From Bacteriovorax sp. Seq25_V (lineage in GTDB: Bacteria; Bdellovibrionota; Bacteriovoracia; Bacteriovoracales; Bacteriovoracaceae), in assembly GCF_000447795.1 (NCBI RefSeq), contig NZ_AUNI01000019.1, positions 1 through 64,000 of the forward strand: a DNA stretch of 64,000 nucleotides, written 5' to 3'. How positions within the stretch are numbered: position 1 is the stretch's first letter; every line of letters starts with the position of its first letter. Position numbers and translations under genes: made by a program. This document shows, piece after piece, positions 1 to 64,000 of the stretch. The notes below the pieces were generated by a model. It worked only from the letters and a program-made list of their open reading frames with translations. It searched no databases and had not been told where the DNA came from.

Positions 1-350
1 TTTTTCGAAAATAATGATCTTTTAAGCCGTTACATTTAAATTGGGATAGGGGTCATAATTACTTTATAGTTGTATCGCGATGGATAAAATTGTTTCTGGC
101 GGCTTGAATATTAAGACAATAAATATTTAATATGGCAGAGAAGTTTTTAAGGTTGTGCCCATTTAAATGGAGCAGTTTATACTCATTTTACAGATTCCTT
201 TTTGTGCAGGCTGGGTTCTTTTCGGTCTTGAGTAAGAGGCACTGTTCTCAAGTCAAATTACTAAAGTGAGTACGATTTAATTTTCTGTATATAAGGAGAA
301 TGATCGAAAATGTTTTAATTTATACGATTGCGGAAAGGGTTACTAGGTGG
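1..350. other. Left-edge stretch without a recognisable gene
   Basis: No open frame here has a convincing start, ribosome site and length. A short frame opening at the ATG near 301 sits only one base after AAGGAG and reads on into the antisense of the Cache gene, so I do not call it. An imperfect inverted repeat CTTGAG/CTCAAG lies near 233-258. A plus-strand terminator-like hairpin at 351-386 suggests that a plus-strand transcript, perhaps a gene beyond the edge or a small RNA, ends here. Confidence 0.4.
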
Positions 351-386
351 AGTACCCTTGAGGCTAAGGGTACTTTTAATTTTATT
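351..386 (+). terminator. Putative intrinsic terminator, plus strand
   Basis: A perfect 9-bp stem (AGTACCCTT / AAGGGTACT) with a 6-nt loop is followed by TTTAATTTTATT. The T-rich side is only on the plus strand, so it does not serve the minus-strand Cache gene, whose stop codon it touches. It implies a plus-strand RNA entering from the left. Confidence 0.55.
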
Positions 387-831
387 CTTTTTCTTCGAAG
401 TAGATTCCTGAACCGATCCAATATTCTTCATTGATCTTTTCAGCATAACCAAGTTTTCTTTTTACTGTTTTTGTTTCGGGGTGGTCCCAGTAGTATTTTA
501 CGAAGCCATTACCTTCTTTTATTTCACGAATAAAGTCCTTTATTAGTTCAGTTCCTTTAACATCTTTAAAATTGAGTAGATCTTTTCCTATGAGTGCTTT
601 TTTTGCTCCATGGCATAAAACAACACCTTTATAGTTGTATGCAAAAATGTAAAATTCTCCTCTTTTAAACTTTGATCCATCGTTAAATTCATCACAAGCT
701 TTTTTAAATCCATTGCTCTTAGCGAAAGCTGCAGCCTCTTTGACAAAACTTACAAGTTCGAGTTTTTTTGCTCTTTGAGCTAGAATAGGTGTTGCCGTCA
801 TTATTAGTAAAATACATAATATTTTTTTCAT
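382..831 (-). CDS. Exported single Cache domain protein
   Basis: This 149-aa protein begins with a signal peptide (MKK, hydrophobic run, cleavage after AQR-like residues near 18-20). The rest matches the plan of a stand-alone sCache domain: an N-terminal helix with AFAKSNG and ACDEFN, then the strand segment GEFYIFAYNYKGVVLCHG and a C-terminal strand WIGSGIYFEE. Such single Cache proteins usually bind small ligands in the periplasm, and full-length versions form the sensor part of chemoreceptors or kinases. Here there is no transmembrane output domain, so it probably acts as a soluble periplasmic binder or partner of a receptor encoded elsewhere. It is monocistronic, separated from the porin by a terminator. 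Confidence 0.7.
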   Translation of the reverse strand: MKKILCILLIMTATPILAQRAKKLELVSFVKEAAAFAKSNGFKKACDEFNDGSKFKRGEFYIFAYNYKGVVLCHGAKKALIGKDLLNFKDVKGTELIKDFIREIKEGNGFVKYYWDHPETKTVKRKLGYAEKINEEYWIGSGIYFEEKE

Positions 832-917
832 TGTGTCCCACTGTTTTTTAGTTGATAGTTATCAATTTTTAAAAGTTTTTATCTATGCATGTTGTTTCCG
901 TATGTGGAAATTTATTG

Positions 918-952
918 AAAAAAAACCCTCTATTTCTAGAGGGTCTTTTTTT
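918..952 (-). terminator. Bidirectional intrinsic terminator after the porin gene
   Basis: An 8-bp stem ACCCTCTA / TAGAGGGT (925-944) with loop TTTC is flanked by A7 on the left and T7 on the right. It lies just after the porin stop and can end transcription in both directions. Confidence 0.85.
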
Positions 953-970
953 ATTAAGAAAAAATCAAAA

Positions 971-2068
971 CTAGAACTTTAACTGAATACCCGCTGCAAT
1001 CAAAGTTGCATCGTTACCATTGTTCTTCTTGTCATCAGAAGTTGCTCCAGTTGTTTCGTTTTCAATCTCAAGTTTAGCATATGTTAGGTTAAGATCGATA
1101 TTTTTTGTACACTGGTGCTTGTAACCAACAGCCATTTGAGTTGTTTTGTATTTGCTGTCTTTAGTGTTATCAAAGTTTTTGTCTTCTCTTGTTTGGTATG
1201 TAAGAGCAATATTGTGCTTGTCCATTGAATAACTAGCTGCTACGAAAGTTCTTTCGATTTCATAAGAGAATGTGTTACCAACGTTTTTTGTTTCAGAGCT
1301 TGAAAGAGCTGCATTGAACTTGAAAGCGTTTTTTGTTAGACCAAGACCATAAAGCATTTCTTTGTTGTCTTTAGTTCCTGTTTGTGACCATGAACCCATA
1401 CCAGCATAAAGATTTAAGTCAAGTCCAGAGATAGCTCTTTTGTATGAAAGTAAATGTTCTGTGTGGTTCTCTGTGTTTGTTTCTCTTTCGTTTTTTCCGT
1501 CTTTGTCTTGAGAGATCGTGTAAGTGAATCCCATCAACTCAGGAGTCGTGTAAGTTGCACCATCAACTCTTCCTCTGTAAGTAAAGCCAATACCTTGAGT
1601 ACCAAGGTTTGTTTTAAGAGAGCTTGCTTGAGCAACATACTGAGCCATGTCTGCCCCTTGGTGACCTGCAATGTTTGATGCCATTGGGTCAGCTCCTAGG
1701 CCTACTACTGAGAATGGGTTGTAAGTTTGTCCGATTAGTAGGGTTCCGTAGCTGTGTTTTAAAGATACTTCTGCGTTTCTTAGGGCTACAGAATCATTTG
1801 TAGAGTCTAGTCCAAGTTCTAGTTTGTAAGATGCTGTGATTCCACCATCTACAGATTCTGAGCCTTTAACTCCAACTCTAGAAACAGAGTTTAGTACTTC
1901 AACAATTCCTGCGTTAGACTTGTCATTTCTAGTCTTTGCAACGTTTTGTTCTTGGTCAACGTTTACGTAAGCTTTGTTAATTTTCCCGTAAACAGTTGGC
2001 ATTTTCATTTCCATAGCAGATGCTAGTGGAGTAGCTAATACTGCTAAAACAGCAATTTGCTTTTTCAT
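971..2068 (-). CDS. Gram-negative general porin (Porin_4-like)
   Basis: A 365-aa outer-membrane beta-barrel. It has a signal peptide ending near ASA, the early porin segment TVYGKINKAY, the motif SRVGVKGSE (porin strand 2), GTLLIGQTYNPF, and ends in the hydrophobic C-terminal strand IAAGIQLKF with the terminal Phe used by the BAM complex. Alternating strands throughout and the length fit trimeric general porins. The ATG at 2068 is chosen over an upstream TTG at 2071 because AAGGAAGGA lies 5 nt before it. A good promoter lies at 2110-2139. It likely provides small-solute uptake. Substrate specificity cannot be read. Confidence 0.88.
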   Translation of the reverse strand: MKKQIAVLAVLATPLASAMEMKMPTVYGKINKAYVNVDQEQNVAKTRNDKSNAGIVEVLNSVSRVGVKGSESVDGGITASYKLELGLDSTNDSVALRNAEVSLKHSYGTLLIGQTYNPFSVVGLGADPMASNIAGHQGADMAQYVAQASSLKTNLGTQGIGFTYRGRVDGATYTTPELMGFTYTISQDKDGKNERETNTENHTEHLLSYKRAISGLDLNLYAGMGSWSQTGTKDNKEMLYGLGLTKNAFKFNAALSSSETKNVGNTFSYEIERTFVAASYSMDKHNIALTYQTREDKNFDNTKDSKYKTTQMAVGYKHQCTKNIDLNLTYAKLEIENETTGATSDDKKNNGNDATLIAAGIQLKF

Positions 2069-2109
2069 CAAATCCTTCCTTGTTTTTGTTGATAAAAATA
2101 TTTTGATTA

Positions 2110-2139
2110 ATTATCTCCTAAGAATTTTAAATATGGCAA
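2110..2139 (-). promoter_or_regulatory. Putative porin promoter
   Basis: On the minus strand TTGCCA (2139-2134) is followed after 18 bp by GATAAT (2115-2110). This places the start about 35 nt before the porin ATG. Both boxes match the sigma70 consensus at 5 of 6 positions. Confidence 0.6.
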
Positions 2140-2154
2140 ATATTTTTTTTGCTC

Positions 2155-2183
2155 TTGACACTATCCTAAATATTCGAAATAAA
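2155..2183 (+). promoter_or_regulatory. Putative rimM promoter
   Basis: A perfect TTGACA (2155-2160) is followed after 17 bp by AATAAA (4 of 6). The predicted start lies at about 2190, which is the A of the best rimM start codon, so the mRNA could be leaderless. It overlaps the divergent porin promoter region. Confidence 0.5.
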
Positions 2184-2189
2184 TGGCCA

Positions 2190-2717
2190 ATGAGAAAATC
2201 AAATTTAGTGCAACTTGGATTTTGCACGAAACCGCATGGAATAAAGGGTGGAGTGACACTGCACCTCGAAAATAGTGAAGATTCAATTCTTGAAAATGGA
2301 ATGGAGGTTATGCTCTTTCCGAGAAGTCCAGAGAGTAAAATTTCTGAACAGGGTCAAGTTTTCAAAATTAAAACTATTAATTTTGGTAACAAACCAATTT
2401 GTTACTTTGAAAATTTGACAGATAGGAATGTAACCGAATCCTTGATTCCTTTTGATATTTTTGTTGATAGGGATAGCTTTCCTGAGCTTGAAGAAGGTGA
2501 GTTTTATATTTCGGATCTTATTGGTCTTGATGTGATTGATTTCGAAACTCGTGAGAAGCTTGGTCGGGTGACAAAGTATTTTGATAATACTGCACAGATT
2601 GTTCTAACGATGAAAATAAATAACGAGTTTATTGATTTGCCATTTGTTGATCAGTTTTTTCCTGAAGTTGATGTTGAAGCCGGGTTTATTGCGATTGTTA
2701 AACCTGAGGTAATCTAG
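2190..2717 (+). CDS. rimM: Ribosome maturation factor RimM
   Basis: RimM binds S19 and assists late 30S head assembly. The 175-aa product has the N-terminal RimM domain with GFCTKPHGIKGGV (family G-x-HGIKGE/V signature) near residues 10-22, and the PRC-barrel half with EGEFYISDLIGLDV and LPFVDQFF followed by VKPEVI at the end. An upstream TTG at 2103 would add 29 unrelated residues that overlap the promoter, so I take the ATG at 2190; it lacks a ribosome site. It is followed directly by trmD, the standard rimM-trmD-rplS order. Confidence 0.93.
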   Translation: MRKSNLVQLGFCTKPHGIKGGVTLHLENSEDSILENGMEVMLFPRSPESKISEQGQVFKIKTINFGNKPICYFENLTDRNVTESLIPFDIFVDRDSFPELEEGEFYISDLIGLDVIDFETREKLGRVTKYFDNTAQIVLTMKINNEFIDLPFVDQFFPEVDVEAGFIAIVKPEVI

Positions 2718-3452
2718 TTGAAAAAAAAGATTTGGATTATTACCTTATTTCCGCAGATGTTTGAAAGTTTCATAGATGTTGGTGTCGTTGGACGCTATTT
2801 TGATGGAGTGAATGCGGAGATAGAGTGTTTGTATCTTGGAGACTTTTCGCCAAAGAGTTTTAAAGGTGCGGATGGGGCTCCTTATGGTGGTGGTCCAGGG
2901 ATGGTGATGCGCGCGGATGTTCTTGAGGGCGCGATCAAGAAAGTATTTTCTAATTATTCAGATCCTTCAAATTTGGAGGTTATCTATACGGCACCGAGAG
3001 GTGAGGAGCTAACAAATAAGATGTCGCGAAAGCTAGCGAGTGATTTTACAGCAGCTAAGGGCAAGGATTTTGTCTTTATCTGTGGACGCTATGAAGGCAT
3101 TGATGAGCGTTTCATTGAGCAGTATGTGACAAGAATCATTTCTATTGGAGACTTTGTTCTTTCCGGAGGAGAGCTAGCTGTCATGACGATCATTGATTCG
3201 TTTTCGAGGTTTATTGATGGTGTTCTTGGAAATAGTGAAAGTTTTGAGGATGACTCATTTGAAGAGGGCTTGATTGAGGGGCCCTCTTATACGAGACCCG
3301 AGATTTTTAATGGAGTGAAGGTTCCTGATGTGTTATTAAGTGGGAATCATAAGTTAATAAATGAATATCGAGTAAAGAAGAAGTTAGAGTTTACTAAAAA
3401 GCTTAGACCAGATCTATATGCTTTGTATGAAAATAATAGGGGAAAGAAATAG
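2718..3452 (+). CDS. trmD: tRNA (guanine-N1)-methyltransferase TrmD
   Basis: TrmD makes m1G37 in tRNAs to prevent frameshifting. The 244-aa product shows WIITLFPQMF at the start, YGGGPGMVMR near 55-64, FICGRYEGIDERF near 117-129 and SIGDFVLSGGELA, the trefoil-knot SAM-binding signature of the family. It starts with TTG immediately after the rimM stop (no gap), so the two are translationally coupled. The length is typical (about 240-250 aa). Confidence 0.96.
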   Translation: MKKKIWIITLFPQMFESFIDVGVVGRYFDGVNAEIECLYLGDFSPKSFKGADGAPYGGGPGMVMRADVLEGAIKKVFSNYSDPSNLEVIYTAPRGEELTNKMSRKLASDFTAAKGKDFVFICGRYEGIDERFIEQYVTRIISIGDFVLSGGELAVMTIIDSFSRFIDGVLGNSESFEDDSFEEGLIEGPSYTRPEIFNGVKVPDVLLSGNHKLINEYRVKKKLEFTKKLRPDLYALYENNRGKK

Positions 3453-4033
3453 TGAAAAATGATATTTATTTGGGGTTAGTTCACCACCCGATTACAAATA
3501 AAATGGGTGAGGTTGTTACAACTTCTGTGACTAATTTAGATATTCACGATATTTCGAGAAGCTGTCGTACATTTGGAATTAGGAACTACTTTCTTGTGAC
3601 GCCACTTAAGCCTCAACACGATTTAGTTAATAAAATTTTAGGGCATTGGGAAGAAGATAAGGCCGCGGCGTATAACCCGGATCGACAAGATGCGTTGTCT
3701 GTGGCGAGACTTGTGGACTCGGTAGAGATGGGTATTGAGAGAATTAAGGAAATACACGGGGTTGAGCCACTGGTAACGGTTACTGGGGCTAATTTTAAGA
3801 CTTGCACGGGGCGTGAAAAAGATTTACTATCTAAAGCCTCGGTTGACAAACGTCCGATTTTTCTGTTATTTGGTACAGGATGGGGTCTTCACGCACGAGT
3901 TCTCGAACGGGCCGAATTTGCACTTGAACCAATTTTTGGAGCAAGTGAAGATGGGTACAATCATTTGTCTGTTCGATCAGCTGTCGCCATTTATTTGGAT
4001 CGACTAGCGCGCGCCTCTGAGACCATGAAATAA
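3452..4033 (+). CDS. SPOUT-type RNA methyltransferase (RNA_Me_trans family)
   Basis: A 193-aa protein with MKNDIYLGLVHHPITNK at the start, then SRSCRTFGIRNYFLVTP, LLFGTGWGLH near residues 137-146 and NHLSVRSAVAIYLDRL at the end, which is the knot region of SpoU/TrmD-class methyltransferases. Stand-alone members of this family lie directly after trmD in several lineages (Aquificae, deltaproteobacterial groups) and are annotated as TrmD C-terminal-like or tRNA methyltransferases; the target base is unknown. Its GTG start overlaps the trmD stop by one base. It likely methylates tRNA, but this is by family only. Confidence 0.85.
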   Translation: MKNDIYLGLVHHPITNKMGEVVTTSVTNLDIHDISRSCRTFGIRNYFLVTPLKPQHDLVNKILGHWEEDKAAAYNPDRQDALSVARLVDSVEMGIERIKEIHGVEPLVTVTGANFKTCTGREKDLLSKASVDKRPIFLLFGTGWGLHARVLERAEFALEPIFGASEDGYNHLSVRSAVAIYLDRLARASETMK

Positions 4034-4098
4034 AACTTGCTTAAGAACGGCATGGTGCCGGTCCTCTGAGAAGTTTGTAGTTTTTTTAGGAGTTATAG
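4034..4098 (+). promoter_or_regulatory. Possible rplS leader hairpin
   Basis: The 65-nt gap before rplS holds a stem CGGCA-TGG-TGCCG inside an outer pairing AACTT / AAGTT, followed by TTTTTTT and then AGGAG of the rplS ribosome site. It could be a weak terminator or an L19-type autoregulatory leader. I cannot match it to a known leader class. Confidence 0.35.
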
Positions 4099-4461
4099 AT
4101 GAACTTAATTGACATCGTAAACGCGGATCACATGAATCCAAAAGCTGCAGAAATCCCACATTTCATTACTGGGGATACTGTTGCAGTTCACGCAAAAATC
4201 ACTGAAGCGGGTAAGACTCGTATTCAGATTTTCCAAGGTGTAGTTATTGCACTTAAGGAAAGAGGAAAGCTAACTGGTCACTTCAGAGTTAGAAAAATCT
4301 CTTCTGGAATGGGTGTTGAAAGGGTATTTCCTTTCCATTCTCCAAACGTAGAGAAAGTAGAAGTTGTTCAAAGAGGTAAGTCTCGTAGAGCAAAACTATA
4401 CTACCTAAGAGAAAGATCAGGTAAGTCTGCAAGAATTGCAATCGATTACGACAGAAAGTAA
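4099..4461 (+). CDS. rplS: 50S ribosomal protein L19
   Basis: L19 sits at the 30S-50S interface. The 120-aa protein has the family features [50 protein letters not shown] and [17 protein letters not shown], all in order and full length. The ATG has AGGAG 6 nt upstream. It closes the rimM-trmD part of the operon and is followed by a strong terminator. Confidence 0.97.
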
Positions 4462-4482
4462 TCTTAAGATTCAAGTTAAGAT

Positions 4483-4507
4483 GGGCCCACGAATGTGGGC
4501 CTTTTTT
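4483..4507 (+). terminator. Intrinsic terminator after rplS
   Basis: Stem GGGCCCAC / GTGGGCC with loop GAAT is followed by TTTTTT. rnhB starts 30 bp further on and must use readthrough or its own promoter. Confidence 0.88.
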
Positions 4508-4537
4508 ATTTGAAGTTAAATTTAAAGGTTTGTTGTA

Positions 4538-5224
4538 GTGTCATTTTTTGAAAAAGAATATATTAAAAAATATCATCGCTTTATTGCGGCAACGGATGAA
4601 GTTGGGCGAGGCCCACTTGCTGGGCCCGTTGTTGCGACTTCAGTTTGTTTTGATGGTGATTTGAAAAAAATTAAAAATATCGTTTCAAGACTTGAAGGCT
4701 TTGGTGTTACTGATTCGAAGAAACTTACAGATAATAAAAGAAGAAAAATTCTTCAAGAGTTGAATATTGATTATTCAAAAGAGTTTGGAGAGTTTGATAT
4801 TGATGGGCAGTTACTAAAATACAGAACTGTTGAAAAATGTAATCAGTATATAGAAGAACATAATATTTTGAAATCATCACTGGATGCAATGAAAGAAGCT
4901 GTCGCAAGTTTTGGCCTAAGAGAAGGTGTTGTGCTGATTGATGGAAATAAGAAATTTGATTTTCCTGAGGCTGATCTCTATCCGATTGTTAAAGGTGATT
5001 CGAAGTCAGTTTTAATTGGTCTCAGTTCAATTATTGCAAAAATTTATCGTGATGATTTAATGATTAAATTTTCGAGAGATTTTCCACATTACGGTTTTGA
5101 AAAAAATGCAGGTTATCCGACTGCTGTTCATCGCGCAGGTATCTCTGAGCATGGTATTACTCCTATTCACCGAAAAACATTTAAAGGTGTAAAGGAGTTT
5201 GTTAATGGGAGAGAAGTTCTCTAA
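4538..5224 (+). CDS. rnhB: Ribonuclease HII
   Basis: RNase HII cuts RNA-DNA hybrids and single ribonucleotides in DNA. The 228-aa product has DEVGRGPLAGPVVA near residues 18-31, DSKKL near 60, LIDGNKKF near 133 and KGDSKSVLIGLSSIIAKIYRD near 150-170, so all four acidic active-site positions (D18, E19, D133-type, D152-type) are present, and GYPTAVH near the end. It starts with GTG at 4538 preceded by a weak ribosome site. It overlaps the next gene by 20 bp, the widespread rnhB-yraN pairing. Confidence 0.93.
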   Translation: MSFFEKEYIKKYHRFIAATDEVGRGPLAGPVVATSVCFDGDLKKIKNIVSRLEGFGVTDSKKLTDNKRRKILQELNIDYSKEFGEFDIDGQLLKYRTVEKCNQYIEEHNILKSSLDAMKEAVASFGLREGVVLIDGNKKFDFPEADLYPIVKGDSKSVLIGLSSIIAKIYRDDLMIKFSRDFPHYGFEKNAGYPTAVHRAGISEHGITPIHRKTFKGVKEFVNGREVL

Positions 5225-5513
5225 AGGTGAGGAGTTCGAAATTCGTTGTTCGCTAGAATTGTCGAAAAAAAGTAACCTCATGGCCTATGTGCTTATATCA
5301 CCAAAGTATTTAAGAAAATTAGGTGCGGGGCAAGTTGATCTATGTGTTATCGAAAAAGATAAAATTTTTGGTTGTGAGCTTCGGATTTATGAAGTTAAGA
5401 GTTTTGCATTTCTCTCATTTTCACAGCGGAATCGTCTTAATCGAAGTGCAACTTTACTTAGCTCGATTTTTAATCTTCCTGTAAGAATCAGTATGATGTT
5501 TCATGATTTTTAG
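5205..5513 (+). CDS. YraN-like (UPF0102) putative nuclease-fold protein
   Basis: A 102-aa protein starting at ATG 5205, chosen because AAAGGAG lies 7 nt upstream inside the end of rnhB. Short PD-(D/E)xK-like elements are visible: a glutamate in FEIRC near 12, GAGQVDLCVIEKD near 40-52 and RIYEVKSF near 61-68 (the D...ExK pattern). Sequence divergence from typical YraN is high, so the assignment rests on these spaced residues, the length and the conserved rnhB neighbour. In other bacteria the function is unclear, with links to Holliday-junction-type nuclease folds. Confidence 0.6.
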   Translation: MGEKFSKGEEFEIRCSLELSKKSNLMAYVLISPKYLRKLGAGQVDLCVIEKDKIFGCELRIYEVKSFAFLSFSQRNRLNRSATLLSSIFNLPVRISMMFHDF

Positions 5514-5548
5514 TTGCCTTTCTATTTTCGAAACCTTATCCTTTTCTT

Positions 5549-5995
5549 ATGAAAAAATTTATTACACTAGCTACAATTATATTAGTATTTACAACTCAGA
5601 GTGTTAGAGCAGAAATGGATCCGAAGATAAAGGCGATTGGGACAATGGCCCTTTATGGTACTGTTGGTGGAACTTTGCTTGGGACTGCATCTTTAGCATT
5701 TGGGGCTAAGGGAAGATCTGTTGCAATCGGTGCATCTCTTGGTTTATATGCAGGTTTATTATTTGGTGGTTATGTTGTCGGAACTCACGCACTAAAGTCT
5801 CGTGGGTATCAAAAAGCCGATCCTGAAAATTATTATCCAGATACAGAGAGTAGTCCTTATGAGACTCCTGGCCCTGGCTCAAATAATGAGTATATGAATC
5901 CAGATAATTATGAAGGAAGTCTTGACCTTGCTCCGCTTAAAAAGCAGGAACAAGGCCCAGTTTATTTTGTACAGTTATTAGATTATAGATTCTAG
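5549..5995 (+). CDS. Exported or membrane-bound glycine-rich protein, unknown
   Basis: A 148-aa protein with a signal peptide (MKKFITLATIILVF, cleavage near RAE), then two glycine-alanine-rich hydrophobic segments (about residues 29-52 and 56-80, with GTVGGTLLG and GLYAGLLFGGYVVG) that could be a helical hairpin in a membrane. The C-terminal 65 residues are polar, with proline, tyrosine and asparagine. I recognise no named family. It ends tail to tail with the STAS gene, overlapping by 4 bp. Confidence 0.6.
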   Translation: MKKFITLATIILVFTTQSVRAEMDPKIKAIGTMALYGTVGGTLLGTASLAFGAKGRSVAIGASLGLYAGLLFGGYVVGTHALKSRGYQKADPENYYPDTESSPYETPGPGSNNEYMNPDNYEGSLDLAPLKKQEQGPVYFVQLLDYRF

Positions 5996-6372
5996 TTTTG
6001 AAACGTTCTTTTTTGACCAAAGAATTTAGAAAATTCAGTGTCGTCAGTGTCAAATTCATCGTGAATGAGTGACATTGCATCGAAGTTATAAAGCTTAAAA
6101 ACTTTCATAAATTCAGAACTAACATTTGAGAGTCTGATTTGATCTTTCTTGTTGTTCAGAAACTTTACAGTATCAACAAAAATATTGATCCCAGATGATC
6201 CTACAAAATCAAGCGAAGTAAGGTCAATCGTGATAAGCGATGTTGGGTGATTCTTAGTAAGCGTGCTTAGTTCTTGTTGTAGAGGAACGATATTTTCAAA
6301 ATCCATTCCACCTTCCATATGGACAGTGATGTTCCCTGTTGCATCTGTTCTAACTCTTGCTCTCATTGACAT
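5992..6372 (-). CDS. STAS-domain anti-sigma antagonist-like protein
   Basis: A 126-aa single STAS domain. The pattern GNITVHMEGGMDFENI, then SLITIDLTSLDFVGSSGINIFVD near residues 46-68, matches SpoIIAA-type proteins; the serine in VGSSG is the usual phosphorylation site switched by an RsbW-type kinase and a PP2C phosphatase. No such partners are next door. The start at 6372 has AAGGAG 8 nt upstream; a second ATG lies two codons later. It probably takes part in a partner-switching pathway that controls a sigma factor or another effector, with partners elsewhere. Confidence 0.82.
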   Translation of the reverse strand: MSMRARVRTDATGNITVHMEGGMDFENIVPLQQELSTLTKNHPTSLITIDLTSLDFVGSSGINIFVDTVKFLNNKKDQIRLSNVSSEFMKVFKLYNFDAMSLIHDEFDTDDTEFSKFFGQKRTFQN

Positions 6373-6497
6373 TTACTTATCTCCTTCTTGCATAATGACA
6401 ATTAATCATAGCAAGTTACGACGCGGTGCAACAGTGGGAATGTTTTTCATTTTTAGATGTTTCTGCTAAAAGTATAGTTAACTAAAAGGGTAGAGTA

Positions 6498-7301
6498 ATG
6501 ATTTTGACACTAGTTTCAACACCAATTGGAAATCTCGAAGATATAACACTGCGTGCATTAAACGCACTTAAAAACTCAGCGATTGTTCTAGCTGAAGATA
6601 CGCGAGTAACAAAGAAATTATTTGAGGCCCTAGAGATTGATTATAGTGATAAAAAAATTATGTCATTCAATGATCATGACCAGGCAAAGATTCCTGCTAT
6701 TTATCGCTCTCTCGAAGGAAAAGAAGTGACACTTGTTTCCGATGCTGGAAGTCCTGTTGTTAGTGATCCTGCTTATCCATTGATTAGATACCTGCTTGAA
6801 GCTGGTGGAACCTTGGCCACTGTACCAGGTGTAAGCGCTCCAACATGTGCGCTGGAGCTCTCTGGTCTGCCATCGCTGCCAAATACATTTCATGGTTTTA
6901 TTGGAAGAAAAAAAGGTGAAATACTCACTAAATTTGAGGAGTGTCAGTCAATTGGTGGTCTACATATATTTTTTGAAAGTCCTCATCGAATTTTAGATAC
7001 GATTGAAATTTTAGCTGAGTTTAGTCCAGAGTCACAAGTTAGTGTTAGTCGTGAGATTACGAAGAAGTTTGAAACTACTCATCGATTCCTTGCGAAAGAT
7101 TTTAAGACACAGGAAATTCTTGATAAAGGTGAGTTTGTATTCTGTGTATGGTTTGAAAAGAGTAGTGCTAAAATTGCAGGTGGTCTGGATAAATTAGCTC
7201 AAGCTTATCTTGATAAAAAAACTCCGAAAAATTTAGCTAAATTGATAGCTCCAATTTTGAATTTATCTACTAATGAAGTTTATCAGAAAATAACAGAGTA
7301 A
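6498..7301 (+). CDS. rsmI: 16S rRNA (cytidine1402-2'-O)-methyltransferase RsmI
   Basis: RsmI methylates the ribose of C1402 in 16S rRNA, in the decoding centre. The 267-aa product carries LVSTPIGNLEDITLRAL at the start, VLAEDTRVTKKLF, SFNDHD, VTLVSDAGSPVVSDPAY near 73-89, the glycine loop VPGVSAPTCALELSGLP and FHGFIGRKKGE, all typical of the tetrapyrrole-methylase-fold family. A C-terminal helical tail with PKNLAKLIAPILN is also present. Length is slightly short of the E. coli 286 aa. Confidence 0.94.
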   Translation: MILTLVSTPIGNLEDITLRALNALKNSAIVLAEDTRVTKKLFEALEIDYSDKKIMSFNDHDQAKIPAIYRSLEGKEVTLVSDAGSPVVSDPAYPLIRYLLEAGGTLATVPGVSAPTCALELSGLPSLPNTFHGFIGRKKGEILTKFEECQSIGGLHIFFESPHRILDTIEILAEFSPESQVSVSREITKKFETTHRFLAKDFKTQEILDKGEFVFCVWFEKSSAKIAGGLDKLAQAYLDKKTPKNLAKLIAPILNLSTNEVYQKITE

Positions 7302-7314
7302 ATCACTTTTTATA

Positions 7315-7360
7315 TATACTTTCGTAAATATCTCACTAATTTTGTCGAAAAGTTAGTGAG
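7315..7360 (+). promoter_or_regulatory. -10 box and hairpin covering the HD-GYP ribosome site
   Basis: TATACT (7315-7320) is a good -10 box; no clear -35. About 12 nt later CTCACTAATTTT (7332-7343) pairs with AAAA-G-TTAGTGAG (7348-7360) across a GTCG loop, 12 bp with one bulged G. The 3' arm contains GTGAGG, the only ribosome site before the ATG pair at 7365/7368. Folding would hide the site. Read by eye. Confidence 0.5.
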
Positions 7361-7367
7361 GTTTATG

Positions 7368-8492
7368 ATGACAAAAAAACAATTATCAAAAAAAATTGAA
7401 CGTTATGAAGAATTGATTAAACTTGGTCAATTAACTTCGTCATCTCTTGATTATAAGAACATCCAAAAAAAGTCAGAAGGAAAAATTAAGACGCTTTTAA
7501 ATTGTGAACGAGTGATGATTTTTCGCTATGACAATAAGAAGAATATTTTATTTCGTGAATTCCAACTCGATAATAAAACCGAAGTAGTTAAAGTTGAAGT
7601 TAATGAGTATACGCTGATGGGCTCTAGTGCGCTATATAGTGCGATATTATCGTTTGATGAACTTCAAAAAGATCTTCGCTATAAGAAATCTCCAAAATAC
7701 TTGCGCGATATTAGTCCATCAAGTGTTCTCTATGTGCCTCTGTTGTCAAAGGGAGAGCTTCTTGGAGTAATCGAAGCAATTAATTCGAATGCTGGTAAGT
7801 TTGATGAAGAAGATATTCATTTTGCCCAAGCGATCGCTAACCAAATGACGATGTCGGTTGAGAATTACCTTCTATTTGAAAAGCTTCAGGCTCAATTCAT
7901 TCAGGTTGTAGAGGCCCTGGCCGATACGATTGGGAAGAAAGATGCCTATACTGGCGGTCATACGAAGAGGGTAAGGCACTTTGCTGAGATGATTGCCTGT
8001 GAGTTGGATCTTCCATTTGAAGATATGAACAACGTGAAGCTTGCGGCTGTTTTACATGATATCGGAAAAATTGGTATTGAAGATAGTATTCTAAAAAAAC
8101 GCTCACCTTTAACGGCAGATGAATTTGAGATAATGAAAAAGCATCCAATGCTTGGATATGAAATTCTTGGCCATATTGAGTCTCTTTCTGCAGTAGTTGA
8201 TGGAATGAGATTTCATCACGAAAGACCTGATGGGCGAGGTTATCCATTTGGTTTAAAGGGTGATGAGATTCCACTTATTGCTATGATTATTTCGGTTGCT
8301 GATACTTTTGATGCAATGATCTCGACAAGGCCTTATAGGAAAGGATTGCCTCCTATGTTAGCGTGGCAAGAGATTGTTGATAATCGTGGAACTCAGTTCT
8401 CAGAGAGAGTTGTTGACGCATTTGACAGTGCATTTCGCAAAACAAAAATGTTTAAACCTTCTCAGTTGGATAAATATAAAAAAGCGAGTTAA
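7368..8492 (+). CDS. GAF-HD-GYP cyclic-di-nucleotide phosphodiesterase
   Basis: A 374-aa soluble signalling protein. Residues about 5-30 form a helix, about 30-170 a GAF sensor (LLNCERVMIFRYD, VLYVPLLSKGELLGVIEAIN), then about 178-360 an HD-GYP domain with GGHTKRVRHFAEMIA, AAVLHDIGKIGI, RFHHERPDGRGYPFGLKG and IPLIAMIISVADTFDAM. HD, HHExxDGxGYP and the downstream D are intact, so hydrolysis of c-di-GMP (or a related dinucleotide) is likely. The ATG at 7368 is favoured by spacing from GTGAGG. It is followed by a second nucleotide-phosphodiesterase-like gene, suggesting linked second-messenger turnover. Confidence 0.9.
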   Translation: MTKKQLSKKIERYEELIKLGQLTSSSLDYKNIQKKSEGKIKTLLNCERVMIFRYDNKKNILFREFQLDNKTEVVKVEVNEYTLMGSSALYSAILSFDELQKDLRYKKSPKYLRDISPSSVLYVPLLSKGELLGVIEAINSNAGKFDEEDIHFAQAIANQMTMSVENYLLFEKLQAQFIQVVEALADTIGKKDAYTGGHTKRVRHFAEMIACELDLPFEDMNNVKLAAVLHDIGKIGIEDSILKKRSPLTADEFEIMKKHPMLGYEILGHIESLSAVVDGMRFHHERPDGRGYPFGLKGDEIPLIAMIISVADTFDAMISTRPYRKGLPPMLAWQEIVDNRGTQFSERVVDAFDSAFRKTKMFKPSQLDKYKKAS

Positions 8493-8525
8493 AATAAATA
8501 TAGTATAGTGAGAGAAGGATTTTTC

Positions 8526-9290
8526 ATGATTGTAAAAGTGATAGGTGGTCACGGAGGGGTGTCTCCTGGATATAGGGCAACCTCATACCTTATCGACAAT
8601 AAAATTTTAATAGATGCTGGTTCTGTCGCTAGCGGTATTCCAATTGTTGAACAAGCACAAATTGATCACATTTTAATATCACATTCACATCTTGATCATA
8701 TTTCTGATTTAGCATTTCTTGCAGATAATTGTTTTGGAATGAAAGGGAAGCCTTTCATGATTTATACAAATAAAGAAGTTGAGACTAATGTTATGTCACA
8801 TCTCTTAAACGATGCGATATGGCCAGATTTCACAAAGCTTCCATCTGCAAAAGAGCCGACTTTAAAATTTAATAATTTTGAAGCAGGGCAAACGATTACT
8901 CTTGGAGAGTATAAGGTGACGGCAGTTGCTGTAAATCACTTTGCGGGATCGCTTGGTTTTATTATTGAAAAAGATGGTGCTAGTATTGTCTTTACTCAAG
9001 ATACGGGACCAACTGATGAGATTTGGAAAGTTGCTAGTGGAGTTAGAAATCTTAAAGGGATCTTTTCTGAAGTAAGTTTTCCTAATTCTTTAATGCAAAT
9101 TGCGATTGATAGTCGACATCATACTCCTTCAACAATGAAAGAAGAGATTAAAAAGATGCCAAAAGATGTTCCTATTTTCTTGGGCCATCTAAAGCCAAAT
9201 TTTCAGGAACAGCTCTATCAAGAGATCGGATCATTAAATGAACCAAGAATAACTATTCTTGGTTCAGATAATTCAAATTTTGTTTTTTGA
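8526..9290 (+). CDS. Metallo-beta-lactamase-fold hydrolase, class II cNMP phosphodiesterase-like
   Basis: A 254-aa protein with the zinc motif ILISHSHLDHISDLAFLADN near residues 50-69 (HxHxDH), FTQDTGPTDEIW near 160 and a later FLGHLKPNF. The HSHLDHI-DLAFLADN form and the early GHGGVSPGYRATSYLID are those of PDEase II (PF02112-type) proteins that hydrolyse 3',5'-cyclic AMP. ATG 8526 is used, with GAGAAGGA 6 nt before it; an upstream GTG at 8508 is less likely. It follows the HD-GYP gene by 33 bp and is likely cotranscribed. Substrate is by family resemblance only. Confidence 0.78.
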   Translation: MIVKVIGGHGGVSPGYRATSYLIDNKILIDAGSVASGIPIVEQAQIDHILISHSHLDHISDLAFLADNCFGMKGKPFMIYTNKEVETNVMSHLLNDAIWPDFTKLPSAKEPTLKFNNFEAGQTITLGEYKVTAVAVNHFAGSLGFIIEKDGASIVFTQDTGPTDEIWKVASGVRNLKGIFSEVSFPNSLMQIAIDSRHHTPSTMKEEIKKMPKDVPIFLGHLKPNFQEQLYQEIGSLNEPRITILGSDNSNFVF

Positions 9291-9292
9291 TT

Positions 9293-12200
9293 CTAATACT
9301 CAATTAATGCAGGGGCTGAAACAGGTGTTATTTGTGGCGCCTGGTCCATCTTCATTTGAGGTGGCATTACCATTGGGCCTTGCATTTGGTTATCATTTGG
9401 TTTTGAGCATACTGCTAAGCTACTTTTCTGATGAATAAGAAGTTTGATTTCTTTTCCTTCATTATCTTTTGCTGCTTCCCAGGGTGCGTTATATAAATCA
9501 TCGAATACTTTCTTGTCCTTGTTTTTCTCAAGGGCATCTTTATTTGAAACACATCTTAGAAATACAAAGAAGTCTTTCTTATCACTCTTTTTAATAATAA
9601 TTTTACCGTCTTTATCTTCTTTCCCTATTTGAATGAATTCATCTTTAGTGCCTTCTTTTTCTTTGTCTCGCATTGCAAGGACACACTTGTTTTTAGAGTC
9701 TTTGTCTCTTTTTAGTTTTATCTCGTACTTGCAGTCATCTGATTTAGCTGAAATAGAGGTATCTACGAGAACTTTATCTTCCGGAGGTGGAGTTTTTTCT
9801 TTTTCTTGTTGTGTTTCTTCTTTTTCAGTCTCTTCATTATTACTCTCAGTGCTGGAATCATCATCATTTTCTGTGCTTTGTGTCGCTGGTGTTCTTTCAT
9901 CATTTTCTTGGGCGTGAGTTGCTGCGGCCACGGCAAGAACTGTTCCTCTTGTCACACGTGCTCTATTGCGAACCGTTTGTAATGCTGCTGTTGCATCATC
10001 TACTTTTGCTGTTAGTGATACCGGTGCTACATTATCAATGCTTGAAATAGGTGCAAGTTCATCTGCTTGTTTCGCTGCAACGGCCTGAGCATTTTTCGCA
10101 TTTTTTAGTATTCTATTAGCTTCAGCTTTTTCAGCTTTTATCAGTGGTTTTGCTTCTTCTTTTGCTTTGATTGCAAGCCTAAGGTCACTCTCGATCTTAG
10201 CCTGTTTTGACTTTGCTTCATCTAGTAGGGGATCAATCTTATACTCAGGACGAACAGGTGTATCTATCTTGTCGGCCATTGCATCTTGAGCAAATTTTTG
10301 TTGATTGAGGTCTTTAATATTATCAAGATTCCTTTCTTTCTGTGCTAATAAATCACTTATCTTTTTATCATAGTTTACTTCTTTCGCGATAATAGCTGCT
10401 TTTGCATCCTGTGCTTTTTTTACAGATGTGTTAGCTCTTTCAAGGGCCCTTCTACTACTTGCAGCTGCTTCGTCACGACGGAGAACAAATTGGAAGTTAT
10501 CCATATTTGAATTTGATGACTTTAAAGCGATTACATCTGTATCTTTCAACTCATCTAATACTTTTGCCCTTCTGTCTGCAAGGGTTTTTGCTCTTTCTTC
10601 GAGCTTTGCCTTTTGCACTCGTGCCGCTTTAACATTTTCGGCGAGAGAAGCTTCTGGACGAATAGGGGTATCAATCTTATCCGCCATCTTTTGTTGATAG
10701 TTAAAGTCATTTTCAAGAAGCTTGAGTCTTTCTTCTGAGCGTTTTAAGGCCTGATTATTTAATTTGATGTCAACGTCAACTTTAAGGCGTTCATTCATTT
10801 TTTCAGCGAGACGTTGACGTGATAATTTTTCGCTCTTTTCTGTATAGCTTTGTGCTGTTGAAATATTCTGTCTTGCTGTCGCATTATTTTTAACTACAAT
10901 ATTTTGTCTTGTTTGTGGTCTATTGCCGGCCGCTTTTGGTATTTTGTTATTATTTGCGGCCACTAGCGGAGTCGGTGGGTTTGCAATGGCCTTCTCGGCT
11001 CTGAGCTGTGCATCTAATTTTGTGAGATCATTTGATAGCTTATTAAACTGTGCAACTTTCTTGTCTGGAATTGCTTGCCCAGCATTTTTCATTTCTTGCA
11101 TTTCTTCTTGTAGTTTTAGAAACTCACGTGCTTTAGGTTCGGCAACTTCATTAAGACGTGCGAAACGTAGGGCATGTACGGCTTCTTTTCCTGCATATCC
11201 TCTTACGAAGGCTTCATCAAGTTTACGAAGGTACCATTGAACAGGGGTAGTTACTGTATCAACAATTTTGTAAGCACCTTTTCCGACAGCTGCTACACCT
11301 TTACCGACAGCTGCGGCACTTTTTCCTCCAATATCAACAGTCTTTCCAAGAATCGAATTTAATTTATCTGGAGAGATTTCTTTAAAACCATTTCCAAGCT
11401 TGATAACAACTGTCTTTCCATTTCTTAGAATTGTTGCACCTGTGCGCCCAATTCTTCCTACTGTAACAAGGTCTCCGATTTTGGTTCCAAGCCAGCGGCT
11501 AGCAGCTGCACCAGCTTTTGCACCACCAGTTAAAACTTTATTTAGTCCGATTGCTTTTCCGGCCTTACCTATATAATTTGCAGCTCCTCCTGTAAGTAGG
11601 GCCATAATTACTTCACCACCAAGGAAGCCACCGACACCACAAATCATATTCATTTTCTGTTCACATGTGGCGCAACCAAAGCTGATTACTGGTTCAAGAC
11701 ACTTTGGCTTTTCTCCAAGTGGATTGTATCTATTTCCTTCATCTGCCCATTTGGCACAACCAAAGTTTTCATATGTTCCTTGTTCTATGAGATCTCCAAT
11801 CCCTTTCCAGAGATTGCCTAAACTCTCTTTAAGAACTCCAAATTTATCATCTGAATTCATTAATTTTTTAAAGAAACCATCTGGTTGTGCTGAGGCAACA
11901 ATCATTGTTTCTGATGTCGCATTTTCTATAGAATTTACTGTAAGAACTTTTTCATCTTCTTCGTCACTACTTCCCCAAATTGAGCTTCCAATCCATTTCG
12001 TAATTTCCCAGATGCCTTCAATATTGCTTGTTAGGTTTTTGAAAATCCCATAGAAAATTTCGCCAAGGCATCCTGAGTCAGTCTTCATATCTTTGCAAAA
12101 TGCTTTGTCGCCGGTGATTACTTTTGAAAGATAATTTGCAACCTTTACATTACCTGACATGAGGCTACAGGCAACACCTTCGATACATTTTAAGGTTGTT

Positions 12201-12649
12201 TGCTCTGACTTTTCACACTCTTTTTTAAATGTTTTTTGTAAATCAAGATCAAGAATTCTTGCGAGACTTAGCTGATCTTCAAGGGCCCAGTTGTCTGTCG
12301 CACATGAGAAGTAATTTTCTTTATCAAAAGTAAAACTTGGATCATTTGCTTGTTGTGCGTCGAGAAGTTCCATGTAAAGACCAAAAACTTCATCACAATT
12401 AATACTTTCTTTTTCTGATACTTTTATAAGTCCTTTTCTGAAGCGACCTTTGTCATCTTTACAAACATTGATTTGAAATGTGACGGTTTCTACAATATTC
12501 TCTTCGATATCTGAGTTAATTTCTTCTGGAGGAAGAGGTTGTGGTGTTGTCACTTGCGGTACTGAAGTAACTTCTTGTGGCTCAACTGCAATTGAGTTTA
12601 AAGCGAATAGCGTACAAATTATATAGGTCGTAATTTTCTTAAACATCAT
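9293..12649 (-). CDS. Very large exported coiled-coil protein, unknown
   Basis: The 1118-aa product starts with a signal peptide (hydrophobic run, cleavage near IAVEP). Residues about 50-340 hold many cysteines (pairs such as CATCEQKMNMICG). Residues about 340-480 are glycine- and alanine-rich with hydrophobic stretches (FLGGEVIMALLTGGAANYIG). Residues about 490-900 are charged coiled coil, in which MADKIDTPxRPE occurs twice, at about 650 and about 790, each followed by a KAKLE/KQAKIE helix: an internal duplication. A Glu/Thr/Ser-rich linker (about 915-960) leads to a small cysteine-containing C-terminal domain. Its start overlaps the preceding gene by 4 bp (ATGA). No family recognised; a secreted structural or predation-related protein is possible. 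Confidence 0.7.
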   Translation of the reverse strand: MMFKKITTYIICTLFALNSIAVEPQEVTSVPQVTTPQPLPPEEINSDIEENIVETVTFQINVCKDDKGRFRKGLIKVSEKESINCDEVFGLYMELLDAQQANDPSFTFDKENYFSCATDNWALEDQLSLARILDLDLQKTFKKECEKSEQTTLKCIEGVACSLMSGNVKVANYLSKVITGDKAFCKDMKTDSGCLGEIFYGIFKNLTSNIEGIWEITKWIGSSIWGSSDEEDEKVLTVNSIENATSETMIVASAQPDGFFKKLMNSDDKFGVLKESLGNLWKGIGDLIEQGTYENFGCAKWADEGNRYNPLGEKPKCLEPVISFGCATCEQKMNMICGVGGFLGGEVIMALLTGGAANYIGKAGKAIGLNKVLTGGAKAGAAASRWLGTKIGDLVTVGRIGRTGATILRNGKTVVIKLGNGFKEISPDKLNSILGKTVDIGGKSAAAVGKGVAAVGKGAYKIVDTVTTPVQWYLRKLDEAFVRGYAGKEAVHALRFARLNEVAEPKAREFLKLQEEMQEMKNAGQAIPDKKVAQFNKLSNDLTKLDAQLRAEKAIANPPTPLVAANNNKIPKAAGNRPQTRQNIVVKNNATARQNISTAQSYTEKSEKLSRQRLAEKMNERLKVDVDIKLNNQALKRSEERLKLLENDFNYQQKMADKIDTPIRPEASLAENVKAARVQKAKLEERAKTLADRRAKVLDELKDTDVIALKSSNSNMDNFQFVLRRDEAAASSRRALERANTSVKKAQDAKAAIIAKEVNYDKKISDLLAQKERNLDNIKDLNQQKFAQDAMADKIDTPVRPEYKIDPLLDEAKSKQAKIESDLRLAIKAKEEAKPLIKAEKAEANRILKNAKNAQAVAAKQADELAPISSIDNVAPVSLTAKVDDATAALQTVRNRARVTRGTVLAVAAATHAQENDERTPATQSTENDDDSSTESNNEETEKEETQQEKEKTPPPEDKVLVDTSISAKSDDCKYEIKLKRDKDSKNKCVLAMRDKEKEGTKDEFIQIGKEDKDGKIIIKKSDKKDFFVFLRCVSNKDALEKNKDKKVFDDLYNAPWEAAKDNEGKEIKLLIHQKSSLAVCSKPNDNQMQGPMVMPPQMKMDQAPQITPVSAPALIEY

Positions 12650-13176
12650 CTCTTCTCACAAACCATAGAGTTTAATACATTCATCGCTCGTTCTATTGAC
12701 TCATTATCATTTAACTGTGACATAACTTTGAGATGAATTAGTTCTTGATTACATTTTGCAAAAATTGTAATTTCTTCTTTTGCAGTATCTCCAAGCGAAT
12801 ACTGATATCCATATTGGTGAGACTCTTGAAATCCCTTTAAGGTATTTTTCTTATAAGAACTAAATTTTAAGGCCTTTCCCTTGTATTGCTTCAACCACTT
12901 TAATCTACCTTTTTCATAGTTAGCCTGGTCTGCTTTGAAATCAATATTTTCTAGTTCTGAAAATTTTCGGTTTGTAGGAATTATAGAAATAATAGTTCTC
13001 TTCTTTTCATCTTCACTATCCCCAATTACAGAGTGTGGAATTCCGTATAGATCAGTAATGTAGTTCCATTTATTTGGAACTTCGAATGTTAGCTTCGACA
13101 TTTTACTTCTGATCTGCTCACTTTTAGCAAATGTAGAAATCGTTAGTAGTGAAAGTATTAAGAGTTTATATTTCAT
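12646..13176 (-). CDS. Exported protein of unknown function
   Basis: A 176-aa protein with a signal peptide (MKYKLLILSLLTISTFA, cleavage near KSEQ), then a mixed alpha/beta body with FEVPNKWNYITD, IISIIPTNRK and FAKCNQELIHLKVM, and an ending VLNSMVC that could pair with the other cysteine. The outline recalls small periplasmic proteins of the DUF1795/PsbP-like kind, which often start with a FxVPxxW segment, but I am not sure. It is first in a two-gene unit with the 1118-aa protein, so the two probably work together. Confidence 0.65.
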   Translation of the reverse strand: MKYKLLILSLLTISTFAKSEQIRSKMSKLTFEVPNKWNYITDLYGIPHSVIGDSEDEKKRTIISIIPTNRKFSELENIDFKADQANYEKGRLKWLKQYKGKALKFSSYKKNTLKGFQESHQYGYQYSLGDTAKEEITIFAKCNQELIHLKVMSQLNDNESIERAMNVLNSMVCEKR

Positions 13177-13334
13177 TGGAAACCTATCGTAATAAACATT
13201 AATTTACTTTAACTGATTAATAAGTTCGGTTATTTAGAAAAGGTAATCTTGACTAGATATTAATACTTTAGGTAAAGTTCCATCGAATCGAGCCTGCAAA
13301 TTTATGTTGGCACGTGGCCATCAGATAGGAAACT

Positions 13335-14561
13335 ATGAATACAAATTTTGTCCTTCTAAATAATATTAATGCTGGTTTTGACCAAGTACGTGACACTGAA
13401 TTTCTTAACCATGTCACTAAACTTTGTGGCCAAGAAAACTTTAGGCCAAAACTAGATCATATCAAGGAAAGACTTACTAAAGATGTCGCAGAGATTGAAA
13501 GCTTTGCTAAAGTAGTTGTTATAGGTGGAACAAATGGCAAAGGCGAGACATCTCACTGTCTACGCCAACTTCTGACTGAAGATGGCTTTTCGGTTCTTAT
13601 GTGGACTTCTCCTCATGTTTTAAGCATACGTGAACGATTTGTTATAAATGACAGCGTGGCCTCGTATGATGAGCTAAGTCAGGTCGCTTCGATATCAGAA
13701 AAAAGATTTGCAGATGAAGGCCTTTCTTTCTACGAATTTCTCTTTGTAAGCTTTATAGAACTTGTAAGAATTAAAAGACCTGACTACGTGATTTTGGAAG
13801 TAGGACTGGGGGGACGCTTTGATGCTGTAAATATCTTTACGGAACCACTAACTCTTCTGACGTCGATATCACGTGACCATACAAAAATACTTGGACATAA
13901 ATTAAAAGATATTCTTTTTGAAAAGTATGGAATCACTAGAAATGGTACTAAATTGATTTCTGGTATTGATCAAAGTTTTCTAAAAGACACACTGACTTCT
14001 TGGTGTGCGAGAGATCAAATCGAATTGATTCAGATAACTGGGGATTCTTATATTGAGAGAAATCGCAAGATGGCGCTTGAAGCATTCTCGATATTAACAG
14101 GAAAGACCAGAGCACTTTTAAGTGTTTCTTGGCAGTGCACAAAAGGCCGATTTGAGACTATTCGTGTTGCTGAGAGAGATTTTATATTTGTTGGGGCCCA
14201 TAATATTGATGGTCATCGAAAATTATTGGAATTATTGAATTTTTCAAGGCAAAATAATTGTAGCACAAATGTAAGTGATACAGTCATGCTGCTTAGCTTC
14301 TCAACCGGTCGTGAAGATCAGGTTGAGGATATTCTCTCATTGTATAAGAGCTACCCATGTCTTTTTGAAAGTGTCTTCGTGACAAGTTTTTCTGGGGATC
14401 GTTCAATGGAGAAAGAAATAATTGAGAAGTTAAACTCTTTGTTTGATTTTGAAAGTAACTGGAATAATTTTTTTGATGATAAATATAAGAATAAAACAAT
14501 TTATATCTCTGGCTCATATTATTTTATCGCTGCTTTTCAGCTTTTTATTCTTAGCCGGTGA
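13335..14561 (+). CDS. folC: Folylpolyglutamate synthase / dihydrofolate synthase
   Basis: FolC adds glutamate to dihydropteroate or to folates, using ATP. The 408-aa product has RPKLDHIKERL, the P-loop VVVIGGTNGKGETSHCL near residues 60-76, WTSPHVLSIRERF near 94-106 and VILEVGLGGRFDAVN near 154-168, then SISRDHTKILG, the Mur-ligase-type central motifs. The C-terminal third (from about 290) is more diverged than usual. AGGA lies 5 nt before the ATG. Its 3' end overlaps the lptD start by up to 86 bp, so the two are coupled. Confidence 0.9.
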   Translation: MNTNFVLLNNINAGFDQVRDTEFLNHVTKLCGQENFRPKLDHIKERLTKDVAEIESFAKVVVIGGTNGKGETSHCLRQLLTEDGFSVLMWTSPHVLSIRERFVINDSVASYDELSQVASISEKRFADEGLSFYEFLFVSFIELVRIKRPDYVILEVGLGGRFDAVNIFTEPLTLLTSISRDHTKILGHKLKDILFEKYGITRNGTKLISGIDQSFLKDTLTSWCARDQIELIQITGDSYIERNRKMALEAFSILTGKTRALLSVSWQCTKGRFETIRVAERDFIFVGAHNIDGHRKLLELLNFSRQNNCSTNVSDTVMLLSFSTGREDQVEDILSLYKSYPCLFESVFVTSFSGDRSMEKEIIEKLNSLFDFESNWNNFFDDKYKNKTIYISGSYYFIAAFQLFILSR

Positions 14562-16884
14562 ATCCTACGCCAAAGAAGTTCTCTCTTTTGGTGATCAAAA
14601 TAAGTTACAAATCCTTTCTGATAAAGCTTACCGCAAGACCACTGAAAATTCTTATGAGGCCCAGGGAAATGTTATTATTAAACTTGGGGCTAACTCAATC
14701 TATGGTGAAAAGGCCTCTTTATCATTTGCAACTAATGAAAGTAAAATCCTTGGCAATGTTCGTTATGTTGGGCCAGCTTTTACCCTTTACGGAACTGAGC
14801 TTTCCTACAATCTAAAAACACAGACACTACAGGCGATGAATGCCAAGCTCGTCGATGAGAATTTTGTTATCCTTGGAAAGTCTATAAGACGTGACAATAC
14901 AGGAAACTTTATTGCAAAGGATGCCGAGTACACTACTTGCCGCGACTGCCCGGAGTCGTGGAGTATTCAGGGAAGTGACGTCAAAGTTGTTCCAAATGAG
15001 TATATCTATTTAAAGCATACTTTTGTTAAAGTTAAAGGGGTTGTCGTTCTCTATATTCCTTATCTTGTTCTTCCGATTAAAAAAGACAGAGAGAGTGGTC
15101 TTTTATTTCCAAAATTTGGCTTTGATCTTGATAAAGGTTTCTACTTCCAACAGCCTTATTTCCAGGTAATAAATAAGTCATCTGATTTAACTCTATCTCC
15201 AACTTCTTATGGAAGAAGGGCCATCGGTGGAGAGTTTGAATATCGAAAAGTTATTAATTCAGAATCTAATTTTGATTTCTTTGGAATGGAGGCGTCTGAT
15301 AAAATTTGGAGGGCCGAAAAAACAACTTCAGAACTTGAGGGCTCACGTAACTTAAGACAATTCTACGACACAAACGTTTATTACAAGCCAAATCATAAAT
15401 TTAGTATTTTTGGTGATGTGGCATTCCTTTCAGATCTTGATATACAGGCGGATTACGATATTTACCTCAATGAAAGATTGATTGATAATGAGCATGGATT
15501 GAATTTTGGGACAGAGTTAAATCTGGACTCTTTTTCAATCACTGGTTATGGCTCATTTAAGAATAATAGCTTCTTTAATAATGCTAAGGGATTTGATCAT
15601 TCCTATGTTCAGAATATAGGGACTGTTGAAATTGCGCACACTCCGTATGCAATACTAGAAAATTTAGGTTTTTTAAATCGTCTTTCTTTTTCAGAATCAA
15701 TAGTATTTAGTAAGTTCAAACAAAATCATAGAAAGAGTGAAACAACTCAGTTGAACCTTTCGAGAATTGATTACACGCCTAAGCTTTCATTAGATGTTAC
15801 TCTTTTTAATTTTTTAAACTTTGAATCTTCTTTGCAGTTTGATGGGCAATATTATTATCTTGATGATAAGAACCTTGCTCAAACAGCTAGGAAGTACGGG
15901 AAACATTTTAAAAATTCTCTTTGGCTTGAACTAGAAAAAAGTTATGGACAGGCCTATGTCGAAAAAGTTGAAGTTCAGCAGGTTAGTACTGAGATGAAAG
16001 ATAGCTCTCTTATAACCAATGTTCCGCAACTTGATAAGCAAAAGCGAGAAAAGAGTATTCTTCATAGTTCTTATAAACATCTTTTAAAGTTTGAGTTAGC
16101 CCATTCTTATTACAAAAAGCAGAAATACTCAGGTAATACTTCGCTTATTGAAAGTTTTGAAGACGAGTCTCAAGGAACACGTTTTGATGAAAGAGATATT
16201 ATACGCGGTTCTGATAGTGTTTTATTTGACTCATCGACTAGAACGGACTTACCTGAATCAAATACGATTGAGTTTTCATTTTTTAATTCCTTACTTAGAA
16301 AAACTCCAAGATCAAATTATTCACCATTTGAGAGTTTTAAATACAACTATAATAACTTCGATGTGACGAAAGTCTTTTACTTCAATATATCACAAGGTCT
16401 ACTTGTCGGTCCAAATTATGAAGACTTTGATGATCGCCTTGCTCGTCTTGCGACAAGCTTTGGTATTAATATTGGAAAATTTAATCTGTCTGGTAGTGAG
16501 TATTACTTTCATCAAAATCAAAAACACATTACTTCAATTGGGGTCGATCATACGGTTGATTATTTCAAGTATCGCCTTTCTTATAGCTATGACTCATTCT
16601 CCGAGCAAAGAAGATACCTCGAGTCGAACTTTACTCTTTCTCTATCAGATATGATTGAACTTAGAACTGGTCATTACTATGATTTCGAGCTTCAGCGTGT
16701 TTATGAATCTTATGTTGGGGCGCTATATTCCCCTGATAATAATTGTTGGAAATTTGATCTTGAGTATCGTCAGAAAGATAAAATTTTGGATAATGTGAAA
16801 ACTCAAGATCGAATCATTTCATTTAATTTCCTTTTAAACTATAGTTCAAAAGGTTTTAACTCACTTCTTGGACTACGAATTTAA
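14476..16884 (+). CDS. lptD: LPS-assembly outer-membrane protein LptD
   Basis: LptD inserts lipopolysaccharide into the outer leaflet together with LptE. The about 802-aa product has a signal peptide (IILSLLFSFLFLAGESYA), an OstA/LptA-like jellyroll at about 30-170 (YEAQGNVIIKLGANSIYGEK, ILGNVRYVGP), a cysteine pair in YTTCRDCPESW, the plug-to-barrel segment LYIPYLVLPIKKDRESGLLFP and a long beta-barrel to LLGLRI. The signal peptide lies inside the last 86 bp of folC; ATG 14476 gives a normal signal peptide, a TTG at 14443 is possible. This proves an LPS-type outer membrane. Confidence 0.92.
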   Translation: MINIRIKQFISLAHIILSLLFSFLFLAGESYAKEVLSFGDQNKLQILSDKAYRKTTENSYEAQGNVIIKLGANSIYGEKASLSFATNESKILGNVRYVGPAFTLYGTELSYNLKTQTLQAMNAKLVDENFVILGKSIRRDNTGNFIAKDAEYTTCRDCPESWSIQGSDVKVVPNEYIYLKHTFVKVKGVVVLYIPYLVLPIKKDRESGLLFPKFGFDLDKGFYFQQPYFQVINKSSDLTLSPTSYGRRAIGGEFEYRKVINSESNFDFFGMEASDKIWRAEKTTSELEGSRNLRQFYDTNVYYKPNHKFSIFGDVAFLSDLDIQADYDIYLNERLIDNEHGLNFGTELNLDSFSITGYGSFKNNSFFNNAKGFDHSYVQNIGTVEIAHTPYAILENLGFLNRLSFSESIVFSKFKQNHRKSETTQLNLSRIDYTPKLSLDVTLFNFLNFESSLQFDGQYYYLDDKNLAQTARKYGKHFKNSLWLELEKSYGQAYVEKVEVQQVSTEMKDSSLITNVPQLDKQKREKSILHSSYKHLLKFELAHSYYKKQKYSGNTSLIESFEDESQGTRFDERDIIRGSDSVLFDSSTRTDLPESNTIEFSFFNSLLRKTPRSNYSPFESFKYNYNNFDVTKVFYFNISQGLLVGPNYEDFDDRLARLATSFGINIGKFNLSGSEYYFHQNQKHITSIGVDHTVDYFKYRLSYSYDSFSEQRRYLESNFTLSLSDMIELRTGHYYDFELQRVYESYVGALYSPDNNCWKFDLEYRQKDKILDNVKTQDRIISFNFLLNYSSKGFNSLLGLRI

Positions 16885-17459
16885 TGAAAATTTTGTTTGT
16901 AAGTTTTGAAGATAGCTTTGAAAGAAATATTATTTCTTACCTTTCAAAATTTTCTGAAGTACAGGTTTCCCACTTCAAAGACGTTATGCAATTTGTGGGG
17001 ATACCTTTTAATGCCGTCGTGTTTGGGCCAGGCCCAGGTCATGTCGAAGAATATTTAGTTGCAGTAGATTTTATAGAAGTACTTTATAAAAAAAAGGTTC
17101 CACTTATTGGCATTTGCCTTGGGCATCAATTAATCTTGCATACCTTATTTAACGGTGCGGTCGTTAAATCTGATACTCCGGCACATGGAAAGAGGGTGAA
17201 GCTCATTGACCAGTACGGTTCATTGGTTCAGCGTTATAACTCTTGGACCGTGAAGCTTAATGAGTCAGACGATTCTTCTCTGGTATATGATGAGAACGGA
17301 GAATTGGCCATTTATGTATCCTCAAGAGTGTTGACGATGCAATTTCATCCTGAATCAGTCGGTACAAATTGCCCAAATCAATATTTTCAAAAAATTCATT
17401 CTTTTATAGTGCATAATGATAATGATGAAATTGAAAGTAAGTGGACTCTACAATCATAG
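16884..17459 (+). CDS. Class I glutamine amidotransferase (TrpG/PabA-type)
   Basis: A 191-aa GATase1 domain with FGPGPGHVEEY near residues 47-57, the nucleophile elbow LIGICLGHQLI near 74-84 (Cys), YNSW near 113 and MQFHPESVG near 152 (His, Glu), so the Cys-His-Glu triad is intact. This is the pattern of TrpG/PabA subunits that feed ammonia to anthranilate or aminodeoxychorismate synthase. The synthase partner is not in the window, but folC upstream fits a folate (PabA) role, while the next gene looks like PRAI (TrpF), which fits tryptophan. ATG overlaps the lptD stop by one base. Confidence 0.82.
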   Translation: MKILFVSFEDSFERNIISYLSKFSEVQVSHFKDVMQFVGIPFNAVVFGPGPGHVEEYLVAVDFIEVLYKKKVPLIGICLGHQLILHTLFNGAVVKSDTPAHGKRVKLIDQYGSLVQRYNSWTVKLNESDDSSLVYDENGELAIYVSSRVLTMQFHPESVGTNCPNQYFQKIHSFIVHNDNDEIESKWTLQS

Positions 17460-18063
17460 AATAATAAAGCAGCTAAACGAATTAGGTATTGCTTCTTATG
17501 AGTTTGATTTTAGGCCTCGTAGTTTTAATTTTATCCAGAAATACGTTCTTGAGGAAATCATCAAGGAAATTAATCTTTCAGAAAGACTCTTTCTTCACTT
17601 TGCGAATGAGCCAGACTTTATGATTCAGGATACACTATCTGTATTCAAAGATAGTGAGCATCAGGTTTCGTTAATGTTTTCTGACGATCAAGATGTTTCT
17701 TTTTATGAGCAATTTGATACTCCATTTTTCTGGCACTATCGCCCTGAAGCCCTATCGAAGAATATTTTAAAGTCTCGGAATTTAGCTGGTGTCGTTTTTG
17801 ATATTGAATTTTTGAATGACGTGTTAAATAAAGGTAATTTACTTAATTTCTACTCTAATTTTTTACAAATGACTCGTGGAAGAGATTTGAGTATTGTCAT
17901 CAATATAGATTGGGATGGCGCTGTTTCTAGCGAAATTCTCGAACTCTTCTCACCTGATTTTCTTGATGTTGCAATTGGTCCTAAAGTTGAAATTTGCTAC
18001 CGCAATGTCGATTCTAAGAAAATTGAGAATTCCATCAAGTTTCTAAAAAATCATACTTGCTAA
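17416..18063 (+). CDS. Divergent phosphoribosylanthranilate-isomerase-like barrel protein
   Basis: A protein of about 215 aa that overlaps the amidotransferase by about 40 bp. The start region KVSGLYNHRIIKQLNELGI and YEFDFRPRSFNFIQ parallels KICGI...A...G...GFIFxPxSxRxV of TrpF, and late strands LSIVINIDWDG and FLDVAIGPKVEICYR could be the phosphate-binding end. The catalytic Cys and Asp of TrpF are not clearly kept (SGLYN replaces the usual CG). I infer a beta/alpha barrel of TrpF ancestry whose activity is uncertain. Several start codons (17416, 17422, 17425) are equally possible. Confidence 0.55.
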   Translation: MIMMKLKVSGLYNHRIIKQLNELGIASYEFDFRPRSFNFIQKYVLEEIIKEINLSERLFLHFANEPDFMIQDTLSVFKDSEHQVSLMFSDDQDVSFYEQFDTPFFWHYRPEALSKNILKSRNLAGVVFDIEFLNDVLNKGNLLNFYSNFLQMTRGRDLSIVINIDWDGAVSSEILELFSPDFLDVAIGPKVEICYRNVDSKKIENSIKFLKNHTC

Positions 18064-18090
18064 AATCAGTCTTAATTTATACAAAGAATT

Positions 18091-18840
18091 ATGAAAATTC
18101 TTATAAGTAATGATGATGGGGTTCATGCCCAAGGTATAAATATTCTCTTCAAAACTTTACGTGAGATCGCTGATGTAACAATTGTTGCTCCAAGCATGGA
18201 AAGAAGTGCAACAGGACAAACGTTGACTCTAGATCAGCCTCTTCGTATCGATAAGCTAGAAGAGGGAATTTATCAAACCTCTGGTTTTCCAGCTGACTGT
18301 ACTCTTATGGGAATCAATCACATATTAAATGAGCGCCCAGATCTCGTAATTTCGGGTATCAATCACGGTGCAAATCTAGGACAAGATATTTACTATTCTG
18401 GAACAGTCGCAGCTGCGAGACAGGCCGTTTTTCAAGGAATCCCTGCCATTGCGGTAAGCACAGTTATTGATTCTCGAGCGGATCAACTTCATCTGCAGAC
18501 CGCTGCAAACTTTGTAAGAAAGCTTGTTGAGCACGGCTCATACAAATGGGTTGGCAAAGATGAGATGATTAACATAAATGTTCCAAATTTATCAGAAAGC
18601 GATATCGCAGGAGTTGAACTTACGAAGCTCGGTAAGCGCATTTATAGTGAGGAAATAGAACACCGTTTAGATAGTCGTGGAAAAGAGTACTTCTGGATAG
18701 GTGGAAAACTTCTTGGCAACTCTGGTGGCCCTGGAACAGATGGCCATGCTATTGAAAACAGTAAGATTTCAATCAATATATTAAACCTTTTTGCTCAAGT
18801 ATCCGATATTTCAAATAAGTGGAGTGAGATAGTCGGATAA
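18091..18840 (+). CDS. surE: 5'/3'-nucleotidase SurE
   Basis: SurE dephosphorylates nucleoside monophosphates and is a stress survival protein. The 249-aa product opens with MKILISNDDGVHAQGI (metal-binding DD), then VAPSMERSATGQTLTL, the SGINHGANLGQDIYYSGTVAAAR block near 87-110 and GIPAIAVS. The family length is about 250 aa. It precedes the NlpD-like gene by 38 bp, as in the surE-(pcm)-nlpD order of many proteobacteria; no pcm or rpoS follows here. Confidence 0.95.
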   Translation: MKILISNDDGVHAQGINILFKTLREIADVTIVAPSMERSATGQTLTLDQPLRIDKLEEGIYQTSGFPADCTLMGINHILNERPDLVISGINHGANLGQDIYYSGTVAAARQAVFQGIPAIAVSTVIDSRADQLHLQTAANFVRKLVEHGSYKWVGKDEMININVPNLSESDIAGVELTKLGKRIYSEEIEHRLDSRGKEYFWIGGKLLGNSGGPGTDGHAIENSKISINILNLFAQVSDISNKWSEIVG

Positions 18841-18849
18841 TCCAAGTTT

Positions 18850-18876
18850 CTCACTTCATTCATTTGAATGGGTGAG
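18850..18876 (+). promoter_or_regulatory. Hairpin covering the ribosome site of the NlpD-like gene
   Basis: CTCAC-TT-CATTC pairs with GAATG-G-GTGAG across an ATTT loop (two 5-bp helices with a small internal loop). The 3' arm holds GGGTGAG, the ribosome site lying 2 nt before the ATG at 18879. No T-tract follows, so it is not a terminator. Confidence 0.4.
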
Positions 18877-18878
18877 CG

Positions 18879-19541
18879 ATGAAATATTTAAACAACTTAG
18901 TTCTTATTCCTATACTTATCTTGAGCCTTTTTGGTTGTGGCACAATGAATAGTGGAAAGTACATAACACTTAAAGAAAGTACAACTGCTGATAAGTTATC
19001 TGAACTATTTCACGTGCCTTCTTGGAAAATTAAAGAGTTTAATCAAGGTAAGAAATTTAAGGCCGGTGAATCTTTATTTATTCCAATGCGTGGTGGAATT
19101 ATCACAAATAATTCTCGTTCACGTTCTATTGCTAGTGTTGATTATTCAAAAATGAGAGCGTCTTCTCGTTTTCTTTGGCCTGTTCCTTCCAGTGGAACTA
19201 TCTCATCGACCTTTGGGCATCGTTGGGGAAGAAATCACGAAGGGATAGATATTGCTGCCAGAAAGGGAGCTTATATTCTAGCTGCAGATAGCGGGGTAGT
19301 GGTTTATTCGGGTAAAGAACTTGGCGGTTACGGAAATATTACAGTTGTTTCACATAAAGATGGATTCTTTACCGTATATGCACATGCGTCTAAAAACTAT
19401 ACTTCCAAGGGTGATAAGGTTCATCGCGGGCAGGTTATCGCAGCCGTTGGAAGTACAGGAAGGTCAACTGGAAATCATCTTCATTTTGAAATTAGAAGAG
19501 ATTCAAAAGCTTTTGATCCAGAAAAGTTTTTTAAACTTTAG
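18879..19541 (+). CDS. NlpD-like lipoprotein with LysM and M23 domains
   Basis: A 220-aa lipoprotein: lipobox LFGC near residue 20, a LysM-like module (TTADKLSELFHVPSWKIKEFN ... GESLFIP) at about 32-68 for peptidoglycan binding, and an M23 peptidase domain at about 105-218. The zinc ligands are intact (HEGIDIA and HLHFE, plus H in the first motif GHRW region), so it may be an active endopeptidase, unlike NlpD/EnvC activators, which lose them. It follows surE. Likely roles are cell separation or wall remodelling during growth in prey. It overlaps the convergent exonuclease gene by 4 bp. Confidence 0.88.
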   Translation: MKYLNNLVLIPILILSLFGCGTMNSGKYITLKESTTADKLSELFHVPSWKIKEFNQGKKFKAGESLFIPMRGGIITNNSRSRSIASVDYSKMRASSRFLWPVPSSGTISSTFGHRWGRNHEGIDIAARKGAYILAADSGVVVYSGKELGGYGNITVVSHKDGFFTVYAHASKNYTSKGDKVHRGQVIAAVGSTGRSTGNHLHFEIRRDSKAFDPEKFFKL

Positions 19542-20128
19542 GATTGTCCTTTCACAATTTCCATTAATTTTAAATACATCTTTGCTGTATTAACGGCGTC
19601 TTCAAGCGCTGTGTGAGCAACTTCACCCATATTCAGAAAGCTCATTAATTTTGAACCTGATTCACACTCGGCAGGGATTTTATCCATGTCAACAAGAGCG
19701 TAGGCAACACAAGAAAGATCAAGTTGACGATGATTGAAGTACTTTCTCATGAAATCCCAGCCAAGATCACGATTTAAAAATGGGAGGTCGATTGCACTCA
19801 TTGATTTTCCAAAAAGTGTGATTTTCTTCCCTTCAAAGTATTCTTTAACTTCATCTGATTCGAAATAATTAATAAGTTCTTGCTTGAAAGCAGCTATTTC
19901 AATCCCACTGGAATGGGCTTTTTCAATTAATTCTTTATTATGATCAATTACCCACTGGTTGAGTTTAGGCCTTAAAGACTCAAAGCTTGGACATTTAATA
20001 TAGAAATGCTTTTTTAGATTATAGTTAATTTGCTTTTCTTTGGCACAGAATGGGACCATTGCAAATTCAATAATTAGATCATGTTCTTCAAGCCCTGTGG
20101 CCTCGATGTCGAAAGATAAGTACTTCAT
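19538..20128 (-). CDS. DnaQ-like 3'-5' exonuclease (DEDDh)
   Basis: A 196-aa protein with Exo I SFDIEATGLEEHDLIIEFAM at the start (D, E), an Exo II-like segment SMSAIDLPFLNRDLGW near 105-120 and Exo III HTALEDAVNTAKMY near 175-188 (H and D of the DEDDh type). The family includes DNA polymerase epsilon, RNase T and oligoribonuclease-like enzymes; which one cannot be read. ATG 20128 is taken because AAAGG lies 7 nt before it. Last gene of a four-gene minus-strand unit. Confidence 0.8.
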   Translation of the reverse strand: MKYLSFDIEATGLEEHDLIIEFAMVPFCAKEKQINYNLKKHFYIKCPSFESLRPKLNQWVIDHNKELIEKAHSSGIEIAAFKQELINYFESDEVKEYFEGKKITLFGKSMSAIDLPFLNRDLGWDFMRKYFNHRQLDLSCVAYALVDMDKIPAECESGSKLMSFLNMGEVAHTALEDAVNTAKMYLKLMEIVKGQS

Positions 20129-20138
20129 CAATTTTCCT

Positions 20139-20384
20139 TTATAAGTAAGAGACTGTTACAACTTCACCATGTTTGGATATGAATTCCCCCACGGTATAAG
20201 TACATGAGATAAGCTCTCCATTTATTTTACATTTTTTACAAACATTTTCTCCACTACAACTTGAGGCTATAGGGATTGATCTAGCAGATAAAAAGAGCAA
20301 GAGATTAAGACTTGCTTCTGCTTCGCTTACTGGAATTACTTTAATTATTTTTCCACTTGCTAAGCCTTTTATTGTTAGTTGCAT
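20139..20384 (-). CDS. Small 2Fe-2S ferredoxin-like protein
   Basis: An 81-aa protein with the plant/adrenodoxin-type cysteine pattern CSGENVCKKC (C-x4-C-x2-C) near residues 43-52 and a fourth cysteine in GELISCTY near 60, after a beta-grasp start MQLTIKGLASGKIIKVIP. It likely transfers electrons or senses redox. It overlaps the lipoprotein gene by 10 bp and precedes the exonuclease by 10 bp, hence translational coupling. No reductase is nearby. Confidence 0.78.
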   Translation of the reverse strand: MQLTIKGLASGKIIKVIPVSEAEASLNLLLFLSARSIPIASSCSGENVCKKCKINGELISCTYTVGEFISKHGEVVTVSYL

Positions 20385-21562
20385 ATCGGTCCAAAACCAC
20401 GTGGGTCTTCATAAAGTGTCGCAAAGTTATCGATTTGTAAAATATCTATTGAGCCAAGACGTGGGACAAAGAAGACATCCTCTTCTGTAACTCTATTTAC
20501 CTCTTCAGATGATGTACCAAAAATCTCATAGACTGTGCGATCAGGATAGAGTAGGTGCAGGCTTCTCTGCTTTAAAAGAAGAGTGCGTACTTGAGGTGTT
20601 ATTACCCCCTCTGTCATAGTCGATATAGTGTTTAGTAAAATTTGCTCCGCGTGGGGAGAGCTTTTTGAAATTAGATACTCGTTATTTTTAGAAAAACATA
20701 TGGCCGTATTAAAACTATCTATTGGCCTTGACTGGAGTAGAAAGCTTAGATCTTTATTTTCTTTTAAAATAGGAGAGGAACTTGTCAAAGTAATAACATA
20801 GTTGTCTTTATCTTTAATAACTGCGAAGAGGTTAGAGTAGATAGTCTGACTCTTTCTTTGTAGTAGAGGTGTCTCTCCAAATAAGCGATAATCAAAATTA
20901 CAAGTTAGTCCTTTGGGACCTTTGAATGTTGTGTCGAGAATGATTGGACGCTTTTTTGTCTGGCTAAGTCGTATATCTGAAATATTTGGACGGCGTATTG
21001 ATTCCCCATATTTTAAAAGTTGATTTCCACGAAAAGTGATTTCACGCATAGAGCTTGCGTTATAGAACTTTTTGTTTACCTCCAGATAATTTTGAAACTC
21101 TTTAGAGATTGGGACTTGTCTTGGGTAAGTTCTATCAAATTTATTAAAGAAGTTTTGCTTTTCTCTATCTGAGATGAGGAGTTCTTTGGAAAGAAGGTCG
21201 AGATATTCCTTATAGGTGTTCGCAAAATCTAGAGCTGTGATACTAAATGATTTGAGCTTCCCTTTACTCTTTATCATCGTAAATATTTTTGCGTTCAATG
21301 TTGAAGCATTAGGATAGGAGATTGGTTGAAGAATAGAAAATAGTAGTGCCTGTTTCGAAAAATTTAACTGGTTGACGACAGAATATTCTTCAAATTGCTC
21401 ATTAAGAAGCTGATTGGTAGAAATAATGTTAGTTTGCTTTTCTGGTATTTTACATTCACTTATCTGAATGCGTTGCCCTTCAACACTTTCTGGATTTTCT
21501 TGAAAATTTGAAAAACTACATGCCACAAGGAATAATAAAATAGGATACAAATATAATTTCAA
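20375..21562 (-). CDS. Lipoprotein of unknown function
   Basis: A 395-aa protein with a lipobox LVAC near residue 15 and no membrane segment after it. The body is alpha/beta with many polar residues; near the C terminus VFFVPRLGSIDILQIDNFATLYEDPRGFGPIC resembles an ordered domain ending in a cysteine. I recognise no family. It sits between an unknown 108-aa gene and a ferredoxin gene with near-zero spacing, so it belongs to that operon. Envelope-anchored, facing the periplasm or the surface. Confidence 0.6.
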   Translation of the reverse strand: MKLYLYPILLFLVACSFSNFQENPESVEGQRIQISECKIPEKQTNIISTNQLLNEQFEEYSVVNQLNFSKQALLFSILQPISYPNASTLNAKIFTMIKSKGKLKSFSITALDFANTYKEYLDLLSKELLISDREKQNFFNKFDRTYPRQVPISKEFQNYLEVNKKFYNASSMREITFRGNQLLKYGESIRRPNISDIRLSQTKKRPIILDTTFKGPKGLTCNFDYRLFGETPLLQRKSQTIYSNLFAVIKDKDNYVITLTSSSPILKENKDLSFLLQSRPIDSFNTAICFSKNNEYLISKSSPHAEQILLNTISTMTEGVITPQVRTLLLKQRSLHLLYPDRTVYEIFGTSSEEVNRVTEEDVFFVPRLGSIDILQIDNFATLYEDPRGFGPICN

Positions 21563-21563
21563 T

Positions 21564-21890
21564 TTACTCTCTTTCTATTATAAATGGTTCATCTCCATGA
21601 TCAAAACTTTCTGGATCAATATCGATTTTAAAATCGTTAAGCCTTGGATCATTAAAAGCGTAATCAATTTTTTGTTTATCTCCGAAGATCTTAATTATAA
21701 TCCAAAATCCATTTGTGTGGCCAATTGTATCCAAGATTTTGTAGTCGAGATCGTATTTATTTAGAGTCTTACAGATTGTATCAAAGTCCTTTTCTCTATA
21801 TCCTGTCGGTCTTACAGGTGGAGCAGGTATAAAATAAGTAAAAACCTCAAAGTGTTTTACTCGGTCTTTTTTGTTCTTTTTAAAAAACAT
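21564..21890 (-). CDS. Small conserved-looking cytoplasmic protein, unknown
   Basis: A 108-aa protein with a basic start (FFKKNKKDRVKHFE), a segment IPAPPVRPTGYREKDFD and an acidic end (DIDPESFDHGDEPF). No signal peptide. The start is ATG 21890 with AAAGGAAAG 6 nt upstream. It is the first gene of the four-gene minus unit (this gene, lipoprotein, ferredoxin, exonuclease); I cannot assign a function. Confidence 0.55.
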   Translation of the reverse strand: MFFKKNKKDRVKHFEVFTYFIPAPPVRPTGYREKDFDTICKTLNKYDLDYKILDTIGHTNGFWIIIKIFGDKQKIDYAFNDPRLNDFKIDIDPESFDHGDEPFIIERE

Positions 21891-21982
21891 CAACTACTTT
21901 CCTTTGCTTATCTCTTCTTTGTCATTGTTTATGGAAAAGTTTACCCATAATTTATTTTTGTGCAATATTTAAAAATTTTAGC

Positions 21983-22069
21983 TATACTATTCTTGTAGCG
22001 ACAGGAAGTCGTCACAGATAGGCAGGAAGCCGAAAAATGGGGGATCAGTTGCAGGGGTCCCCTTTTTTT
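21983..22069 (+). ncRNA. Putative small RNA with two CAGGAAG hairpin loops
   Basis: A -10 box TATACT (21983-21988) predicts a start near 21995. The predicted ~75-nt RNA has hairpin 1 GCGAC-AGGAA-GTCGT (21998-22012), hairpin 2 GGC-AGGAA-GCC (22021-22031) and a terminator hairpin with T7 (22040-22069). Both loops contain GGA within CAGGAAG, the CsrB-type repeat consensus CAGGA(U/C/A)G. No open frame exists. It lies between a divergent minus gene and the convergent CoA-transferase operon. I infer a small sponge of a CsrA/RsmA-like protein; the -35 box is weak (TTGTGC, 19 bp spacing). Confidence 0.5.
22040..22069. terminator. Bidirectional intrinsic terminator
   Basis: GGGGATC (22040-22046) pairs with GGTCCCC (22056-22062), one G-U pair, followed by T7 on the plus strand. 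On the minus strand the stem is followed by ATTTTT. It can end both the putative small RNA and the six-gene minus operon whose last stop is at 22068. Confidence 0.75.
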
Positions 22070-22691
22070 ATTCTACAAACAGTTCGTTACTTCCCAAATC
22101 ATTTAAAGTTACTCCATTTACCAATTTAAGCACTTTAAACTTTTCATTTTCAAAGCTAAAAACACCAAGATCAGTAACAACAGTATTAACTACGGCCTTA
22201 CCTGTTAGAGGTAGTGTACACTTTTTTACAAGCTTAATTGTGTCGTCTTTATTTTTATGAGTCATCATTACAATGACATTCTTCGCTCCATTTACGAGAT
22301 CCATTGCTCCACCCATTCCAGTTATTTTCTTACCCGGGATCATCCAGTTGGCTAGGCTTCTTTCGCTGTCTACTTCCATTCCGCCAAGAATACAATAGTC
22401 AATGTGTCCACCGCGAATCATTCCAAAGCTTGTAGAACTATCAAAGAAACTTGCTCCTGGGATAACTGAGATTGTCTCTTTTCCAGCATTGATTAGAGTA
22501 GGGCTTACTTCATTCTTACTTGGACGTTGGCCCACTCCTAATACACCATTCTCAGAATGGATAATGTAATCATGCTCTTTTGGTAAGATTTCACTTATTA
22601 GTGTTGGAAGACCAATTCCAAGATTGATACTTGAACCTTTCGGGATGAGGTTTAGTGCTTCTTTTGCCATTTCAATTTTTGACCAGCTCAT
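22068..22691 (-). CDS. CoA-transferase subunit B (3-oxoacid/acetate type)
   Basis: A 207-aa beta subunit of family I CoA-transferases (ScoB/AtoA type). The active-site glutamate lies in IIHSENGVLGVG near residues 43-54, with NLGIGLPTLIS before it and GGHIDYCILGGMEVD later. The enzyme moves CoA from an acyl-CoA (often succinyl- or acetyl-CoA) onto a carboxylate such as a 3-oxo acid. It follows subunit A by 9 bp with AAGGAAAA as ribosome site. The exact substrate is unknown; the operon suggests an acid formed from an amino acid after transamination. Confidence 0.9.
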   Translation of the reverse strand: MSWSKIEMAKEALNLIPKGSSINLGIGLPTLISEILPKEHDYIIHSENGVLGVGQRPSKNEVSPTLINAGKETISVIPGASFFDSSTSFGMIRGGHIDYCILGGMEVDSERSLANWMIPGKKITGMGGAMDLVNGAKNVIVMMTHKNKDDTIKLVKKCTLPLTGKAVVNTVVTDLGVFSFENEKFKVLKLVNGVTLNDLGSNELFVE

Positions 22692-22700
22692 ATCTTTTCC

Positions 22701-23396
22701 TTATTCTTCGTTTACTTTTAGAAATTCAATTGCATTTTCATAATTAGAACCTTGAAAAATTCTTTGTACGAAAATACCACTGAGGTGAACATCTTCTGGC
22801 CTGATATCTCCAAGCTCAACAAGCTCCTCAACTTCGACAATTGTTGTTGTTGCTGCCATGGCCATAAGAGGAGAGAAGTTTCTGGCGGCTTCTTTAAACC
22901 AGAGGTTTCCAAAGCTATCACCTTTTTGCGCCTTAATAATTGCAAAGTCTGCACCAAGGGAAGTCTCAAGAATACATGGGCGGTCAAATTCTTTTACTTC
23001 TTTGCCTTCTCCAATTAAAGTCCCATACCCAGTAGGGGTGTAGAAGGCCCTGATTCCCATGCCATGGGCCCTGATTCTCTCACTAAATGTTCCTTGAGGA
23101 ATTAGTTCAAGATCAATTGTATTGGCCAAGATTTTTTCCTCAAGGTCTGGGTTACCACCGACATAAGAGCAATAAGCTTTTTTTATCATATCTTTTTTTA
23201 GAAGCTTCACTAGTCCTCTTCCAGAGTTTCCAATATTATTTGAAATAACAGAGAGGTTATTGATAGACATCTGTGATAATGCCTCGATACAGTTTTCTGG
23301 AATACCACAAAGACCGAAACCACCGCTCATAATCGATGATCCTGACTTAACATCAAAGAGTGCATCTTGTGCATTTTTAAAGATTTTACTTTTCAT
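22701..23396 (-). CDS. CoA-transferase subunit A (3-oxoacid/acetate type)
   Basis: A 231-aa alpha subunit with SGGFGLCGIPENCIEAL near residues 20-36, the NNIGNSGRGL block, YVGGNPDLE, PQGTFSERIRAHGMGIRAFYTPTGYGT near 96-122 and a closing EVEELVELGDIRPEDVHLSGIFV. This is the ScoA/AtoD pattern. It pairs with the next gene to form the heterotetramer. The start lies 4 bp after the aminotransferase stop, so the operon is tightly packed. Confidence 0.9.
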   Translation of the reverse strand: MKSKIFKNAQDALFDVKSGSSIMSGGFGLCGIPENCIEALSQMSINNLSVISNNIGNSGRGLVKLLKKDMIKKAYCSYVGGNPDLEEKILANTIDLELIPQGTFSERIRAHGMGIRAFYTPTGYGTLIGEGKEVKEFDRPCILETSLGADFAIIKAQKGDSFGNLWFKEAARNFSPLMAMAATTTIVEVEELVELGDIRPEDVHLSGIFVQRIFQGSNYENAIEFLKVNEE

Positions 23397-23400
23397 ATCT

Positions 23401-24579
23401 CTACGCCTTATTTAATAAGTTTTTTACTTTGTTTAAAGCATCTTCAAGCTTTTTAAGATCGGTAGTCATAATAGGGCAGATAATAATATTTTGACCTGTG
23501 ACATTAATGTACAATCCATTTTCTTTAAATACTTTCCAGCTGAAGTGTTGCTCAATAACTTCAATGGCCATGAGGGCACCAATATGACGAACTTCTTTTA
23601 TATTAGGAAAACTCTGAACGTTTTCTTTGAAATCTGAAAGCAGCTTTTCAACTTGATCGAGGTTATCTTGAAACGACTGGTCTTCAATAAGATTTAAAAC
23701 TTCGTCACATAGTTTTAGTCCAATTGGATGAGCATAGTTAGTAAGACCGGCGCTTAAAACATTTTTGTCATAGTGCTTACTAATCTCACTGTTAAAGTAA
23801 ACGGCACCAAATGGAAAGAATCCCCCCGAAATTGCCTTTGCAAGACAAATAATATCGGGAGAAAGTTTGAAGTTTTGAAATCCGAAATCTTTGCCTGTTC
23901 GAGAGAAACCACAAACAACTTCATCAAGAATTAAGAGGATGTCGTACTTTTTACAAAGACACTGAATTCCATCCCACCATTCCTGAGTAGGGATGTAAAC
24001 GCCATTTCCTCCTGTAATTGTCTCAAGGATGAAGGCACTGATATTATCCGCACCAACGGCGTTGATTATCTCTTCAGTTCTTTCTAGTGCATCTTTTTCG
24101 TAGGGCTCAGGGATGTAATGTGTATTTTGAGACAACGTTAAATGCCCGTCACTTCTCCAATCTCCTGTTGCCGATAATGCGCCAATCGTTGCTCCATGGT
24201 AGGAGACTTTGCGTGCCAATATATCTGTTTTGCCACTATAGTTTCTGGCTATCTTGAGAGCATTCTCAACAGACTCCGCGCCAGATGTTGTGTAAAATAA
24301 TTTTCCCTCAAGCCCTAGCTTTGAGAGTAATCGCTTGGTGACCTGATCCTTTAGAGGGAAGACGGTTTTTGGACCAGCGACTGGTAAGCTTGTAACCTGG
24401 TCGATGATGGCAGTTTCAAGATTTTTATTTCTAAGACCAAAGCCTAGATGGTAACTGCAACTACTGAGATCATAAACGGTACTTCCATCTTTTAAAATAT
24501 AGTCAGTTTCACTAGTTCCAGTAATCTCGAGTTGATTTGGGTTTTCTTGGGCAGACCAAGTTTGGAAGTACAGGCTCAT
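23401..24579 (-). CDS. Class III PLP-dependent aminotransferase
   Basis: A 392-aa omega-amino-acid-type aminotransferase. Visible elements are YTTSGAESVENALKIAR near 96-112 (phosphate site), SYHGATIGALS, LILDEVVCGFSRTGK near 216-230 (Asp219 that holds the PLP nitrogen) and ICLAKAISGGFFP with Lys248 as the Schiff-base lysine. All catalytic parts are intact. Relatives use 4-aminobutyrate, beta-alanine, ornithine, lysine or DAPA; the substrate cannot be assigned. The start overlaps the C45 gene by 4 bp (ATGA). Confidence 0.88.
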   Translation of the reverse strand: MSLYFQTWSAQENPNQLEITGTSETDYILKDGSTVYDLSSCSYHLGFGLRNKNLETAIIDQVTSLPVAGPKTVFPLKDQVTKRLLSKLGLEGKLFYTTSGAESVENALKIARNYSGKTDILARKVSYHGATIGALSATGDWRSDGHLTLSQNTHYIPEPYEKDALERTEEIINAVGADNISAFILETITGGNGVYIPTQEWWDGIQCLCKKYDILLILDEVVCGFSRTGKDFGFQNFKLSPDIICLAKAISGGFFPFGAVYFNSEISKHYDKNVLSAGLTNYAHPIGLKLCDEVLNLIEDQSFQDNLDQVEKLLSDFKENVQSFPNIKEVRHIGALMAIEVIEQHFSWKVFKENGLYINVTGQNIIICPIMTTDLKKLEDALNKVKNLLNKA

Positions 24580-25637
24580 AATTCACCTAGGTTATAAGTT
24601 CTATCTTTATAATTACTGTCAAACTCTTCACAGCCCTTCCATAATTTCAACTTCATTGTGGCCGAGTCAAATACTGCTCCACCACATGTCATGGAAGGAT
24701 CTTGCACTCCTGAATTATAATGAGAACAAATTGATTTTGGATGGTTTTCATGGGACTTTAAAAAGGCTTCCATTGATGTAACATCATTTATTTGATTTTC
24801 ATACTTATTACAGATTTCAAAACGAGCATGGGTCGTTGAACTAATTGATGCACTATCTTCAATAGCAATAACATCTTTGTTTAAACAGTGATTGGTATGA
24901 AAGATTGTTTTCTTATCATTTAGAGATGCTTTCGAGACAAGACCTTTCACTGAAGGAGTAATTTCCCAGTGCTCACCTTGGGATTTGTCTGAGATAAGAT
25001 AATTATGTCCAGATGTGACTTCAGCACGTGTAATTAAACTTCTCATCGAATCGAGTGAGTTTACTTGAAGCGCATGGCGCACAAGAGCTGGCCACACAAT
25101 TCCGACTTTCGCATCTGTGGTGTTAATATTATTTACACCAATGAAGAGGCCATGCTTATTGACTCCCATGAGACCTAGGCAACCAACAAGTGAGAAAACA
25201 ACTTTATCTTCTTCTTTGATAACACAAAGAAAGTTCTTAGCACTCTCGTGCATATCCCATGTCTGCCCAGAGACGGAGCTGCCAGAAAGACTAGAGTAGA
25301 TACTCGTACACCCTTCGTCTGGGAGAGTGATATCTCTAAAGTCAGTGTAGTTATTAAGAATAATAATATCTTCAATGGAGAGGTTTGCACCTTTTGCAAT
25401 CCCTTCTAATTCAAGGGCCGAATCAGGACAAAAGGCCTTGGTGGCGAGAAGCTGTTCTTTTGCAAGGGGAGAGATCGAAGTTTTAAGAGCAGGATTCTTT
25501 CGTAACATCAGGTCTCGCCTAATATTTGCCAAATCTCTTATTGCGTCTTTATATTGTTCACCATGACTTAATCCATTTTCGAAAGCCGATTTGTCTTTTG
25601 AATAGACTAACTCTGGTAAATCTAGATCCTCTAACAT
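24576..25637 (-). CDS. C45-family Ntn hydrolase / acyltransferase
   Basis: A 353-aa protein of the isopenicillin N acyltransferase (AAT, peptidase C45) fold. The nucleophile is Cys110 in LPDEGCTSIY, preceded by LNNYTDFRD, and the pattern GQTWDMHE, LGLMGVNKHGLFIGVNN and GHNYLISD follow. In this family self-cleavage before the cysteine frees it as N-terminal nucleophile. Members make or cut amide bonds between acyl groups and amino compounds. There is no signal peptide, so it acts in the cytoplasm. It is 6 bp after the fusion gene and overlaps the next gene. Confidence 0.82.
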   Translation of the reverse strand: MLEDLDLPELVYSKDKSAFENGLSHGEQYKDAIRDLANIRRDLMLRKNPALKTSISPLAKEQLLATKAFCPDSALELEGIAKGANLSIEDIIILNNYTDFRDITLPDEGCTSIYSSLSGSSVSGQTWDMHESAKNFLCVIKEEDKVVFSLVGCLGLMGVNKHGLFIGVNNINTTDAKVGIVWPALVRHALQVNSLDSMRSLITRAEVTSGHNYLISDKSQGEHWEITPSVKGLVSKASLNDKKTIFHTNHCLNKDVIAIEDSASISSTTHARFEICNKYENQINDVTSMEAFLKSHENHPKSICSHYNSGVQDPSMTCGGAVFDSATMKLKLWKGCEEFDSNYKDRTYNLGEL

Positions 25638-25643
25638 ATGAAC

Positions 25644-28598
25644 CTATACCTTGTTGAAGTTGCCGTTTAAAATATAGGGGCCATCGTGATTTGAAAGACC
25701 CTGGTGCTTATACGAGAAAGAACTTGTTTTTGAAAATTTTCCTAGTGCAATTTCTTTTACAGAAAATGTTTTTTCAACCTTGAGTGCATCTATTGTTTCA
25801 AAATTTTTCTTCGCTTGCACAAACTGGGCAAGAGAGTGCGAATCGCCGTCCCAAGTGCTTATTAGCATTAGAGGGGCATCAACATAGCACTCATTCGACA
25901 TATAACAAACTCCCATCTGACCTCCGAGGTAAGCCATCATTGCATCTGGTTGAGATTCCATTGTTAAGAAATCTGTCGAAAGTATTTGTGAACTAATATT
26001 GTAGACAATTTTAACACCATTTTTCATCGAAAGTTTTTTTAAGCCGACTAGAAATTTTGTACTAACATCTGCGTTATTTAGCTTTTGTGGGCAAGGTTCG
26101 ATAAAGATAGCGAGAATTTTTTCCGCTTTAACTGTCTTTTCTATTTCTTTTAAAAGACTATCTTCGTTTGAGGCCGTTGGATGATCAAAATAGCTTACTG
26201 GGAAGTAAGCCCCTGCCTCATCTGAAAGTGATCTGGCCATAAAGCTTCCGCTTCCAAAGTAGTGACCTCTAAAAGAGATAACTTTTTGGCGAGTCTTATC
26301 TTCTTCCTTGTAAAGGACAGCTTTGTAAATTTTATCGACACATTCAGCTTGTCCACTTGTTGTATAAATGTGACGAAGTGTTTGTGGGACGAGGGTAGAA
26401 AGATATTGAAGGTTATCAAGAAAAGTCTGACTGACAAAATTTGAAAGACAAATTTTATTAATAAGTTCCCCTATGTTTTGAGAAATAAATTCCTCTGTGA
26501 TTTCTCCAAAGAGATTAGGGCGTGCGACAGTGTTTGAAAGTTTAATATTATCTTTTTCCCAAACTAAAGGAGAGCGGTAGATATAAACATCCCTGTATTC
26601 TTCATCATCAGGGTAATCCTCTTTGAGATAGATCTCTGCAATGGCCCCAAGAGAGAGATTGATTTGAAGCATGTTTGCGGCCAATTGATCTCTGTTTCGA
26701 CCGTAGATGTAGTTTAGCTTTTTTGAACAGCCAATTAACTCGACGGCATACTTTAAAAATCTACCAATCATCTTGCCCTGATAGTCTGGAATAGTAGTTG
26801 TATCCAGCATGTAGAGTGTTCTGCTGTCATTGAAATACTTAACTTGACGAAGACCTCGCTCGTGGGGAAAGAGCCCAATTGCGCCCGCAAAAGAAATTGC
26901 GACAAGTTTGCCATCATTTAATAGACCAAGACTGATATTTGGTTCATGGGAAACAACTTTCTCAAATTTTTCAATTTCTGTTTGTCTCGCTGGTTCGTAA
27001 ACAATTTTTTGAATGTCTTCGATTTGTTTCTTATATGTTTTGAAATTGTCTTTGGTTATATTTACAAGCTCAAGAGAATAGTTCTGTGCAAAGAATTTTG
27101 TGATAAATTCAAGGGCCTGCTCAACCTTTCCGGGTATTATTCTTTCTTTGAGTATTTTTTCATGCCAAAGATAGTTGAACTCTGGCGAGGCCTGAGGTGT
27201 TTTAATATCACTTGGGATTTTAAGCTCAGCACCATGGTAAATATGGGCATAGATATTTTCAATTTCAGCAAAGAGATAATCAATATCTTCTTTCTTATAG
27301 GCCGTGTTAAGGCGAAATCTTAGAGTATGAGAGCCTGCATTGTAATAGAGCAGACCTACTTTAAAACGGGCTTCAATGAATTTGTTGATATCTTTGTCAT
27401 CAGCAAGGTCAAAAGCGAATGCAAGTCCACAAGCTCGAGGCGAGCTGAGTTGATCTCTTTCTTTTATCAATTCAATAAGCTTTTTCTTACAATATTTTTC
27501 AATTTCTTCAATACGGTTACGTGATTGATCAATGGCGATTGCATGATAATAACCACGAGCAAGAGAAGCAAATTGAAATTCTTCGTTATCAATATATTCG
27601 CCATTCGTTGTGAGAAGGATTCCGGTTTGTGCCTTTTTTGCACAACTTACATATTCTGGGAAGATTGGTGTGCCACTTGAATCTTGAAGATTAAATGACT
27701 GGTGCCAGAAAAAATCTCTTCCAAGATAAAAACCTGTTTGAACTTCATCCATAATCACTTCTGTCTGATAAGACTTACACAGAAGAACTAAGGCATTAAA
27801 AAAACGATTTGTTCCATAACGGTCACCACCCTCACATTGCATCGGCTCAACGATGACAGCAAAGTGCTCCTCTGTCTCAAGTTGTGCCTTGAGGCTTAGT
27901 AGACTACTAACTTCATCTCTTGTCTCTTCATTGCTTAAGTATGGGGTAAGCTTTTCATTGAATTTATCGCAGAAAGGATTTTCCCAAAGTTCTAACCACT
28001 TTTTATCTATCTTCAAATTGTAGTTAGAGTGTTTAATTTCAGGGAATGGGATAAATGATGTTTCATAGCCCTTGATTTGGAATGGTTCTCTCTTTGATTT
28101 ATTCCAAGTTGAAAAAAGAGAAATAAGAAAACGTCCATGAAATGAACCTTCAAAGGCGATAACTTTCTTAGCATTTTTAGATTTTCTTCTTTTGAAGGCC
28201 AACCCAAGTGCAACTTCATTCGATTCTGCTCCAGAGTTGGTAAAGATGACTTCTGTTTTTCTATTATTCATTTTTGATTTTAGAAAACCTTTAAATGATT
28301 TGATTATATCCTGTGCATTCTCTGTGTATATGTCATTGGTCCATGCTTCTTTAAGGTGAGCAACTCCAAAGAAAGGAAGAGAGTTAAAACCAAGTCCTAG
28401 TGTCGCAATCTGGCTTGCAGCATCTTGGATAAATCCTGTTGTATCACCACTGATTGCCATATATGGACCTGTTGATTCCTTGTGGCTTACAAGATATGGT
28501 TTTTTTTCGGCCGGTATTGCTATTGAATCATAATACTTTTTTAAAACTTCTTGGCTTGTTTTTAAATTCTGTTCATCAATTGGCTTTATCGTTTTCAT
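25644..28598 (-). CDS. Three-part fusion: class III aminotransferase - GNAT - degenerate aminotransferase
   Basis: A 984-aa protein. Residues about 1-445 are a class III aminotransferase with FTNSGAESNEVALGLA (119-134), IMDEVQTGFYLGRD (282-295, Asp284) and the PLP lysine in SCAKKAQTGI (K321/K322), nearest in look to lysine 6-aminotransferase-type enzymes. Residues about 490-690 look like a GNAT acetyltransferase (ISLGLLNDGKLVAISF, TTTIPDYQGKMIGRFLKYA). Residues about 700-984 repeat the aminotransferase fold (YTTSGQAECVDKIY, SFRGHYFGSGSFM, FIEPCPQKL) but AYLGGQMG replaces the lysine site, so this copy is probably inactive. AGGAA lies 7 nt before the ATG. The order in one chain is unusual. Confidence 0.82.
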   Translation of the reverse strand: MKTIKPIDEQNLKTSQEVLKKYYDSIAIPAEKKPYLVSHKESTGPYMAISGDTTGFIQDAASQIATLGLGFNSLPFFGVAHLKEAWTNDIYTENAQDIIKSFKGFLKSKMNNRKTEVIFTNSGAESNEVALGLAFKRRKSKNAKKVIAFEGSFHGRFLISLFSTWNKSKREPFQIKGYETSFIPFPEIKHSNYNLKIDKKWLELWENPFCDKFNEKLTPYLSNEETRDEVSSLLSLKAQLETEEHFAVIVEPMQCEGGDRYGTNRFFNALVLLCKSYQTEVIMDEVQTGFYLGRDFFWHQSFNLQDSSGTPIFPEYVSCAKKAQTGILLTTNGEYIDNEEFQFASLARGYYHAIAIDQSRNRIEEIEKYCKKKLIELIKERDQLSSPRACGLAFAFDLADDKDINKFIEARFKVGLLYYNAGSHTLRFRLNTAYKKEDIDYLFAEIENIYAHIYHGAELKIPSDIKTPQASPEFNYLWHEKILKERIIPGKVEQALEFITKFFAQNYSLELVNITKDNFKTYKKQIEDIQKIVYEPARQTEIEKFEKVVSHEPNISLGLLNDGKLVAISFAGAIGLFPHERGLRQVKYFNDSRTLYMLDTTTIPDYQGKMIGRFLKYAVELIGCSKKLNYIYGRNRDQLAANMLQINLSLGAIAEIYLKEDYPDDEEYRDVYIYRSPLVWEKDNIKLSNTVARPNLFGEITEEFISQNIGELINKICLSNFVSQTFLDNLQYLSTLVPQTLRHIYTTSGQAECVDKIYKAVLYKEEDKTRQKVISFRGHYFGSGSFMARSLSDEAGAYFPVSYFDHPTASNEDSLLKEIEKTVKAEKILAIFIEPCPQKLNNADVSTKFLVGLKKLSMKNGVKIVYNISSQILSTDFLTMESQPDAMMAYLGGQMGVCYMSNECYVDAPLMLISTWDGDSHSLAQFVQAKKNFETIDALKVEKTFSVKEIALGKFSKTSSFSYKHQGLSNHDGPYILNGNFNKV

Positions 28599-28607
28599 GT
28601 TGAGTTC

Positions 28608-29597
28608 CTATTTTAAACAACTATCGATATTATCTCTTAAGTATTCGTCAAACTTCAATCCTGTTCCTTCTAGCATTTGCGGGAACATTGAAATTGGTGT
28701 CATTCCAGGAAATGTATTGATCTCGTTGAGATAGTACTTGTCTCCTGTATAGAAGAAATCAACGCGAGAAAGATGCTTCAAATTAAATGCCTTGAAAGCT
28801 TTGATTGCAGCTTCTTGCATTTGTTTTGAAATTTCAGGGGATACATTTTTGGCGCGCACATCTGTCTTGGTATGTGAAGTTTTTGAGTATTTTTCTTCAT
28901 ATGAGTAGAAGCCGTCTGGACAAATGATTTCACCTGGCTCAGTCGCAATTACCTTTCCTTGATATTCAAAAACTGCAATTTCTAGTTCGCGAGCTTTTAT
29001 ACTTTTTTCAATGATTACATTTTGAGAAAATTTAAAGGCCTCTGTAATCGTTGATTTTAGAAAATCTTCTTTAGTGACATGATAACAACCAACAGAACTA
29101 CCTTGGTTTGAAGCTTTAATAAATACATCGTTATTAGATTTTGCAAAAAAAGCTTTTACTTTATCTGTATCTATTTCTTCATTGATATTCTGGCTCATCC
29201 AAGGTGAGTTTGAAATGCCAAGCATATCAAGCCAAAGTTTAGTTGTTACTTTGTTAAAGCAGTGGATACTTCCCTCTGAACTTGGACCAAAATAGGGAAG
29301 ACCAATTGTTTGGAAGAAGCCTTGAATTTCTCCAGTCTCTCCTGGATGGCCATGAATACATGGGATAGCATAATCAATATATGGTTGTTCAGTAGGTGTT
29401 TTAAGAATACGGCCATTAAGGGAACACTTTCTTCCGGCCTGTTCCCAGTGTCCTTCCTTTGTAATTTCAACAAGGATGGGATTAAAGTGTTTTGTTTTTG
29501 AAATACATTCAAAGATATAAGCAGATGATACTTTAGAGACTTCGTGTTCAGAACCTCCACCGCCATAAACGATGAGGATATTCTTTACTGTAGACAT
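28608..29597 (-). CDS. ddl: D-alanine--D-alanine ligase-like ATP-grasp enzyme
   Basis: A 329-aa ATP-grasp ligase with VYGGGGSEHEVSKVSS near residues 10-25, CIHGHPGETGEIQGF near 79-93, FIKASNQGSSVGCYHV near 158-173, the RELEIAVFEY strand and YLNEINTFPGMTPISMFP near 289-306 (metal ligands E and N). This is the Ddl signature. Ddl normally makes the D-Ala-D-Ala of peptidoglycan precursors in the cytoplasm. It is the first gene of an operon of amino-acid enzymes instead of a division/wall cluster, so either it is the sole Ddl displaced, or a paralogue that joins other amino acids. Confidence 0.85.
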   Translation of the reverse strand: MSTVKNILIVYGGGGSEHEVSKVSSAYIFECISKTKHFNPILVEITKEGHWEQAGRKCSLNGRILKTPTEQPYIDYAIPCIHGHPGETGEIQGFFQTIGLPYFGPSSEGSIHCFNKVTTKLWLDMLGISNSPWMSQNINEEIDTDKVKAFFAKSNNDVFIKASNQGSSVGCYHVTKEDFLKSTITEAFKFSQNVIIEKSIKARELEIAVFEYQGKVIATEPGEIICPDGFYSYEEKYSKTSHTKTDVRAKNVSPEISKQMQEAAIKAFKAFNLKHLSRVDFFYTGDKYYLNEINTFPGMTPISMFPQMLEGTGLKFDEYLRDNIDSCLK

Positions 29598-29644
29598 ATT
29601 CTTCCCTTTTTCGTGCGACCATTTCCTTGGTCGATGTCTTTAAA

Positions 29645-29674
29645 TAAAAAAAGACCCAAGTATTAAACTTGGGC
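29645..29674 (-). terminator. Terminator overlapping the thrS stop
   Basis: On the minus strand CCCAAG-TTTAATA-CTTGGG is followed by TCTTTTTTT. The 5' arm codes the last residues of thrS (Gln-Val) and the stop codon is in the loop, so a ribosome finishing thrS covers the stem until release. Confidence 0.75.
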
Positions 29675-31408
29675 CGGATATTTTACGCTATCTAGTTTTG
29701 TAAATTCTGTAATCAACTGGTCTATTGTCCAAGTCTCAGACTTCATTTCACCATGGCGTCTAATTGAAACAGAATTTGATTCCATTTCCTTATCGCCAAT
29801 AACCATCATAAATGGTGTCTTTGCTTTTTGAATTTGTCTTGTCTTGTATCCCATTGATTCATTTCTATCATCAACTTTAATCCTGAAGCCAAGAGCATTA
29901 AGTTTCTTAGAAAGCTCTTTTGAGAATTCAAGATGGAACTCATTATTTACAGGAACAATAGTTGCTTGCTCTGGTGCTAACCAGAATGGGAAGATCCCTG
30001 CAACGTGCTCAAGATAAACTCCAAAGAACCTTTCAAGTGAGCCAAGAAGTGCTCTGTGGACAACAACTGGGCGTTCTTCTCCACCGTCTTTAGTTGTGAA
30101 TTTGAGATCAAAACGATCAGGAAGTTGGAAATCTAGTTGGATAGTTCCCAGCTGGTGGAATCTTCCAAGTGCATCGGCAACTTCTATATCAATTTTTGGG
30201 CCGTAGAAAGCACCGTCACCTTCTTTGATGTGGAATTCGTGTCCTGAAGCGCTTAATGCATCACGAAGTGCATTCTCTGCAATATCCCATGTTTCATCAC
30301 TACCTGCTTTTTTCTCCGGTCTTGTTGAAAGGTTAACTTTCACATTTTTAAAGTCAAACATTTCGTATGCAGTGAAAATCATCTTCATTGTTCTTTGAAC
30401 TTCTTCTTGTACTTGTTCAAGAGCTAAGAAGATGTGGGCATCATCTTGGCAAAAAGATCTTACTCTCGTAAGTCCCGCAAGTGCTCCCGAGCTTTCGTAA
30501 CGGTGTAGTCTACCAAAGTCAGCATATCTCATTGGAAGATCACGGTAGCTATACTTGTAGTGCTTAAACATGAGCATGTGGCAAGGACAGTTCATCGGCT
30601 TCACTGCATATTCTCTGTCATCAAATTTTGAGAAGAACATATTCTCTTTATAGTGCTCATAGTGACCACTTGTATGCCATAGTTCTGTATCGAGAATTTG
30701 TGGAGTAATAACTTCATCGTATTCATAAATACGGTAGAGTCTTCTGATGTACTCAACGAGCTGATTGTAAACGAAGGCACCTTTTGGCATGAAGAATGGA
30801 GCTCCTGGAGCTACTTGTTCAAAGTGGAATAACTCCAATTCTTTTCCAAGTTTTCTGTGGTCTCTTTTCTTCGCTTCTTCAATTCGAGCTAGGTGTTCTT
30901 TTAGTTCTTCTTTTGTTTCAAAGCACACAGCATAAATTCTTTGAAGCATTTGACGTTTCTCATCTCCACGCCAGTAAGCACCTGCAATACTTGTAAGTTT
31001 GAATCCAAAAGGGATGTCTGAAGTTTTCTCAACGTGTGGTCCACGACAAAGATCGATAAACTCACCTTGAGCGTAACAAGAAATTTCTTCTCCTTGAGGA
31101 ATTGCAGAAATTAATTCTACTTTTAATTCTTGTCCCTGATCTGCAAAAAACTTGATGGCCTCATCACGAGAAAAAACTTTTCTTTCGATTGGAAGCTTTT
31201 CCTTGATGATTTTCTTCATCATATTTTCGATATCTTTTAAGTTTTCTTCGGTTATAGAGGTCGCCATTTGTACGTCATAGTAAAACCCATTCTCAATAAC
31301 TGGACCAACACCAAATTGAACGTTCTCATTTGGGTACAGTCTTGAGATTGCTTGGGCCATCAAGTGCGCAGACGAGTGTCTGATTGTGTCGATGTCAAAT
31401 TTGGCCAT
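29663..31408 (-). CDS. thrS: Threonyl-tRNA synthetase without TGS domain
   Basis: ThrRS charges tRNA-Thr and edits Ser. The 581-aa product begins directly at the editing domain (HSSAHLMAQAISRL near residues 11-24, HxxxH), with YAQGEFIDLCRGPHV later, then the class II core: CPCHMLMFKHY (zinc Cys, motif near 305), RVRSFCQDDAHIF (motif 2), HRALLGSLERFFGV (motif 3), and the anticodon domain to the end. A typical enzyme has about 640 aa with an N-terminal TGS domain (about 60 aa), which is absent: upstream of the ATG there is only a short noncoding gap. Activity should be kept. Confidence 0.95.
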   Translation of the reverse strand: MAKFDIDTIRHSSAHLMAQAISRLYPNENVQFGVGPVIENGFYYDVQMATSITEENLKDIENMMKKIIKEKLPIERKVFSRDEAIKFFADQGQELKVELISAIPQGEEISCYAQGEFIDLCRGPHVEKTSDIPFGFKLTSIAGAYWRGDEKRQMLQRIYAVCFETKEELKEHLARIEEAKKRDHRKLGKELELFHFEQVAPGAPFFMPKGAFVYNQLVEYIRRLYRIYEYDEVITPQILDTELWHTSGHYEHYKENMFFSKFDDREYAVKPMNCPCHMLMFKHYKYSYRDLPMRYADFGRLHRYESSGALAGLTRVRSFCQDDAHIFLALEQVQEEVQRTMKMIFTAYEMFDFKNVKVNLSTRPEKKAGSDETWDIAENALRDALSASGHEFHIKEGDGAFYGPKIDIEVADALGRFHQLGTIQLDFQLPDRFDLKFTTKDGGEERPVVVHRALLGSLERFFGVYLEHVAGIFPFWLAPEQATIVPVNNEFHLEFSKELSKKLNALGFRIKVDDRNESMGYKTRQIQKAKTPFMMVIGDKEMESNSVSIRRHGEMKSETWTIDQLITEFTKLDSVKYPAQV

Positions 31409-31559
31409 TTTTTCTCTCCGATTTTGTTTTTATATTTGAGGTATAAAGATATCAAATTCTTATAGGGTTCATCAATTTTTTTATGACCTATCTCTGTGAA
31501 ATTCTAGCTTTTTGACTTATTTGCTCAAGTACTGCTGTGCACATACCGACAAGTTAGTG

Positions 31560-32009
31560 ATGAAAAAAATCTATTTAATTACATTCCTCACTCTTTTACT
31601 GGCCAAATACTGTTATGCGGAGGGAAGTGCTCCAAATCATCTCTTTTTTGAGGCGAAGCAGGATCAGTTAACTTCTAAACCCCAATGTCCAGAGGGTCAT
31701 GTGATGGAAAAAGACGGGATGCTTCTATTTGGCAATTCCGAACAATTCTACTTCAGCCCAAGGCCTCCTGCTAAAGAAATTGAAGAGGTTTGTACATATA
31801 CAACTTCATATAGTTCCTCAACAACGAAAATGGATAAGAGTTTTGTTTTAAGAAAGAAAGTGAAGCGCACAAATTGTGAGGATAAGTCCTTTAATGGAAT
31901 AGTTAGCCATTCTTTAACTCGTGCTGGCAACAAGCTGATCTACGAAAATAAGTTTACCGACGAAAATTCAAAAGTCGTAAGTGAGTTTACATGCAATTAT
32001 GTAAAGTAG
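31560..32009 (+). CDS. Exported protein of unknown function
   Basis: A 149-aa protein with a signal peptide (ITFLTLLLAKYCYA) followed by a mature part with four cysteines (QCPEGH, EEVCTYT, RTNCED, FTCNYVK), suggesting two disulfides in the periplasm. ATG 31560 is preferred to an ATG-like start 48 bp upstream because only this one yields a standard signal peptide. It overlaps the SLT gene by 19 bp. No family recognised. Confidence 0.6.
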   Translation: MKKIYLITFLTLLLAKYCYAEGSAPNHLFFEAKQDQLTSKPQCPEGHVMEKDGMLLFGNSEQFYFSPRPPAKEIEEVCTYTTSYSSSTTKMDKSFVLRKKVKRTNCEDKSFNGIVSHSLTRAGNKLIYENKFTDENSKVVSEFTCNYVK

Positions 32010-32740
32010 CATTCACGATATTGATCCTTGCTGCGTTTTCGGCAGTTGCAAAGGGCAAGACGACTAAAACTGACGTAAATAGTATCAACGCTATGGTTTT
32101 AGATATTTTAAATATCGATAAACGTCTCGCAGCTTCTTGTGCTGACTGTGTGACACATTCTCCGGCAATTAGTCTTTCTGATAGTTTTTTTAAAGATGGT
32201 GCTGACTGTCGCCATTTTATCGAAGATAATGGAGAATATGGTGCTTGGGGAAAAACTATCGAAAACTATATTTTAACCGAACCTGACGGAGATGTCCTTT
32301 TAAGAGATAATCTTGCAGGAATGGAGTCCGGCAGTGGTGGTATATGCCCTCGTTGGAAGAGTCTAAATAGAGATGACAAAATCAGATTTTGGGTATGGTC
32401 AATGGCGGCCATAGCCTGGCGCGAGTCAACCTGTGTACCTACTAAGAAAAATAGAAACGCTACAAATGGCGTTGGGGTCGGCCTATTTCAACTTGATGAA
32501 CGCTATTCAAATCGTCAGTGGCGCGGTAGACATTGTAAGGATAAGACGGTTTCTGCCGCAAAAGACAATGTTGAGTGCGCGATGGACATCATGAGTGAAT
32601 TAATGAAGGGGAAGTCCGGGATGTATAAAACAAAAGGCATTTTATACGGATATAAATCAGGTTCCTACTGGGAACATCTCAAGCATAGTGATGGTGGGGA
32701 TATCGGCTCACGCATTAGGGAATTTCCTCTTTGTCAATAA
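31991..32740 (+). CDS. Exported SLT-type lytic transglycosylase-like protein
   Basis: A 249-aa protein with a signal peptide (VAFTILILAAFSAVA). Near residues 140-175, AAIAWRESTCVPTKK followed by GVGVGLFQLDERYS shows the SLT/goose-lysozyme layout: a catalytic glutamate (RES) and a GLxQ motif about 20 residues later. Several cysteines suggest disulfide stabilisation. It would cleave glycan strands of peptidoglycan, its own or that of prey. Fold assignment is by these two motifs. Confidence 0.72.
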   Translation: MQLCKVAFTILILAAFSAVAKGKTTKTDVNSINAMVLDILNIDKRLAASCADCVTHSPAISLSDSFFKDGADCRHFIEDNGEYGAWGKTIENYILTEPDGDVLLRDNLAGMESGSGGICPRWKSLNRDDKIRFWVWSMAAIAWRESTCVPTKKNRNATNGVGVGLFQLDERYSNRQWRGRHCKDKTVSAAKDNVECAMDIMSELMKGKSGMYKTKGILYGYKSGSYWEHLKHSDGGDIGSRIREFPLCQ

Positions 32741-32923
32741 GATTTCAGTAATTTAGGGCATTGTCCTATGTCAAATTATCTATTTATCTTAACTATGTAA
32801 TTTTTGTTCATTAACTAACTTTCTTTGACTTACTGCAAGGTGACATGATATGTCTCCTTCGTGGTAAGATTCCGCGACATTCTTGCACGAGAGATTTTGG
32901 GAAATTTAAGGAGAGAAATAAAG
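32741..32923. other. Gap before the TPR regulator gene
   Basis: A 183-bp AT-rich gap without a gene. TTGACT near 32826 is a possible -35 box but no good -10 follows at the right distance. A GTG-initiated extension from 32861 is open but lacks a ribosome site, while ATG 32924 has AAGGAG 10 nt upstream. Confidence 0.4.
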
Positions 32924-34198
32924 ATGGAGACAACACAACAAGGTATTGACCAGAGACCCAAAGCAGATAGACAGACTTTTGCTTTTATTGGTTCTGGTGA
33001 GGGACTTATTCCATCAGTTGATCGTTTAACAAAATTAGAAGTTGGTAAGGCCTATTATCAACTGGGAAAGGTTTATTATGATAAGGCCGATCTTGATATG
33101 GCCGAGGTTAACTTTATAAAGTCACTAGAGTGTGCAGAGTTACCGAAAGATAATTTCTCAGTATTAAAGATTCTTGGTTTCCTAATTAGAATTGCTGCTG
33201 AAAAATTAGAAAATGAAAAAGCATCTAAGTATATCTCAATGTCAGAAAGTATTGTTGAAGACCTTGCAGCAAACTTAGGAAGTTTAAACGGTGAGTACTT
33301 CTATTATGCTGGTCTTGTTAAGAGTTATAAAGGTGATTTTGATGGAGCATCTCTTGATCTTAATATGGCACATAAAACATCTCGTGAAGAAAATGATCCT
33401 GACTTACTTGCAAAGTGTTTATTGGCCCTCGCAAATAATTCTCTCAATACGCTTGATTGTCATCAGGCACTTGATTACTTAAATCAACTTGATAATCTTT
33501 TAAAAATTATCAACAAGGAATATCTTGGTGGATCAATGCACATGAGTTATGGGAAAGTTTACCTGACTCTTGGTGATCACCAAAAATCACTTGAACACTT
33601 CAAAATTGCTAACGAAACACTTCAAAATAAAAAATGCTGGAATCTCTATGGATACGTTCTATTAGGGAAAGGGCAAGTTTATAAGCTTGCAGGTGATTTT
33701 GACCGTTCTGTTGTTTATTACAATATGGCATCAGAGGCGATTGACCTAAATAGATTTAAGAGACTTTCAAATCTTGTAAAAGCAGAAATTCAGGAAGTAA
33801 ACGATTCAAGTGTTGATATTTATCTTGATAGAACTAACAGAAAAGTAAAAGAGAAAACTCTTGGAGTTATCGATTTCAAGCACCGTTTTGTTCTTCTCGA
33901 AATTCTTTTCTTGTTAGCAAAGAACACGGGAGAGTACTTCGATAAGGAAGTTCTTGCGAAGATGATTTGGAAGGATGAGTATAATCCACTTATTCACGAC
34001 AAGTTAATCTATACGAGTGTTTCACGCTTAAGAAAACTTATCGAGCCAAAGAATGTTACTGAATCAAAGAGAAAGTATATTATTCGCGGAAAAGACGGTT
34101 ATACTTTTAATCCAAACGTGAAGATTAGATTCCAAATGGAGACTCGTCTTTCTCCAGGTAGAGCGATCGCAAACGTTGATATTAGTTCGCCAGTGTAA
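32924..34198 (+). CDS. TPR protein with C-terminal OmpR-type winged helix
   Basis: A 424-aa cytoplasmic protein. Residues about 35-320 are tetratricopeptide-like helical repeats (AYYQLGKVYYDKADLDMAEVNF, GEYFYYAGLVKSYKGDFDGA, GKVYLTLGDHQKSLEHF, GKGQVYKLAGDFDRSVVYY). Residues about 325-410 form a Trans_reg_C winged helix (LLEILFLLAKNTGEYFDKEVLAKMIWKD, TSVSRLRKLIEP, YIIRGKDGYTFNP). It should bind DNA with input from protein-protein contacts through the repeats, an inverted layout of the SARP/AfsR kind without the ATPase. No receiver domain. A local target is not evident. Confidence 0.82.
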   Translation: METTQQGIDQRPKADRQTFAFIGSGEGLIPSVDRLTKLEVGKAYYQLGKVYYDKADLDMAEVNFIKSLECAELPKDNFSVLKILGFLIRIAAEKLENEKASKYISMSESIVEDLAANLGSLNGEYFYYAGLVKSYKGDFDGASLDLNMAHKTSREENDPDLLAKCLLALANNSLNTLDCHQALDYLNQLDNLLKIINKEYLGGSMHMSYGKVYLTLGDHQKSLEHFKIANETLQNKKCWNLYGYVLLGKGQVYKLAGDFDRSVVYYNMASEAIDLNRFKRLSNLVKAEIQEVNDSSVDIYLDRTNRKVKEKTLGVIDFKHRFVLLEILFLLAKNTGEYFDKEVLAKMIWKDEYNPLIHDKLIYTSVSRLRKLIEPKNVTESKRKYIIRGKDGYTFNPNVKIRFQMETRLSPGRAIANVDISSPV

Positions 34199-34210
34199 TA
34201 CAATGGGCTT

Positions 34211-34711
34211 ATGAAAAAAGCCCTAATTCTATTTTTTATATCGATGAATATTTGGGCCCTGCAAGATAGGGCCCTTTTTTCTATTGGAGAAACTATTATC
34301 TTTGCTCGCAAAGGTAATCTCTATCTCGATGTTCTTTCTAAAGCTCGTTGCTCTAACCGTGTAGGTCTTGTCTCAGAGTTAAGCAGCATCAAAGATGGTG
34401 ATAAGCAGCTGGTTGTAGAGCAGCCAATTTCAACAATTGAGCAAAAAGCGACTGTAAATAAAATGATCCTTCTTTTTAAAGTTATTAAATCTGCGACGGC
34501 CCAAAGAGAAAAGCTAAATATGAGAGAGATTGCGAAGGAATGTCGTATTAAAGGTAATGAGGAGATCTCGGTACTATATGAATTAGTTAGTACTAATGAT
34601 TATATTAAGCAGAGAATTGTTACTTCTAATGGTCCAGATAACCTTGAAAATAATCTGACTCTATTTAGACAGACTTTTGTCGATCCAATAGATCACCGTC
34701 CGTATTACTAA
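34211..34711 (+). CDS. Exported protein of unknown function
   Basis: A 166-aa protein with a short signal peptide (MKKALILFFISMNIWA, cleavage near ALQ). The mature part is predicted helical with one pair of cysteines (KARC, KEC) and no membrane segment. No family recognised. The end overlaps the rimI-like gene by one base (TAATG). The sequence for residues 15-24 forms a strong terminator hairpin, which is odd for a translated gene. Codon use is like its neighbours. Confidence 0.6.
   Translation: MKKALILFFISMNIWALQDRALFSIGETIIFARKGNLYLDVLSKARCSNRVGLVSELSSIKDGDKQLVVEQPISTIEQKATVNKMILLFKVIKSATAQREKLNMREIAKECRIKGNEEISVLYELVSTNDYIKQRIVTSNGPDNLENNLTLFRQTFVDPIDHRPYY
34254..34280 (+). terminator. 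Terminator-like hairpin inside the signal-peptide region
   Basis: GGGCCCT (34254-34260) pairs perfectly with AGGGCCC (34268-34274) across a 7-nt loop, followed by TTTTTT. It lies 43-69 nt into the gene at 34211. It could terminate the upstream regulator transcript or work as an attenuator relieved by translation. A second weaker pairing, GGGCTT / AAGCCC (34205-34222), has the ATG in its loop. Confidence 0.65.
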
Positions 34712-35172
34712 TGAATATAGAAATAAAGACCGCTGCTGAAATTATCTTAGAGCCCCAGTTAATAGAAGAAATTTTTGATTTCGATAAACTTTATTTTAAC
34801 TGGCCCTGGACAAAACAAAATTGGTTGGACTTTTTTAGAACAAGAACTGAATCGTTTATTGTCCTTATAAATGTTGAAGATACATTATCTGGATTCTGTT
34901 TAATCGAAAATAATGACGATATCTCATATCTCCATAAAATATGTGTTGCTAAGAATGCTGAGGGTCATGGGCACGGACAGGCCCTCATGACGAGTGCTCT
35001 ATCTCAACTCGACGATTTAAAGGTAAATGCCTTATCTTTAGAAGTTGATGTTTCTAATTTCAGAGCGATTAGCTTCTACGAGAAACTTGGCTTTAAGCAA
35101 CTGGGGCGACGCAAGAAATTTTATAGTGATGGCTCCGATGCCTTTGTCTATGAGTTAAGCCTGACATCATAG
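34711..35172 (+). CDS. RimI-type GNAT acetyltransferase
   Basis: A 153-aa GNAT with the RimI pattern: FNWPWTKQNWLDFF near residues 28-41, YLHKICVAKNAEGHGHGQALM near 73-93 (acetyl-CoA loop, GHGHGQ in place of QGxGxG/A) and LEVDVSNFRAISFYEKLGF near 110-128. RimI acetylates the N terminus of ribosomal protein S18. It is translated from an ATG overlapping the previous stop. It is next to the translation operon, which fits the role. Confidence 0.82.
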   Translation: MNIEIKTAAEIILEPQLIEEIFDFDKLYFNWPWTKQNWLDFFRTRTESFIVLINVEDTLSGFCLIENNDDISYLHKICVAKNAEGHGHGQALMTSALSQLDDLKVNALSLEVDVSNFRAISFYEKLGFKQLGRRKKFYSDGSDAFVYELSLTS

Positions 35173-35223
35173 TAGTTGCACACTGTGTCAAATATGTTTT
35201 TTGTGTTATTATCGTGATATAAG

Positions 35224-35251
35224 TTGACAACTTTGTTTAATTTTCGATAAT
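35224..35251 (+). promoter_or_regulatory. Promoter of the rimP-nusA-infB operon
   Basis: TTGACA (35224-35229) then 16 bp then GATAAT (35246-35251). Start predicted near 35258, giving an about 97-nt leader before rimP. The best promoter match in the window. Confidence 0.7.
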
Positions 35252-35309
35252 TTACATACAACAGCATTTTATGTTGTTCGAAATTGACGATTTAGCATTT
35301 TGCTTTTTC

Positions 35310-35339
35310 GGGAAGACTTAGGCTCTTCCCTTTTTTTTT
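35310..35339 (+). terminator. Leader terminator upstream of rimP (attenuator candidate)
   Basis: GGGAAGA (35310-35316) pairs with TCTTCCC (35324-35330), loop CTTAGGC, then T9. It lies between the promoter at 35224 and the TTG start of rimP at 35355. Upstream hairpins CAACA / TGTTG (near 35262-35280) and AGCA / TGCT (near 35294-35304) could compete. It may simply end the rimI-like gene transcript, but then rimP would have no promoter that I can see. Confidence 0.7.
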
Positions 35340-35354
35340 ACTTGAGACCAGAAA

Positions 35355-35867
35355 TTGAATAATACAGAATTAGAAAAAAAATTTCATGAAAAGCTATTAG
35401 AAGTTACTAAAGAGCTAGGCTATATTTTATACGACCTTCAATACATACCAGGTAGTAAAACTCTTCGTGTCTTTATAATGGATGAGAAGACGATGACTGC
35501 AGTGATTGATGACTGTGTAAAAGTTGATAAGGCCCTTTCTCCATTCATGGAAGAGAATGCGTGGATTCCTGATGAGATTATCCTCGAAGTTTCTTCGCCA
35601 GGACTTTATCGCCATTTAAAAACTCTACAACACTATCAATGGGCAAAAGGAACACCTGTTACTTTAGCTCTTAGAAAGTCTCTGGATGAGCTTTATCCTG
35701 GAGAGTTTAGTAAGAAAGACGGTAAGAGTAAAAAACTTACGGGGATGCTTCTAGACTGTGATGAAGACGGTGTTTTGATTAATTATAATGAAGATGTTGA
35801 TTTAAAGATAAATTATATAGAAATAAAAAAGGCGAACCTCGAACCTGAAGTTGAGCGTCGTCCATAA
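35355..35867 (+). CDS. rimP: Ribosome maturation factor RimP
   Basis: RimP helps 30S assembly. The 170-aa product carries GYILYDLQYIPGSKTLRVFIMD near residues 22-43, the VDKALSPFMEE segment and LEVSSPGLYRHLK near 79-91 (family EVSSPGLDRPL), then the SH3-like C-terminal half with GVLINYNEDVDLKINYIEIKKANL. It starts at TTG. The order rimP-nusA-infB-rbfA-truB is the standard one. Confidence 0.92.
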   Translation: MNNTELEKKFHEKLLEVTKELGYILYDLQYIPGSKTLRVFIMDEKTMTAVIDDCVKVDKALSPFMEENAWIPDEIILEVSSPGLYRHLKTLQHYQWAKGTPVTLALRKSLDELYPGEFSKKDGKSKKLTGMLLDCDEDGVLINYNEDVDLKINYIEIKKANLEPEVERRP

Positions 35868-35885
35868 GTTAATGGGAAGGTAAAG

Positions 35886-37298
35886 ATGAATTTTTCAGAG
35901 CTTGGAAGAGTAATTGAAACACTTGGTAAAGATCGTGGGATCAATAGAGATATTATCATTAAGGCGATTGAACAGGCTTTTCTTGTAACAGCAAGAAAGA
36001 AGTTTGGAATCCAAGGTGAGTATGAAACTCGTTATAATGAAGCTGATGATGATGTAGAGATCTTTCAATATAAGAACGTTGTTAACGATGTTAGAGATTC
36101 TATTGTTGAAATCAGCCTTTCTGATGCAAAAGAACTCGATGAAGAAGTTGAAGTTGGCGATCAATTAGGTATTAAAATTGAGAACCCTAACTTTACAAGA
36201 GTTGATGTACAAACAGCACGTCAGATTATTTTCCAAAAAGTAAGAGACGCTGAAAGAGAAATTCTATTCTCTGAATTTAAGCACAGACAAGGTGACCTTG
36301 TTACTGGTATTGCTAGAAGATACGAAAGAGGAAATATTATCGTTGACCTTGGAAAAGCTGATGCAGTTCTTTCTAGAAGAGAAATTATTCCAAACGAAGC
36401 TTTCAAACCAGGTGATAGAATCCAAGCATATTTAACTGAAGTAGTAATGACGAACAGAGGGCCAGAAATTAGACTTTCTAGAACTTCTCCAATGTTCCTT
36501 GTTAAACTATTTGAAGTTGAAGTACCTGAAATTCAGGATGGAACAATTGAAATTAAGTCTGCAGCAAGAGAGCCAGGACAAAGAGCTAAAATTGCAGTGA
36601 GATCAGTTGATAAAGATATCGATCCAGTTGGTGCATGTGTTGGTATGAAAGGTTCACGTGTTCAAAACGTTGTTAACGAACTTCAAGGTGAAAAAATTGA
36701 TATCGTGAAGTGGTCTGAAGATTTCCAAACTTTTGCAACAGCTGCTCTTGCTCCTGCAGAAATTGACAGTATTCAAACTAACTATGATGAAAACTCAATG
36801 GACGTGGTTGTTGAAGAAGATCAACTATCTCTAGCGATCGGTCGTCGTGGACAAAACGTAAGACTTGCAGCAATGCTTACAGGATTTAAAATTAACATTA
36901 TTTCTAAAGCAAAGCTTCAAGATAGAATTTCTAAAGCGGCTCAAGTCCTTGTTCAAATATCTTCTGTTACAGAGACAATGGCACAGGTTCTTGTTCAACA
37001 CGGTGTAATGGCAATTGGTGATCTTGTTTCTGCAAGTGCTGATGAGCTTGCAAGTGTTCTAGAAATTGAAGAGTCAGCAGCTCAGGCGATTATTGATGAG
37101 ACATTAAAAATGATCGACGCTGGTACAATCTCATATGGTGACGATGCTGAAGAAGAATTAGTTTCTGCTTCTGCTGTTCCAGCATATAGAGGACTTCTTG
37201 ATTCAAGTGAAGAAGAAACTGATGAAGATGCGAAGAGCAAGTTCAGTGAAGCTGAAAGAAGACTACGTGAAGAGCTAGCAGCTTTTAAAATTAAATAA
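35886..37298 (+). CDS. nusA: Transcription termination/antitermination factor NusA
   Basis: NusA binds RNA polymerase and nascent RNA, promoting pausing and intrinsic termination. The 470-aa protein has the N-terminal polymerase-binding domain (to about 130), an S1 domain (GDLVTGIARRYERGNIIVDLG), the KH domains (DIDPVGACVGMKGSRVQNVVNELQGEKIDIVKW and LSLAIGRRGQNVRLAAMLTG near 300-345) and a helix-hairpin-helix C-terminal repeat (VLVQHGVMAIGDLVSASADELAS), then an acidic tail. Possible autoregulation through the leader terminator is inferred. Confidence 0.96.
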   Translation: MNFSELGRVIETLGKDRGINRDIIIKAIEQAFLVTARKKFGIQGEYETRYNEADDDVEIFQYKNVVNDVRDSIVEISLSDAKELDEEVEVGDQLGIKIENPNFTRVDVQTARQIIFQKVRDAEREILFSEFKHRQGDLVTGIARRYERGNIIVDLGKADAVLSRREIIPNEAFKPGDRIQAYLTEVVMTNRGPEIRLSRTSPMFLVKLFEVEVPEIQDGTIEIKSAAREPGQRAKIAVRSVDKDIDPVGACVGMKGSRVQNVVNELQGEKIDIVKWSEDFQTFATAALAPAEIDSIQTNYDENSMDVVVEEDQLSLAIGRRGQNVRLAAMLTGFKINIISKAKLQDRISKAAQVLVQISSVTETMAQVLVQHGVMAIGDLVSASADELASVLEIEESAAQAIIDETLKMIDAGTISYGDDAEEELVSASAVPAYRGLLDSSEEETDEDAKSKFSEAERRLREELAAFKIK

Positions 37299-37337
37299 GT
37301 AAAAGAGTAAGAAAGTAACAAATAAAGTGGAGTTATA

Positions 37338-40121
37338 ATGCCTAAAAAGATTTTTGAACTGGCAAATGAGATAGGAAAGGGTGCACTTGATCTTGTCGAA
37401 GAGCTAAAAAGTCACGGTTTCAATGTAAGAAACCACATGACTGTCTTAGATGACGAAGAAGTGAAGAAAGCTATTGCGCTTTGTTCTGGAGCCCCAGAAG
37501 AATCTGATAGCAAGAAGTCTAAAGTCACAAAGAAGAAAGTAGCAAAGAAGAAGGTTACAAAGAAAAAAGTAATCAAGAAAGTTGCTGACTCTGTTGACCC
37601 AGACTCTGGTGATGTTGCCATAACGGAGACGATTGTTTCGACAACTGTTGATCCGGATTCAGAAGATGCTTCTAAAACTAAAATTGTTAGAAGAAAAAAG
37701 GCCGTTGTTAGAAAGAAAGCTCCAGCTAAGTCTGATGAAGAAGTTTCTGAAGAGGAGGCGGTAGAAGTAGAAGCATCGGCTGAAGTAGATGTTGATATAG
37801 ATACTGATTCTGATGTTGATACAGGTTCGACTGACGCTGATACTGAAACAGAAGAAATCGTTGCAGCAGCTGATGATTCAGAAGACGAAGTGAAAGAAGA
37901 AAAGAAAGCTAATTCAGGACAGAGTCCAGAACAACTTTTAAATACAAAACAATTTGGACTACGAATTGTTAAGCAAGCTCCAGTTAAGCCTAAAGTTGAA
38001 GCTCGCGATGAAGATGAAGATGATAGACCACGCAAGAAAATCATAACAAAACCAGTCGCAGATGAGGATATTGTTGATGATGATGAAGTTGCGAGAGGAA
38101 AGGATGGAGCTACTAGTAAGAAGCGTCTTTCTGGTCTAGCTTCAATGATGTCTGGTAAGAAGGCCATCGTTAATCGTTCTCAGACTCTGAATGAAGAGAG
38201 AGCTACTTCTGAACTTAAGTCATATGGTGTCCTAAGTGGTGGACGTCCAATGTATACAATGATTAAGAGAAAGAAATCTTATTCAGGACCAGCAAAAACT
38301 ACAGCAATAACTGAAGTGAAGGATTCTAAGAGAGTGGTAAAATTACATGGTGGAGCTCTTGTAGAAGAACTTGCTAAAAAACTATCTGTAAAACTAAAAG
38401 ACATGATTGATCAGTGTCTTGACCTTAACCTGCTAATTAAAGCAGGTGATTATGTCGGTATGAAGTTAGCAACTGATATTGCAGCTCTTTATGATTACAG
38501 AGTTGAAAACGTTGCTTTTGATGAAGACAAAATTATTGGGAAAGATAAGAAGGAAGACAGAAGTCATCTTCCTCTAAGGTCTCCAATTATTACAATCATG
38601 GGTCACGTTGACCATGGTAAGACAACTCTTCTTGATTATATTAGAAATGAGAAAGTTGCTTCTGGTGAAGCCGGAGGTATCACTCAACATATTGGAGCTT
38701 ATTCAGTAGATGTTAAAGGTTCAAGCCTTACATTCCTAGATACTCCTGGTCACGCGGCTTTCGCGGCCATGAGACAACGTGGAGCTGATGTTACAGATAT
38801 TGTTGTTCTAATCGTTGCTGCTGATGATGGTGTTATGCCTCAAACGCGTGAATCAATTAAGTTTATCCAAAATGCTGGGAAACCACTTATCGTCGCAGTT
38901 AACAAGATGGATAAGGAAGGTGCTAACCCAGATAGAGTTAAGCAAGAGCTTACTGAGTTTAATATTACTCCAGAAGAATGGGGTGGGGACACTCAATTCT
39001 GTCCAGTGTCGGCACTAAAGGGTGACGGTGTTGATGATCTTCTCGAAGCTATTGCTCTTCAAGCTGAAATTATGGACCTTAGAGAAGATCCAAATGGAAG
39101 CGCTGAAGGTATTGTTATCGAATCTAAGATTGAGCAAGGACGTGGACCAGTTGCAACAATTCTGGTTCAAAGTGGAACTCTTAAGAAAGGTGATGCGATT
39201 GTTGTCGGTGAAACTTACGGACGTGCAAGAAGCTTAACGAACTATAGAGGGACACTTCTAGATAGTGCTGGACCTTCTATTCCTGTTCAGGTTCTAGGAT
39301 TAACAGAGGCACCATCTCCTGGAGATACACTAAACGTAGTTAAAAATGAAAGAGAAGCGAAGAAAATTGCTGAGAATAGAATTGATGAAAGAAAGAAACT
39401 TGATTCTGTTGGTGCAACAGCTCCAAAAGTTTCACTTGAGGATTTCTTTGCTGCTGCTAAGGATGAAGGTCCAGAACAAAAAGAGCTTGCTCTTATTATT
39501 CGTTCAGATGTTCAAGGTTCTTTTGAAGCAATCAAGAACGCTGTTGAAGGTCTATCAAACCCAGAAGTTAACGTACGTGTTATCGCTGGTGGTGTTGGTC
39601 CAATCAGTGATTCTGACGTTGCTATGGCAGAGACATCTGGTGGATTCTTATTAGGGTTCAACATGAGACCTTCTACTTCAGCTAGAAAGATGGCAGAAGT
39701 TAAAGGTATTGATGTAAAAACATATTCAATCATCTATGAACTAATCAATGATGTTAAGTTAGCGATTGAAGGACTTCTTGTTCCTGAGACTGTTGAAGAA
39801 TTCATTGGTAGAGCAGAAGTTAGAGATACTTTCTCTGTTCCAAAAATTGGAACTATTGCTGGTTCTTATGTTATCGACGGTTCGATTCAGTCAGGATGTA
39901 ATGTTAGATTACTTCGTGACGGGAAAATCGTATTTGACGGAAAAATGTCATCTCTTAAGAGATTTAAAGATGATGTTAAAGAAGTTAAGAATGGTTACGA
40001 GTGTGGTATCGCTCTTGAGCAATACACGGACATCAAAGTTGGTGACTTATTTGAAGCTTACCGCTTGATCGAAAAGAAGAGAACGCTAAGTGATGTTGAA
40101 ACTCAAGGTACTATTTTATAA
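37338..40121 (+). CDS. infB: Translation initiation factor IF-2
   Basis: IF-2 brings initiator tRNA to the 30S subunit, GTP-dependent. The 927-aa protein has the N-terminal IF2_N helix region, then a long low-complexity linker at about 50-310 with Lys-rich KKKVAKKKVTKKK runs and Asp/Glu-rich stretches, a second IF2_N (LVEELAKKLSVKLKDM), the G domain (GHVDHGKTTLLD G1, DTPGHAAF G3, NKMD G4) and domains 2-4 to the end. The linker is longer in acidic repeats than usual and translates as a long open frame on the other strand. Ribosome site AAGTGGAG before ATG 37338. Confidence 0.96.
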   Translation: MPKKIFELANEIGKGALDLVEELKSHGFNVRNHMTVLDDEEVKKAIALCSGAPEESDSKKSKVTKKKVAKKKVTKKKVIKKVADSVDPDSGDVAITETIVSTTVDPDSEDASKTKIVRRKKAVVRKKAPAKSDEEVSEEEAVEVEASAEVDVDIDTDSDVDTGSTDADTETEEIVAAADDSEDEVKEEKKANSGQSPEQLLNTKQFGLRIVKQAPVKPKVEARDEDEDDRPRKKIITKPVADEDIVDDDEVARGKDGATSKKRLSGLASMMSGKKAIVNRSQTLNEERATSELKSYGVLSGGRPMYTMIKRKKSYSGPAKTTAITEVKDSKRVVKLHGGALVEELAKKLSVKLKDMIDQCLDLNLLIKAGDYVGMKLATDIAALYDYRVENVAFDEDKIIGKDKKEDRSHLPLRSPIITIMGHVDHGKTTLLDYIRNEKVASGEAGGITQHIGAYSVDVKGSSLTFLDTPGHAAFAAMRQRGADVTDIVVLIVAADDGVMPQTRESIKFIQNAGKPLIVAVNKMDKEGANPDRVKQELTEFNITPEEWGGDTQFCPVSALKGDGVDDLLEAIALQAEIMDLREDPNGSAEGIVIESKIEQGRGPVATILVQSGTLKKGDAIVVGETYGRARSLTNYRGTLLDSAGPSIPVQVLGLTEAPSPGDTLNVVKNEREAKKIAENRIDERKKLDSVGATAPKVSLEDFFAAAKDEGPEQKELALIIRSDVQGSFEAIKNAVEGLSNPEVNVRVIAGGVGPISDSDVAMAETSGGFLLGFNMRPSTSARKMAEVKGIDVKTYSIIYELINDVKLAIEGLLVPETVEEFIGRAEVRDTFSVPKIGTIAGSYVIDGSIQSGCNVRLLRDGKIVFDGKMSSLKRFKDDVKEVKNGYECGIALEQYTDIKVGDLFEAYRLIEKKRTLSDVETQGTIL

Positions 40122-40133
40122 GAAGGTTTGATT

Positions 40134-40490
40134 TTGGCAAAGTTTAGTAAAAAAGAACAATATGAGAATCAGATTAGGGATGAACTTAATCTGCTTCTAA
40201 GAACTGGGCTTAACAATTCAGCGTTAAGTTTTGTTTCTATTACAAGAGTTGAGGTTGCTCCAGATTATTCTGTGGCAACTATTTACTGGGATACTTTTGA
40301 TCCTTCACGTCGTGGTTCAATTAAAGAAGCGATGGATGCGACAGCTGGGAAGATGCGTTCTCACTTAGCAAAGACCGTAAAGGTAAGACACACTCCTGCT
40401 CTTGTAATTAAGTATGATTCATCTTTTGAAGATGAGGCCTCAATTGATTCTCTTTTAAGAGAAGAGAAGAAAAAGGGTAAGTCTTTCTAA
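40134..40490 (+). CDS. rbfA: Ribosome-binding factor A
   Basis: RbfA binds the 16S 5' region in 30S assembly. The 118-aa product has the KH-like pattern IRDELNLLLRTGLNN, VSITRVEVAPDYSVATIYWDTF near 38-60 and LRSHLAKTVKVRHTPALVIKYD, of family size. A TTG at 40134 (MAKFSKKEQYE) with AAGG 7 nt before is preferred over the TTG at 40128. The end overlaps truB by 1 bp. Confidence 0.93.
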   Translation: MAKFSKKEQYENQIRDELNLLLRTGLNNSALSFVSITRVEVAPDYSVATIYWDTFDPSRRGSIKEAMDATAGKMRSHLAKTVKVRHTPALVIKYDSSFEDEASIDSLLREEKKKGKSF

Positions 40491-41476
40491 TGAAAAAAAA
40501 TTCCACAAAATATAAAGGCCCTTATTATGGGCCTTTGTTTTTTCTAGTAAACAAACCCGTTGGTGTTTCATCGTTTGATGTGATTAGAAAATTTAAAAGA
40601 GCTTTGTCTAAAAAAATTGGTAAAATCGGTCACTTTGGTACACTTGATCCTTTTGCCGATGGCCTGATGATTGTCGGTATTGGTGGGGCAACACGACTTA
40701 ATGATTACACTCAAAAGCTTCCTAAAGAATATATCGCGAAAGGAGTTCTTGGGATTAAGAGTGAGACTGGTGACTTTACGGCAGGGGAAGACCAGTATTA
40801 CAAAGATGATAATTATAGTTCTTTGAAATATTCAAATGAACTAATCGACGAAACTTTAAAGTCGTTTCTGGGTGAGTATGATCAGGTTCCACATAAGTAT
40901 TCTGCAACAAAGTTTGAGGGTAAAAATCTCTATGAGTGGGCCCGTGAAGGTGTGGAGATAAAAAAAGACCCCGTTCGTCGTCATATTTACGAGATTGAGC
41001 TTCTGGCCGTTGAAGGTGATGAAGTTACTTTTAGGGTAAGCTGTTCGAGTGGAACATATATTCGAGTTCTTTTTGAAGATCTTGCATTGAAGCTTGGAAC
41101 TTTTGGGGCCTTAAAAGAGCTTAGAAGATCTAAGATTGGTCCACACTTCATTGAGAACTCTTTTGAGTTGGGTGTATTAGAAAAAGAAGACTTCGATGAG
41201 GAGTTCTTTCTTTCACAATATGCACAGAATATTGAGTCATTGGTGGACTTTCCACGTATTGATTTTACAGATACTGAACACTTTAAGTTTAGTAATGGGC
41301 AAAAGTTTACCGTGGATAGGGAAGATGCCCATTACTGGGTATACTTCGCACAGGAGCTACTGGGGCTTGTTGAGGTCTGTCAAGGTAATGTAACATATTG
41401 CATTAGCTATAGTGGTCAGGAAACATTAAAAATAAACAACTTAACTACTCGTAATTCTTTGGACGATCGAAGTTAA
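40490..41476 (+). CDS. truB: tRNA pseudouridine synthase B
   Basis: TruB makes pseudouridine 55 in tRNA. The 328-aa protein has FLVNKPVGVSSFDVIRKF near residues 18-35, HFGTLDPFADGLMIVGIG near 52-69 (catalytic Asp in TLDPFADG), VPHKYSATKFEGKNLYEWAREG near 130-150 and VTFRVSCSSGTYIRVL. A C-terminal extension after about 240 resembles a diverged PUA-like part. A strong terminator-like hairpin lies at codons 9-18. Confidence 0.95.
   Translation: MKKNSTKYKGPYYGPLFFLVNKPVGVSSFDVIRKFKRALSKKIGKIGHFGTLDPFADGLMIVGIGGATRLNDYTQKLPKEYIAKGVLGIKSETGDFTAGEDQYYKDDNYSSLKYSNELIDETLKSFLGEYDQVPHKYSATKFEGKNLYEWAREGVEIKKDPVRRHIYEIELLAVEGDEVTFRVSCSSGTYIRVLFEDLALKLGTFGALKELRRSKIGPHFIENSFELGVLEKEDFDEEFFLSQYAQNIESLVDFPRIDFTDTEHFKFSNGQKFTVDREDAHYWVYFAQELLGLVEVCQGNVTYCISYSGQETLKINNLTTRNSLDDRS
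40514..40545 (+). terminator. Terminator-like hairpin inside the truB start
   Basis: AAAGGCCC (40514-40521) pairs perfectly with GGGCCTTT (40529-40536) across TTATTAT, followed by GTTTTTTCT. It is 24-55 nt after the truB ATG, in frame of the coding sequence (residues about 9-18). It could end infB-rbfA transcripts when truB is not being translated. Confidence 0.7.
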
Positions 41477-41527
41477 GTTATGGTAGAATATTAGAGATTT
41501 GACAATTTTAGTTTTCAAGGAGTTAGG

Positions 41528-42373
41528 GTGAATACAACGCTATTAGCAATGGGGATTGCGTTCTTAGTAGTATTAGGATTAGTTGTTAATTTAGGAGTAT
41601 TAAGTTTACTTTCGGGTGCTTTACACTTCTTATTTGCAAGACCTTCATTAGAAATTTTGAAGTCTGAAAATGGTGAGAGTGGTTTTGCATTTGGTTTCCG
41701 TTGGAATAATGCAAGAGAGCCAGCTTCTTTTGACCAAGTAAAACTAAGACTTTTTAATCCATTCGCAAAACCAACTCAAGTTGATGTATCTGCAGACTTT
41801 GCAGGTCAGACATCTGATTTTGGTGTTGATGTTAATTTAGGGCCAGCATTTACTGAGATTCTAAATTCTACGGGATTAGATAATTCAACTCTTCAAATTG
41901 AAGTTGTTTCTAAGAAAGATGGAATCACTCACTACTTTAATTATAAGACAAGAAAGTTCCTAGAGAACTTTAGAGCGGCTAATAAGTCTGTTGCTTCTTT
42001 TAATGAGAAATATGGTTATGTAAAAACTAAGCCAGTTTATCATCAAACAACAAGAAGCTTTATTGCAGATCCACTTCCACAAACGGCTGAGAAGATCTTA
42101 AAGATTCAATCTAACCCAGCTTTCGCAGGTGCTTTTACAGCTGCTGCTGATTCAGCGGCTCCGGCACAAGAGAATTTTACTGTTGCTAAGGTTTGGATTG
42201 AAGATGGATGTATCGTTTGTAATGCTTGTGAAGGTATTTACCCAGAGGTATTTGAAGTTACTGATACGACTTGTTTAATTCGTCCAGATGCACCACTTAA
42301 CGATGGTCTTAAAATTCTTGAATCTGCGGAAGCTTGTCCAGTTGAAGTTATCAAGTTTACAAAAGCTTCATAA
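41528..42373 (+). CDS. Membrane-anchored 4Fe-4S ferredoxin-like protein
   Basis: A 281-aa protein starting with GTG (AAGGAGTTAGG upstream). Residues about 8-38 are a membrane helix (LLAMGIAFLVVLGLVVNLGVLSLL), then about 45-215 a domain of unknown family (strand-rich, FGFRWNNAREPASFDQVKLRLFNP), a linker rich in Ala and Ser, and at about 220-281 a single-cluster ferredoxin with CIVCNACEGIYPEVFEV and EACPVEVIKF (C-x2-C-x2-C ... CP). It probably docks electron transfer to the inner membrane. Partner unknown. Confidence 0.75.
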   Translation: MNTTLLAMGIAFLVVLGLVVNLGVLSLLSGALHFLFARPSLEILKSENGESGFAFGFRWNNAREPASFDQVKLRLFNPFAKPTQVDVSADFAGQTSDFGVDVNLGPAFTEILNSTGLDNSTLQIEVVSKKDGITHYFNYKTRKFLENFRAANKSVASFNEKYGYVKTKPVYHQTTRSFIADPLPQTAEKILKIQSNPAFAGAFTAAADSAAPAQENFTVAKVWIEDGCIVCNACEGIYPEVFEVTDTTCLIRPDAPLNDGLKILESAEACPVEVIKFTKAS

Positions 42374-42403
42374 ATTAAAAACTAAAATTTAGTATTATAT
42401 AAG

Positions 42404-42427
42404 GGGAGACTTGAGTCTCCCTTTTTT
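42404..42427 (+). terminator. Intrinsic terminator after the membrane ferredoxin gene
   Basis: GGGAGAC (42404-42410), loop TTGA, GTCTCCC (42415-42421), then TTTTTT. A GC-rich repeat starts at the next base. Confidence 0.88.
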
Positions 42428-42516
42428 ATGTCCAGGATGGACGGTATGTCGACGGGAGGCAGGAGCCGGAGTCGACGATGTCAGGATGGACGGTATGTCG
42501 ACGATGTCCAGTGGAC
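42428..42516 (+). repeat. Left GC-rich repeat array, 50-bp unit (one and a half copies)
   Basis: A unit starting ATGTCCAGGATGGACGG (42428) is repeated from 42478 (period 50 bp, 64% GC in the first unit against about 37% around) and once more partially from 42504. Each unit has hairpins GTCC-AGGAT-GGAC and GGC-AGGA-GCC and GTCGAC palindromes. Its left edge is the base after the T-tract of the terminator at 42404. The same unit occurs inverted at 42944-43042. Not CRISPR-like (no spacers, palindromic modules). Confidence 0.9.
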
Positions 42517-42522
42517 TGTTAT

Positions 42523-42548
42523 CTGCAGCAAAATGCGTGAGTATTTTG
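42523..42548 (+). repeat. Second repeat module, CTGCAG plus CAAAATGC hairpin (left)
   Basis: CTGCAG then CAAAATGC-GTGA-GTATTTTG forms an 8-bp stem with one G-U pair and a GTGA loop. The related copy at 42869-42894 has a perfect 8-bp stem on the opposite strand, so the pair differs by a change that keeps the pairing. Confidence 0.75.
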
Positions 42549-42868
42549 CCATTGAGCATGTGCGGATTGTCCTTGTTTGACGTCGACATTGAGTGGGTGA
42601 GGGTTTTCTTTAAGCACTTAAGGTAGCAACAATAATTGATACCTTATCGAGTCTAAAAAGTTTCCATTCGTACGATTCTGGATGAAAGCAGTGCTTATAC
42701 TCAATACCTAACTCATCCCAATGATCCATGAACCCCTTCCATTTTTTTACACCATTATCAGCGTAGCCTATCATATATTTTACGCTTGTGTGGTTAAGTG
42801 TGCAGAAGGAGTGAGCCGCTCATTCTTCGCGTTTTTTTGACATTGGCACAACGGTAAAGCTCTGACAT
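42549..42868. other. Interior of the inverted-repeat element
   Basis: About 320 bp between the inner hairpins, with only one short open frame (42610-42774, minus). No transposase, no recombinase and no obvious attachment site. AT-rich, close to the chromosomal composition in the middle, unlike the GC-rich ends. Confidence 0.5.
42610..42774 (-). CDS. Small open frame inside the element, unknown
   Basis: A 54-aa frame starting ATG 42774 (preceded by AAAATAT and no ribosome site) and ending TAA 42610. The protein has MIGYADNGVKKWKGFMDHW, EYKHCFHPESYEWKLF and a hydrophobic end VSIIVATLSA, a composition that looks like real protein sequence. It may be a remnant of a longer gene (the frame continues open upstream for about 9 codons) or a small cargo. 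Low confidence as a working gene. Confidence 0.35.
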   Translation of the reverse strand: MIGYADNGVKKWKGFMDHWDELGIEYKHCFHPESYEWKLFRLDKVSIIVATLSA

Positions 42869-42894
42869 CAAAATGCTCCCGCATTTTGCTGCAG
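42869..42894 (-). repeat. Second repeat module, CAAAATGC hairpin plus CTGCAG (right)
   Basis: CAAAATGC-TCCC-GCATTTTG is a perfect 8-bp stem followed by CTGCAG in the inverted orientation to the left copy at 42523. Together with the 50-bp units this shows that each arm of the element has the same two modules in the same order. Confidence 0.75.
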
Positions 42895-42943
42895 GCAAGA
42901 GGTTGGACGTCATCAATTATCATTCTGATAATTGCTTTCTACA

Positions 42944-43042
42944 GTCGACTCCGGCTCCTACCTCTCGTCGACATACCGTCCATCCTGGACATCGTCGACT
43001 TCGGCTCCTGCCTCTCGTCGACATACCGTCCATCCTGGACAT
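42944..43042 (-). repeat. Right GC-rich repeat array, two 50-bp units, inverted
   Basis: Two tandem 50-bp units on the minus strand (outer ends at 43042 and 42992). They match the left array with few changes (GAGG for GGAGG, AAGTCGAC for GAGTCGAC, one TAGGAGC for CAGGAGC). They contain hairpins GTCC-AGGAT-GGAC twice and GGC-AGGA-GCC. The outer end is the base after the T-tract of the terminator at 43043, as in the left arm. Confidence 0.9.
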
Positions 43043-43069
43043 AAAAAAGGCCCTGCGTTTAGCAGGGCC
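43043..43069 (-). terminator. Terminator of the metalloprotease gene
   Basis: On the minus strand GGCCCTGC-TAAAC-GCAGGGCC (8-bp perfect stem) is followed by TTTTTT and then the right repeat array. Confidence 0.88.
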
Positions 43070-43096
43070 CAGTTTATTTTTGAATGTGATTGATTC

Positions 43097-46000
43097 TTAT
43101 AGTCCGAATAATCCAGCTTTAAGCTTTTTCTTCGCTTCTACTTTATCTTCTGTCGACATAAGAGCATACTTAAGGTCATTCATTGAGAAATTCTCAAATA
43201 GCTCACTTTCTTCCTTAGACATCTCTCCATACACTCTAGAAAATACATCGTATGCATACTGGAATCTTACGAGACCCACTTTGTCGATATATTTGCCTAC
43301 TGCTTCGTTGATATCTTGACCACTCATCTGCGCCTCAAGAAATACATTGAATAGTGTATCAACGTCAGTCTTAGCTGTTGCATATACTGTTTTAAGGTCG
43401 ATAACTTTTTCAATCAATTCTTTTCCAGCAGTTGGTTCTGCTTGTGGCCCAGTTTGAGTTGGTTCTTCTGAAGCAACATCAGTTGAGTCATCAGCTGAAG
43501 CTGCGTCGTCAGTTGCTACATCATCTTCAGATGGAGCTGGAACTGGAGCTGGTTGAACTGAAGCATCATCAACAGTTTTCTTAATCGCTGAAATCTGAGT
43601 AGCGATTTCATCTTGTAGACCGTTAAGTCTATCAATTAGTTCTTTCGCAATTGTATTTCTCTTCGCTGCTCCGTACTCGAAAGTAGAGTCTTTAGTCTTA
43701 GATACAATTACATCTCCAAACTCATCACTGTCTTGGTTAAGAGCATTCTTGTAAACAGTTAAACTATCTGCGAATGCATTTCTTGCTCTGTACTCTTCTT
43801 CAGTTTCCGCATCTGATATACTTGAACGAGCATTCGTTCTTGCAACTTGCGCTAGAACTGGTCCAAACTTAAAGTTTTCTTTGTCTAAGATTGGAATAAA
43901 GTTCTTAATCGTCCATTTTAAAGATGGTACTTTTGTTTTGATACTTAGGTCTAGTTCAAATGGTGCAGGGTACTTCATACCGTTTGCAGCTGTAAATCTC
44001 ATTGGATCATGTAGTTCTTCACCATAAACTAAGTGTCTAACTAAGTTATCAATTTCTGCATCGTATCCTGGTACATCAACAAATGAGATGTGGTTACTTG
44101 CACCAGCAGTCGTTAGAAGTTCTTTATTTGTTAAGAATTCCATTGCGAATGCTTTATCAATCCAGTTACCTCTAATTTCGATATCAGAAGAGTCATGGTC
44201 TTCGTTTGTTCTGTCAGCAGCGTCTACGTCATTGTGCAACTTACCAACTTCACCTTCAACTTTAGCAGAGATCTGTAGTTGACTCTGGCATACAGCTACG
44301 TTGTTACCAGTTGCTTGAAGACACATATTCATAAGAGTTTGTGAGTATGCTTCTACGACTGCTCCTGGGATATTCTTGTCAAAACATGTCCATGGCTTGT
44401 AAGAACCTTTGTCATTTGGAAGATCAAATGTAAGTTCAGACATAGACTCACTCATTACAAATGGTACTCTTGCATCAGTAATCCATTCTTGGCCACCGAT
44501 TGTTGCAGTTAAACTTGCATCACAAGTTAGATCAGGCGTCTTGATAATATCAAGAAAGAATCTTCCTGCTGCATCGTTTGCATCCTTTGTTTCTTGTACG
44601 TAATCACAGAAGTCACCAATTGAAGCTCTTTGCTCAGCTGAACATCCAGTCACTGCTAGTTGCTCAAACCCTTGGAATTGTCCTAGGTAAGTGTGTAGTG
44701 ATTGCCACTGCTCGTGAATTTGTCTAACGTCAAGCATTGTATAGTAAGTCGATACAATATAGTTCCACGCACCACTTCTGTCGTTGAAGTTCTTTCTACG
44801 ATTCTTTAAGTTTCTCCAGTAGTAGTTTTCCTGGTACTTATCAGCTAAGTGGTTCATAATTTCTTTAACGTTTGAACCTTCGTCAAATCTGTTACAAGTA
44901 AGCATTGAACCAGCATCTTCATCAGTACAGAAACCATATTTTTTAAGGTTAGGTACTTTGTTTAGAAGAGTAGATTTTCCAAGCTTAACAAAGCTTCCAT
45001 TAGTTAATTGTACTTCTCTGTTATAAGCAAATTTTAATGCTGCAGTATCATACTTACCGAATGTTGATAATTCGTTAAGTGACGAGTAAGCATAATCCAT
45101 AATCGATGAGTATACTGATCCGCCATCAATACCTAGCTCTTTTCTCTCTTTTTCAGAGTAGAAGTTATCCTTGTCAACACTTCCGTAGAAGTTGTGTCTA
45201 AGACCTAGATTATGTCCAATTTCGTGAACAAGAGTTGGAACATATGCATGTTTCGCTAGGATTTTAGTTAACTGAAATTTTTGATCAGAAGTTAATTCAA
45301 TCCAATCTTTTAGTGCACCTTTTTCATCTCTAATACCTTTAACAGTATTGATTTCTTTTACAGATACTTTTCCAAGAGATTGAAAGTTTAACATGTCAGA
45401 TGTAAAACCTGAGTTTCTGTTAAGAATTTCTTTTGCTTTCGCTTGTTTTGCATAACGACTTGTAAATTCAGGGTTCGCTTTTTCAAATCTCTTAATAAGC
45501 GCATCTTCATTTCTGAATTCAACTTTTCTATTAAGGAATTCTTTAATTGCACCCTTAGTAAGTCTCTTACCAAGCTGAACCTTACCTAGAGATTTATTTA
45601 CTTTTTCATGCTTGTGGTTATGGCCATGAGCATCTTTTTCTCCAAGGTCAAGTTTTGCAATTAGGTTAAGTGCATTTTGAACAGCATTTGTTCTCTCTGC
45701 AGCTGTTGACTTCTTAAGAAGTGGTCCGGCCATTCCTAGAGCTTTTTCTGCATCTGCTGGAGGAAGTGGTCTTTCATTCTTTTCTCTTTCAAGTTCTCTT
45801 TCTAACCATACGATTGAATCATAAGTATATGGTGCAAATGACTCTAGTGAACCTTTGTACATATTAGTGTGACCTTTAACGATCTCACCTGTTCTTGGAT
45901 TTGCTACTGTTGGTCCGTATCCTAATAGTCCAGAAGCGATATCTTCAATAAGAACAATCATCGTGTTTCTTAAGCTTCCTGGTGATTTTCCTGATGGCTC

Positions 46001-47047
46001 ATGAAGTTTTAAGAAAAGGTTAACACCGTCTCTTGCCATCGCTTTATTCATTCTATCAAAAGCATAGTAAGTTGCTTCTTTTAAGTACTCATTTCCAAGA
46101 GTAACAATTTTACCATTTTCATCGTAAGTTGTTTTCTTGTTAAACTCATCACTTAGGTGATAATCGATAACTTTACGTTCTGGATTCCATCTGTTCATTA
46201 CAAATGTATAATCTGTTCTCATGTCATCGTTTTTAATTTTTTCTTCAGTTGTAAAAAATCCAAATAGTTTATGATCATCAACAGGGTAGTTAACTTTCTC
46301 ATAGTTTGGTGATGCAATAGAGTCTAGTTTTGCAAAAGAGTAGTGAACACGAACATTAATCGCACCAGCATTATCTTCTAGCTGTTGCTTATATTGTTGC
46401 CATGTCTCGACATTGTACATTAGGTTTTCGTAACATGAAGGTGTGTCGATAAATTTATAAGTCTTTTCAATTGTAAAGTTTAAGTCTGTCTTTGTAATTT
46501 CAAGAGTGTCTTTAAGTAGTCTGTCTCCAATTGGCATGAAACATGAGTCTCCAGAGCTTGGAAGCTCTAGACTATCAGCTTCAAGAAGTTGAGTTCCTGC
46601 AAAGTTTGCAACAAACTTATCTTTTTGGAACCACTCAAGTTCTGAGTTTTCTTCTTCCTCATTTGTACACTCGTCATTTGAGTTAAGTCTACAACGGTAA
46701 GCGTGATACGATACAGGAATCTTCAAGATTGGCTTATTGTTAAGCGTATTATCTGTAAACGAAGGATCCTTTTCCATTTGGTAAGCAACAATTGCATCCT
46801 CTTCAAACTTAAATTTGATGATTCGCTCTTTACCTTGAACAAATGGCGCCATCGCAGTTGTATATCTTGGTACACCTTGCGACGTTGGTACGTATAAGAA
46901 TTCTGCTTCAGTGTCGATACTTGCTTTTGCTTGTAGACCACCGTTCTCAGAAGACTTAAATACTTCTTCAAACTCACGCTCTTTAGCACATCCTGTAATT
47001 AGACCTGCAAGAACAAGAGTACTTAATAGATAATTCTTTTTAGACAT
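43097..47047 (-). CDS. Large lipoprotein zinc metalloprotease (HExxHxxGxxH)
   Basis: A 1316-aa lipoprotein (lipobox LITGC near residue 20). Near residues 600-640 the zinc site HEIGHNLGLRHNFYGS is followed about 40 residues later by SIMDYAYSS, the met-turn of metzincins, the form seen in DUF5117/DUF4953-type bacterial proteases. Before it is a large N-terminal region (about 40-590), after it a helical region with several cysteines and a Pro/Ala-rich linker near 1190. ATG 47047 is preferred, with CAGGAG 5 nt upstream. It follows the barrel gene by 22 bp. Likely attacks peptide or protein at the surface or in prey. Confidence 0.82.
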   Translation of the reverse strand: MSKKNYLLSTLVLAGLITGCAKEREFEEVFKSSENGGLQAKASIDTEAEFLYVPTSQGVPRYTTAMAPFVQGKERIIKFKFEEDAIVAYQMEKDPSFTDNTLNNKPILKIPVSYHAYRCRLNSNDECTNEEEENSELEWFQKDKFVANFAGTQLLEADSLELPSSGDSCFMPIGDRLLKDTLEITKTDLNFTIEKTYKFIDTPSCYENLMYNVETWQQYKQQLEDNAGAINVRVHYSFAKLDSIASPNYEKVNYPVDDHKLFGFFTTEEKIKNDDMRTDYTFVMNRWNPERKVIDYHLSDEFNKKTTYDENGKIVTLGNEYLKEATYYAFDRMNKAMARDGVNLFLKLHEPSGKSPGSLRNTMIVLIEDIASGLLGYGPTVANPRTGEIVKGHTNMYKGSLESFAPYTYDSIVWLERELEREKNERPLPPADAEKALGMAGPLLKKSTAAERTNAVQNALNLIAKLDLGEKDAHGHNHKHEKVNKSLGKVQLGKRLTKGAIKEFLNRKVEFRNEDALIKRFEKANPEFTSRYAKQAKAKEILNRNSGFTSDMLNFQSLGKVSVKEINTVKGIRDEKGALKDWIELTSDQKFQLTKILAKHAYVPTLVHEIGHNLGLRHNFYGSVDKDNFYSEKERKELGIDGGSVYSSIMDYAYSSLNELSTFGKYDTAALKFAYNREVQLTNGSFVKLGKSTLLNKVPNLKKYGFCTDEDAGSMLTCNRFDEGSNVKEIMNHLADKYQENYYWRNLKNRRKNFNDRSGAWNYIVSTYYTMLDVRQIHEQWQSLHTYLGQFQGFEQLAVTGCSAEQRASIGDFCDYVQETKDANDAAGRFFLDIIKTPDLTCDASLTATIGGQEWITDARVPFVMSESMSELTFDLPNDKGSYKPWTCFDKNIPGAVVEAYSQTLMNMCLQATGNNVAVCQSQLQISAKVEGEVGKLHNDVDAADRTNEDHDSSDIEIRGNWIDKAFAMEFLTNKELLTTAGASNHISFVDVPGYDAEIDNLVRHLVYGEELHDPMRFTAANGMKYPAPFELDLSIKTKVPSLKWTIKNFIPILDKENFKFGPVLAQVARTNARSSISDAETEEEYRARNAFADSLTVYKNALNQDSDEFGDVIVSKTKDSTFEYGAAKRNTIAKELIDRLNGLQDEIATQISAIKKTVDDASVQPAPVPAPSEDDVATDDAASADDSTDVASEEPTQTGPQAEPTAGKELIEKVIDLKTVYATAKTDVDTLFNVFLEAQMSGQDINEAVGKYIDKVGLVRFQYAYDVFSRVYGEMSKEESELFENFSMNDLKYALMSTEDKVEAKKKLKAGLFGL

Positions 47048-47069
47048 GTTCACTCCTGTAGCTTTAGAC

Positions 47070-47897
47070 TTAATATCTAAATCCTAATGTAAAATAATAT
47101 GTAGACTCATTTTTATCAAAAAGTTGTACGTTTGATTCTTTTCCGTTTACGGCCAGTGCTGAACCACCAATTGCGTGGCCAATCGTCGCTGATGCCCCAA
47201 CTTCATGTGAGTAAGTGATTGACTGATCAAAAGAAAAGAAGTCGTTGTAGTTACCATCGTATGTAAAGTTGCGGTAGTAAGTATTACCAAGATAAATTCC
47301 AAAGCTATCGTTAAACGCGTAATCAAACATCAGAGAGTTTGATAATGTTCTTTGTGTATTAGATTTTCCACTTGTTGTTACTTTGTACTCGTGAAAGTTA
47401 TTAATGATTGAAGGTGAATATCCAATCGTTAATCCCTTTGCGATATTTGAAGCGTCGTAAAGAAATGTAACCGATGCAGAAAGTGCTGTTTGAAGACCTG
47501 TTGTTTTTCTTGAAGCTTCTGATACTGGTATCTTTGTTGAAAGTTTCGCAGTTGAAGTCCAGTACTTTGCGAATACAGGTAGTGCACGTGATAAAGATAA
47601 ACTCGGATCTCTAAGTTTTTGCTCTCTTTCACCTTCAAGATCTTTATCAAGGATTAAAGATAATCCCGCCTTAAATTCATTTGGCAATTTATAACCAAAC
47701 CCAAGGGATGTCGTATTTGAATAAGACTTCTCGACATCACCAGTTGGTTTTGAATCCGTTTCTAGTGTCGAAGAGAGACTAATTGACCACAGTTTAGACG
47801 CTTTTTCAGGCGATTTAACACTTGTTTCACTTACGCCCTGTTGGGCCATAGCTTTTGAGGCCAATAAAATTAATAAGATAGACATTTTCTTTGTCAT
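47070..47897 (-). CDS. Outer-membrane beta-barrel protein, unknown
   Basis: A 275-aa protein with a signal peptide (MSILLILLASKAMA) and a body of about ten amphipathic strands (LWSISLSSTLETD, TSLGFGYKLPNEFKAGLSLILD, SLMFDYAFNDSFGIYLGNTYYR) ending in STYYFTLGFRY, an aromatic end residue as in BAM substrates. Start ATG 47897 with CAGGGA upstream. It shares a transcript with the metalloprotease, suggesting that the two act together (pore or anchor for the protease). Confidence 0.72.
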   Translation of the reverse strand: MTKKMSILLILLASKAMAQQGVSETSVKSPEKASKLWSISLSSTLETDSKPTGDVEKSYSNTTSLGFGYKLPNEFKAGLSLILDKDLEGEREQKLRDPSLSLSRALPVFAKYWTSTAKLSTKIPVSEASRKTTGLQTALSASVTFLYDASNIAKGLTIGYSPSIINNFHEYKVTTSGKSNTQRTLSNSLMFDYAFNDSFGIYLGNTYYRNFTYDGNYNDFFSFDQSITYSHEVGASATIGHAIGGSALAVNGKESNVQLFDKNESTYYFTLGFRY

Positions 47898-48005
47898 TAT
47901 CATTCCCTGTGTAATTCCTATCACTAGTTATGTACGCAAGTATTTGCAAATACAGTGCCAGTAAAATCGGTGTCAGAAGGTGACTATTACACTCAAGAAT
48001 ATAAT

Positions 48006-48027
48006 AAAAAGGCCCCGAAGTGGGGCC
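48006..48027 (-). terminator. Terminator after the M14 amidase gene
   Basis: On the minus strand GGCCCC-ACTTC-GGGGCC is followed by TTTTT. It separates the M14 gene from the barrel-protease operon. Confidence 0.85.
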
Positions 48028-48069
48028 GAGTGTAAATTATTCATGCAGTTAATAAAAATATGAACAGTT

Positions 48070-48750
48070 TTAGAGGAAGCGAGAATAAATTTTATCGAGG
48101 AAAATACCTTTGAAGGCATCTTCATTTTCTAACCAAATTTCTTTGAGTCCTTTTTCGTCATTAAAGATAGGGCATTCAAATGTAAGAACTGGGCAATCAA
48201 GTTTTGCTGGCCCATAAGTTCCAAGTGAACCCGGAGTTGGGTAGCCAATATCCGCTACAACTTCATACCCATTTCTTTCTCCTAGGTAGTTTGCCACATC
48301 AAGACAATCACCATTGAAGTTTACAAGTGGCTTCCATGAGTGAATTGATAATATTAGTCCTGGAGGATATTTTTTAAATAGATTGATGAGGTATTGATTT
48401 TCAGGTTCGCTAAGTGGTTTATTACCTGGGTAGTATTTCTTTTCAGATACTTCACTAGTCCAGCAGTCAGTTGACAGGTTTCTATTGAGGTCTACTCCAT
48501 TAGCATTCACACGTGTGTTTGCTCGGTAGCCGTCTACGTTAACGATTGGAACAACGACAAGCGGTATATGCATTTGATCTTGAGTCTTTAGCCAGTTAAA
48601 AAGTTGCTCAACAACGTAAACACCTTCGACTTCATCACCATGGACTCCTGCCATTAAATAAATGTATTTATCTCCATCGACATCCGTTCGATAAGATTTT
48701 ATCTCCGTTCCTTCAACGCTGAAACCTGAATTTAATTCATGAAAATGCAT
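48070..48750 (-). CDS. MpaA-like M14 murein peptide amidase
   Basis: A 226-aa zinc carboxypeptidase fold of the M14 family without signal peptide, like E. coli MpaA (about 240 aa), which cleaves the gamma-D-Glu-mDAP bond of murein tripeptide during recycling. Motifs: LMAGVHGDEVEG near residues 31-42 (HxxE), NVDGYRANTRVNANGVDLNRN near 71-91 (Arg and Asn substrate site), LSIHSW near 133 (third zinc His) and LTFECPIF near 190 (catalytic Glu). All catalytic residues are present. It may process wall peptides from prey. Confidence 0.83.
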   Translation of the reverse strand: MHFHELNSGFSVEGTEIKSYRTDVDGDKYIYLMAGVHGDEVEGVYVVEQLFNWLKTQDQMHIPLVVVPIVNVDGYRANTRVNANGVDLNRNLSTDCWTSEVSEKKYYPGNKPLSEPENQYLINLFKKYPPGLILSIHSWKPLVNFNGDCLDVANYLGERNGYEVVADIGYPTPGSLGTYGPAKLDCPVLTFECPIFNDEKGLKEIWLENEDAFKGIFLDKIYSRFL

Positions 48751-48822
48751 ATTCTATCCTTTTAAATTTCATCAAATATTTTATCAATATCAATACTCAA
48801 AGTCTTGAAAAAAACTCAATTC

Positions 48823-48851
48823 TTGGATTTGTGTAATATTCAAGTTATTAT
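48823..48851 (+). promoter_or_regulatory. Putative rnhA promoter
   Basis: TTGGAT (48823-48828), 17 bp, TATTAT (48846-48851), upstream of the RNase HI ATG at 48871. Confidence 0.45.
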
Positions 48852-48870
48852 TTTATAAATAGGGGTCACC

Positions 48871-49527
48871 ATGAAAAAGAAACAGGTTCTAGCAGTGCTA
48901 GAATATTTAGATAAATTAAGCCAAAACGATTATCAAATAAATGATGCAGTACAAGAGTTAGTTGATTTCGCCAATGAATACATCACAGATGATGAGACAG
49001 CTGTTTCAGCAATCAATACTGACTTTATTGTTCCAAGTGAGGCAAAAGACCTTAATGCTTATACTGTTTACTCTGACGGTGCCTGTCGTGGAAACCCTGG
49101 GCCTGGGTCATGGGGCGTGGTAGGTCAGGATGTGGATGGGACAGTACTCTTTGAGCAAAGCGAATTTCATCCTGAAACAACAAATAACCGTATGGAGCTT
49201 CTTGGAGCGACAAAGGCCCTTGAGTATATGATTAGACATCTCGCCGATCAAAAAAAACCGCAATCAACTGCAGTTATACTTTATAGTGATTCAAAATATG
49301 TCATCGATGGCCATGAGAAGTGGCTACCAAATTGGAAGGCGAGGGGCTGGAAGAAGGCAGATAAGAAAGAACCTGAAAATCTTGATCTGTGGCAGAAATT
49401 CGATTTTATTACGAGTAAATTTAAAAATCTCAAGTTTAGATGGGTAAAAGGACATAGTGGGCATCCTCAAAATGAGAGATGTGATCAATTGGCCAACCAG
49501 ATTTTGGATGATAATCTAAATAATTAA
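48871..49527 (+). CDS. rnhA: Ribonuclease HI with N-terminal extension
   Basis: RNase HI cuts the RNA of RNA-DNA hybrids. The C-terminal 155 residues hold the complete domain: YTVYSDGACRGNPGPGSWG (D), NNRMELLGATKALEY (E), LYSDSKYVIDGHEKWLPNWKARGWKKADKKE (D) and FRWVKGHSGHPQNERCDQLAN (H, D). Residues 1-62 are an extra helical part (VLAVLEYLDKLSQNDYQINDAVQELVDFA) that is not a hybrid-binding domain I recognise. The ATG 48871 is far from any alternative. Confidence 0.92.
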   Translation: MKKKQVLAVLEYLDKLSQNDYQINDAVQELVDFANEYITDDETAVSAINTDFIVPSEAKDLNAYTVYSDGACRGNPGPGSWGVVGQDVDGTVLFEQSEFHPETTNNRMELLGATKALEYMIRHLADQKKPQSTAVILYSDSKYVIDGHEKWLPNWKARGWKKADKKEPENLDLWQKFDFITSKFKNLKFRWVKGHSGHPQNERCDQLANQILDDNLNN

Positions 49528-49627
49528 TGCATAATACTTGAATATTATTGTAACTAGGGATATCCTTTCTACATTAGTATTTACAAATAAATTTAAGGAA
49601 AAATTTATAATTTACAAAGGATGTTGC

Positions 49628-50302
49628 ATGAAAAAAATTATTCCATTCCTAGTTCTAGGATCGATGGTGCTAGTTTCTTGTAATAAGAAAGAAGCAAAAA
49701 TTGAATCAGATGACGACAAAACTTTCTACTCAGTAGGACATGTTTACGGAAAGAGATTCAAAGAATTCAAACTAAATGAAAGAGAAGTTGAAGCACTAAT
49801 TGCTGGTGTTAGAGACGGTATGACCAAAGATCAAGCACAAGTTGATGATACGATGAAATATGCATATAAATTCAGAGATATCATCCAAACAAGACTTCAA
49901 GCAAATTCTGCTGGAGAGAAAGAAAATGGTGTAAAATTCCTTGAAGCATTCGTTAAGAATGAAGGTGGAACAAAAACAGCTTCTGGTCTAGCTTACAAAA
50001 TTATCAACCCAGGTTCTGGAGAGAAACCAAAAGCTACTGATACAGTTGAAGTTCACTACAAAGGAACTTTAATTAACGGAACTGAATTTGATTCTTCTTA
50101 TAAGAAGAATAAGCCAATTGAATTCCCACTAGATAAAGTAATTAAAGGATGGACAGAGGGTGTTCAACTAATCGGTAAGGGTGGAAAAATTAAATTAGTG
50201 ATCCCATCTGAACTTGCTTACGGTGATCAAGGTGCACCTCCTTCAATTCCTGGTGGAGCAACTTTAGTATTCGAAGTTGAGCTTCTAAGTTTTAAAAAAT
50301 AA
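49628..50302 (+). CDS. FKBP-type peptidyl-prolyl isomerase lipoprotein (FkpA-like)
   Basis: A 224-aa lipoprotein with lipobox VLVSC near residue 17. Residues about 35-105 form a helical dimerisation part (FKLNEREVEALIAGVRDGM, DTMKYAYKFRDIIQ), and 115-224 the FKBP domain: DTVEVHYKGTLINGTEFDSSYKKNKPIEFPL, VIKGWTEGVQLIGKGGKIKLVIPSELAYGDQG and LVFEVELLSF. It helps fold exported proteins in the periplasm. ATG 49628 has AAAGGA 6 nt upstream; the open frame before it has no signal. Confidence 0.92.
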   Translation: MKKIIPFLVLGSMVLVSCNKKEAKIESDDDKTFYSVGHVYGKRFKEFKLNEREVEALIAGVRDGMTKDQAQVDDTMKYAYKFRDIIQTRLQANSAGEKENGVKFLEAFVKNEGGTKTASGLAYKIINPGSGEKPKATDTVEVHYKGTLINGTEFDSSYKKNKPIEFPLDKVIKGWTEGVQLIGKGGKIKLVIPSELAYGDQGAPPSIPGGATLVFEVELLSFKK

Positions 50303-50318
50303 TTGAATTTATAATGAG

Positions 50319-50344
50319 GGGCCTAGTTTAGGCCCTTTTTTTTT
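50319..50344 (+). terminator. Terminator after the FkpA-like gene
   Basis: GGGCCTA / TAGGCCC (7 bp), loop GTT, then T9. Confidence 0.9.
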
Positions 50345-50362
50345 GTAAAAATTTCACCCGAA

Positions 50363-50391
50363 TGGAACACTACGTTATTTTCGTGTATAAA
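50363..50391 (+). promoter_or_regulatory. Possible L,D-transpeptidase gene promoter
   Basis: TGGAAC (50363-50368), 17 bp, TATAAA (50386-50391), upstream of GGGGGAAAA and the ATG at 50418. The -35 match is weak (3 of 6). Confidence 0.35.
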
Positions 50392-50417
50392 GCCCAAAAC
50401 TAATTGGGGGAAAATAT

Positions 50418-51833
50418 ATGAAGATATTATCTAACGGACTAATTTGTTCGCTAATGCTACTTTCGACACCAGCATTTGCTGAGTGGGTTAAGAAAGGAAC
50501 AAACTACTCTGATGTTAAAAATGTTAGAGTTTCAGATGTTGCAAGGTTTCGTGGAGAAATCGATTCTAAATTATCTCTATTTTCAAAATGGGCAGAAAAA
50601 AATACTGATGAATTATTTGTTGGGTTAAATGTTAAAGAAGTACACAATCTTTTTCTAACAGATTTCCCACAAAGAGATGGATCTAAGTTTAAGTATAAAC
50701 TTGGTGCATTCATCGAATTAAAAGATAGCGAAGATCAGGCAGAGAAATTCTTCTTTGTTAATCTTGTTGCAACAGGTGACGAGCTTGAAGAGAGTGGAAG
50801 TAGAGTTAAAGGTGATGTTGAGATTTATCAAACATCTATTCGTGCACTAAAAGATACTTCGCTTTCTGTTGAAGTTGCTCTAGGAGCAAGAAAGGCAATC
50901 GTTAAAGACGATGCCCTTGGAATCAAAATGGTATTCCCACTTGGTGTCGGTGCGCTTGATGAGAACGTTTTAAATGAGGGTGTTTCTATTATTACACCAA
51001 GATTTAAAAATGGCGTACTTGATAAGCGTTATGCAATGTATGAAAGAAAAATGCCAAGATACTATATGGGTAAACCATTCATCCGTTTATTGTCTCAAGA
51101 AGATCCTAAAGAAGGTTTCACTGGGATTGGATTTCACGCACAACCAAATGGTGATGATTTCATCCGTGCTTTTGATAGTCATGGTTGTATGAGGATGCTT
51201 GATGCTGACCTTTATACAATGTATTGGTTAGTGACTGAGTCTGCTACTGGGAAAACTCCAATTGTTGTTAATTTTAATTTAGCAGATAAGTCAGAGCACC
51301 CATTTCCAAAGAGAGATAAGCCATATAAACGAGTTTTAAACACTGGTTCAGCTGCATCTCCTGACTTTGCTCTTGATATCGATGACCTAGTTCAACTTCA
51401 GTATAACTATAAAGCGGAAGCACCAATTTCTGAATTTAAAGACGATGTTGATGATGATGTTAATGTTCTTTTTGATTACGATATGTGGTGGAGAGTAAAA
51501 GAGAAGAGAGAAGGTAAGGTCGCTGCTTGTAAAGAGAGATTCAAGTTTGATGATAGCCAATTCAAAGTTGATTATACTCCATACAAGTTAAATATTAATG
51601 ATTACGTTAATAACTGGATGACTGATAAAGAAAGAGCTAAGGCGATCAAAGAGTTTGAAAAAGATCAAAAGAAGAAAGATCGTGAGTATAAGCGTGAAGT
51701 AAAAGATATGGAAAAAAAATTAGCAAGAGCTAAGAAGCAAAATGCTGAAGATTATGATGACTGTATCAAGAATATTAGAAAGAAAAGATCACTGAAAGAT
51801 AGATTATATCGTTGGTGGGTACACGGAAAGTAA
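50418..51833 (+). CDS. Exported L,D-transpeptidase (YkuD family)
   Basis: A 471-aa protein with a signal peptide (ICSLMLLSTPAFA). The YkuD catalytic part at about 150-290 has GIGFHAQP near 237 and SHGCMRML near 254 (catalytic Cys in HGCMR, with the His 17 residues before). These enzymes form or cut 3-3 crosslinks or attach proteins to the wall. The last 100 residues are Lys/Asp/Glu-rich coiled coil with two cysteines, an unusual tail. The gene has its own terminator and probably its own promoter. Confidence 0.88.
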   Translation: MKILSNGLICSLMLLSTPAFAEWVKKGTNYSDVKNVRVSDVARFRGEIDSKLSLFSKWAEKNTDELFVGLNVKEVHNLFLTDFPQRDGSKFKYKLGAFIELKDSEDQAEKFFFVNLVATGDELEESGSRVKGDVEIYQTSIRALKDTSLSVEVALGARKAIVKDDALGIKMVFPLGVGALDENVLNEGVSIITPRFKNGVLDKRYAMYERKMPRYYMGKPFIRLLSQEDPKEGFTGIGFHAQPNGDDFIRAFDSHGCMRMLDADLYTMYWLVTESATGKTPIVVNFNLADKSEHPFPKRDKPYKRVLNTGSAASPDFALDIDDLVQLQYNYKAEAPISEFKDDVDDDVNVLFDYDMWWRVKEKREGKVAACKERFKFDDSQFKVDYTPYKLNINDYVNNWMTDKERAKAIKEFEKDQKKKDREYKREVKDMEKKLARAKKQNAEDYDDCIKNIRKKRSLKDRLYRWWVHGK

Positions 51834-51843
51834 GTTTGAAATT

Positions 51844-51871
51844 AAGGCCAGTTTAACTGGCCTTTTTTTTT
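51844..51871. terminator. Bidirectional terminator
   Basis: AAGGCCAG / CTGGCCTT (8 bp), loop TTTAA, then T8. Placed between the convergent L,D-transpeptidase and barrel genes; the minus side has AATTT only, so it works best on the plus strand. Confidence 0.85.
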
Positions 51872-52799
51872 AGTTAAATTCTATCCCAAGAGAAACAAGC
51901 GCCTGTGTAATATTTGTTCTTTGTTCCACACCGTCAGAAAATGTTTCCGTCGCAGAAATACTTTCAACTGTTCCTTCAATTAGAAAACTAAAACGTTTAC
52001 TATATGGAATATCTACACCAAGAGTAAAGCTTGGAACTATTGAAGCAGTTCCTGTTTTTACTGATTCATTAAGTTGTGATTGCGTTTTTCCATAACCCAA
52101 AGAAAGGGAAGCGTATGGAGTTGCATCAAGTTCCCAAAAGTCATTAAAACGTGTTTGTAGGCCAACTGTTGCCATATATCTCTGCGAGCTAATTTCAAGA
52201 TCAGGGCTACTTAAAGTTAGGACATCGTCGTCATAGCGAAATCCAACTTCATAGCGTAGAAAATCATTAAAAGCTTTTGTGTATTTAAATTTATAATTAT
52301 TTCCAACGCGAGCACCATCGTTATTTTCTGACTCGGTTGTTGATTCACTTAGTCCTTGAGAAATACCACCAAGAATTTGAAATCTTCCTTCGTAGAGCTT
52401 TCCATACTTTTTAAGAAGTAGTTTTCGCTCTGTTTTTAGAATATTCTGGTACTCTTTGTCGCTGATCATGCGAGGAATTTCTGTCCATATTTTTTCGATA
52501 GAGTAGCTAACTGTTATTATGTCTCCACTTTCAAAAGAGACGGAAGCATTCTTATCTTCTAGTTCCCATTGTGAGAAGTCTCTAGAGACAGTGATGGCCT
52601 TCGCGACAACTGAGGTTGACTTATTACTAAAAAGAGAGCGTTGACCTTTGTATATTTGATCGGCCATTCCTTTTCTGATAACAAATGATTGAGCGCGGTT
52701 GTCGACTTTTTGAATGATGACAAGATTATTATTTTCAATTTCCTCAGCAAGAGTAACTTGAGATAATAAAAGAAGTGAAATCATCGTAAATATTTTCAT
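51870..52799 (-). CDS. Outer-membrane beta-barrel protein, unknown
   Basis: A 309-aa protein with a signal peptide (FTMISLLLLSQVTLA), an N-terminal strand-rich domain (residues 20-120, NNNLVIIQKVDNRAQSFVI ... SFESGDIITVSYS) and from about 135 a barrel of amphipathic strands (GRFQILGGISQGLSE, RYEVGFRYDDDVLTL, TPYASLSLGYGKTQ) ending in ALVSLGIEFN. ATG 52799 is chosen because a signal peptide begins there. It is divergent from the S74 gene, sharing the 127-bp gap. No family recognised. Confidence 0.65.
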   Translation of the reverse strand: MKIFTMISLLLLSQVTLAEEIENNNLVIIQKVDNRAQSFVIRKGMADQIYKGQRSLFSNKSTSVVAKAITVSRDFSQWELEDKNASVSFESGDIITVSYSIEKIWTEIPRMISDKEYQNILKTERKLLLKKYGKLYEGRFQILGGISQGLSESTTESENNDGARVGNNYKFKYTKAFNDFLRYEVGFRYDDDVLTLSSPDLEISSQRYMATVGLQTRFNDFWELDATPYASLSLGYGKTQSQLNESVKTGTASIVPSFTLGVDIPYSKRFSFLIEGTVESISATETFSDGVEQRTNITQALVSLGIEFN

Positions 52800-52926
52800 C
52801 AATTCTATTTTATCTTTTGATCTATAAATTAACAAAAGGCAATTTTGTACTATTTTAATAAGTTGATAAATGCAGTCGGTTTAAAATAAATAAACTTTTA
52901 TTTTTATAAGTCGAAATGTAGTTGAT

Positions 52927-55236
52927 ATGAAAACAATAGTACTTAATTCTTTATTACTTTCTACACTTATTTTCTCTTCGTGCGTAAAAGAGCCTAAAGG
53001 GAAAACCGCGACCGCTAAAGGACTTTTAGAAAAAGAAACAAATAGTCCTCCGGTCATTAGCACTGTAAGTGTGCCAACGAGTACTACCTTTCAAGTTACT
53101 GGAAAATATCTTGATGATTTAAGAAATGCGAAACTCGTACAGTCTGCAAATATATATGACTTACAAGTTGTTTCTAAAACTTCCACAACAGCGACTTTTT
53201 CAATATCTTCATCAGTAAGGCTTATCACTGATCTAATTTCGACTTTAGTTATATCTAATTCTTACGGCCAGGCGAGTACGCCAATTACTTTCATTATTAA
53301 CGATGGAACTATAACGACAGCGAAGATCGCTGACGGCGCAGTTACTGCGGCTAAGCTAGATGATATGGGGGCGGTTGATGGTCAGGCCCTTATATATGAT
53401 TCTGCTTCTTCAACATGGGCACCTGGAAATATTTCAGGATTGGACTTTCGTGGAACTTACCTTCCTCAAGCTGGGATCGAGCCAAATGTTTCCCCTAATA
53501 ATGGTGATTTTTATGTTGTAACAACTTCAGTTTCAAATATAGATATTGATGGAGTGGGGACGAGAGCAATTGCTATTGACTATAACTCAGGAGATTGGAT
53601 TGTTTATGATGGAATTAATGATAAATGGACTCGTCTAACTAATACGGCCAGTGGTAATTTCTTTCAAAGAAATGGAGTTGATCTCTTTTATACCGCAGGA
53701 GAAGTTGGAATAGGAACTGAAACACCTGTTAATTTGTTAACTCTTAGTGAGCCAACTCTTATGGGTAATAATAACGGAAAAGTTCTTAGCCTAACAGGTG
53801 GAACTGATACGGCGAATGCGAATTGGTCTCGTTCGATGACTTTTGGAATTAACGGCGTTGAACATGTTTATAGTGGTACTTATGGAAGTTCTGCTGGTGG
53901 AACTTCAACACTTTCATATTATTTCTTAAATGCTTCTAATCCAGGAAGTGCAACACCGTGGGCATCTCCTGATTTTGTTATCAGTAATATAGGTTATGTT
54001 GGTATTAATACTATTTCTCCTGGTTACGAACTTGATGTTAATGGTGTTGTAAATGCAACATCGTTCATTGGTGATGGTTCTCAATTAACAGGAATTACTT
54101 CTACAAATTCTCTAACAAATCCTGATACGACATTGATTTCTGCTGATAATAATGGTGATTCAACTGGAGAAATTTTATTTCAAACACAATCTTCAACAAA
54201 GGCTGTAATTACAAATGGTGGTAGTATGGGGATTGGAACAGCTACTCCAACTTCTCGTCTTGACGTTAGAAGTGTTGATGAAACTACGGCATCTATTTAT
54301 TCTTATCAGACTAATGAAGCTGTTTTAAATCTTATTTCTAATTCTGGAGCTAATGAGGGAGCTGAAGCGCAAACGCTAGCTGGAAATGGATTAGGCTCAG
54401 TCAAATTCTCAGGTCATAATGGAACGAGTTTTCTTGAGGGGGCAAAGATCGCCTCGACGGCCACTGAAAATTGGACAGCAACCAATACAGGAACGAATCT
54501 ATCATTTTATACAACAGCAACGGCAACAACAGGGGCCACTGAAAAAGTTAGAATTTCACACGATGGTAAAGTGGGTATTGGAATAACAGCCCCAACTGAA
54601 GCGCTCGATGTTGTTGGTAACTCGACATTCTCTGGTAATATTTCTGCCGGAGGTAGTGCAACTTTTGGTACAACTCTTTCTGTCTCTGGAGCAACTACTC
54701 TTGCAGGAGTAACTGCAACCGATATCGTGGTTGATACTAATCTTCTCTATACAGACTCAACTAATAATCGTGTTGGGATTGGAACGATTACACCTAATGC
54801 TTCGGTGATGATGCAAATTGCTGGTAGTTTAATGGTTGATGATTGTGTAGTTGATAGTGGAAGTTCGACAATTGCTGGTACTTGTTCTTCTGATGAGCGT
54901 TTTAAAAAAGATATTGAAGCTGTAGATGGGATCTGGTCTAAATTTAAGGAGCTTCGACTTGTTGAATACGGTTGGAGACAAGATGAGTTTCCGGAGAAAC
55001 ATTTCTCTGACCATCGTACAATGGGGGTTATAGCCCAGGAAGTACTAAGAGTTTTTCCTGATGCTGTTGTTACAGACGATGATGGCATGTATAAAGTTAA
55101 TTACTCAAAACTTCAGATGTACTCGATGGGGGCTGTTGCAGAGCAGGCCCGTGAGATTTCTAAACTCAAAGAGGAAAATGAACAAATGAAAAGCTTCCTA
55201 TGCCAAAAGTATACTGATGCTCCATTTTGCAATTAA
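52927..55236 (+). CDS. Fibre-like lipoprotein with C-terminal S74 chaperone domain
   Basis: A 769-aa lipoprotein (lipobox FSSC near residue 19). Residues about 40-130 look Ig-like, then DGTITTAKIADGAVTAAKLDD (tail-fibre style), a DFRGTYLPQAG region and several EVGIGTETP/GYVGINTISP/SMGIGTATPTSRLDV repeats (VGIGxxxPxxxLDV, at least five), as in trimeric tail-fibre and MAT-like adhesins. The end, SDERFKKDI near 655, RTMGVIAQEV and a coiled coil ALAEQAREISKLKEEN-type helix, is an S74 intramolecular chaperone; its SDER serine is the usual self-cleavage site. Lipidation of such a fibre is unusual. A prey-attachment role is inferred. Confidence 0.85.
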   Translation: MKTIVLNSLLLSTLIFSSCVKEPKGKTATAKGLLEKETNSPPVISTVSVPTSTTFQVTGKYLDDLRNAKLVQSANIYDLQVVSKTSTTATFSISSSVRLITDLISTLVISNSYGQASTPITFIINDGTITTAKIADGAVTAAKLDDMGAVDGQALIYDSASSTWAPGNISGLDFRGTYLPQAGIEPNVSPNNGDFYVVTTSVSNIDIDGVGTRAIAIDYNSGDWIVYDGINDKWTRLTNTASGNFFQRNGVDLFYTAGEVGIGTETPVNLLTLSEPTLMGNNNGKVLSLTGGTDTANANWSRSMTFGINGVEHVYSGTYGSSAGGTSTLSYYFLNASNPGSATPWASPDFVISNIGYVGINTISPGYELDVNGVVNATSFIGDGSQLTGITSTNSLTNPDTTLISADNNGDSTGEILFQTQSSTKAVITNGGSMGIGTATPTSRLDVRSVDETTASIYSYQTNEAVLNLISNSGANEGAEAQTLAGNGLGSVKFSGHNGTSFLEGAKIASTATENWTATNTGTNLSFYTTATATTGATEKVRISHDGKVGIGITAPTEALDVVGNSTFSGNISAGGSATFGTTLSVSGATTLAGVTATDIVVDTNLLYTDSTNNRVGIGTITPNASVMMQIAGSLMVDDCVVDSGSSTIAGTCSSDERFKKDIEAVDGIWSKFKELRLVEYGWRQDEFPEKHFSDHRTMGVIAQEVLRVFPDAVVTDDDGMYKVNYSKLQMYSMGAVAEQAREISKLKEENEQMKSFLCQKYTDAPFCN

Positions 55237-55402
55237 ATCTTTGCATTTTTATTCGAACAAATATTCCCTAGATTTTCTAAGTTGTTAATATCATGTGATT
55301 AATGATAAACGTCCATTTTTGTACGAAAATTAAGTGAGTTAGCTCAAGAATTATTTATCAAAGGCGATAAGTCACTTGGGTAAATGTATAAATGGGTAGT
55401 AA

Positions 55403-58400
55403 ATGAAGAGTTTTGTTGGATTCATTTTATTTATAATTCTAATAGTTTCGTGTACGCCACAGGAAGTTAAAAAAAGTGCAACTTGTGGAGAGAATGAGCT
55501 ATTTGATGAAGTGAAAAGAACTTGTGTTATTAATACAACACCTCGTCTTCCTGTTGCAACATCAACATCTCTGACAATTTTAGAAAACGCTGCAGAAGCT
55601 TCATATCCAATTTCATACACTGATAATGATGGAGACCTCGTAAATTCATGTACGATCTCCGAATCTTTCACTGGCCTTCGTGGTGTGATTAAGTCGCAAG
55701 GGATTATCTACCGCGGTAGTGTTACAAATGCTGCTCATCTTTATTATACTCTAAGCCTTGTTAATGATAATACTGTAGCCGTTGGAAGTGAGGTGGCATA
55801 TCTCTCTGGTTCAACAGTTGTCGTTCGTATGAGAAGTGGTTCTTCGATTTCTGATCGCATAGTTGATGCGATCAATAATTCACCAACTCTAATTACTGCG
55901 GGTATTACTGCTGAGCTTGTCGAGTCTTTTAGATTTCAAACTGCGCAGGCATCAATTAATTTTCAAGGTGCATTTTGTGAATGTACTAATGGTGCGTGTA
56001 ATGTAACATTGCAGCCTATCACATATACAGATGGCCTTTCGTACGTCAAATACTACGTAACTGATGCAGATGGAAATAGTGATATTAAAACACTCGAAGT
56101 TAATATTACAAATGTAGATAGAGCTCCAGAAACAAGAGATATCTCAGGACTTTCATTTAACGAAGATAGTTTTATTACTGTTTCATTGACTCCATACGCG
56201 TATGGAGGGACTCCTACAACACAGGCCTATGCAGATCCAGATGGAGACGTTGCTACTTCATGTACTATTTCTAATTTAAACTCAAACTTAACTCAGGTTT
56301 CTGCGTGTAGTTGTTCAAGTGGCACATGTTCTGTAACTGTTATGGGAGCCGCAAATTACTATGCAACCGGAATAGATTATTTTGATTACACTGTTTCGTC
56401 TAATGGTAGCACTTCGAATGTATCCACAGTAAGTGGTGACGTCGTAAGTGTTCCTGATGCTCCAGTAGTTTCGAACACAACTTGGAACTTTACGGAGAGT
56501 GGAACAAATGCTGGCGCTGCGGACAGTGCTACTTTTAGTCTTCCAATTCCTACAGATGTTGATACAGGTGAGACATATGAGTACTATGTTTTAACTGGTG
56601 CAATTCTCGATTCAAATGTTGGATTTACAACAGGATGTTTCGGTGATGATCGTTTGAGTACGACTTGTACTTTCACTTTAAATGAATCTGCACAAACATC
56701 TCAATCAACATCTTTCCAATACTATGTAAAAGACTCTAATGGTGCCTTCTCAAATAATGCAACAATCACCGTTAATATTACTGCGACTAATGACCCGCCA
56801 ACATTTGCTTCTATGGCAGATGTGACCGAGTCTGGAAATGAAAGTAGTGACTGGAATCCAGTTTCTTTTCCTGTGAATCTAGTGGCCGGTCAAGATAATG
56901 AAAATGATATTTCTGGTGCAGCTTTAAATTACTATCTAACAGACAGTGCTGGTAATATTCTTTCAAGCGGTGCAGGAACATATGGAACACTAAGTGGTTG
57001 TATGAACCTTACAGGCACTAGTAGTTTTCAAGATCTTTCTTGCTCTTATCTTCCTTTAGACGGAAATACTTCAGGTGTAACGGATGAGTTCTACTATGTT
57101 GTTAATGATGGGCTTCTAAATTCTGCTCCGAGAAAAATAAATGTTACAATTGATCCTGTCTCTGATATTCCAACAATTTGTCAGTATTCAAAATACTCTC
57201 AAGTTAGTGGAAGAACGGAATGTGGTATTACCGGTTGTATTGGTGACGATGCACCAAAATTTCTTCCATCTTCACATACGAGCTCAAATCCTGTTGCATA
57301 CTACGATAAGAAAAATGGTGGATGTTACTTAAGCTCAAGTATTACTTCTTGGGAGAGGGTAAGTAATTATATTCAAAAGGTCTCTGTTGGTGAGAAGCAG
57401 ACAATTATCATTGATAATATTGTTGTAAACGAAGGTGGAGATAGTGCCGAGAATGGAGAAGATGTACAAATCTCTCAACCTAGTACTAACTTAACAGTAT
57501 CAAATAGTATTCTGACTCCAAAAGCTAATATAAAGTTCTTCTACGACGGAGATAATGATGGCAAGTATGATAATGCTCTCGTCGATCATGCAACAGGATC
57601 GGGGATAACGGCATCAGCGATTACACTTAACCAGACGGCGAATGATGCTTCCGATGGACGTTTGAGAATTGAAATTACTCCAGTCTCAGGACAAGTTGGA
57701 ACTTCAATTATCACTTTAAAAATTAATGATGATCAGGGTCTTATTACAACAGCTAGTTTTGAAGTTGAAGTATTGCCTTTAAGTATAATTCACAATGGTT
57801 GGGCAAAGATTAAATCAGTTGGTATAAAAACAGATAAGTTTGGTTTACCACTTGAAAAAAATACGACTTGTACTTACTCTTTGGATAAGTGTAATAATGG
57901 TTCGGCCTGTATTTCGACTTCTAGTGGTTCGCCTTCTGCGTCTGCAGACTTTACAGGTGTTGTTTATAAAACTTCGTCTGGCTGTTATGTTTCAACGGCA
58001 CCAGGAAAAAATTCATGGTCTCCAATTAATTCAAGCTGCGCATTCTCTTCAAATCTTTGTGATGGTGGGGGAACGTGTTTTAGTTCAAGTTCTGGATCAC
58101 CTTCGGCATCTGCGGATATTGCAGGCGCAATATACCAAACAGCTTCGGGATGTTATCGTTCACTTTCTTCAGGGTCGAGTTCATGGACAGCGATTCCTGC
58201 GACAAAATCTTTTTGTAATATTACTGAAGTTAAAAGATATGATGCTAACTCAATTGCAAAATGTACTTACTCTTTAAGTTCTTGTAATAGTGGTGGGGCT
58301 TGTGTGTCTAACGATGTTTATGCCGATCCAGCACTCCCAACAAGTGTAAGCGCTGATTCAGCAAATGCTATCTTTAGAGATGGGGCAGGAAATTGTTTCA

Positions 58401-60400
58401 AAGCAACAGCAGCAGGAACTTCAAGCTGGACCAGAATTTCTTCTTCATCTGATGCTGATCTCGATGATAGTACAAATACATGTGATACCGCACTGGGGGC
58501 TGCTCGTTCTGCGAGTTGTACATCAAACTTATCATCGACTACAGAAACAGATCTTATCGCAGAGCTAGATGCACTATTAGTTCCAGCAAATAATAAAAAT
58601 GTTTATTTTTATAATACTTCTAGTCTCGCTCAAGATAATCAGCGTTGTTGGTATTCAGATGGAGCTAGCTGGAAGCCATATTCTTCAACTACTGAAATCA
58701 GTATCGAGTGGGAACCATTCCAAGTTTCTGGAAGTGGTACTGTTACAGGATACTATGTCTATCGTAAGGCATCAGGTGAAACATTTGACTATAAAAACCC
58801 TTTAAATAAAACTGTAATCGCGGCCAATGTCTTTGAGTATATTGATAATGGGACTAATTCTCATATCCCTCCTGCTCCAAATAGAGTCTATACTTACGAA
58901 GTAAGACCTGTTGTGACAGATGGAACAAATGTTGTAGAAGCGACTTCAAACTCGAACCTAAGTAAAGTTAGAATTATTTCTCCTCCTAATAACACGGTAT
59001 TTGCACACCGTTGGATGATGAATAAGAAAATCTGTGATTACTATCCATCAACGACAAAGTCACCAGAACTTAATTATATATGTGAATATGTCGGTTTTGC
59101 AGATAGAAAGACAAGTACGATCTTCACAGACTCTGGTGGAACAATTGAGGCCTATCCTACAATTAGTTCTTCTACTGAGACTGTTTACGATATTGAAAAT
59201 GATCTTATTATCAATCGTTTCGAAATGGGATGTCCTTATACTTCTAGTGGTTGTTCAACAACTGATGGAAGTTGTATTGATGGACGTGCTCCAGTTGATG
59301 GTTCTGATGGAATTGATGGGGATTACTTCTATGATCGAAGTACAGCAACTTGTTATTATAAAGATGCTGGAACTTGGGGAGAGGCCAATAGTCTTGCTAC
59401 TAATGAAGGTCTGTCTGGTCTTGGGCAAGTGGCCTATCTACCTCCATTAACAAGAGTCGATAGAGATTTTGCTGCTAATTCTTGTGCTGATATTAGTTTG
59501 GAGCCAATAGCTGGACTTACTGGAGCTTCTATTACAAAGTCCCTGCCTACTAAGAAAGAACAATTTGTTTACTCTCAGTGGGAAATTACTTCAACTTTTA
59601 CAAATAGTATTGCTTCTCAGTATGAACAAGGTCAGTCTTTAAATTCACAAAGTAAGTGTAACTCTTCAGGTGCTCATGGTATCACTTACGGATATACAGA
59701 TAATCAACTTCCTGACTCATTTACATTCTATTCAATTCCTGGGACCGCATCTTCATCGATTCGTTCTGTTTATACAGGATCTCTACAAACGGCTGCATGT
59801 GTGTCTATGTTTGGAGTGCAAGATAGTATAGGAAACGTAGGGGAGTGGTTGAGTGCTTCCGATACATTTACTTACAATCAAACTGGTGATCCGTTTTATA
59901 CATTTACTTCTACTTTTGCCACTGAAGATATTAATGCTTTTGGAGGTGGTGGATCGGCCGTGTCTTATGCTTTTGATGAAGCGACACAAACTGGTCCATG
60001 TAACAATATCGATGGATCTGTAGATAACTCTTGTGAAGGACTTATTGATGAGTGGCAGATCCAAAATCAGACCTATGATGCTTTAAAAATTGATATGGGA
60101 AGTGGACTTCCAATAACTAATGAATTTAGTACGTCTACTGATAACGCGTTTGCTTATATGCTTGCGGTTAATGATACAAACCTAAGCTTTAGAAATGATA
60201 CTATCAAACTAAATATGTCAGTCTTTACACTTGGTGCAAGTGGTGCAAGTGCTGGAATTGTTAGTGGAGGTGGTTATACTGATAAGGAAGCGGCGGGGGT
60301 TTTCCACTTTGAGTTGGTATCTCCTACTAGTGCAGCACGTACAGACATAGGTTATCGTTGTATCGCAAGAATTCCTTATTATGAATACGATGCTGATTAA
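55403..60400 (+). CDS. 1665-aa surface lipoprotein with Ig-like, Cys-rich, FnIII and SUMF1-like parts
   Basis: Lipobox LIVSC near residue 17. Residues about 50-620 hold cadherin/Ig-like repeats with calcium-type acidic motifs (SYTDNDGDLVNSC, YADPDGDVATSC, NDPPTFAS). Residues about 816-1012 have three copies of a Cys-rich unit (CTYSLDKCNNGSACIST, CAFSSNLCDGGGTCFSS, CTYSLSSCNSGGACVSN) each ending SSW. About 1100-1190 is fibronectin type III (VTGYYVYRKASG). The last 300 residues resemble the SUMF1/FGE fold (DSIGNVGEWLS, GGGYTDKEAAG, DIGYRCIARI) used as a lectin-like domain in adhesins. Probably a surface adhesin of predation. It follows the S74 gene by 166 bp. Confidence 0.78.
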   Translation: MKSFVGFILFIILIVSCTPQEVKKSATCGENELFDEVKRTCVINTTPRLPVATSTSLTILENAAEASYPISYTDNDGDLVNSCTISESFTGLRGVIKSQGIIYRGSVTNAAHLYYTLSLVNDNTVAVGSEVAYLSGSTVVVRMRSGSSISDRIVDAINNSPTLITAGITAELVESFRFQTAQASINFQGAFCECTNGACNVTLQPITYTDGLSYVKYYVTDADGNSDIKTLEVNITNVDRAPETRDISGLSFNEDSFITVSLTPYAYGGTPTTQAYADPDGDVATSCTISNLNSNLTQVSACSCSSGTCSVTVMGAANYYATGIDYFDYTVSSNGSTSNVSTVSGDVVSVPDAPVVSNTTWNFTESGTNAGAADSATFSLPIPTDVDTGETYEYYVLTGAILDSNVGFTTGCFGDDRLSTTCTFTLNESAQTSQSTSFQYYVKDSNGAFSNNATITVNITATNDPPTFASMADVTESGNESSDWNPVSFPVNLVAGQDNENDISGAALNYYLTDSAGNILSSGAGTYGTLSGCMNLTGTSSFQDLSCSYLPLDGNTSGVTDEFYYVVNDGLLNSAPRKINVTIDPVSDIPTICQYSKYSQVSGRTECGITGCIGDDAPKFLPSSHTSSNPVAYYDKKNGGCYLSSSITSWERVSNYIQKVSVGEKQTIIIDNIVVNEGGDSAENGEDVQISQPSTNLTVSNSILTPKANIKFFYDGDNDGKYDNALVDHATGSGITASAITLNQTANDASDGRLRIEITPVSGQVGTSIITLKINDDQGLITTASFEVEVLPLSIIHNGWAKIKSVGIKTDKFGLPLEKNTTCTYSLDKCNNGSACISTSSGSPSASADFTGVVYKTSSGCYVSTAPGKNSWSPINSSCAFSSNLCDGGGTCFSSSSGSPSASADIAGAIYQTASGCYRSLSSGSSSWTAIPATKSFCNITEVKRYDANSIAKCTYSLSSCNSGGACVSNDVYADPALPTSVSADSANAIFRDGAGNCFKATAAGTSSWTRISSSSDADLDDSTNTCDTALGAARSASCTSNLSSTTETDLIAELDALLVPANNKNVYFYNTSSLAQDNQRCWYSDGASWKPYSSTTEISIEWEPFQVSGSGTVTGYYVYRKASGETFDYKNPLNKTVIAANVFEYIDNGTNSHIPPAPNRVYTYEVRPVVTDGTNVVEATSNSNLSKVRIISPPNNTVFAHRWMMNKKICDYYPSTTKSPELNYICEYVGFADRKTSTIFTDSGGTIEAYPTISSSTETVYDIENDLIINRFEMGCPYTSSGCSTTDGSCIDGRAPVDGSDGIDGDYFYDRSTATCYYKDAGTWGEANSLATNEGLSGLGQVAYLPPLTRVDRDFAANSCADISLEPIAGLTGASITKSLPTKKEQFVYSQWEITSTFTNSIASQYEQGQSLNSQSKCNSSGAHGITYGYTDNQLPDSFTFYSIPGTASSSIRSVYTGSLQTAACVSMFGVQDSIGNVGEWLSASDTFTYNQTGDPFYTFTSTFATEDINAFGGGGSAVSYAFDEATQTGPCNNIDGSVDNSCEGLIDEWQIQNQTYDALKIDMGSGLPITNEFSTSTDNAFAYMLAVNDTNLSFRNDTIKLNMSVFTLGASGASAGIVSGGGYTDKEAAGVFHFELVSPTSAARTDIGYRCIARIPYYEYDAD

Positions 60401-60408
60401 ATCCTAAT

Positions 60409-60461
60409 TTACCTTAACATAAATTTAGTGTTATCATATGACTTCCAATGGAGGTCATATG
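60409..60461 (+). promoter_or_regulatory. Palindrome covering promoter, ribosome site and start of the ParA-like gene
   Basis: CATATGACTTCC (60435-60446) and GGAGGTCATATG (60450-60461) pair over 12 positions (one G-U) with loop AAT. The right arm includes the GGAGG ribosome site and the ATG at 60459. A possible -10 TATCAT (60432-60437) overlaps the left arm, with a poor -35 TTACCT 17 bp upstream. It may be an operator, a translation-blocking hairpin or, with TTTTT following, a terminator. Confidence 0.55.
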
Positions 60462-61295
60462 TTTTTCAAGGCTAAGACAGAGCAAAAGAAAGTAATCGCA
60501 TTTTTGAATCAAAAAGGTGGAGTTGGTAAGACAACCATGTGCTTCAATAGTGCCCATGCTTTGGCCAGAAAAGGACATCGTGTTCTTTGTATTGACTTTG
60601 ACCCTCAAGCAAACCTTTCCCTACTTTTTAATGTTGAAACTGAAAATAATATTCATCAATTACTTGTGAACTCTGTCCGTGAACTGAAGGCACTACATCG
60701 ACCGTTACTTGTTGATGAAGTTCTTGTTAAAACAGATTCAAATGTAGATCTTATTCCTGCAGGACAAGAACTCTCTGGCTTTGAGCTTACTATGGCGGCG
60801 GTGAATGTACCTCGCCAATTAATACTTAAGAGATTTATTGAAAAGAATGATCTTTTAAACCGTTATGATTATATCCTCATCGATTGTCCTCCAACCCTTG
60901 GACTTCTTGTTATTAATACAATTTGTGCAGGCCATGGAACTATTGTTCCTTTTAGACCAGATGACTTTTCGAAGAAGGGTCTTCATAACTTCTATGAAAT
61001 GCTTGAAGATGTTAGGGATATGGGGATTGTCGACGTTCCTGAAGTCATCGTTCATATTCCAAATCTTATGGACACGAGAAGAAAACAGGAAGAGTATGAT
61101 CTTAATGAGATTGCGGACATGATTGAAGCTCGTTTTGGAAAGAGAAATATTCTCACTCCAATTTATAATAAGGCGCAAATTGTAAAGGCCCAAGCATCGA
61201 AAAAATCAGTTTATGACTACCAGGCCCAAGAGTTTTCACAAATTCATCAACAATTTAATGAAATTGCCGATATAATAGAGACATGGAATAGTTAA
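60459..61295 (+). CDS. ParA-family (MinD/Soj-like) ATPase
   Basis: A 278-aa P-loop ATPase with the deviant Walker A VIAFLNQKGGVGKTT near residues 12-26, switch-like FDPQANLSLLF near 47-57, Walker B YILIDCPPTLGLL near 140-152 and a C-terminal helix. Members position chromosomes, chemosensory arrays or other cargo. There is no parB next door but a small gene follows at 16 bp, so it is likely an orphan ParA of the cargo-positioning kind. ATG 60459 is chosen for GGAGG; an ATG at 60438 in the palindrome is less likely. Confidence 0.87.
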   Translation: MFFKAKTEQKKVIAFLNQKGGVGKTTMCFNSAHALARKGHRVLCIDFDPQANLSLLFNVETENNIHQLLVNSVRELKALHRPLLVDEVLVKTDSNVDLIPAGQELSGFELTMAAVNVPRQLILKRFIEKNDLLNRYDYILIDCPPTLGLLVINTICAGHGTIVPFRPDDFSKKGLHNFYEMLEDVRDMGIVDVPEVIVHIPNLMDTRRKQEEYDLNEIADMIEARFGKRNILTPIYNKAQIVKAQASKKSVYDYQAQEFSQIHQQFNEIADIIETWNS

Positions 61296-61311
61296 AAATT
61301 TTGGAGTTTAT

Positions 61312-61581
61312 ATGAGTTCAGCAAAAGCAAAAAATCCACTTTATGTTGTAACAAACGATGGTAAGGATGTTGAATCTGCTACTGGAGTATTTGATATGCT
61401 TATTAAAAAATTTGGTCTTGAGCCGCTAATGACAATTTTCCAATCAATTCTCGACATGATTTCTGGTCAGGTGGGGAACTACGGTTTCTTTTTATTCTTA
61501 CAAGATCTTGTTGATCAATTTGTTGCTCTTCTTGAAGATATCAGAAACAAAGTCTCGCTCTTTGTTCCTGGCCTAAAATAA
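61312..61581 (+). CDS. Small protein cotranscribed with the ParA-like gene
   Basis: An 89-aa protein with a polar start (KAKNPLYVVTNDGKDVESA) and a helical, partly hydrophobic second half (LMTIFQSILDMISGQVGNYGFFLFLQDLVDQFVALLEDIRN), possibly an amphipathic coiled coil. No signal peptide. I recognise no family. By position (16 bp after parA) it may be the cargo or activator of the ATPase. It ends tail to tail with the next gene (9 bp overlap). Confidence 0.6.
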   Translation: MSSAKAKNPLYVVTNDGKDVESATGVFDMLIKKFGLEPLMTIFQSILDMISGQVGNYGFFLFLQDLVDQFVALLEDIRNKVSLFVPGLK

Positions 61582-62829
61582 TTTTCCAATAGGGATCCCA
61601 ATTGAGATCCCTAGCATTTCTGCATTCTTTCTCTCTCTTGCCCATTTAATATAATTGATTTCCCAAAAATATTTCTTTCCCCAACGAAGCCATAAATTTT
61701 TATAGGTCTCATTCGTTTGAGTTGATAGAAACATTCCATAGGTAAAGTTGAAGTTTTTTATCCCAAGGGCATGATTGAAGGATGCCTCAAAGCCCTGAGG
61801 GTAGATAATTTTATTTGTTGTACTCGATCTCGAATCAAACTTATATGTCAAAATCTGCGCTCCAAGGAGAGGAACAATTTGAACTTTATTATCAAAGGCC
61901 GTAGCTAGCTCATAAGCGAAGTAGAGCCCTGTATTGCTAAAGAGCGACTTCTTATAAACTAATGCCTCAAAAAAACGAAATGAAGAAACATCACTGATAT
62001 CTAATTTTGAATAGATCATTAGCGCTGGAGCAGCTTCTTCCTTCTCTGCTTTGTCTCCATCATGGGTGTTGAAAGTATAGGGACCTAGCCCTAACGCCAA
62101 GTGTACGCGATTGGCCCTTTTTGGAAATTTTGCTTTAAGTTTGACTTGTAGCTTTTCATTTGGATTTTGGAGAGTTGTAATGACAGGTCTTTCATTCATT
62201 AAAATTGCAAAATATGGAGCCGATGTATTAAGAGGAGAGCGAAGCTTATTCACTTTTGCAGTGACAATAATTCTATTTCTTTCGCTTCCAATTTTTCCAA
62301 GTCTCTCACGCACACACCCTAGTGTCGCGTATTCATTTTCAATTCCTTCGACTTCAAGGCCATAAGGCGCACATGAGTAGTCGATAACGACACCTTCATT
62401 ATTTTGTGATTTGGCGTTAAACTCAAAATTAACTATTTCAATCAATCTTTCATCTTCAAAAATTTCAATCGGTTTTGGACTGTAAAGATCGATATAGACA
62501 ACAGTATTTTTTACTCCTTCTCCTTGAGAGAGAAGAACTTGACTTTCATATTTAAGTGAGACCACTTTTGGACTTCTTACTGAAATTGAAACTAGCGCCT
62601 TTGGCGAAAGAATATTCCCTGCTTCTCGGGCCCATTCAGTCGAGTTGTTTACAACACGAATGCTCACATCTGGATTCGACTTCTCTTTAACTACCTTTAC
62701 CTTATCTAGATTAAGAGAGAGACGCTTTTCGCCAAGATTAAGAGTACCAAGAGAAAACGAAAAGTCTTTGGCCGTGATATTTAGACTAATTGTCATTAAC
62801 AAAATGGGTAGTAGTAATTTTCTTAACAT
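61573..62829 (-). CDS. Exported protein with barrel-like C-terminal part, unknown
   Basis: A 418-aa protein with a signal peptide (LLPILLMTISLNITA). Residues about 25-210 form a strand-rich domain (LGTLNLGEKRLSLNLDKVKVV), and 230-418 a set of amphipathic strands with short loops (RVHLALGLGPYTFNT, LMIYSKLDISDVSSFRFFEALVYKKSL, FEASFNHALGIKNFNFTYGMFLS) ending in GISIGIPIGKLF, typical of outer-membrane proteins. No family recognised. Confidence 0.6.
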   Translation of the reverse strand: MLRKLLLPILLMTISLNITAKDFSFSLGTLNLGEKRLSLNLDKVKVVKEKSNPDVSIRVVNNSTEWAREAGNILSPKALVSISVRSPKVVSLKYESQVLLSQGEGVKNTVVYIDLYSPKPIEIFEDERLIEIVNFEFNAKSQNNEGVVIDYSCAPYGLEVEGIENEYATLGCVRERLGKIGSERNRIIVTAKVNKLRSPLNTSAPYFAILMNERPVITTLQNPNEKLQVKLKAKFPKRANRVHLALGLGPYTFNTHDGDKAEKEEAAPALMIYSKLDISDVSSFRFFEALVYKKSLFSNTGLYFAYELATAFDNKVQIVPLLGAQILTYKFDSRSSTTNKIIYPQGFEASFNHALGIKNFNFTYGMFLSTQTNETYKNLWLRWGKKYFWEINYIKWARERKNAEMLGISIGIPIGKLF

Positions 62830-62947
62830 AATATCAGTATATTACGGCATAACCTCCACCTGTGATAGATAGCAATTTTTACGTTTTTCAATAGGGTCTT
62901 ATTATGCTATAAGTTATTGAATTAATTATTTGAAAATAGGATTTGTG

Positions 62948-63382
62948 ATGGAAATAACAAAGAGAGTAGACAGTTTAGTTGAAGAGTTTTCTCATCTTGG
63001 AGATTGGGAAGACCGTTATAAATATATTATTGATCTTGGTAAAAGTCTTGAAGAAATGGAAGACGAGTATAAAACCGAAGCGAATAAAGTGAAGGGATGT
63101 CAATCTCAAGTTTGGTTACATGCTAGTGTTTCTGATGGAAAAGTTTATTTTAAAGCAGATAGTGACGCCTCAATTGTAAAAGGAATCGTTTCGGTTCTTG
63201 TTAGAATTTACTCCGGTGCAACTCCTGATGAGATCCTGGCAACAAAACCAGACTTCTTAGATACGATTGGTTTAAGACAACACTTATCAATGAGTCGCGC
63301 CAATGGTCTATCAAGTATGATCAAACAAATCTCAATGTATGCGATTGCATTTAAAACAAAGATTGAAATGGGGATTAACTAA
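62948..63382 (+). CDS. sufE: SufE-type sulfur acceptor for cysteine desulfurase
   Basis: SufE takes persulfide sulfur from SufS for Fe-S cluster assembly. The 144-aa product has GDWEDRYKYIIDLGKSLEEM near residues 16-35 and KVKGCQSQVWLHASVSDGKVYF near 45-66, with the sulfur-carrying cysteine in GCQSQVW. The length fits the family. ATG 62948 has AGGA upstream. No sufS or sufBCD is adjacent; it is coupled to hemB by a one-base overlap. Confidence 0.92.
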   Translation: MEITKRVDSLVEEFSHLGDWEDRYKYIIDLGKSLEEMEDEYKTEANKVKGCQSQVWLHASVSDGKVYFKADSDASIVKGIVSVLVRIYSGATPDEILATKPDFLDTIGLRQHLSMSRANGLSSMIKQISMYAIAFKTKIEMGIN

Positions 63383-64000
63383 TGAGTTACTTAAATCTTA
63401 AGCGCCCAAGAAGAAATAGAAAGAATGATTCAATAAGATCATTAATTCGCGAAAACTCACTGACCACTAATGACCTTATTGCTCCATTGTTTTTAATTGA
63501 TGGCAAAGATAAGCGTGTTCCTATCGAATCAATGCCTGGCTTTTCAAGGCTGTCGCGTGATCTTCTTTTAAAAGAAGTTAGAGAGTTATGGCAGATGGGA
63601 ATCAAGTGTGTGTCTCTTTTTCCGGCCCTTGATGAATCTCTAAAAGATAAGTTTGCTACAGAATCAAAAAATCCAAACGGTCTTTTACAGCAAACAATCA
63701 AAGATATTAAAAACGCAATTCCTGACATGCTTATTATGACTGATGTGGCAATGGACCCTTATTCAAGCGATGGGCATGACGGTTTGGTTGATGATAAAAC
63801 AGGTGAAATTCTAAATGATGAGACTCTTGATATTCTAAGTGCGATGGCCCTTAATCAGGCACAAGCGGGAAGTGATATCATTGGGCCAAGCGATATGATG
63901 GATGGTCGTATTCGCGCAATTAGAGAGACTCTTGATAATGAAGGTTTTCACAACACTCTTATCATGGCCTATACTGCAAAATATGCTTCATACTTCTATG
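63382..64000 (+). CDS. hemB: Delta-aminolevulinate dehydratase (porphobilinogen synthase), partial
   Basis: HemB condenses two 5-aminolevulinate molecules in haem synthesis. The 206 residues visible (C-terminal part cut by the window edge) contain RPRRNRKNDSIRSLIREN, LIAPLFLIDGKD, SMPGFSRLSRD and TDVAMDPYSSDGHDG near 113-127. The last motif has Asp residues where zinc enzymes have cysteines, so it should be of the metal-independent-of-zinc (Mg/K) class as in Pseudomonas. Start ATG overlaps the sufE stop. Downstream part not visible. Confidence 0.93.
   Translation, partial: MSYLNLKRPRRNRKNDSIRSLIRENSLTTNDLIAPLFLIDGKDKRVPIESMPGFSRLSRDLLLKEVRELWQMGIKCVSLFPALDESLKDKFATESKNPNGLLQQTIKDIKNAIPDMLIMTDVAMDPYSSDGHDGLVDDKTGEILNDETLDILSAMALNQAQAGSDIIGPSDMMDGRIRAIRETLDNEGFHNTLIMAYTAKYASYFY

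Follow-up and report, generated by a model that had tools for sequence, protein, structure and literature searches.

Inverted arrays behind two convergent terminators

The window analyzed here is a stretch of 64,000 nucleotides (positions 1–64,000 of contig NZ_AUNI01000019.1) from Bacteriovorax sp. Seq25_V, a member of the Bacteriovoracaceae. Its segment 42428–43042 contains, as described in the initial annotation, two arrays of a 50-nt unit inverted around a central stretch; there are two units per arm. A 21-nt core occurs four times in the window, compared with 0.00 occurrences expected from shuffled windows.

The left array (42428–42517, plus strand) lies downstream of a gene for a ferredoxin-domain protein (41528–42373; Fer4_13 domain), whose intrinsic terminator (GGGAGACTTGAGTCTCCC followed by T6; 42404–42427, plus strand) is the putative insertion target. 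The full first unit (42428–42477, plus strand) has a GC content of 64% and scores 79 bits against a covariance model built from 12 copies. Its first hairpin, GTCC-AGGAT-GGAC, is followed by the linker GGTAT and by the second hairpin, GTCGAC-GGGA-GGC-AGGA-GCC-GGA-GTCGAC; these hairpins fold as originally proposed (z = −3.6 for the unit as RNA). The second unit (42478–42517, plus strand; 25.9 bits) is degenerate, with hairpin 1 and half of stem 2 retained and the inner hairpin deleted.

The right array (42943–43042, minus strand) consists of two full units, 96% identical and spaced by 50 nt, the first of which (42993–43042, minus strand; 81.3 bits) abuts the T-tract, while the second (42943–42992, minus strand; 75.7 bits) follows it. 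The respective terminator (43043–43069, minus strand; hairpin at 43049–43069, T6 tract at 43043–43048), again the putative insertion target, belongs to the convergent gene 43097–47053. The previously described arrays are real; their boundaries needed correction, as the right array starts at 42943 and the second unit of the left array is truncated. At both arms the array begins, precisely as had been noted, at the base right after the T6 tract of the convergent gene's terminator. The gene at 43097–47053 (minus strand) encodes a protein of 1318 aa that starts like a lipoprotein, contains a metalloprotease motif (HEIGHNLGLRHNF), and has no NCBIfam match at E 0.001.

Both arms also carry the further hairpin module noticed earlier, CAAAATGC-GTGA-GTATTTTG on the left (42529–42548, plus strand) and CAAAATGC-GGGA-GCATTTTG on the right (42869–42888, minus strand), with a G-U pair in the left copy versus a G-C pair in the right one. 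A search beyond the locus found this module nowhere else; its two copies hence demonstrate only an inverted duplication within the locus, and the G-U/G-C difference carries no weight across loci. Since the module is shared by both arms, one arm was probably copied across the locus by inverted duplication or conversion. The single 54-aa open frame reported between the arrays is located at 42610–42774 (minus strand); a search for its relatives found none, and it is doubtful that this frame is a gene.

In 5 of 5 congeners, the terminator of the ferredoxin gene is present and the unit is absent. As judged by this comparison, the two arrays behind the two convergent terminators appear to be a lineage-specific gain.

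Structure and conservation of the unit

The unit, ATGTCCAGGATGGACGGTATGTCGACGRGAGGCAGGAGCCGRAGTCGACG, is about 49–50 nt long and forms two hairpins in the layout AT-stem-AGGAT-stem-GTAT-stem-[AGGA]-stem. In an alignment of 99 copies, fitted to the structure, standard pairs constitute 97.5% of the paired positions, 268 cells are changed on both sides, and paired stem substitutions far exceed those in shuffled and slid controls; an independent alignment of 12 copies agrees on the paired changes.

The loops stay AGGAT and AGGA while the stems covary. Loop 1 reads CAGGATG in most copies, and of the 99 copies 85 keep GGA in loop 1, 91 in loop 2, 79 in both loops, and 97 in at least one. The loop-1 variants ACGA (several copies), ATGA, and AGTA preserve the structure and lose GGA. 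Hairpin 2 is mostly preceded by the linker GTAT, with GAAT, GTAC, and ATAT as variants. The constraint lies on the loops and on the existence of stems, whereas the sequence of the stems is free. Such a combination of fixed loops with free, yet paired, stems is expected if a protein reads the folded unit, either as RNA or as single-stranded DNA, and provides a handle for finding this protein.

The suggestion of selection on RNA structure stands only in part. The paired substitutions are overwhelming, but G-U mismatches in stems (11) are about as rare as A-C mismatches (8). As selection on one RNA strand should favor G-U, the lack of an excess over A-C may indicate that the constraint acts on folded DNA; the numbers are small, and this is weak evidence. 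G-U depletion as such was discarded as a proof of DNA-level constraint, since with matched scoring terminators are equally G-U-poor.

Distribution among genomes

A search of the genome and its relatives with the unit, as had been proposed, identified a dispersed repeat that is not confined to this locus. The genome of Bacteriovorax sp. Seq25_V contains nine matches, those beyond the window being located on contigs C20 (two in tandem), C11, and C17, with a weak one on C9. At E <= 0.1, by the rough E-values of the covariance model, matches were observed in 48 of 129 Bacteriovoracaceae genomes, many of which are draft metagenome assemblies. The copy number ranges from 0 to 26 (1 to 26 in positive genomes), and the copies sampled for further analysis favor high scores. 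The distribution is patchy within genera, and the unit is often absent from sister species.

In a sample of 291 genomes from the phylum, searched at E <= 1e-4, every positive belonged to the same family, and the unit was not found in sampled members outside Bacteriovoracaceae. A pattern scan of 84,980 species genomes yielded 22 stretches, most of them named Bacteriovoracaceae, Bacteriovorax, or Halobacteriovorax; four stretches labelled only 'Proteobacteria' match contigs of a family member (G135). Phages, plasmids, and viral contigs contained nothing convincing, two plasmid rows being judged chance. No Rfam family except unrelated RNAs matched the window or the surroundings of the copies at the gathering score, and sub-threshold matches were dismissed as chance. 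No description of such a repeat in Bacteriovoracaceae was found in the part of the literature covered, and the family is apparently unreported so far.

The nearest relative of a copy comes from the same genus in 67 of 93 cases (16% with permuted labels), as expected from repeated local amplification. At four loci of G135 (L071, L072, L090, and L093) an imperfect inverted repeat of greater length surrounds the unit (AAATGCCATCTGCTTCGTT [unit] GCATCTG..TATTTAT); the unit may be nested there in a second small element, or the whole may be a bigger version of the unit.

An extended terminator, a chance match, or an assembly artefact is a very improbable explanation of these observations. While some copies do lie near contig ends, as repeats do, the number expected by chance is 0.00, the copies come from independent assemblies of many species and have single-copy flanks, and this explanation is refuted by the orthologous filled and empty sites described below.

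Terminators and genes upstream of the unit

Flanking regions were taken from about 85 loci, mostly higher-scoring ones. A strict intrinsic terminator directly precedes 57 of 86 array-first copies, compared with 1% of random positions in the same loci, and on the other side none of the 86 copies has an opposite-strand terminator pointing at its far end. A few more copies follow longer-loop terminators that were missed by the strict rule. The distance between the G-C stem of the terminator and the unit peaks at 6–7 nt, and 78 of 98 copies are preceded by TT, most of the remaining ones being tandem joints. Hence the earlier expectation that copies are preceded by T-tracts holds for most of them. 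About a quarter to a third of copies lack a clear terminator; these mostly still follow TT, and some lie right behind a stop codon.

The upstream genes are biased toward typical high-output genes, the output level being judged from gene identity. These include genes for flagellin (seven loci in six genomes), RpoD (four loci in three genera), MetK, ribosomal proteins L31 and L19, an S4-domain protein, CspA, ATP synthase subunit c, HPF, H+-pyrophosphatase (H+-PPase), and others. The RNase P RNA ends 4 nt before one unit, and 5S rRNA is about 40 nt before one unit. The same genes are hit in different genera (rpoD in three, flagellin in four, as well as rpmE, porin, and metK genes), reflecting either repeated targeting or long retention.

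Several other repeats were seen in this context. On contig C20 (L016), the 25-nt tail of the ndk gene (GAAGTTCTTCCAAGATACTAATTTT, 1787–1811) is repeated at 1979–2003, ~190 nt downstream of the original and directly before a unit, as if the transcript end had been copied along with it. On contig C9 (L019, 1980–2130), three copies of a 21-bp repeat, TGGTGGGTCATGCAAGACTTG, lie next to a weak copy of the unit and a tRNA, one of them immediately following the T-tract of a terminator; considered as a second post-terminator repeat family, it proved local to this one place. Two further sequences, noticed at L199 (downstream of the ferredoxin gene in G001) and L017 (1990–2030), may represent related post-terminator families: a long hairpin behind another terminator, GCGTCAAATACC-ACGAT-GGTATTTGACGC, with the loop CACGATG, and a second repeat-like stretch, AACCCTGAC..GATGCGA..GAGAGGGTT, that is common to the C11 locus.

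CsrA sponges of the CsrB/RsmZ type carry repeated hairpins with CAGGATG or AGGA in the loops. The initial annotation had offered a readthrough sponge as an alternative. In a fuller form of this idea, abundant transcripts that run past their terminators would acquire 3' tails, and the paired GGA hairpins of these tails would titrate CsrA and so couple its activity to growth and to the synthesis of flagellin. The loops are of the right kind (CAGGATG in loop 1 of most copies, GGA in both loops of 79/99), and the 27-nt spacing of the two GGA hairpins would be suitable for a CsrA dimer. Flagellin genes precede the unit at seven of the sampled loci, and there is a precedent in Campylobacter, where CsrA activity is controlled not by antagonizing sRNAs but by a dual-function flagellin mRNA (PMC4894983). 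The presence of CsrA in 117 of 129 family genomes agrees with a sponge but is uninformative as a test, as CsrA is near-universal regardless of the unit and equally occurs in element-free genomes. Against this reading, the ACGA, ATGA, and AGTA variants of loop 1 keep the structure and lose GGA, neither the zero spacing from the T-tract nor its splitting is needed for a sponge, G-U has no excess over A-C, and the unit at the window locus was gained recently. We consider it unlikely that the unit is primarily a CsrA sponge; it is possible as a secondary use, and nothing found requires it. In both genomes of genus g17 (G021 and G141), the CsrA match is limited to 17 residues at the C-terminus, which may reflect gene loss or a contig absent from the assembly.

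Filled and empty orthologous sites

The rpoD site in genus g56 is filled in G105, which has CCCTTTTTT[unit]TTTATCTGC, and empty in G110, G119, and G120, which have CCCTTTTTTTTATCTGC without the unit. Here the unit splits the T-tract, T8 at the empty site corresponding to T6 and T2–3 at the filled one, any duplication comprising at most one T. In the flagellin spacer of genus g14, intact units with different but internally paired stems are present in G049 and G050 behind a nearly identical terminator, decayed units were found in G044 and G048, and there is none in G051, G018, G046, and G042. No target-site duplication was seen at the filled and empty sites (window locus, flagellin, rpoD). These comparisons point to clean insertion inside the T-tract, about 6–7 nt past the hairpin. 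A MITE does not fit the data, given that solo units have no terminal inverted repeats and the rpoD site has no target-site duplication longer than a single T. What looks like a conserved sRNA is also present in the g14 flagellin spacers (L170–L188) of the species examined: a short conserved sequence ending in a terminator, CTTAARCCCAA..CCCTTCCGCTTCCCCGCAAT..GG..GGGTTTTTT, whose C-rich loop reads CTTCCCC.

The same sites bear on whether the unit could be a host-selected element at transcript ends, for example one that blocks readthrough or stabilizes 3' ends, acquired at terminators in need of it and kept by selection. Its recurrence behind rpoD, flagellin, rpmE, porin, and metK genes across genera and the paired stem differences that separate G049 from G050 at one flagellin site are consistent with such a role. 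The patchiness within genera, the precise empty sites, the genus-specific subfamilies, and the decay of the copies that G044 and G048 carry at that flagellin site speak against it, and host selection is an unlikely explanation.

Possible mode of spread

The exact junction, fixed orientation, absence of duplication, empty sites, and lineage-specific subfamilies make terminator-targeted non-autonomous insertion the best reading. The unit is probably a ~49–50-nt mobile, or formerly mobile, non-autonomous repeat, and the earlier proposal of a repeat targeting terminator ends is strongly supported by the genome-wide T-tract adjacency and the filled and empty sites. As the comparisons show, it inserts into the terminator T-tract in one fixed orientation without visible target duplication, preferentially behind typically strongly transcribed genes, and individual lineages have amplified it independently, in some cases into head-to-tail arrays. 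A trans-acting enzyme would recognize the two conserved loops and the folded stems, and would pick its target as a terminator hairpin with a T-run, in the fashion of group IIC introns. Landing just past a terminator would keep the unit out of genes and mostly untranscribed.

Several observations weigh against a mobile repeat. Some copies, roughly a quarter to a third, have no clear terminator in front of them; the presence of copies at orthologous positions across genera (rpmE, rpoD, flagellin), with paired stem changes, may reflect a retained function instead of repeated insertion; and movement is inferred from comparison, never having been observed. Furthermore, no mobilizer was found, and the distributions of Y1 transposases and reverse transcriptases misfit. 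A resident reverse transcriptase (PF00078) was rejected as the mobilizer, given its absence from the element-rich genomes G048, G044, and G016.

A REP-type palindrome moved by a RAYT transposase of the IS200/IS605 family would account for the short hairpins, an unpaired GTAT tag beside hairpin 2, and the head-to-tail and inverted arrays, and the lack of target duplication and an orientation fixed relative to a short 5' target motif are REP-like (PMC3733652). However, no unpaired GTAG or CGTC was found, the linker being mostly GTAT with variants GAAT, GTAC, and ATAT. No Y1_Tnp match was obtained in G135 (18 copies) or G016 (12 copies), although this absence must be read with caution, their assemblies being 91% and 87% complete, respectively; Y1 genes are present in genomes without copies. 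By coordinates no Y1 gene is close to a unit, the nearest one seen being about 12 kb away (G069). With RAYT (Y1, PF01797) rejected as the mobilizer by its distribution, a REP-type origin seems quite improbable.

A rather speculative reading is that the unit spreads via an RNA step: its copy would become attached to transcripts at their terminated 3' ends, and recombination would then return the product to the genome. Such a route would account at once for a junction lying where transcription ends, for the sense orientation, for the preference for strongly transcribed genes (rRNA, RNase P, flagellin, rpoD), and for the second ndk 3' tail before the C20 copy, though the ndk tail is one case and several element-rich genomes have no reverse transcriptase match. 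If true, it would be a mode of movement using transcription termination itself.

In this repeat family, intrinsic terminators define the insertion site with nearly single-base precision, and the predatory clade that carries it has received little study with regard to mobile DNA. If the unit moves, its sites constitute a natural record of the terminators available to it.

Comparison with known systems

Like the CsrB and RsmZ RNAs, the unit presents several GGA hairpin loops (both loops in 79/99 copies, at least one in 97/99). Unlike them, it is not a dedicated sRNA gene but is dispersed behind terminators, and GGA is not kept in all copies; no Rfam Csr/Rsm family matched at the gathering score in the window or around the copies.

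The BOX, RUP, and SPRITE repeats of pneumococcus are strongly folded intergenic repeats that were probably once mobile, SPRITE being enriched at gene 3' ends (PMC3049150). The unit resembles them in these respects, but BOX and RUP have terminal inverted repeats, which the unit lacks, and SPRITE is itself terminator-like, whereas the unit adjoins, at an exact junction, a terminator that was already there.

With REPs and REPINs the unit shares the character of short dispersed intergenic palindromes, the arrays, and the lineage-specific subfamilies (PMC3733652), and CGTC REPs likewise are without a known transposase (PMC3733652). It differs in having two hairpins per unit, AGGA loops, the GTAT linker, insertion into T-tracts, and no RAYT beside any copy.

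The target choice is similar to that of group IIC introns, which, as summarized in PMC3240598 citing Robart et al. (2007, PNAS 104:6620), recognize the stem-loop of intrinsic terminators and integrate shortly downstream of it in a fixed orientation. These introns are ribozymes with a reverse transcriptase, whereas the unit, with its ~50 nt, has no ribozyme and no open reading frame; there is no Rfam group II match and no reverse transcriptase in the element-rich G048, G044, and G016. The unit nevertheless also lies behind intrinsic terminators in a fixed orientation (57/86 by the strict rule, 1% in the control, 0/86 in the opposite direction), and, if it moves, it would be a second class of elements, besides group IIC introns, using terminators as a safe harbour.
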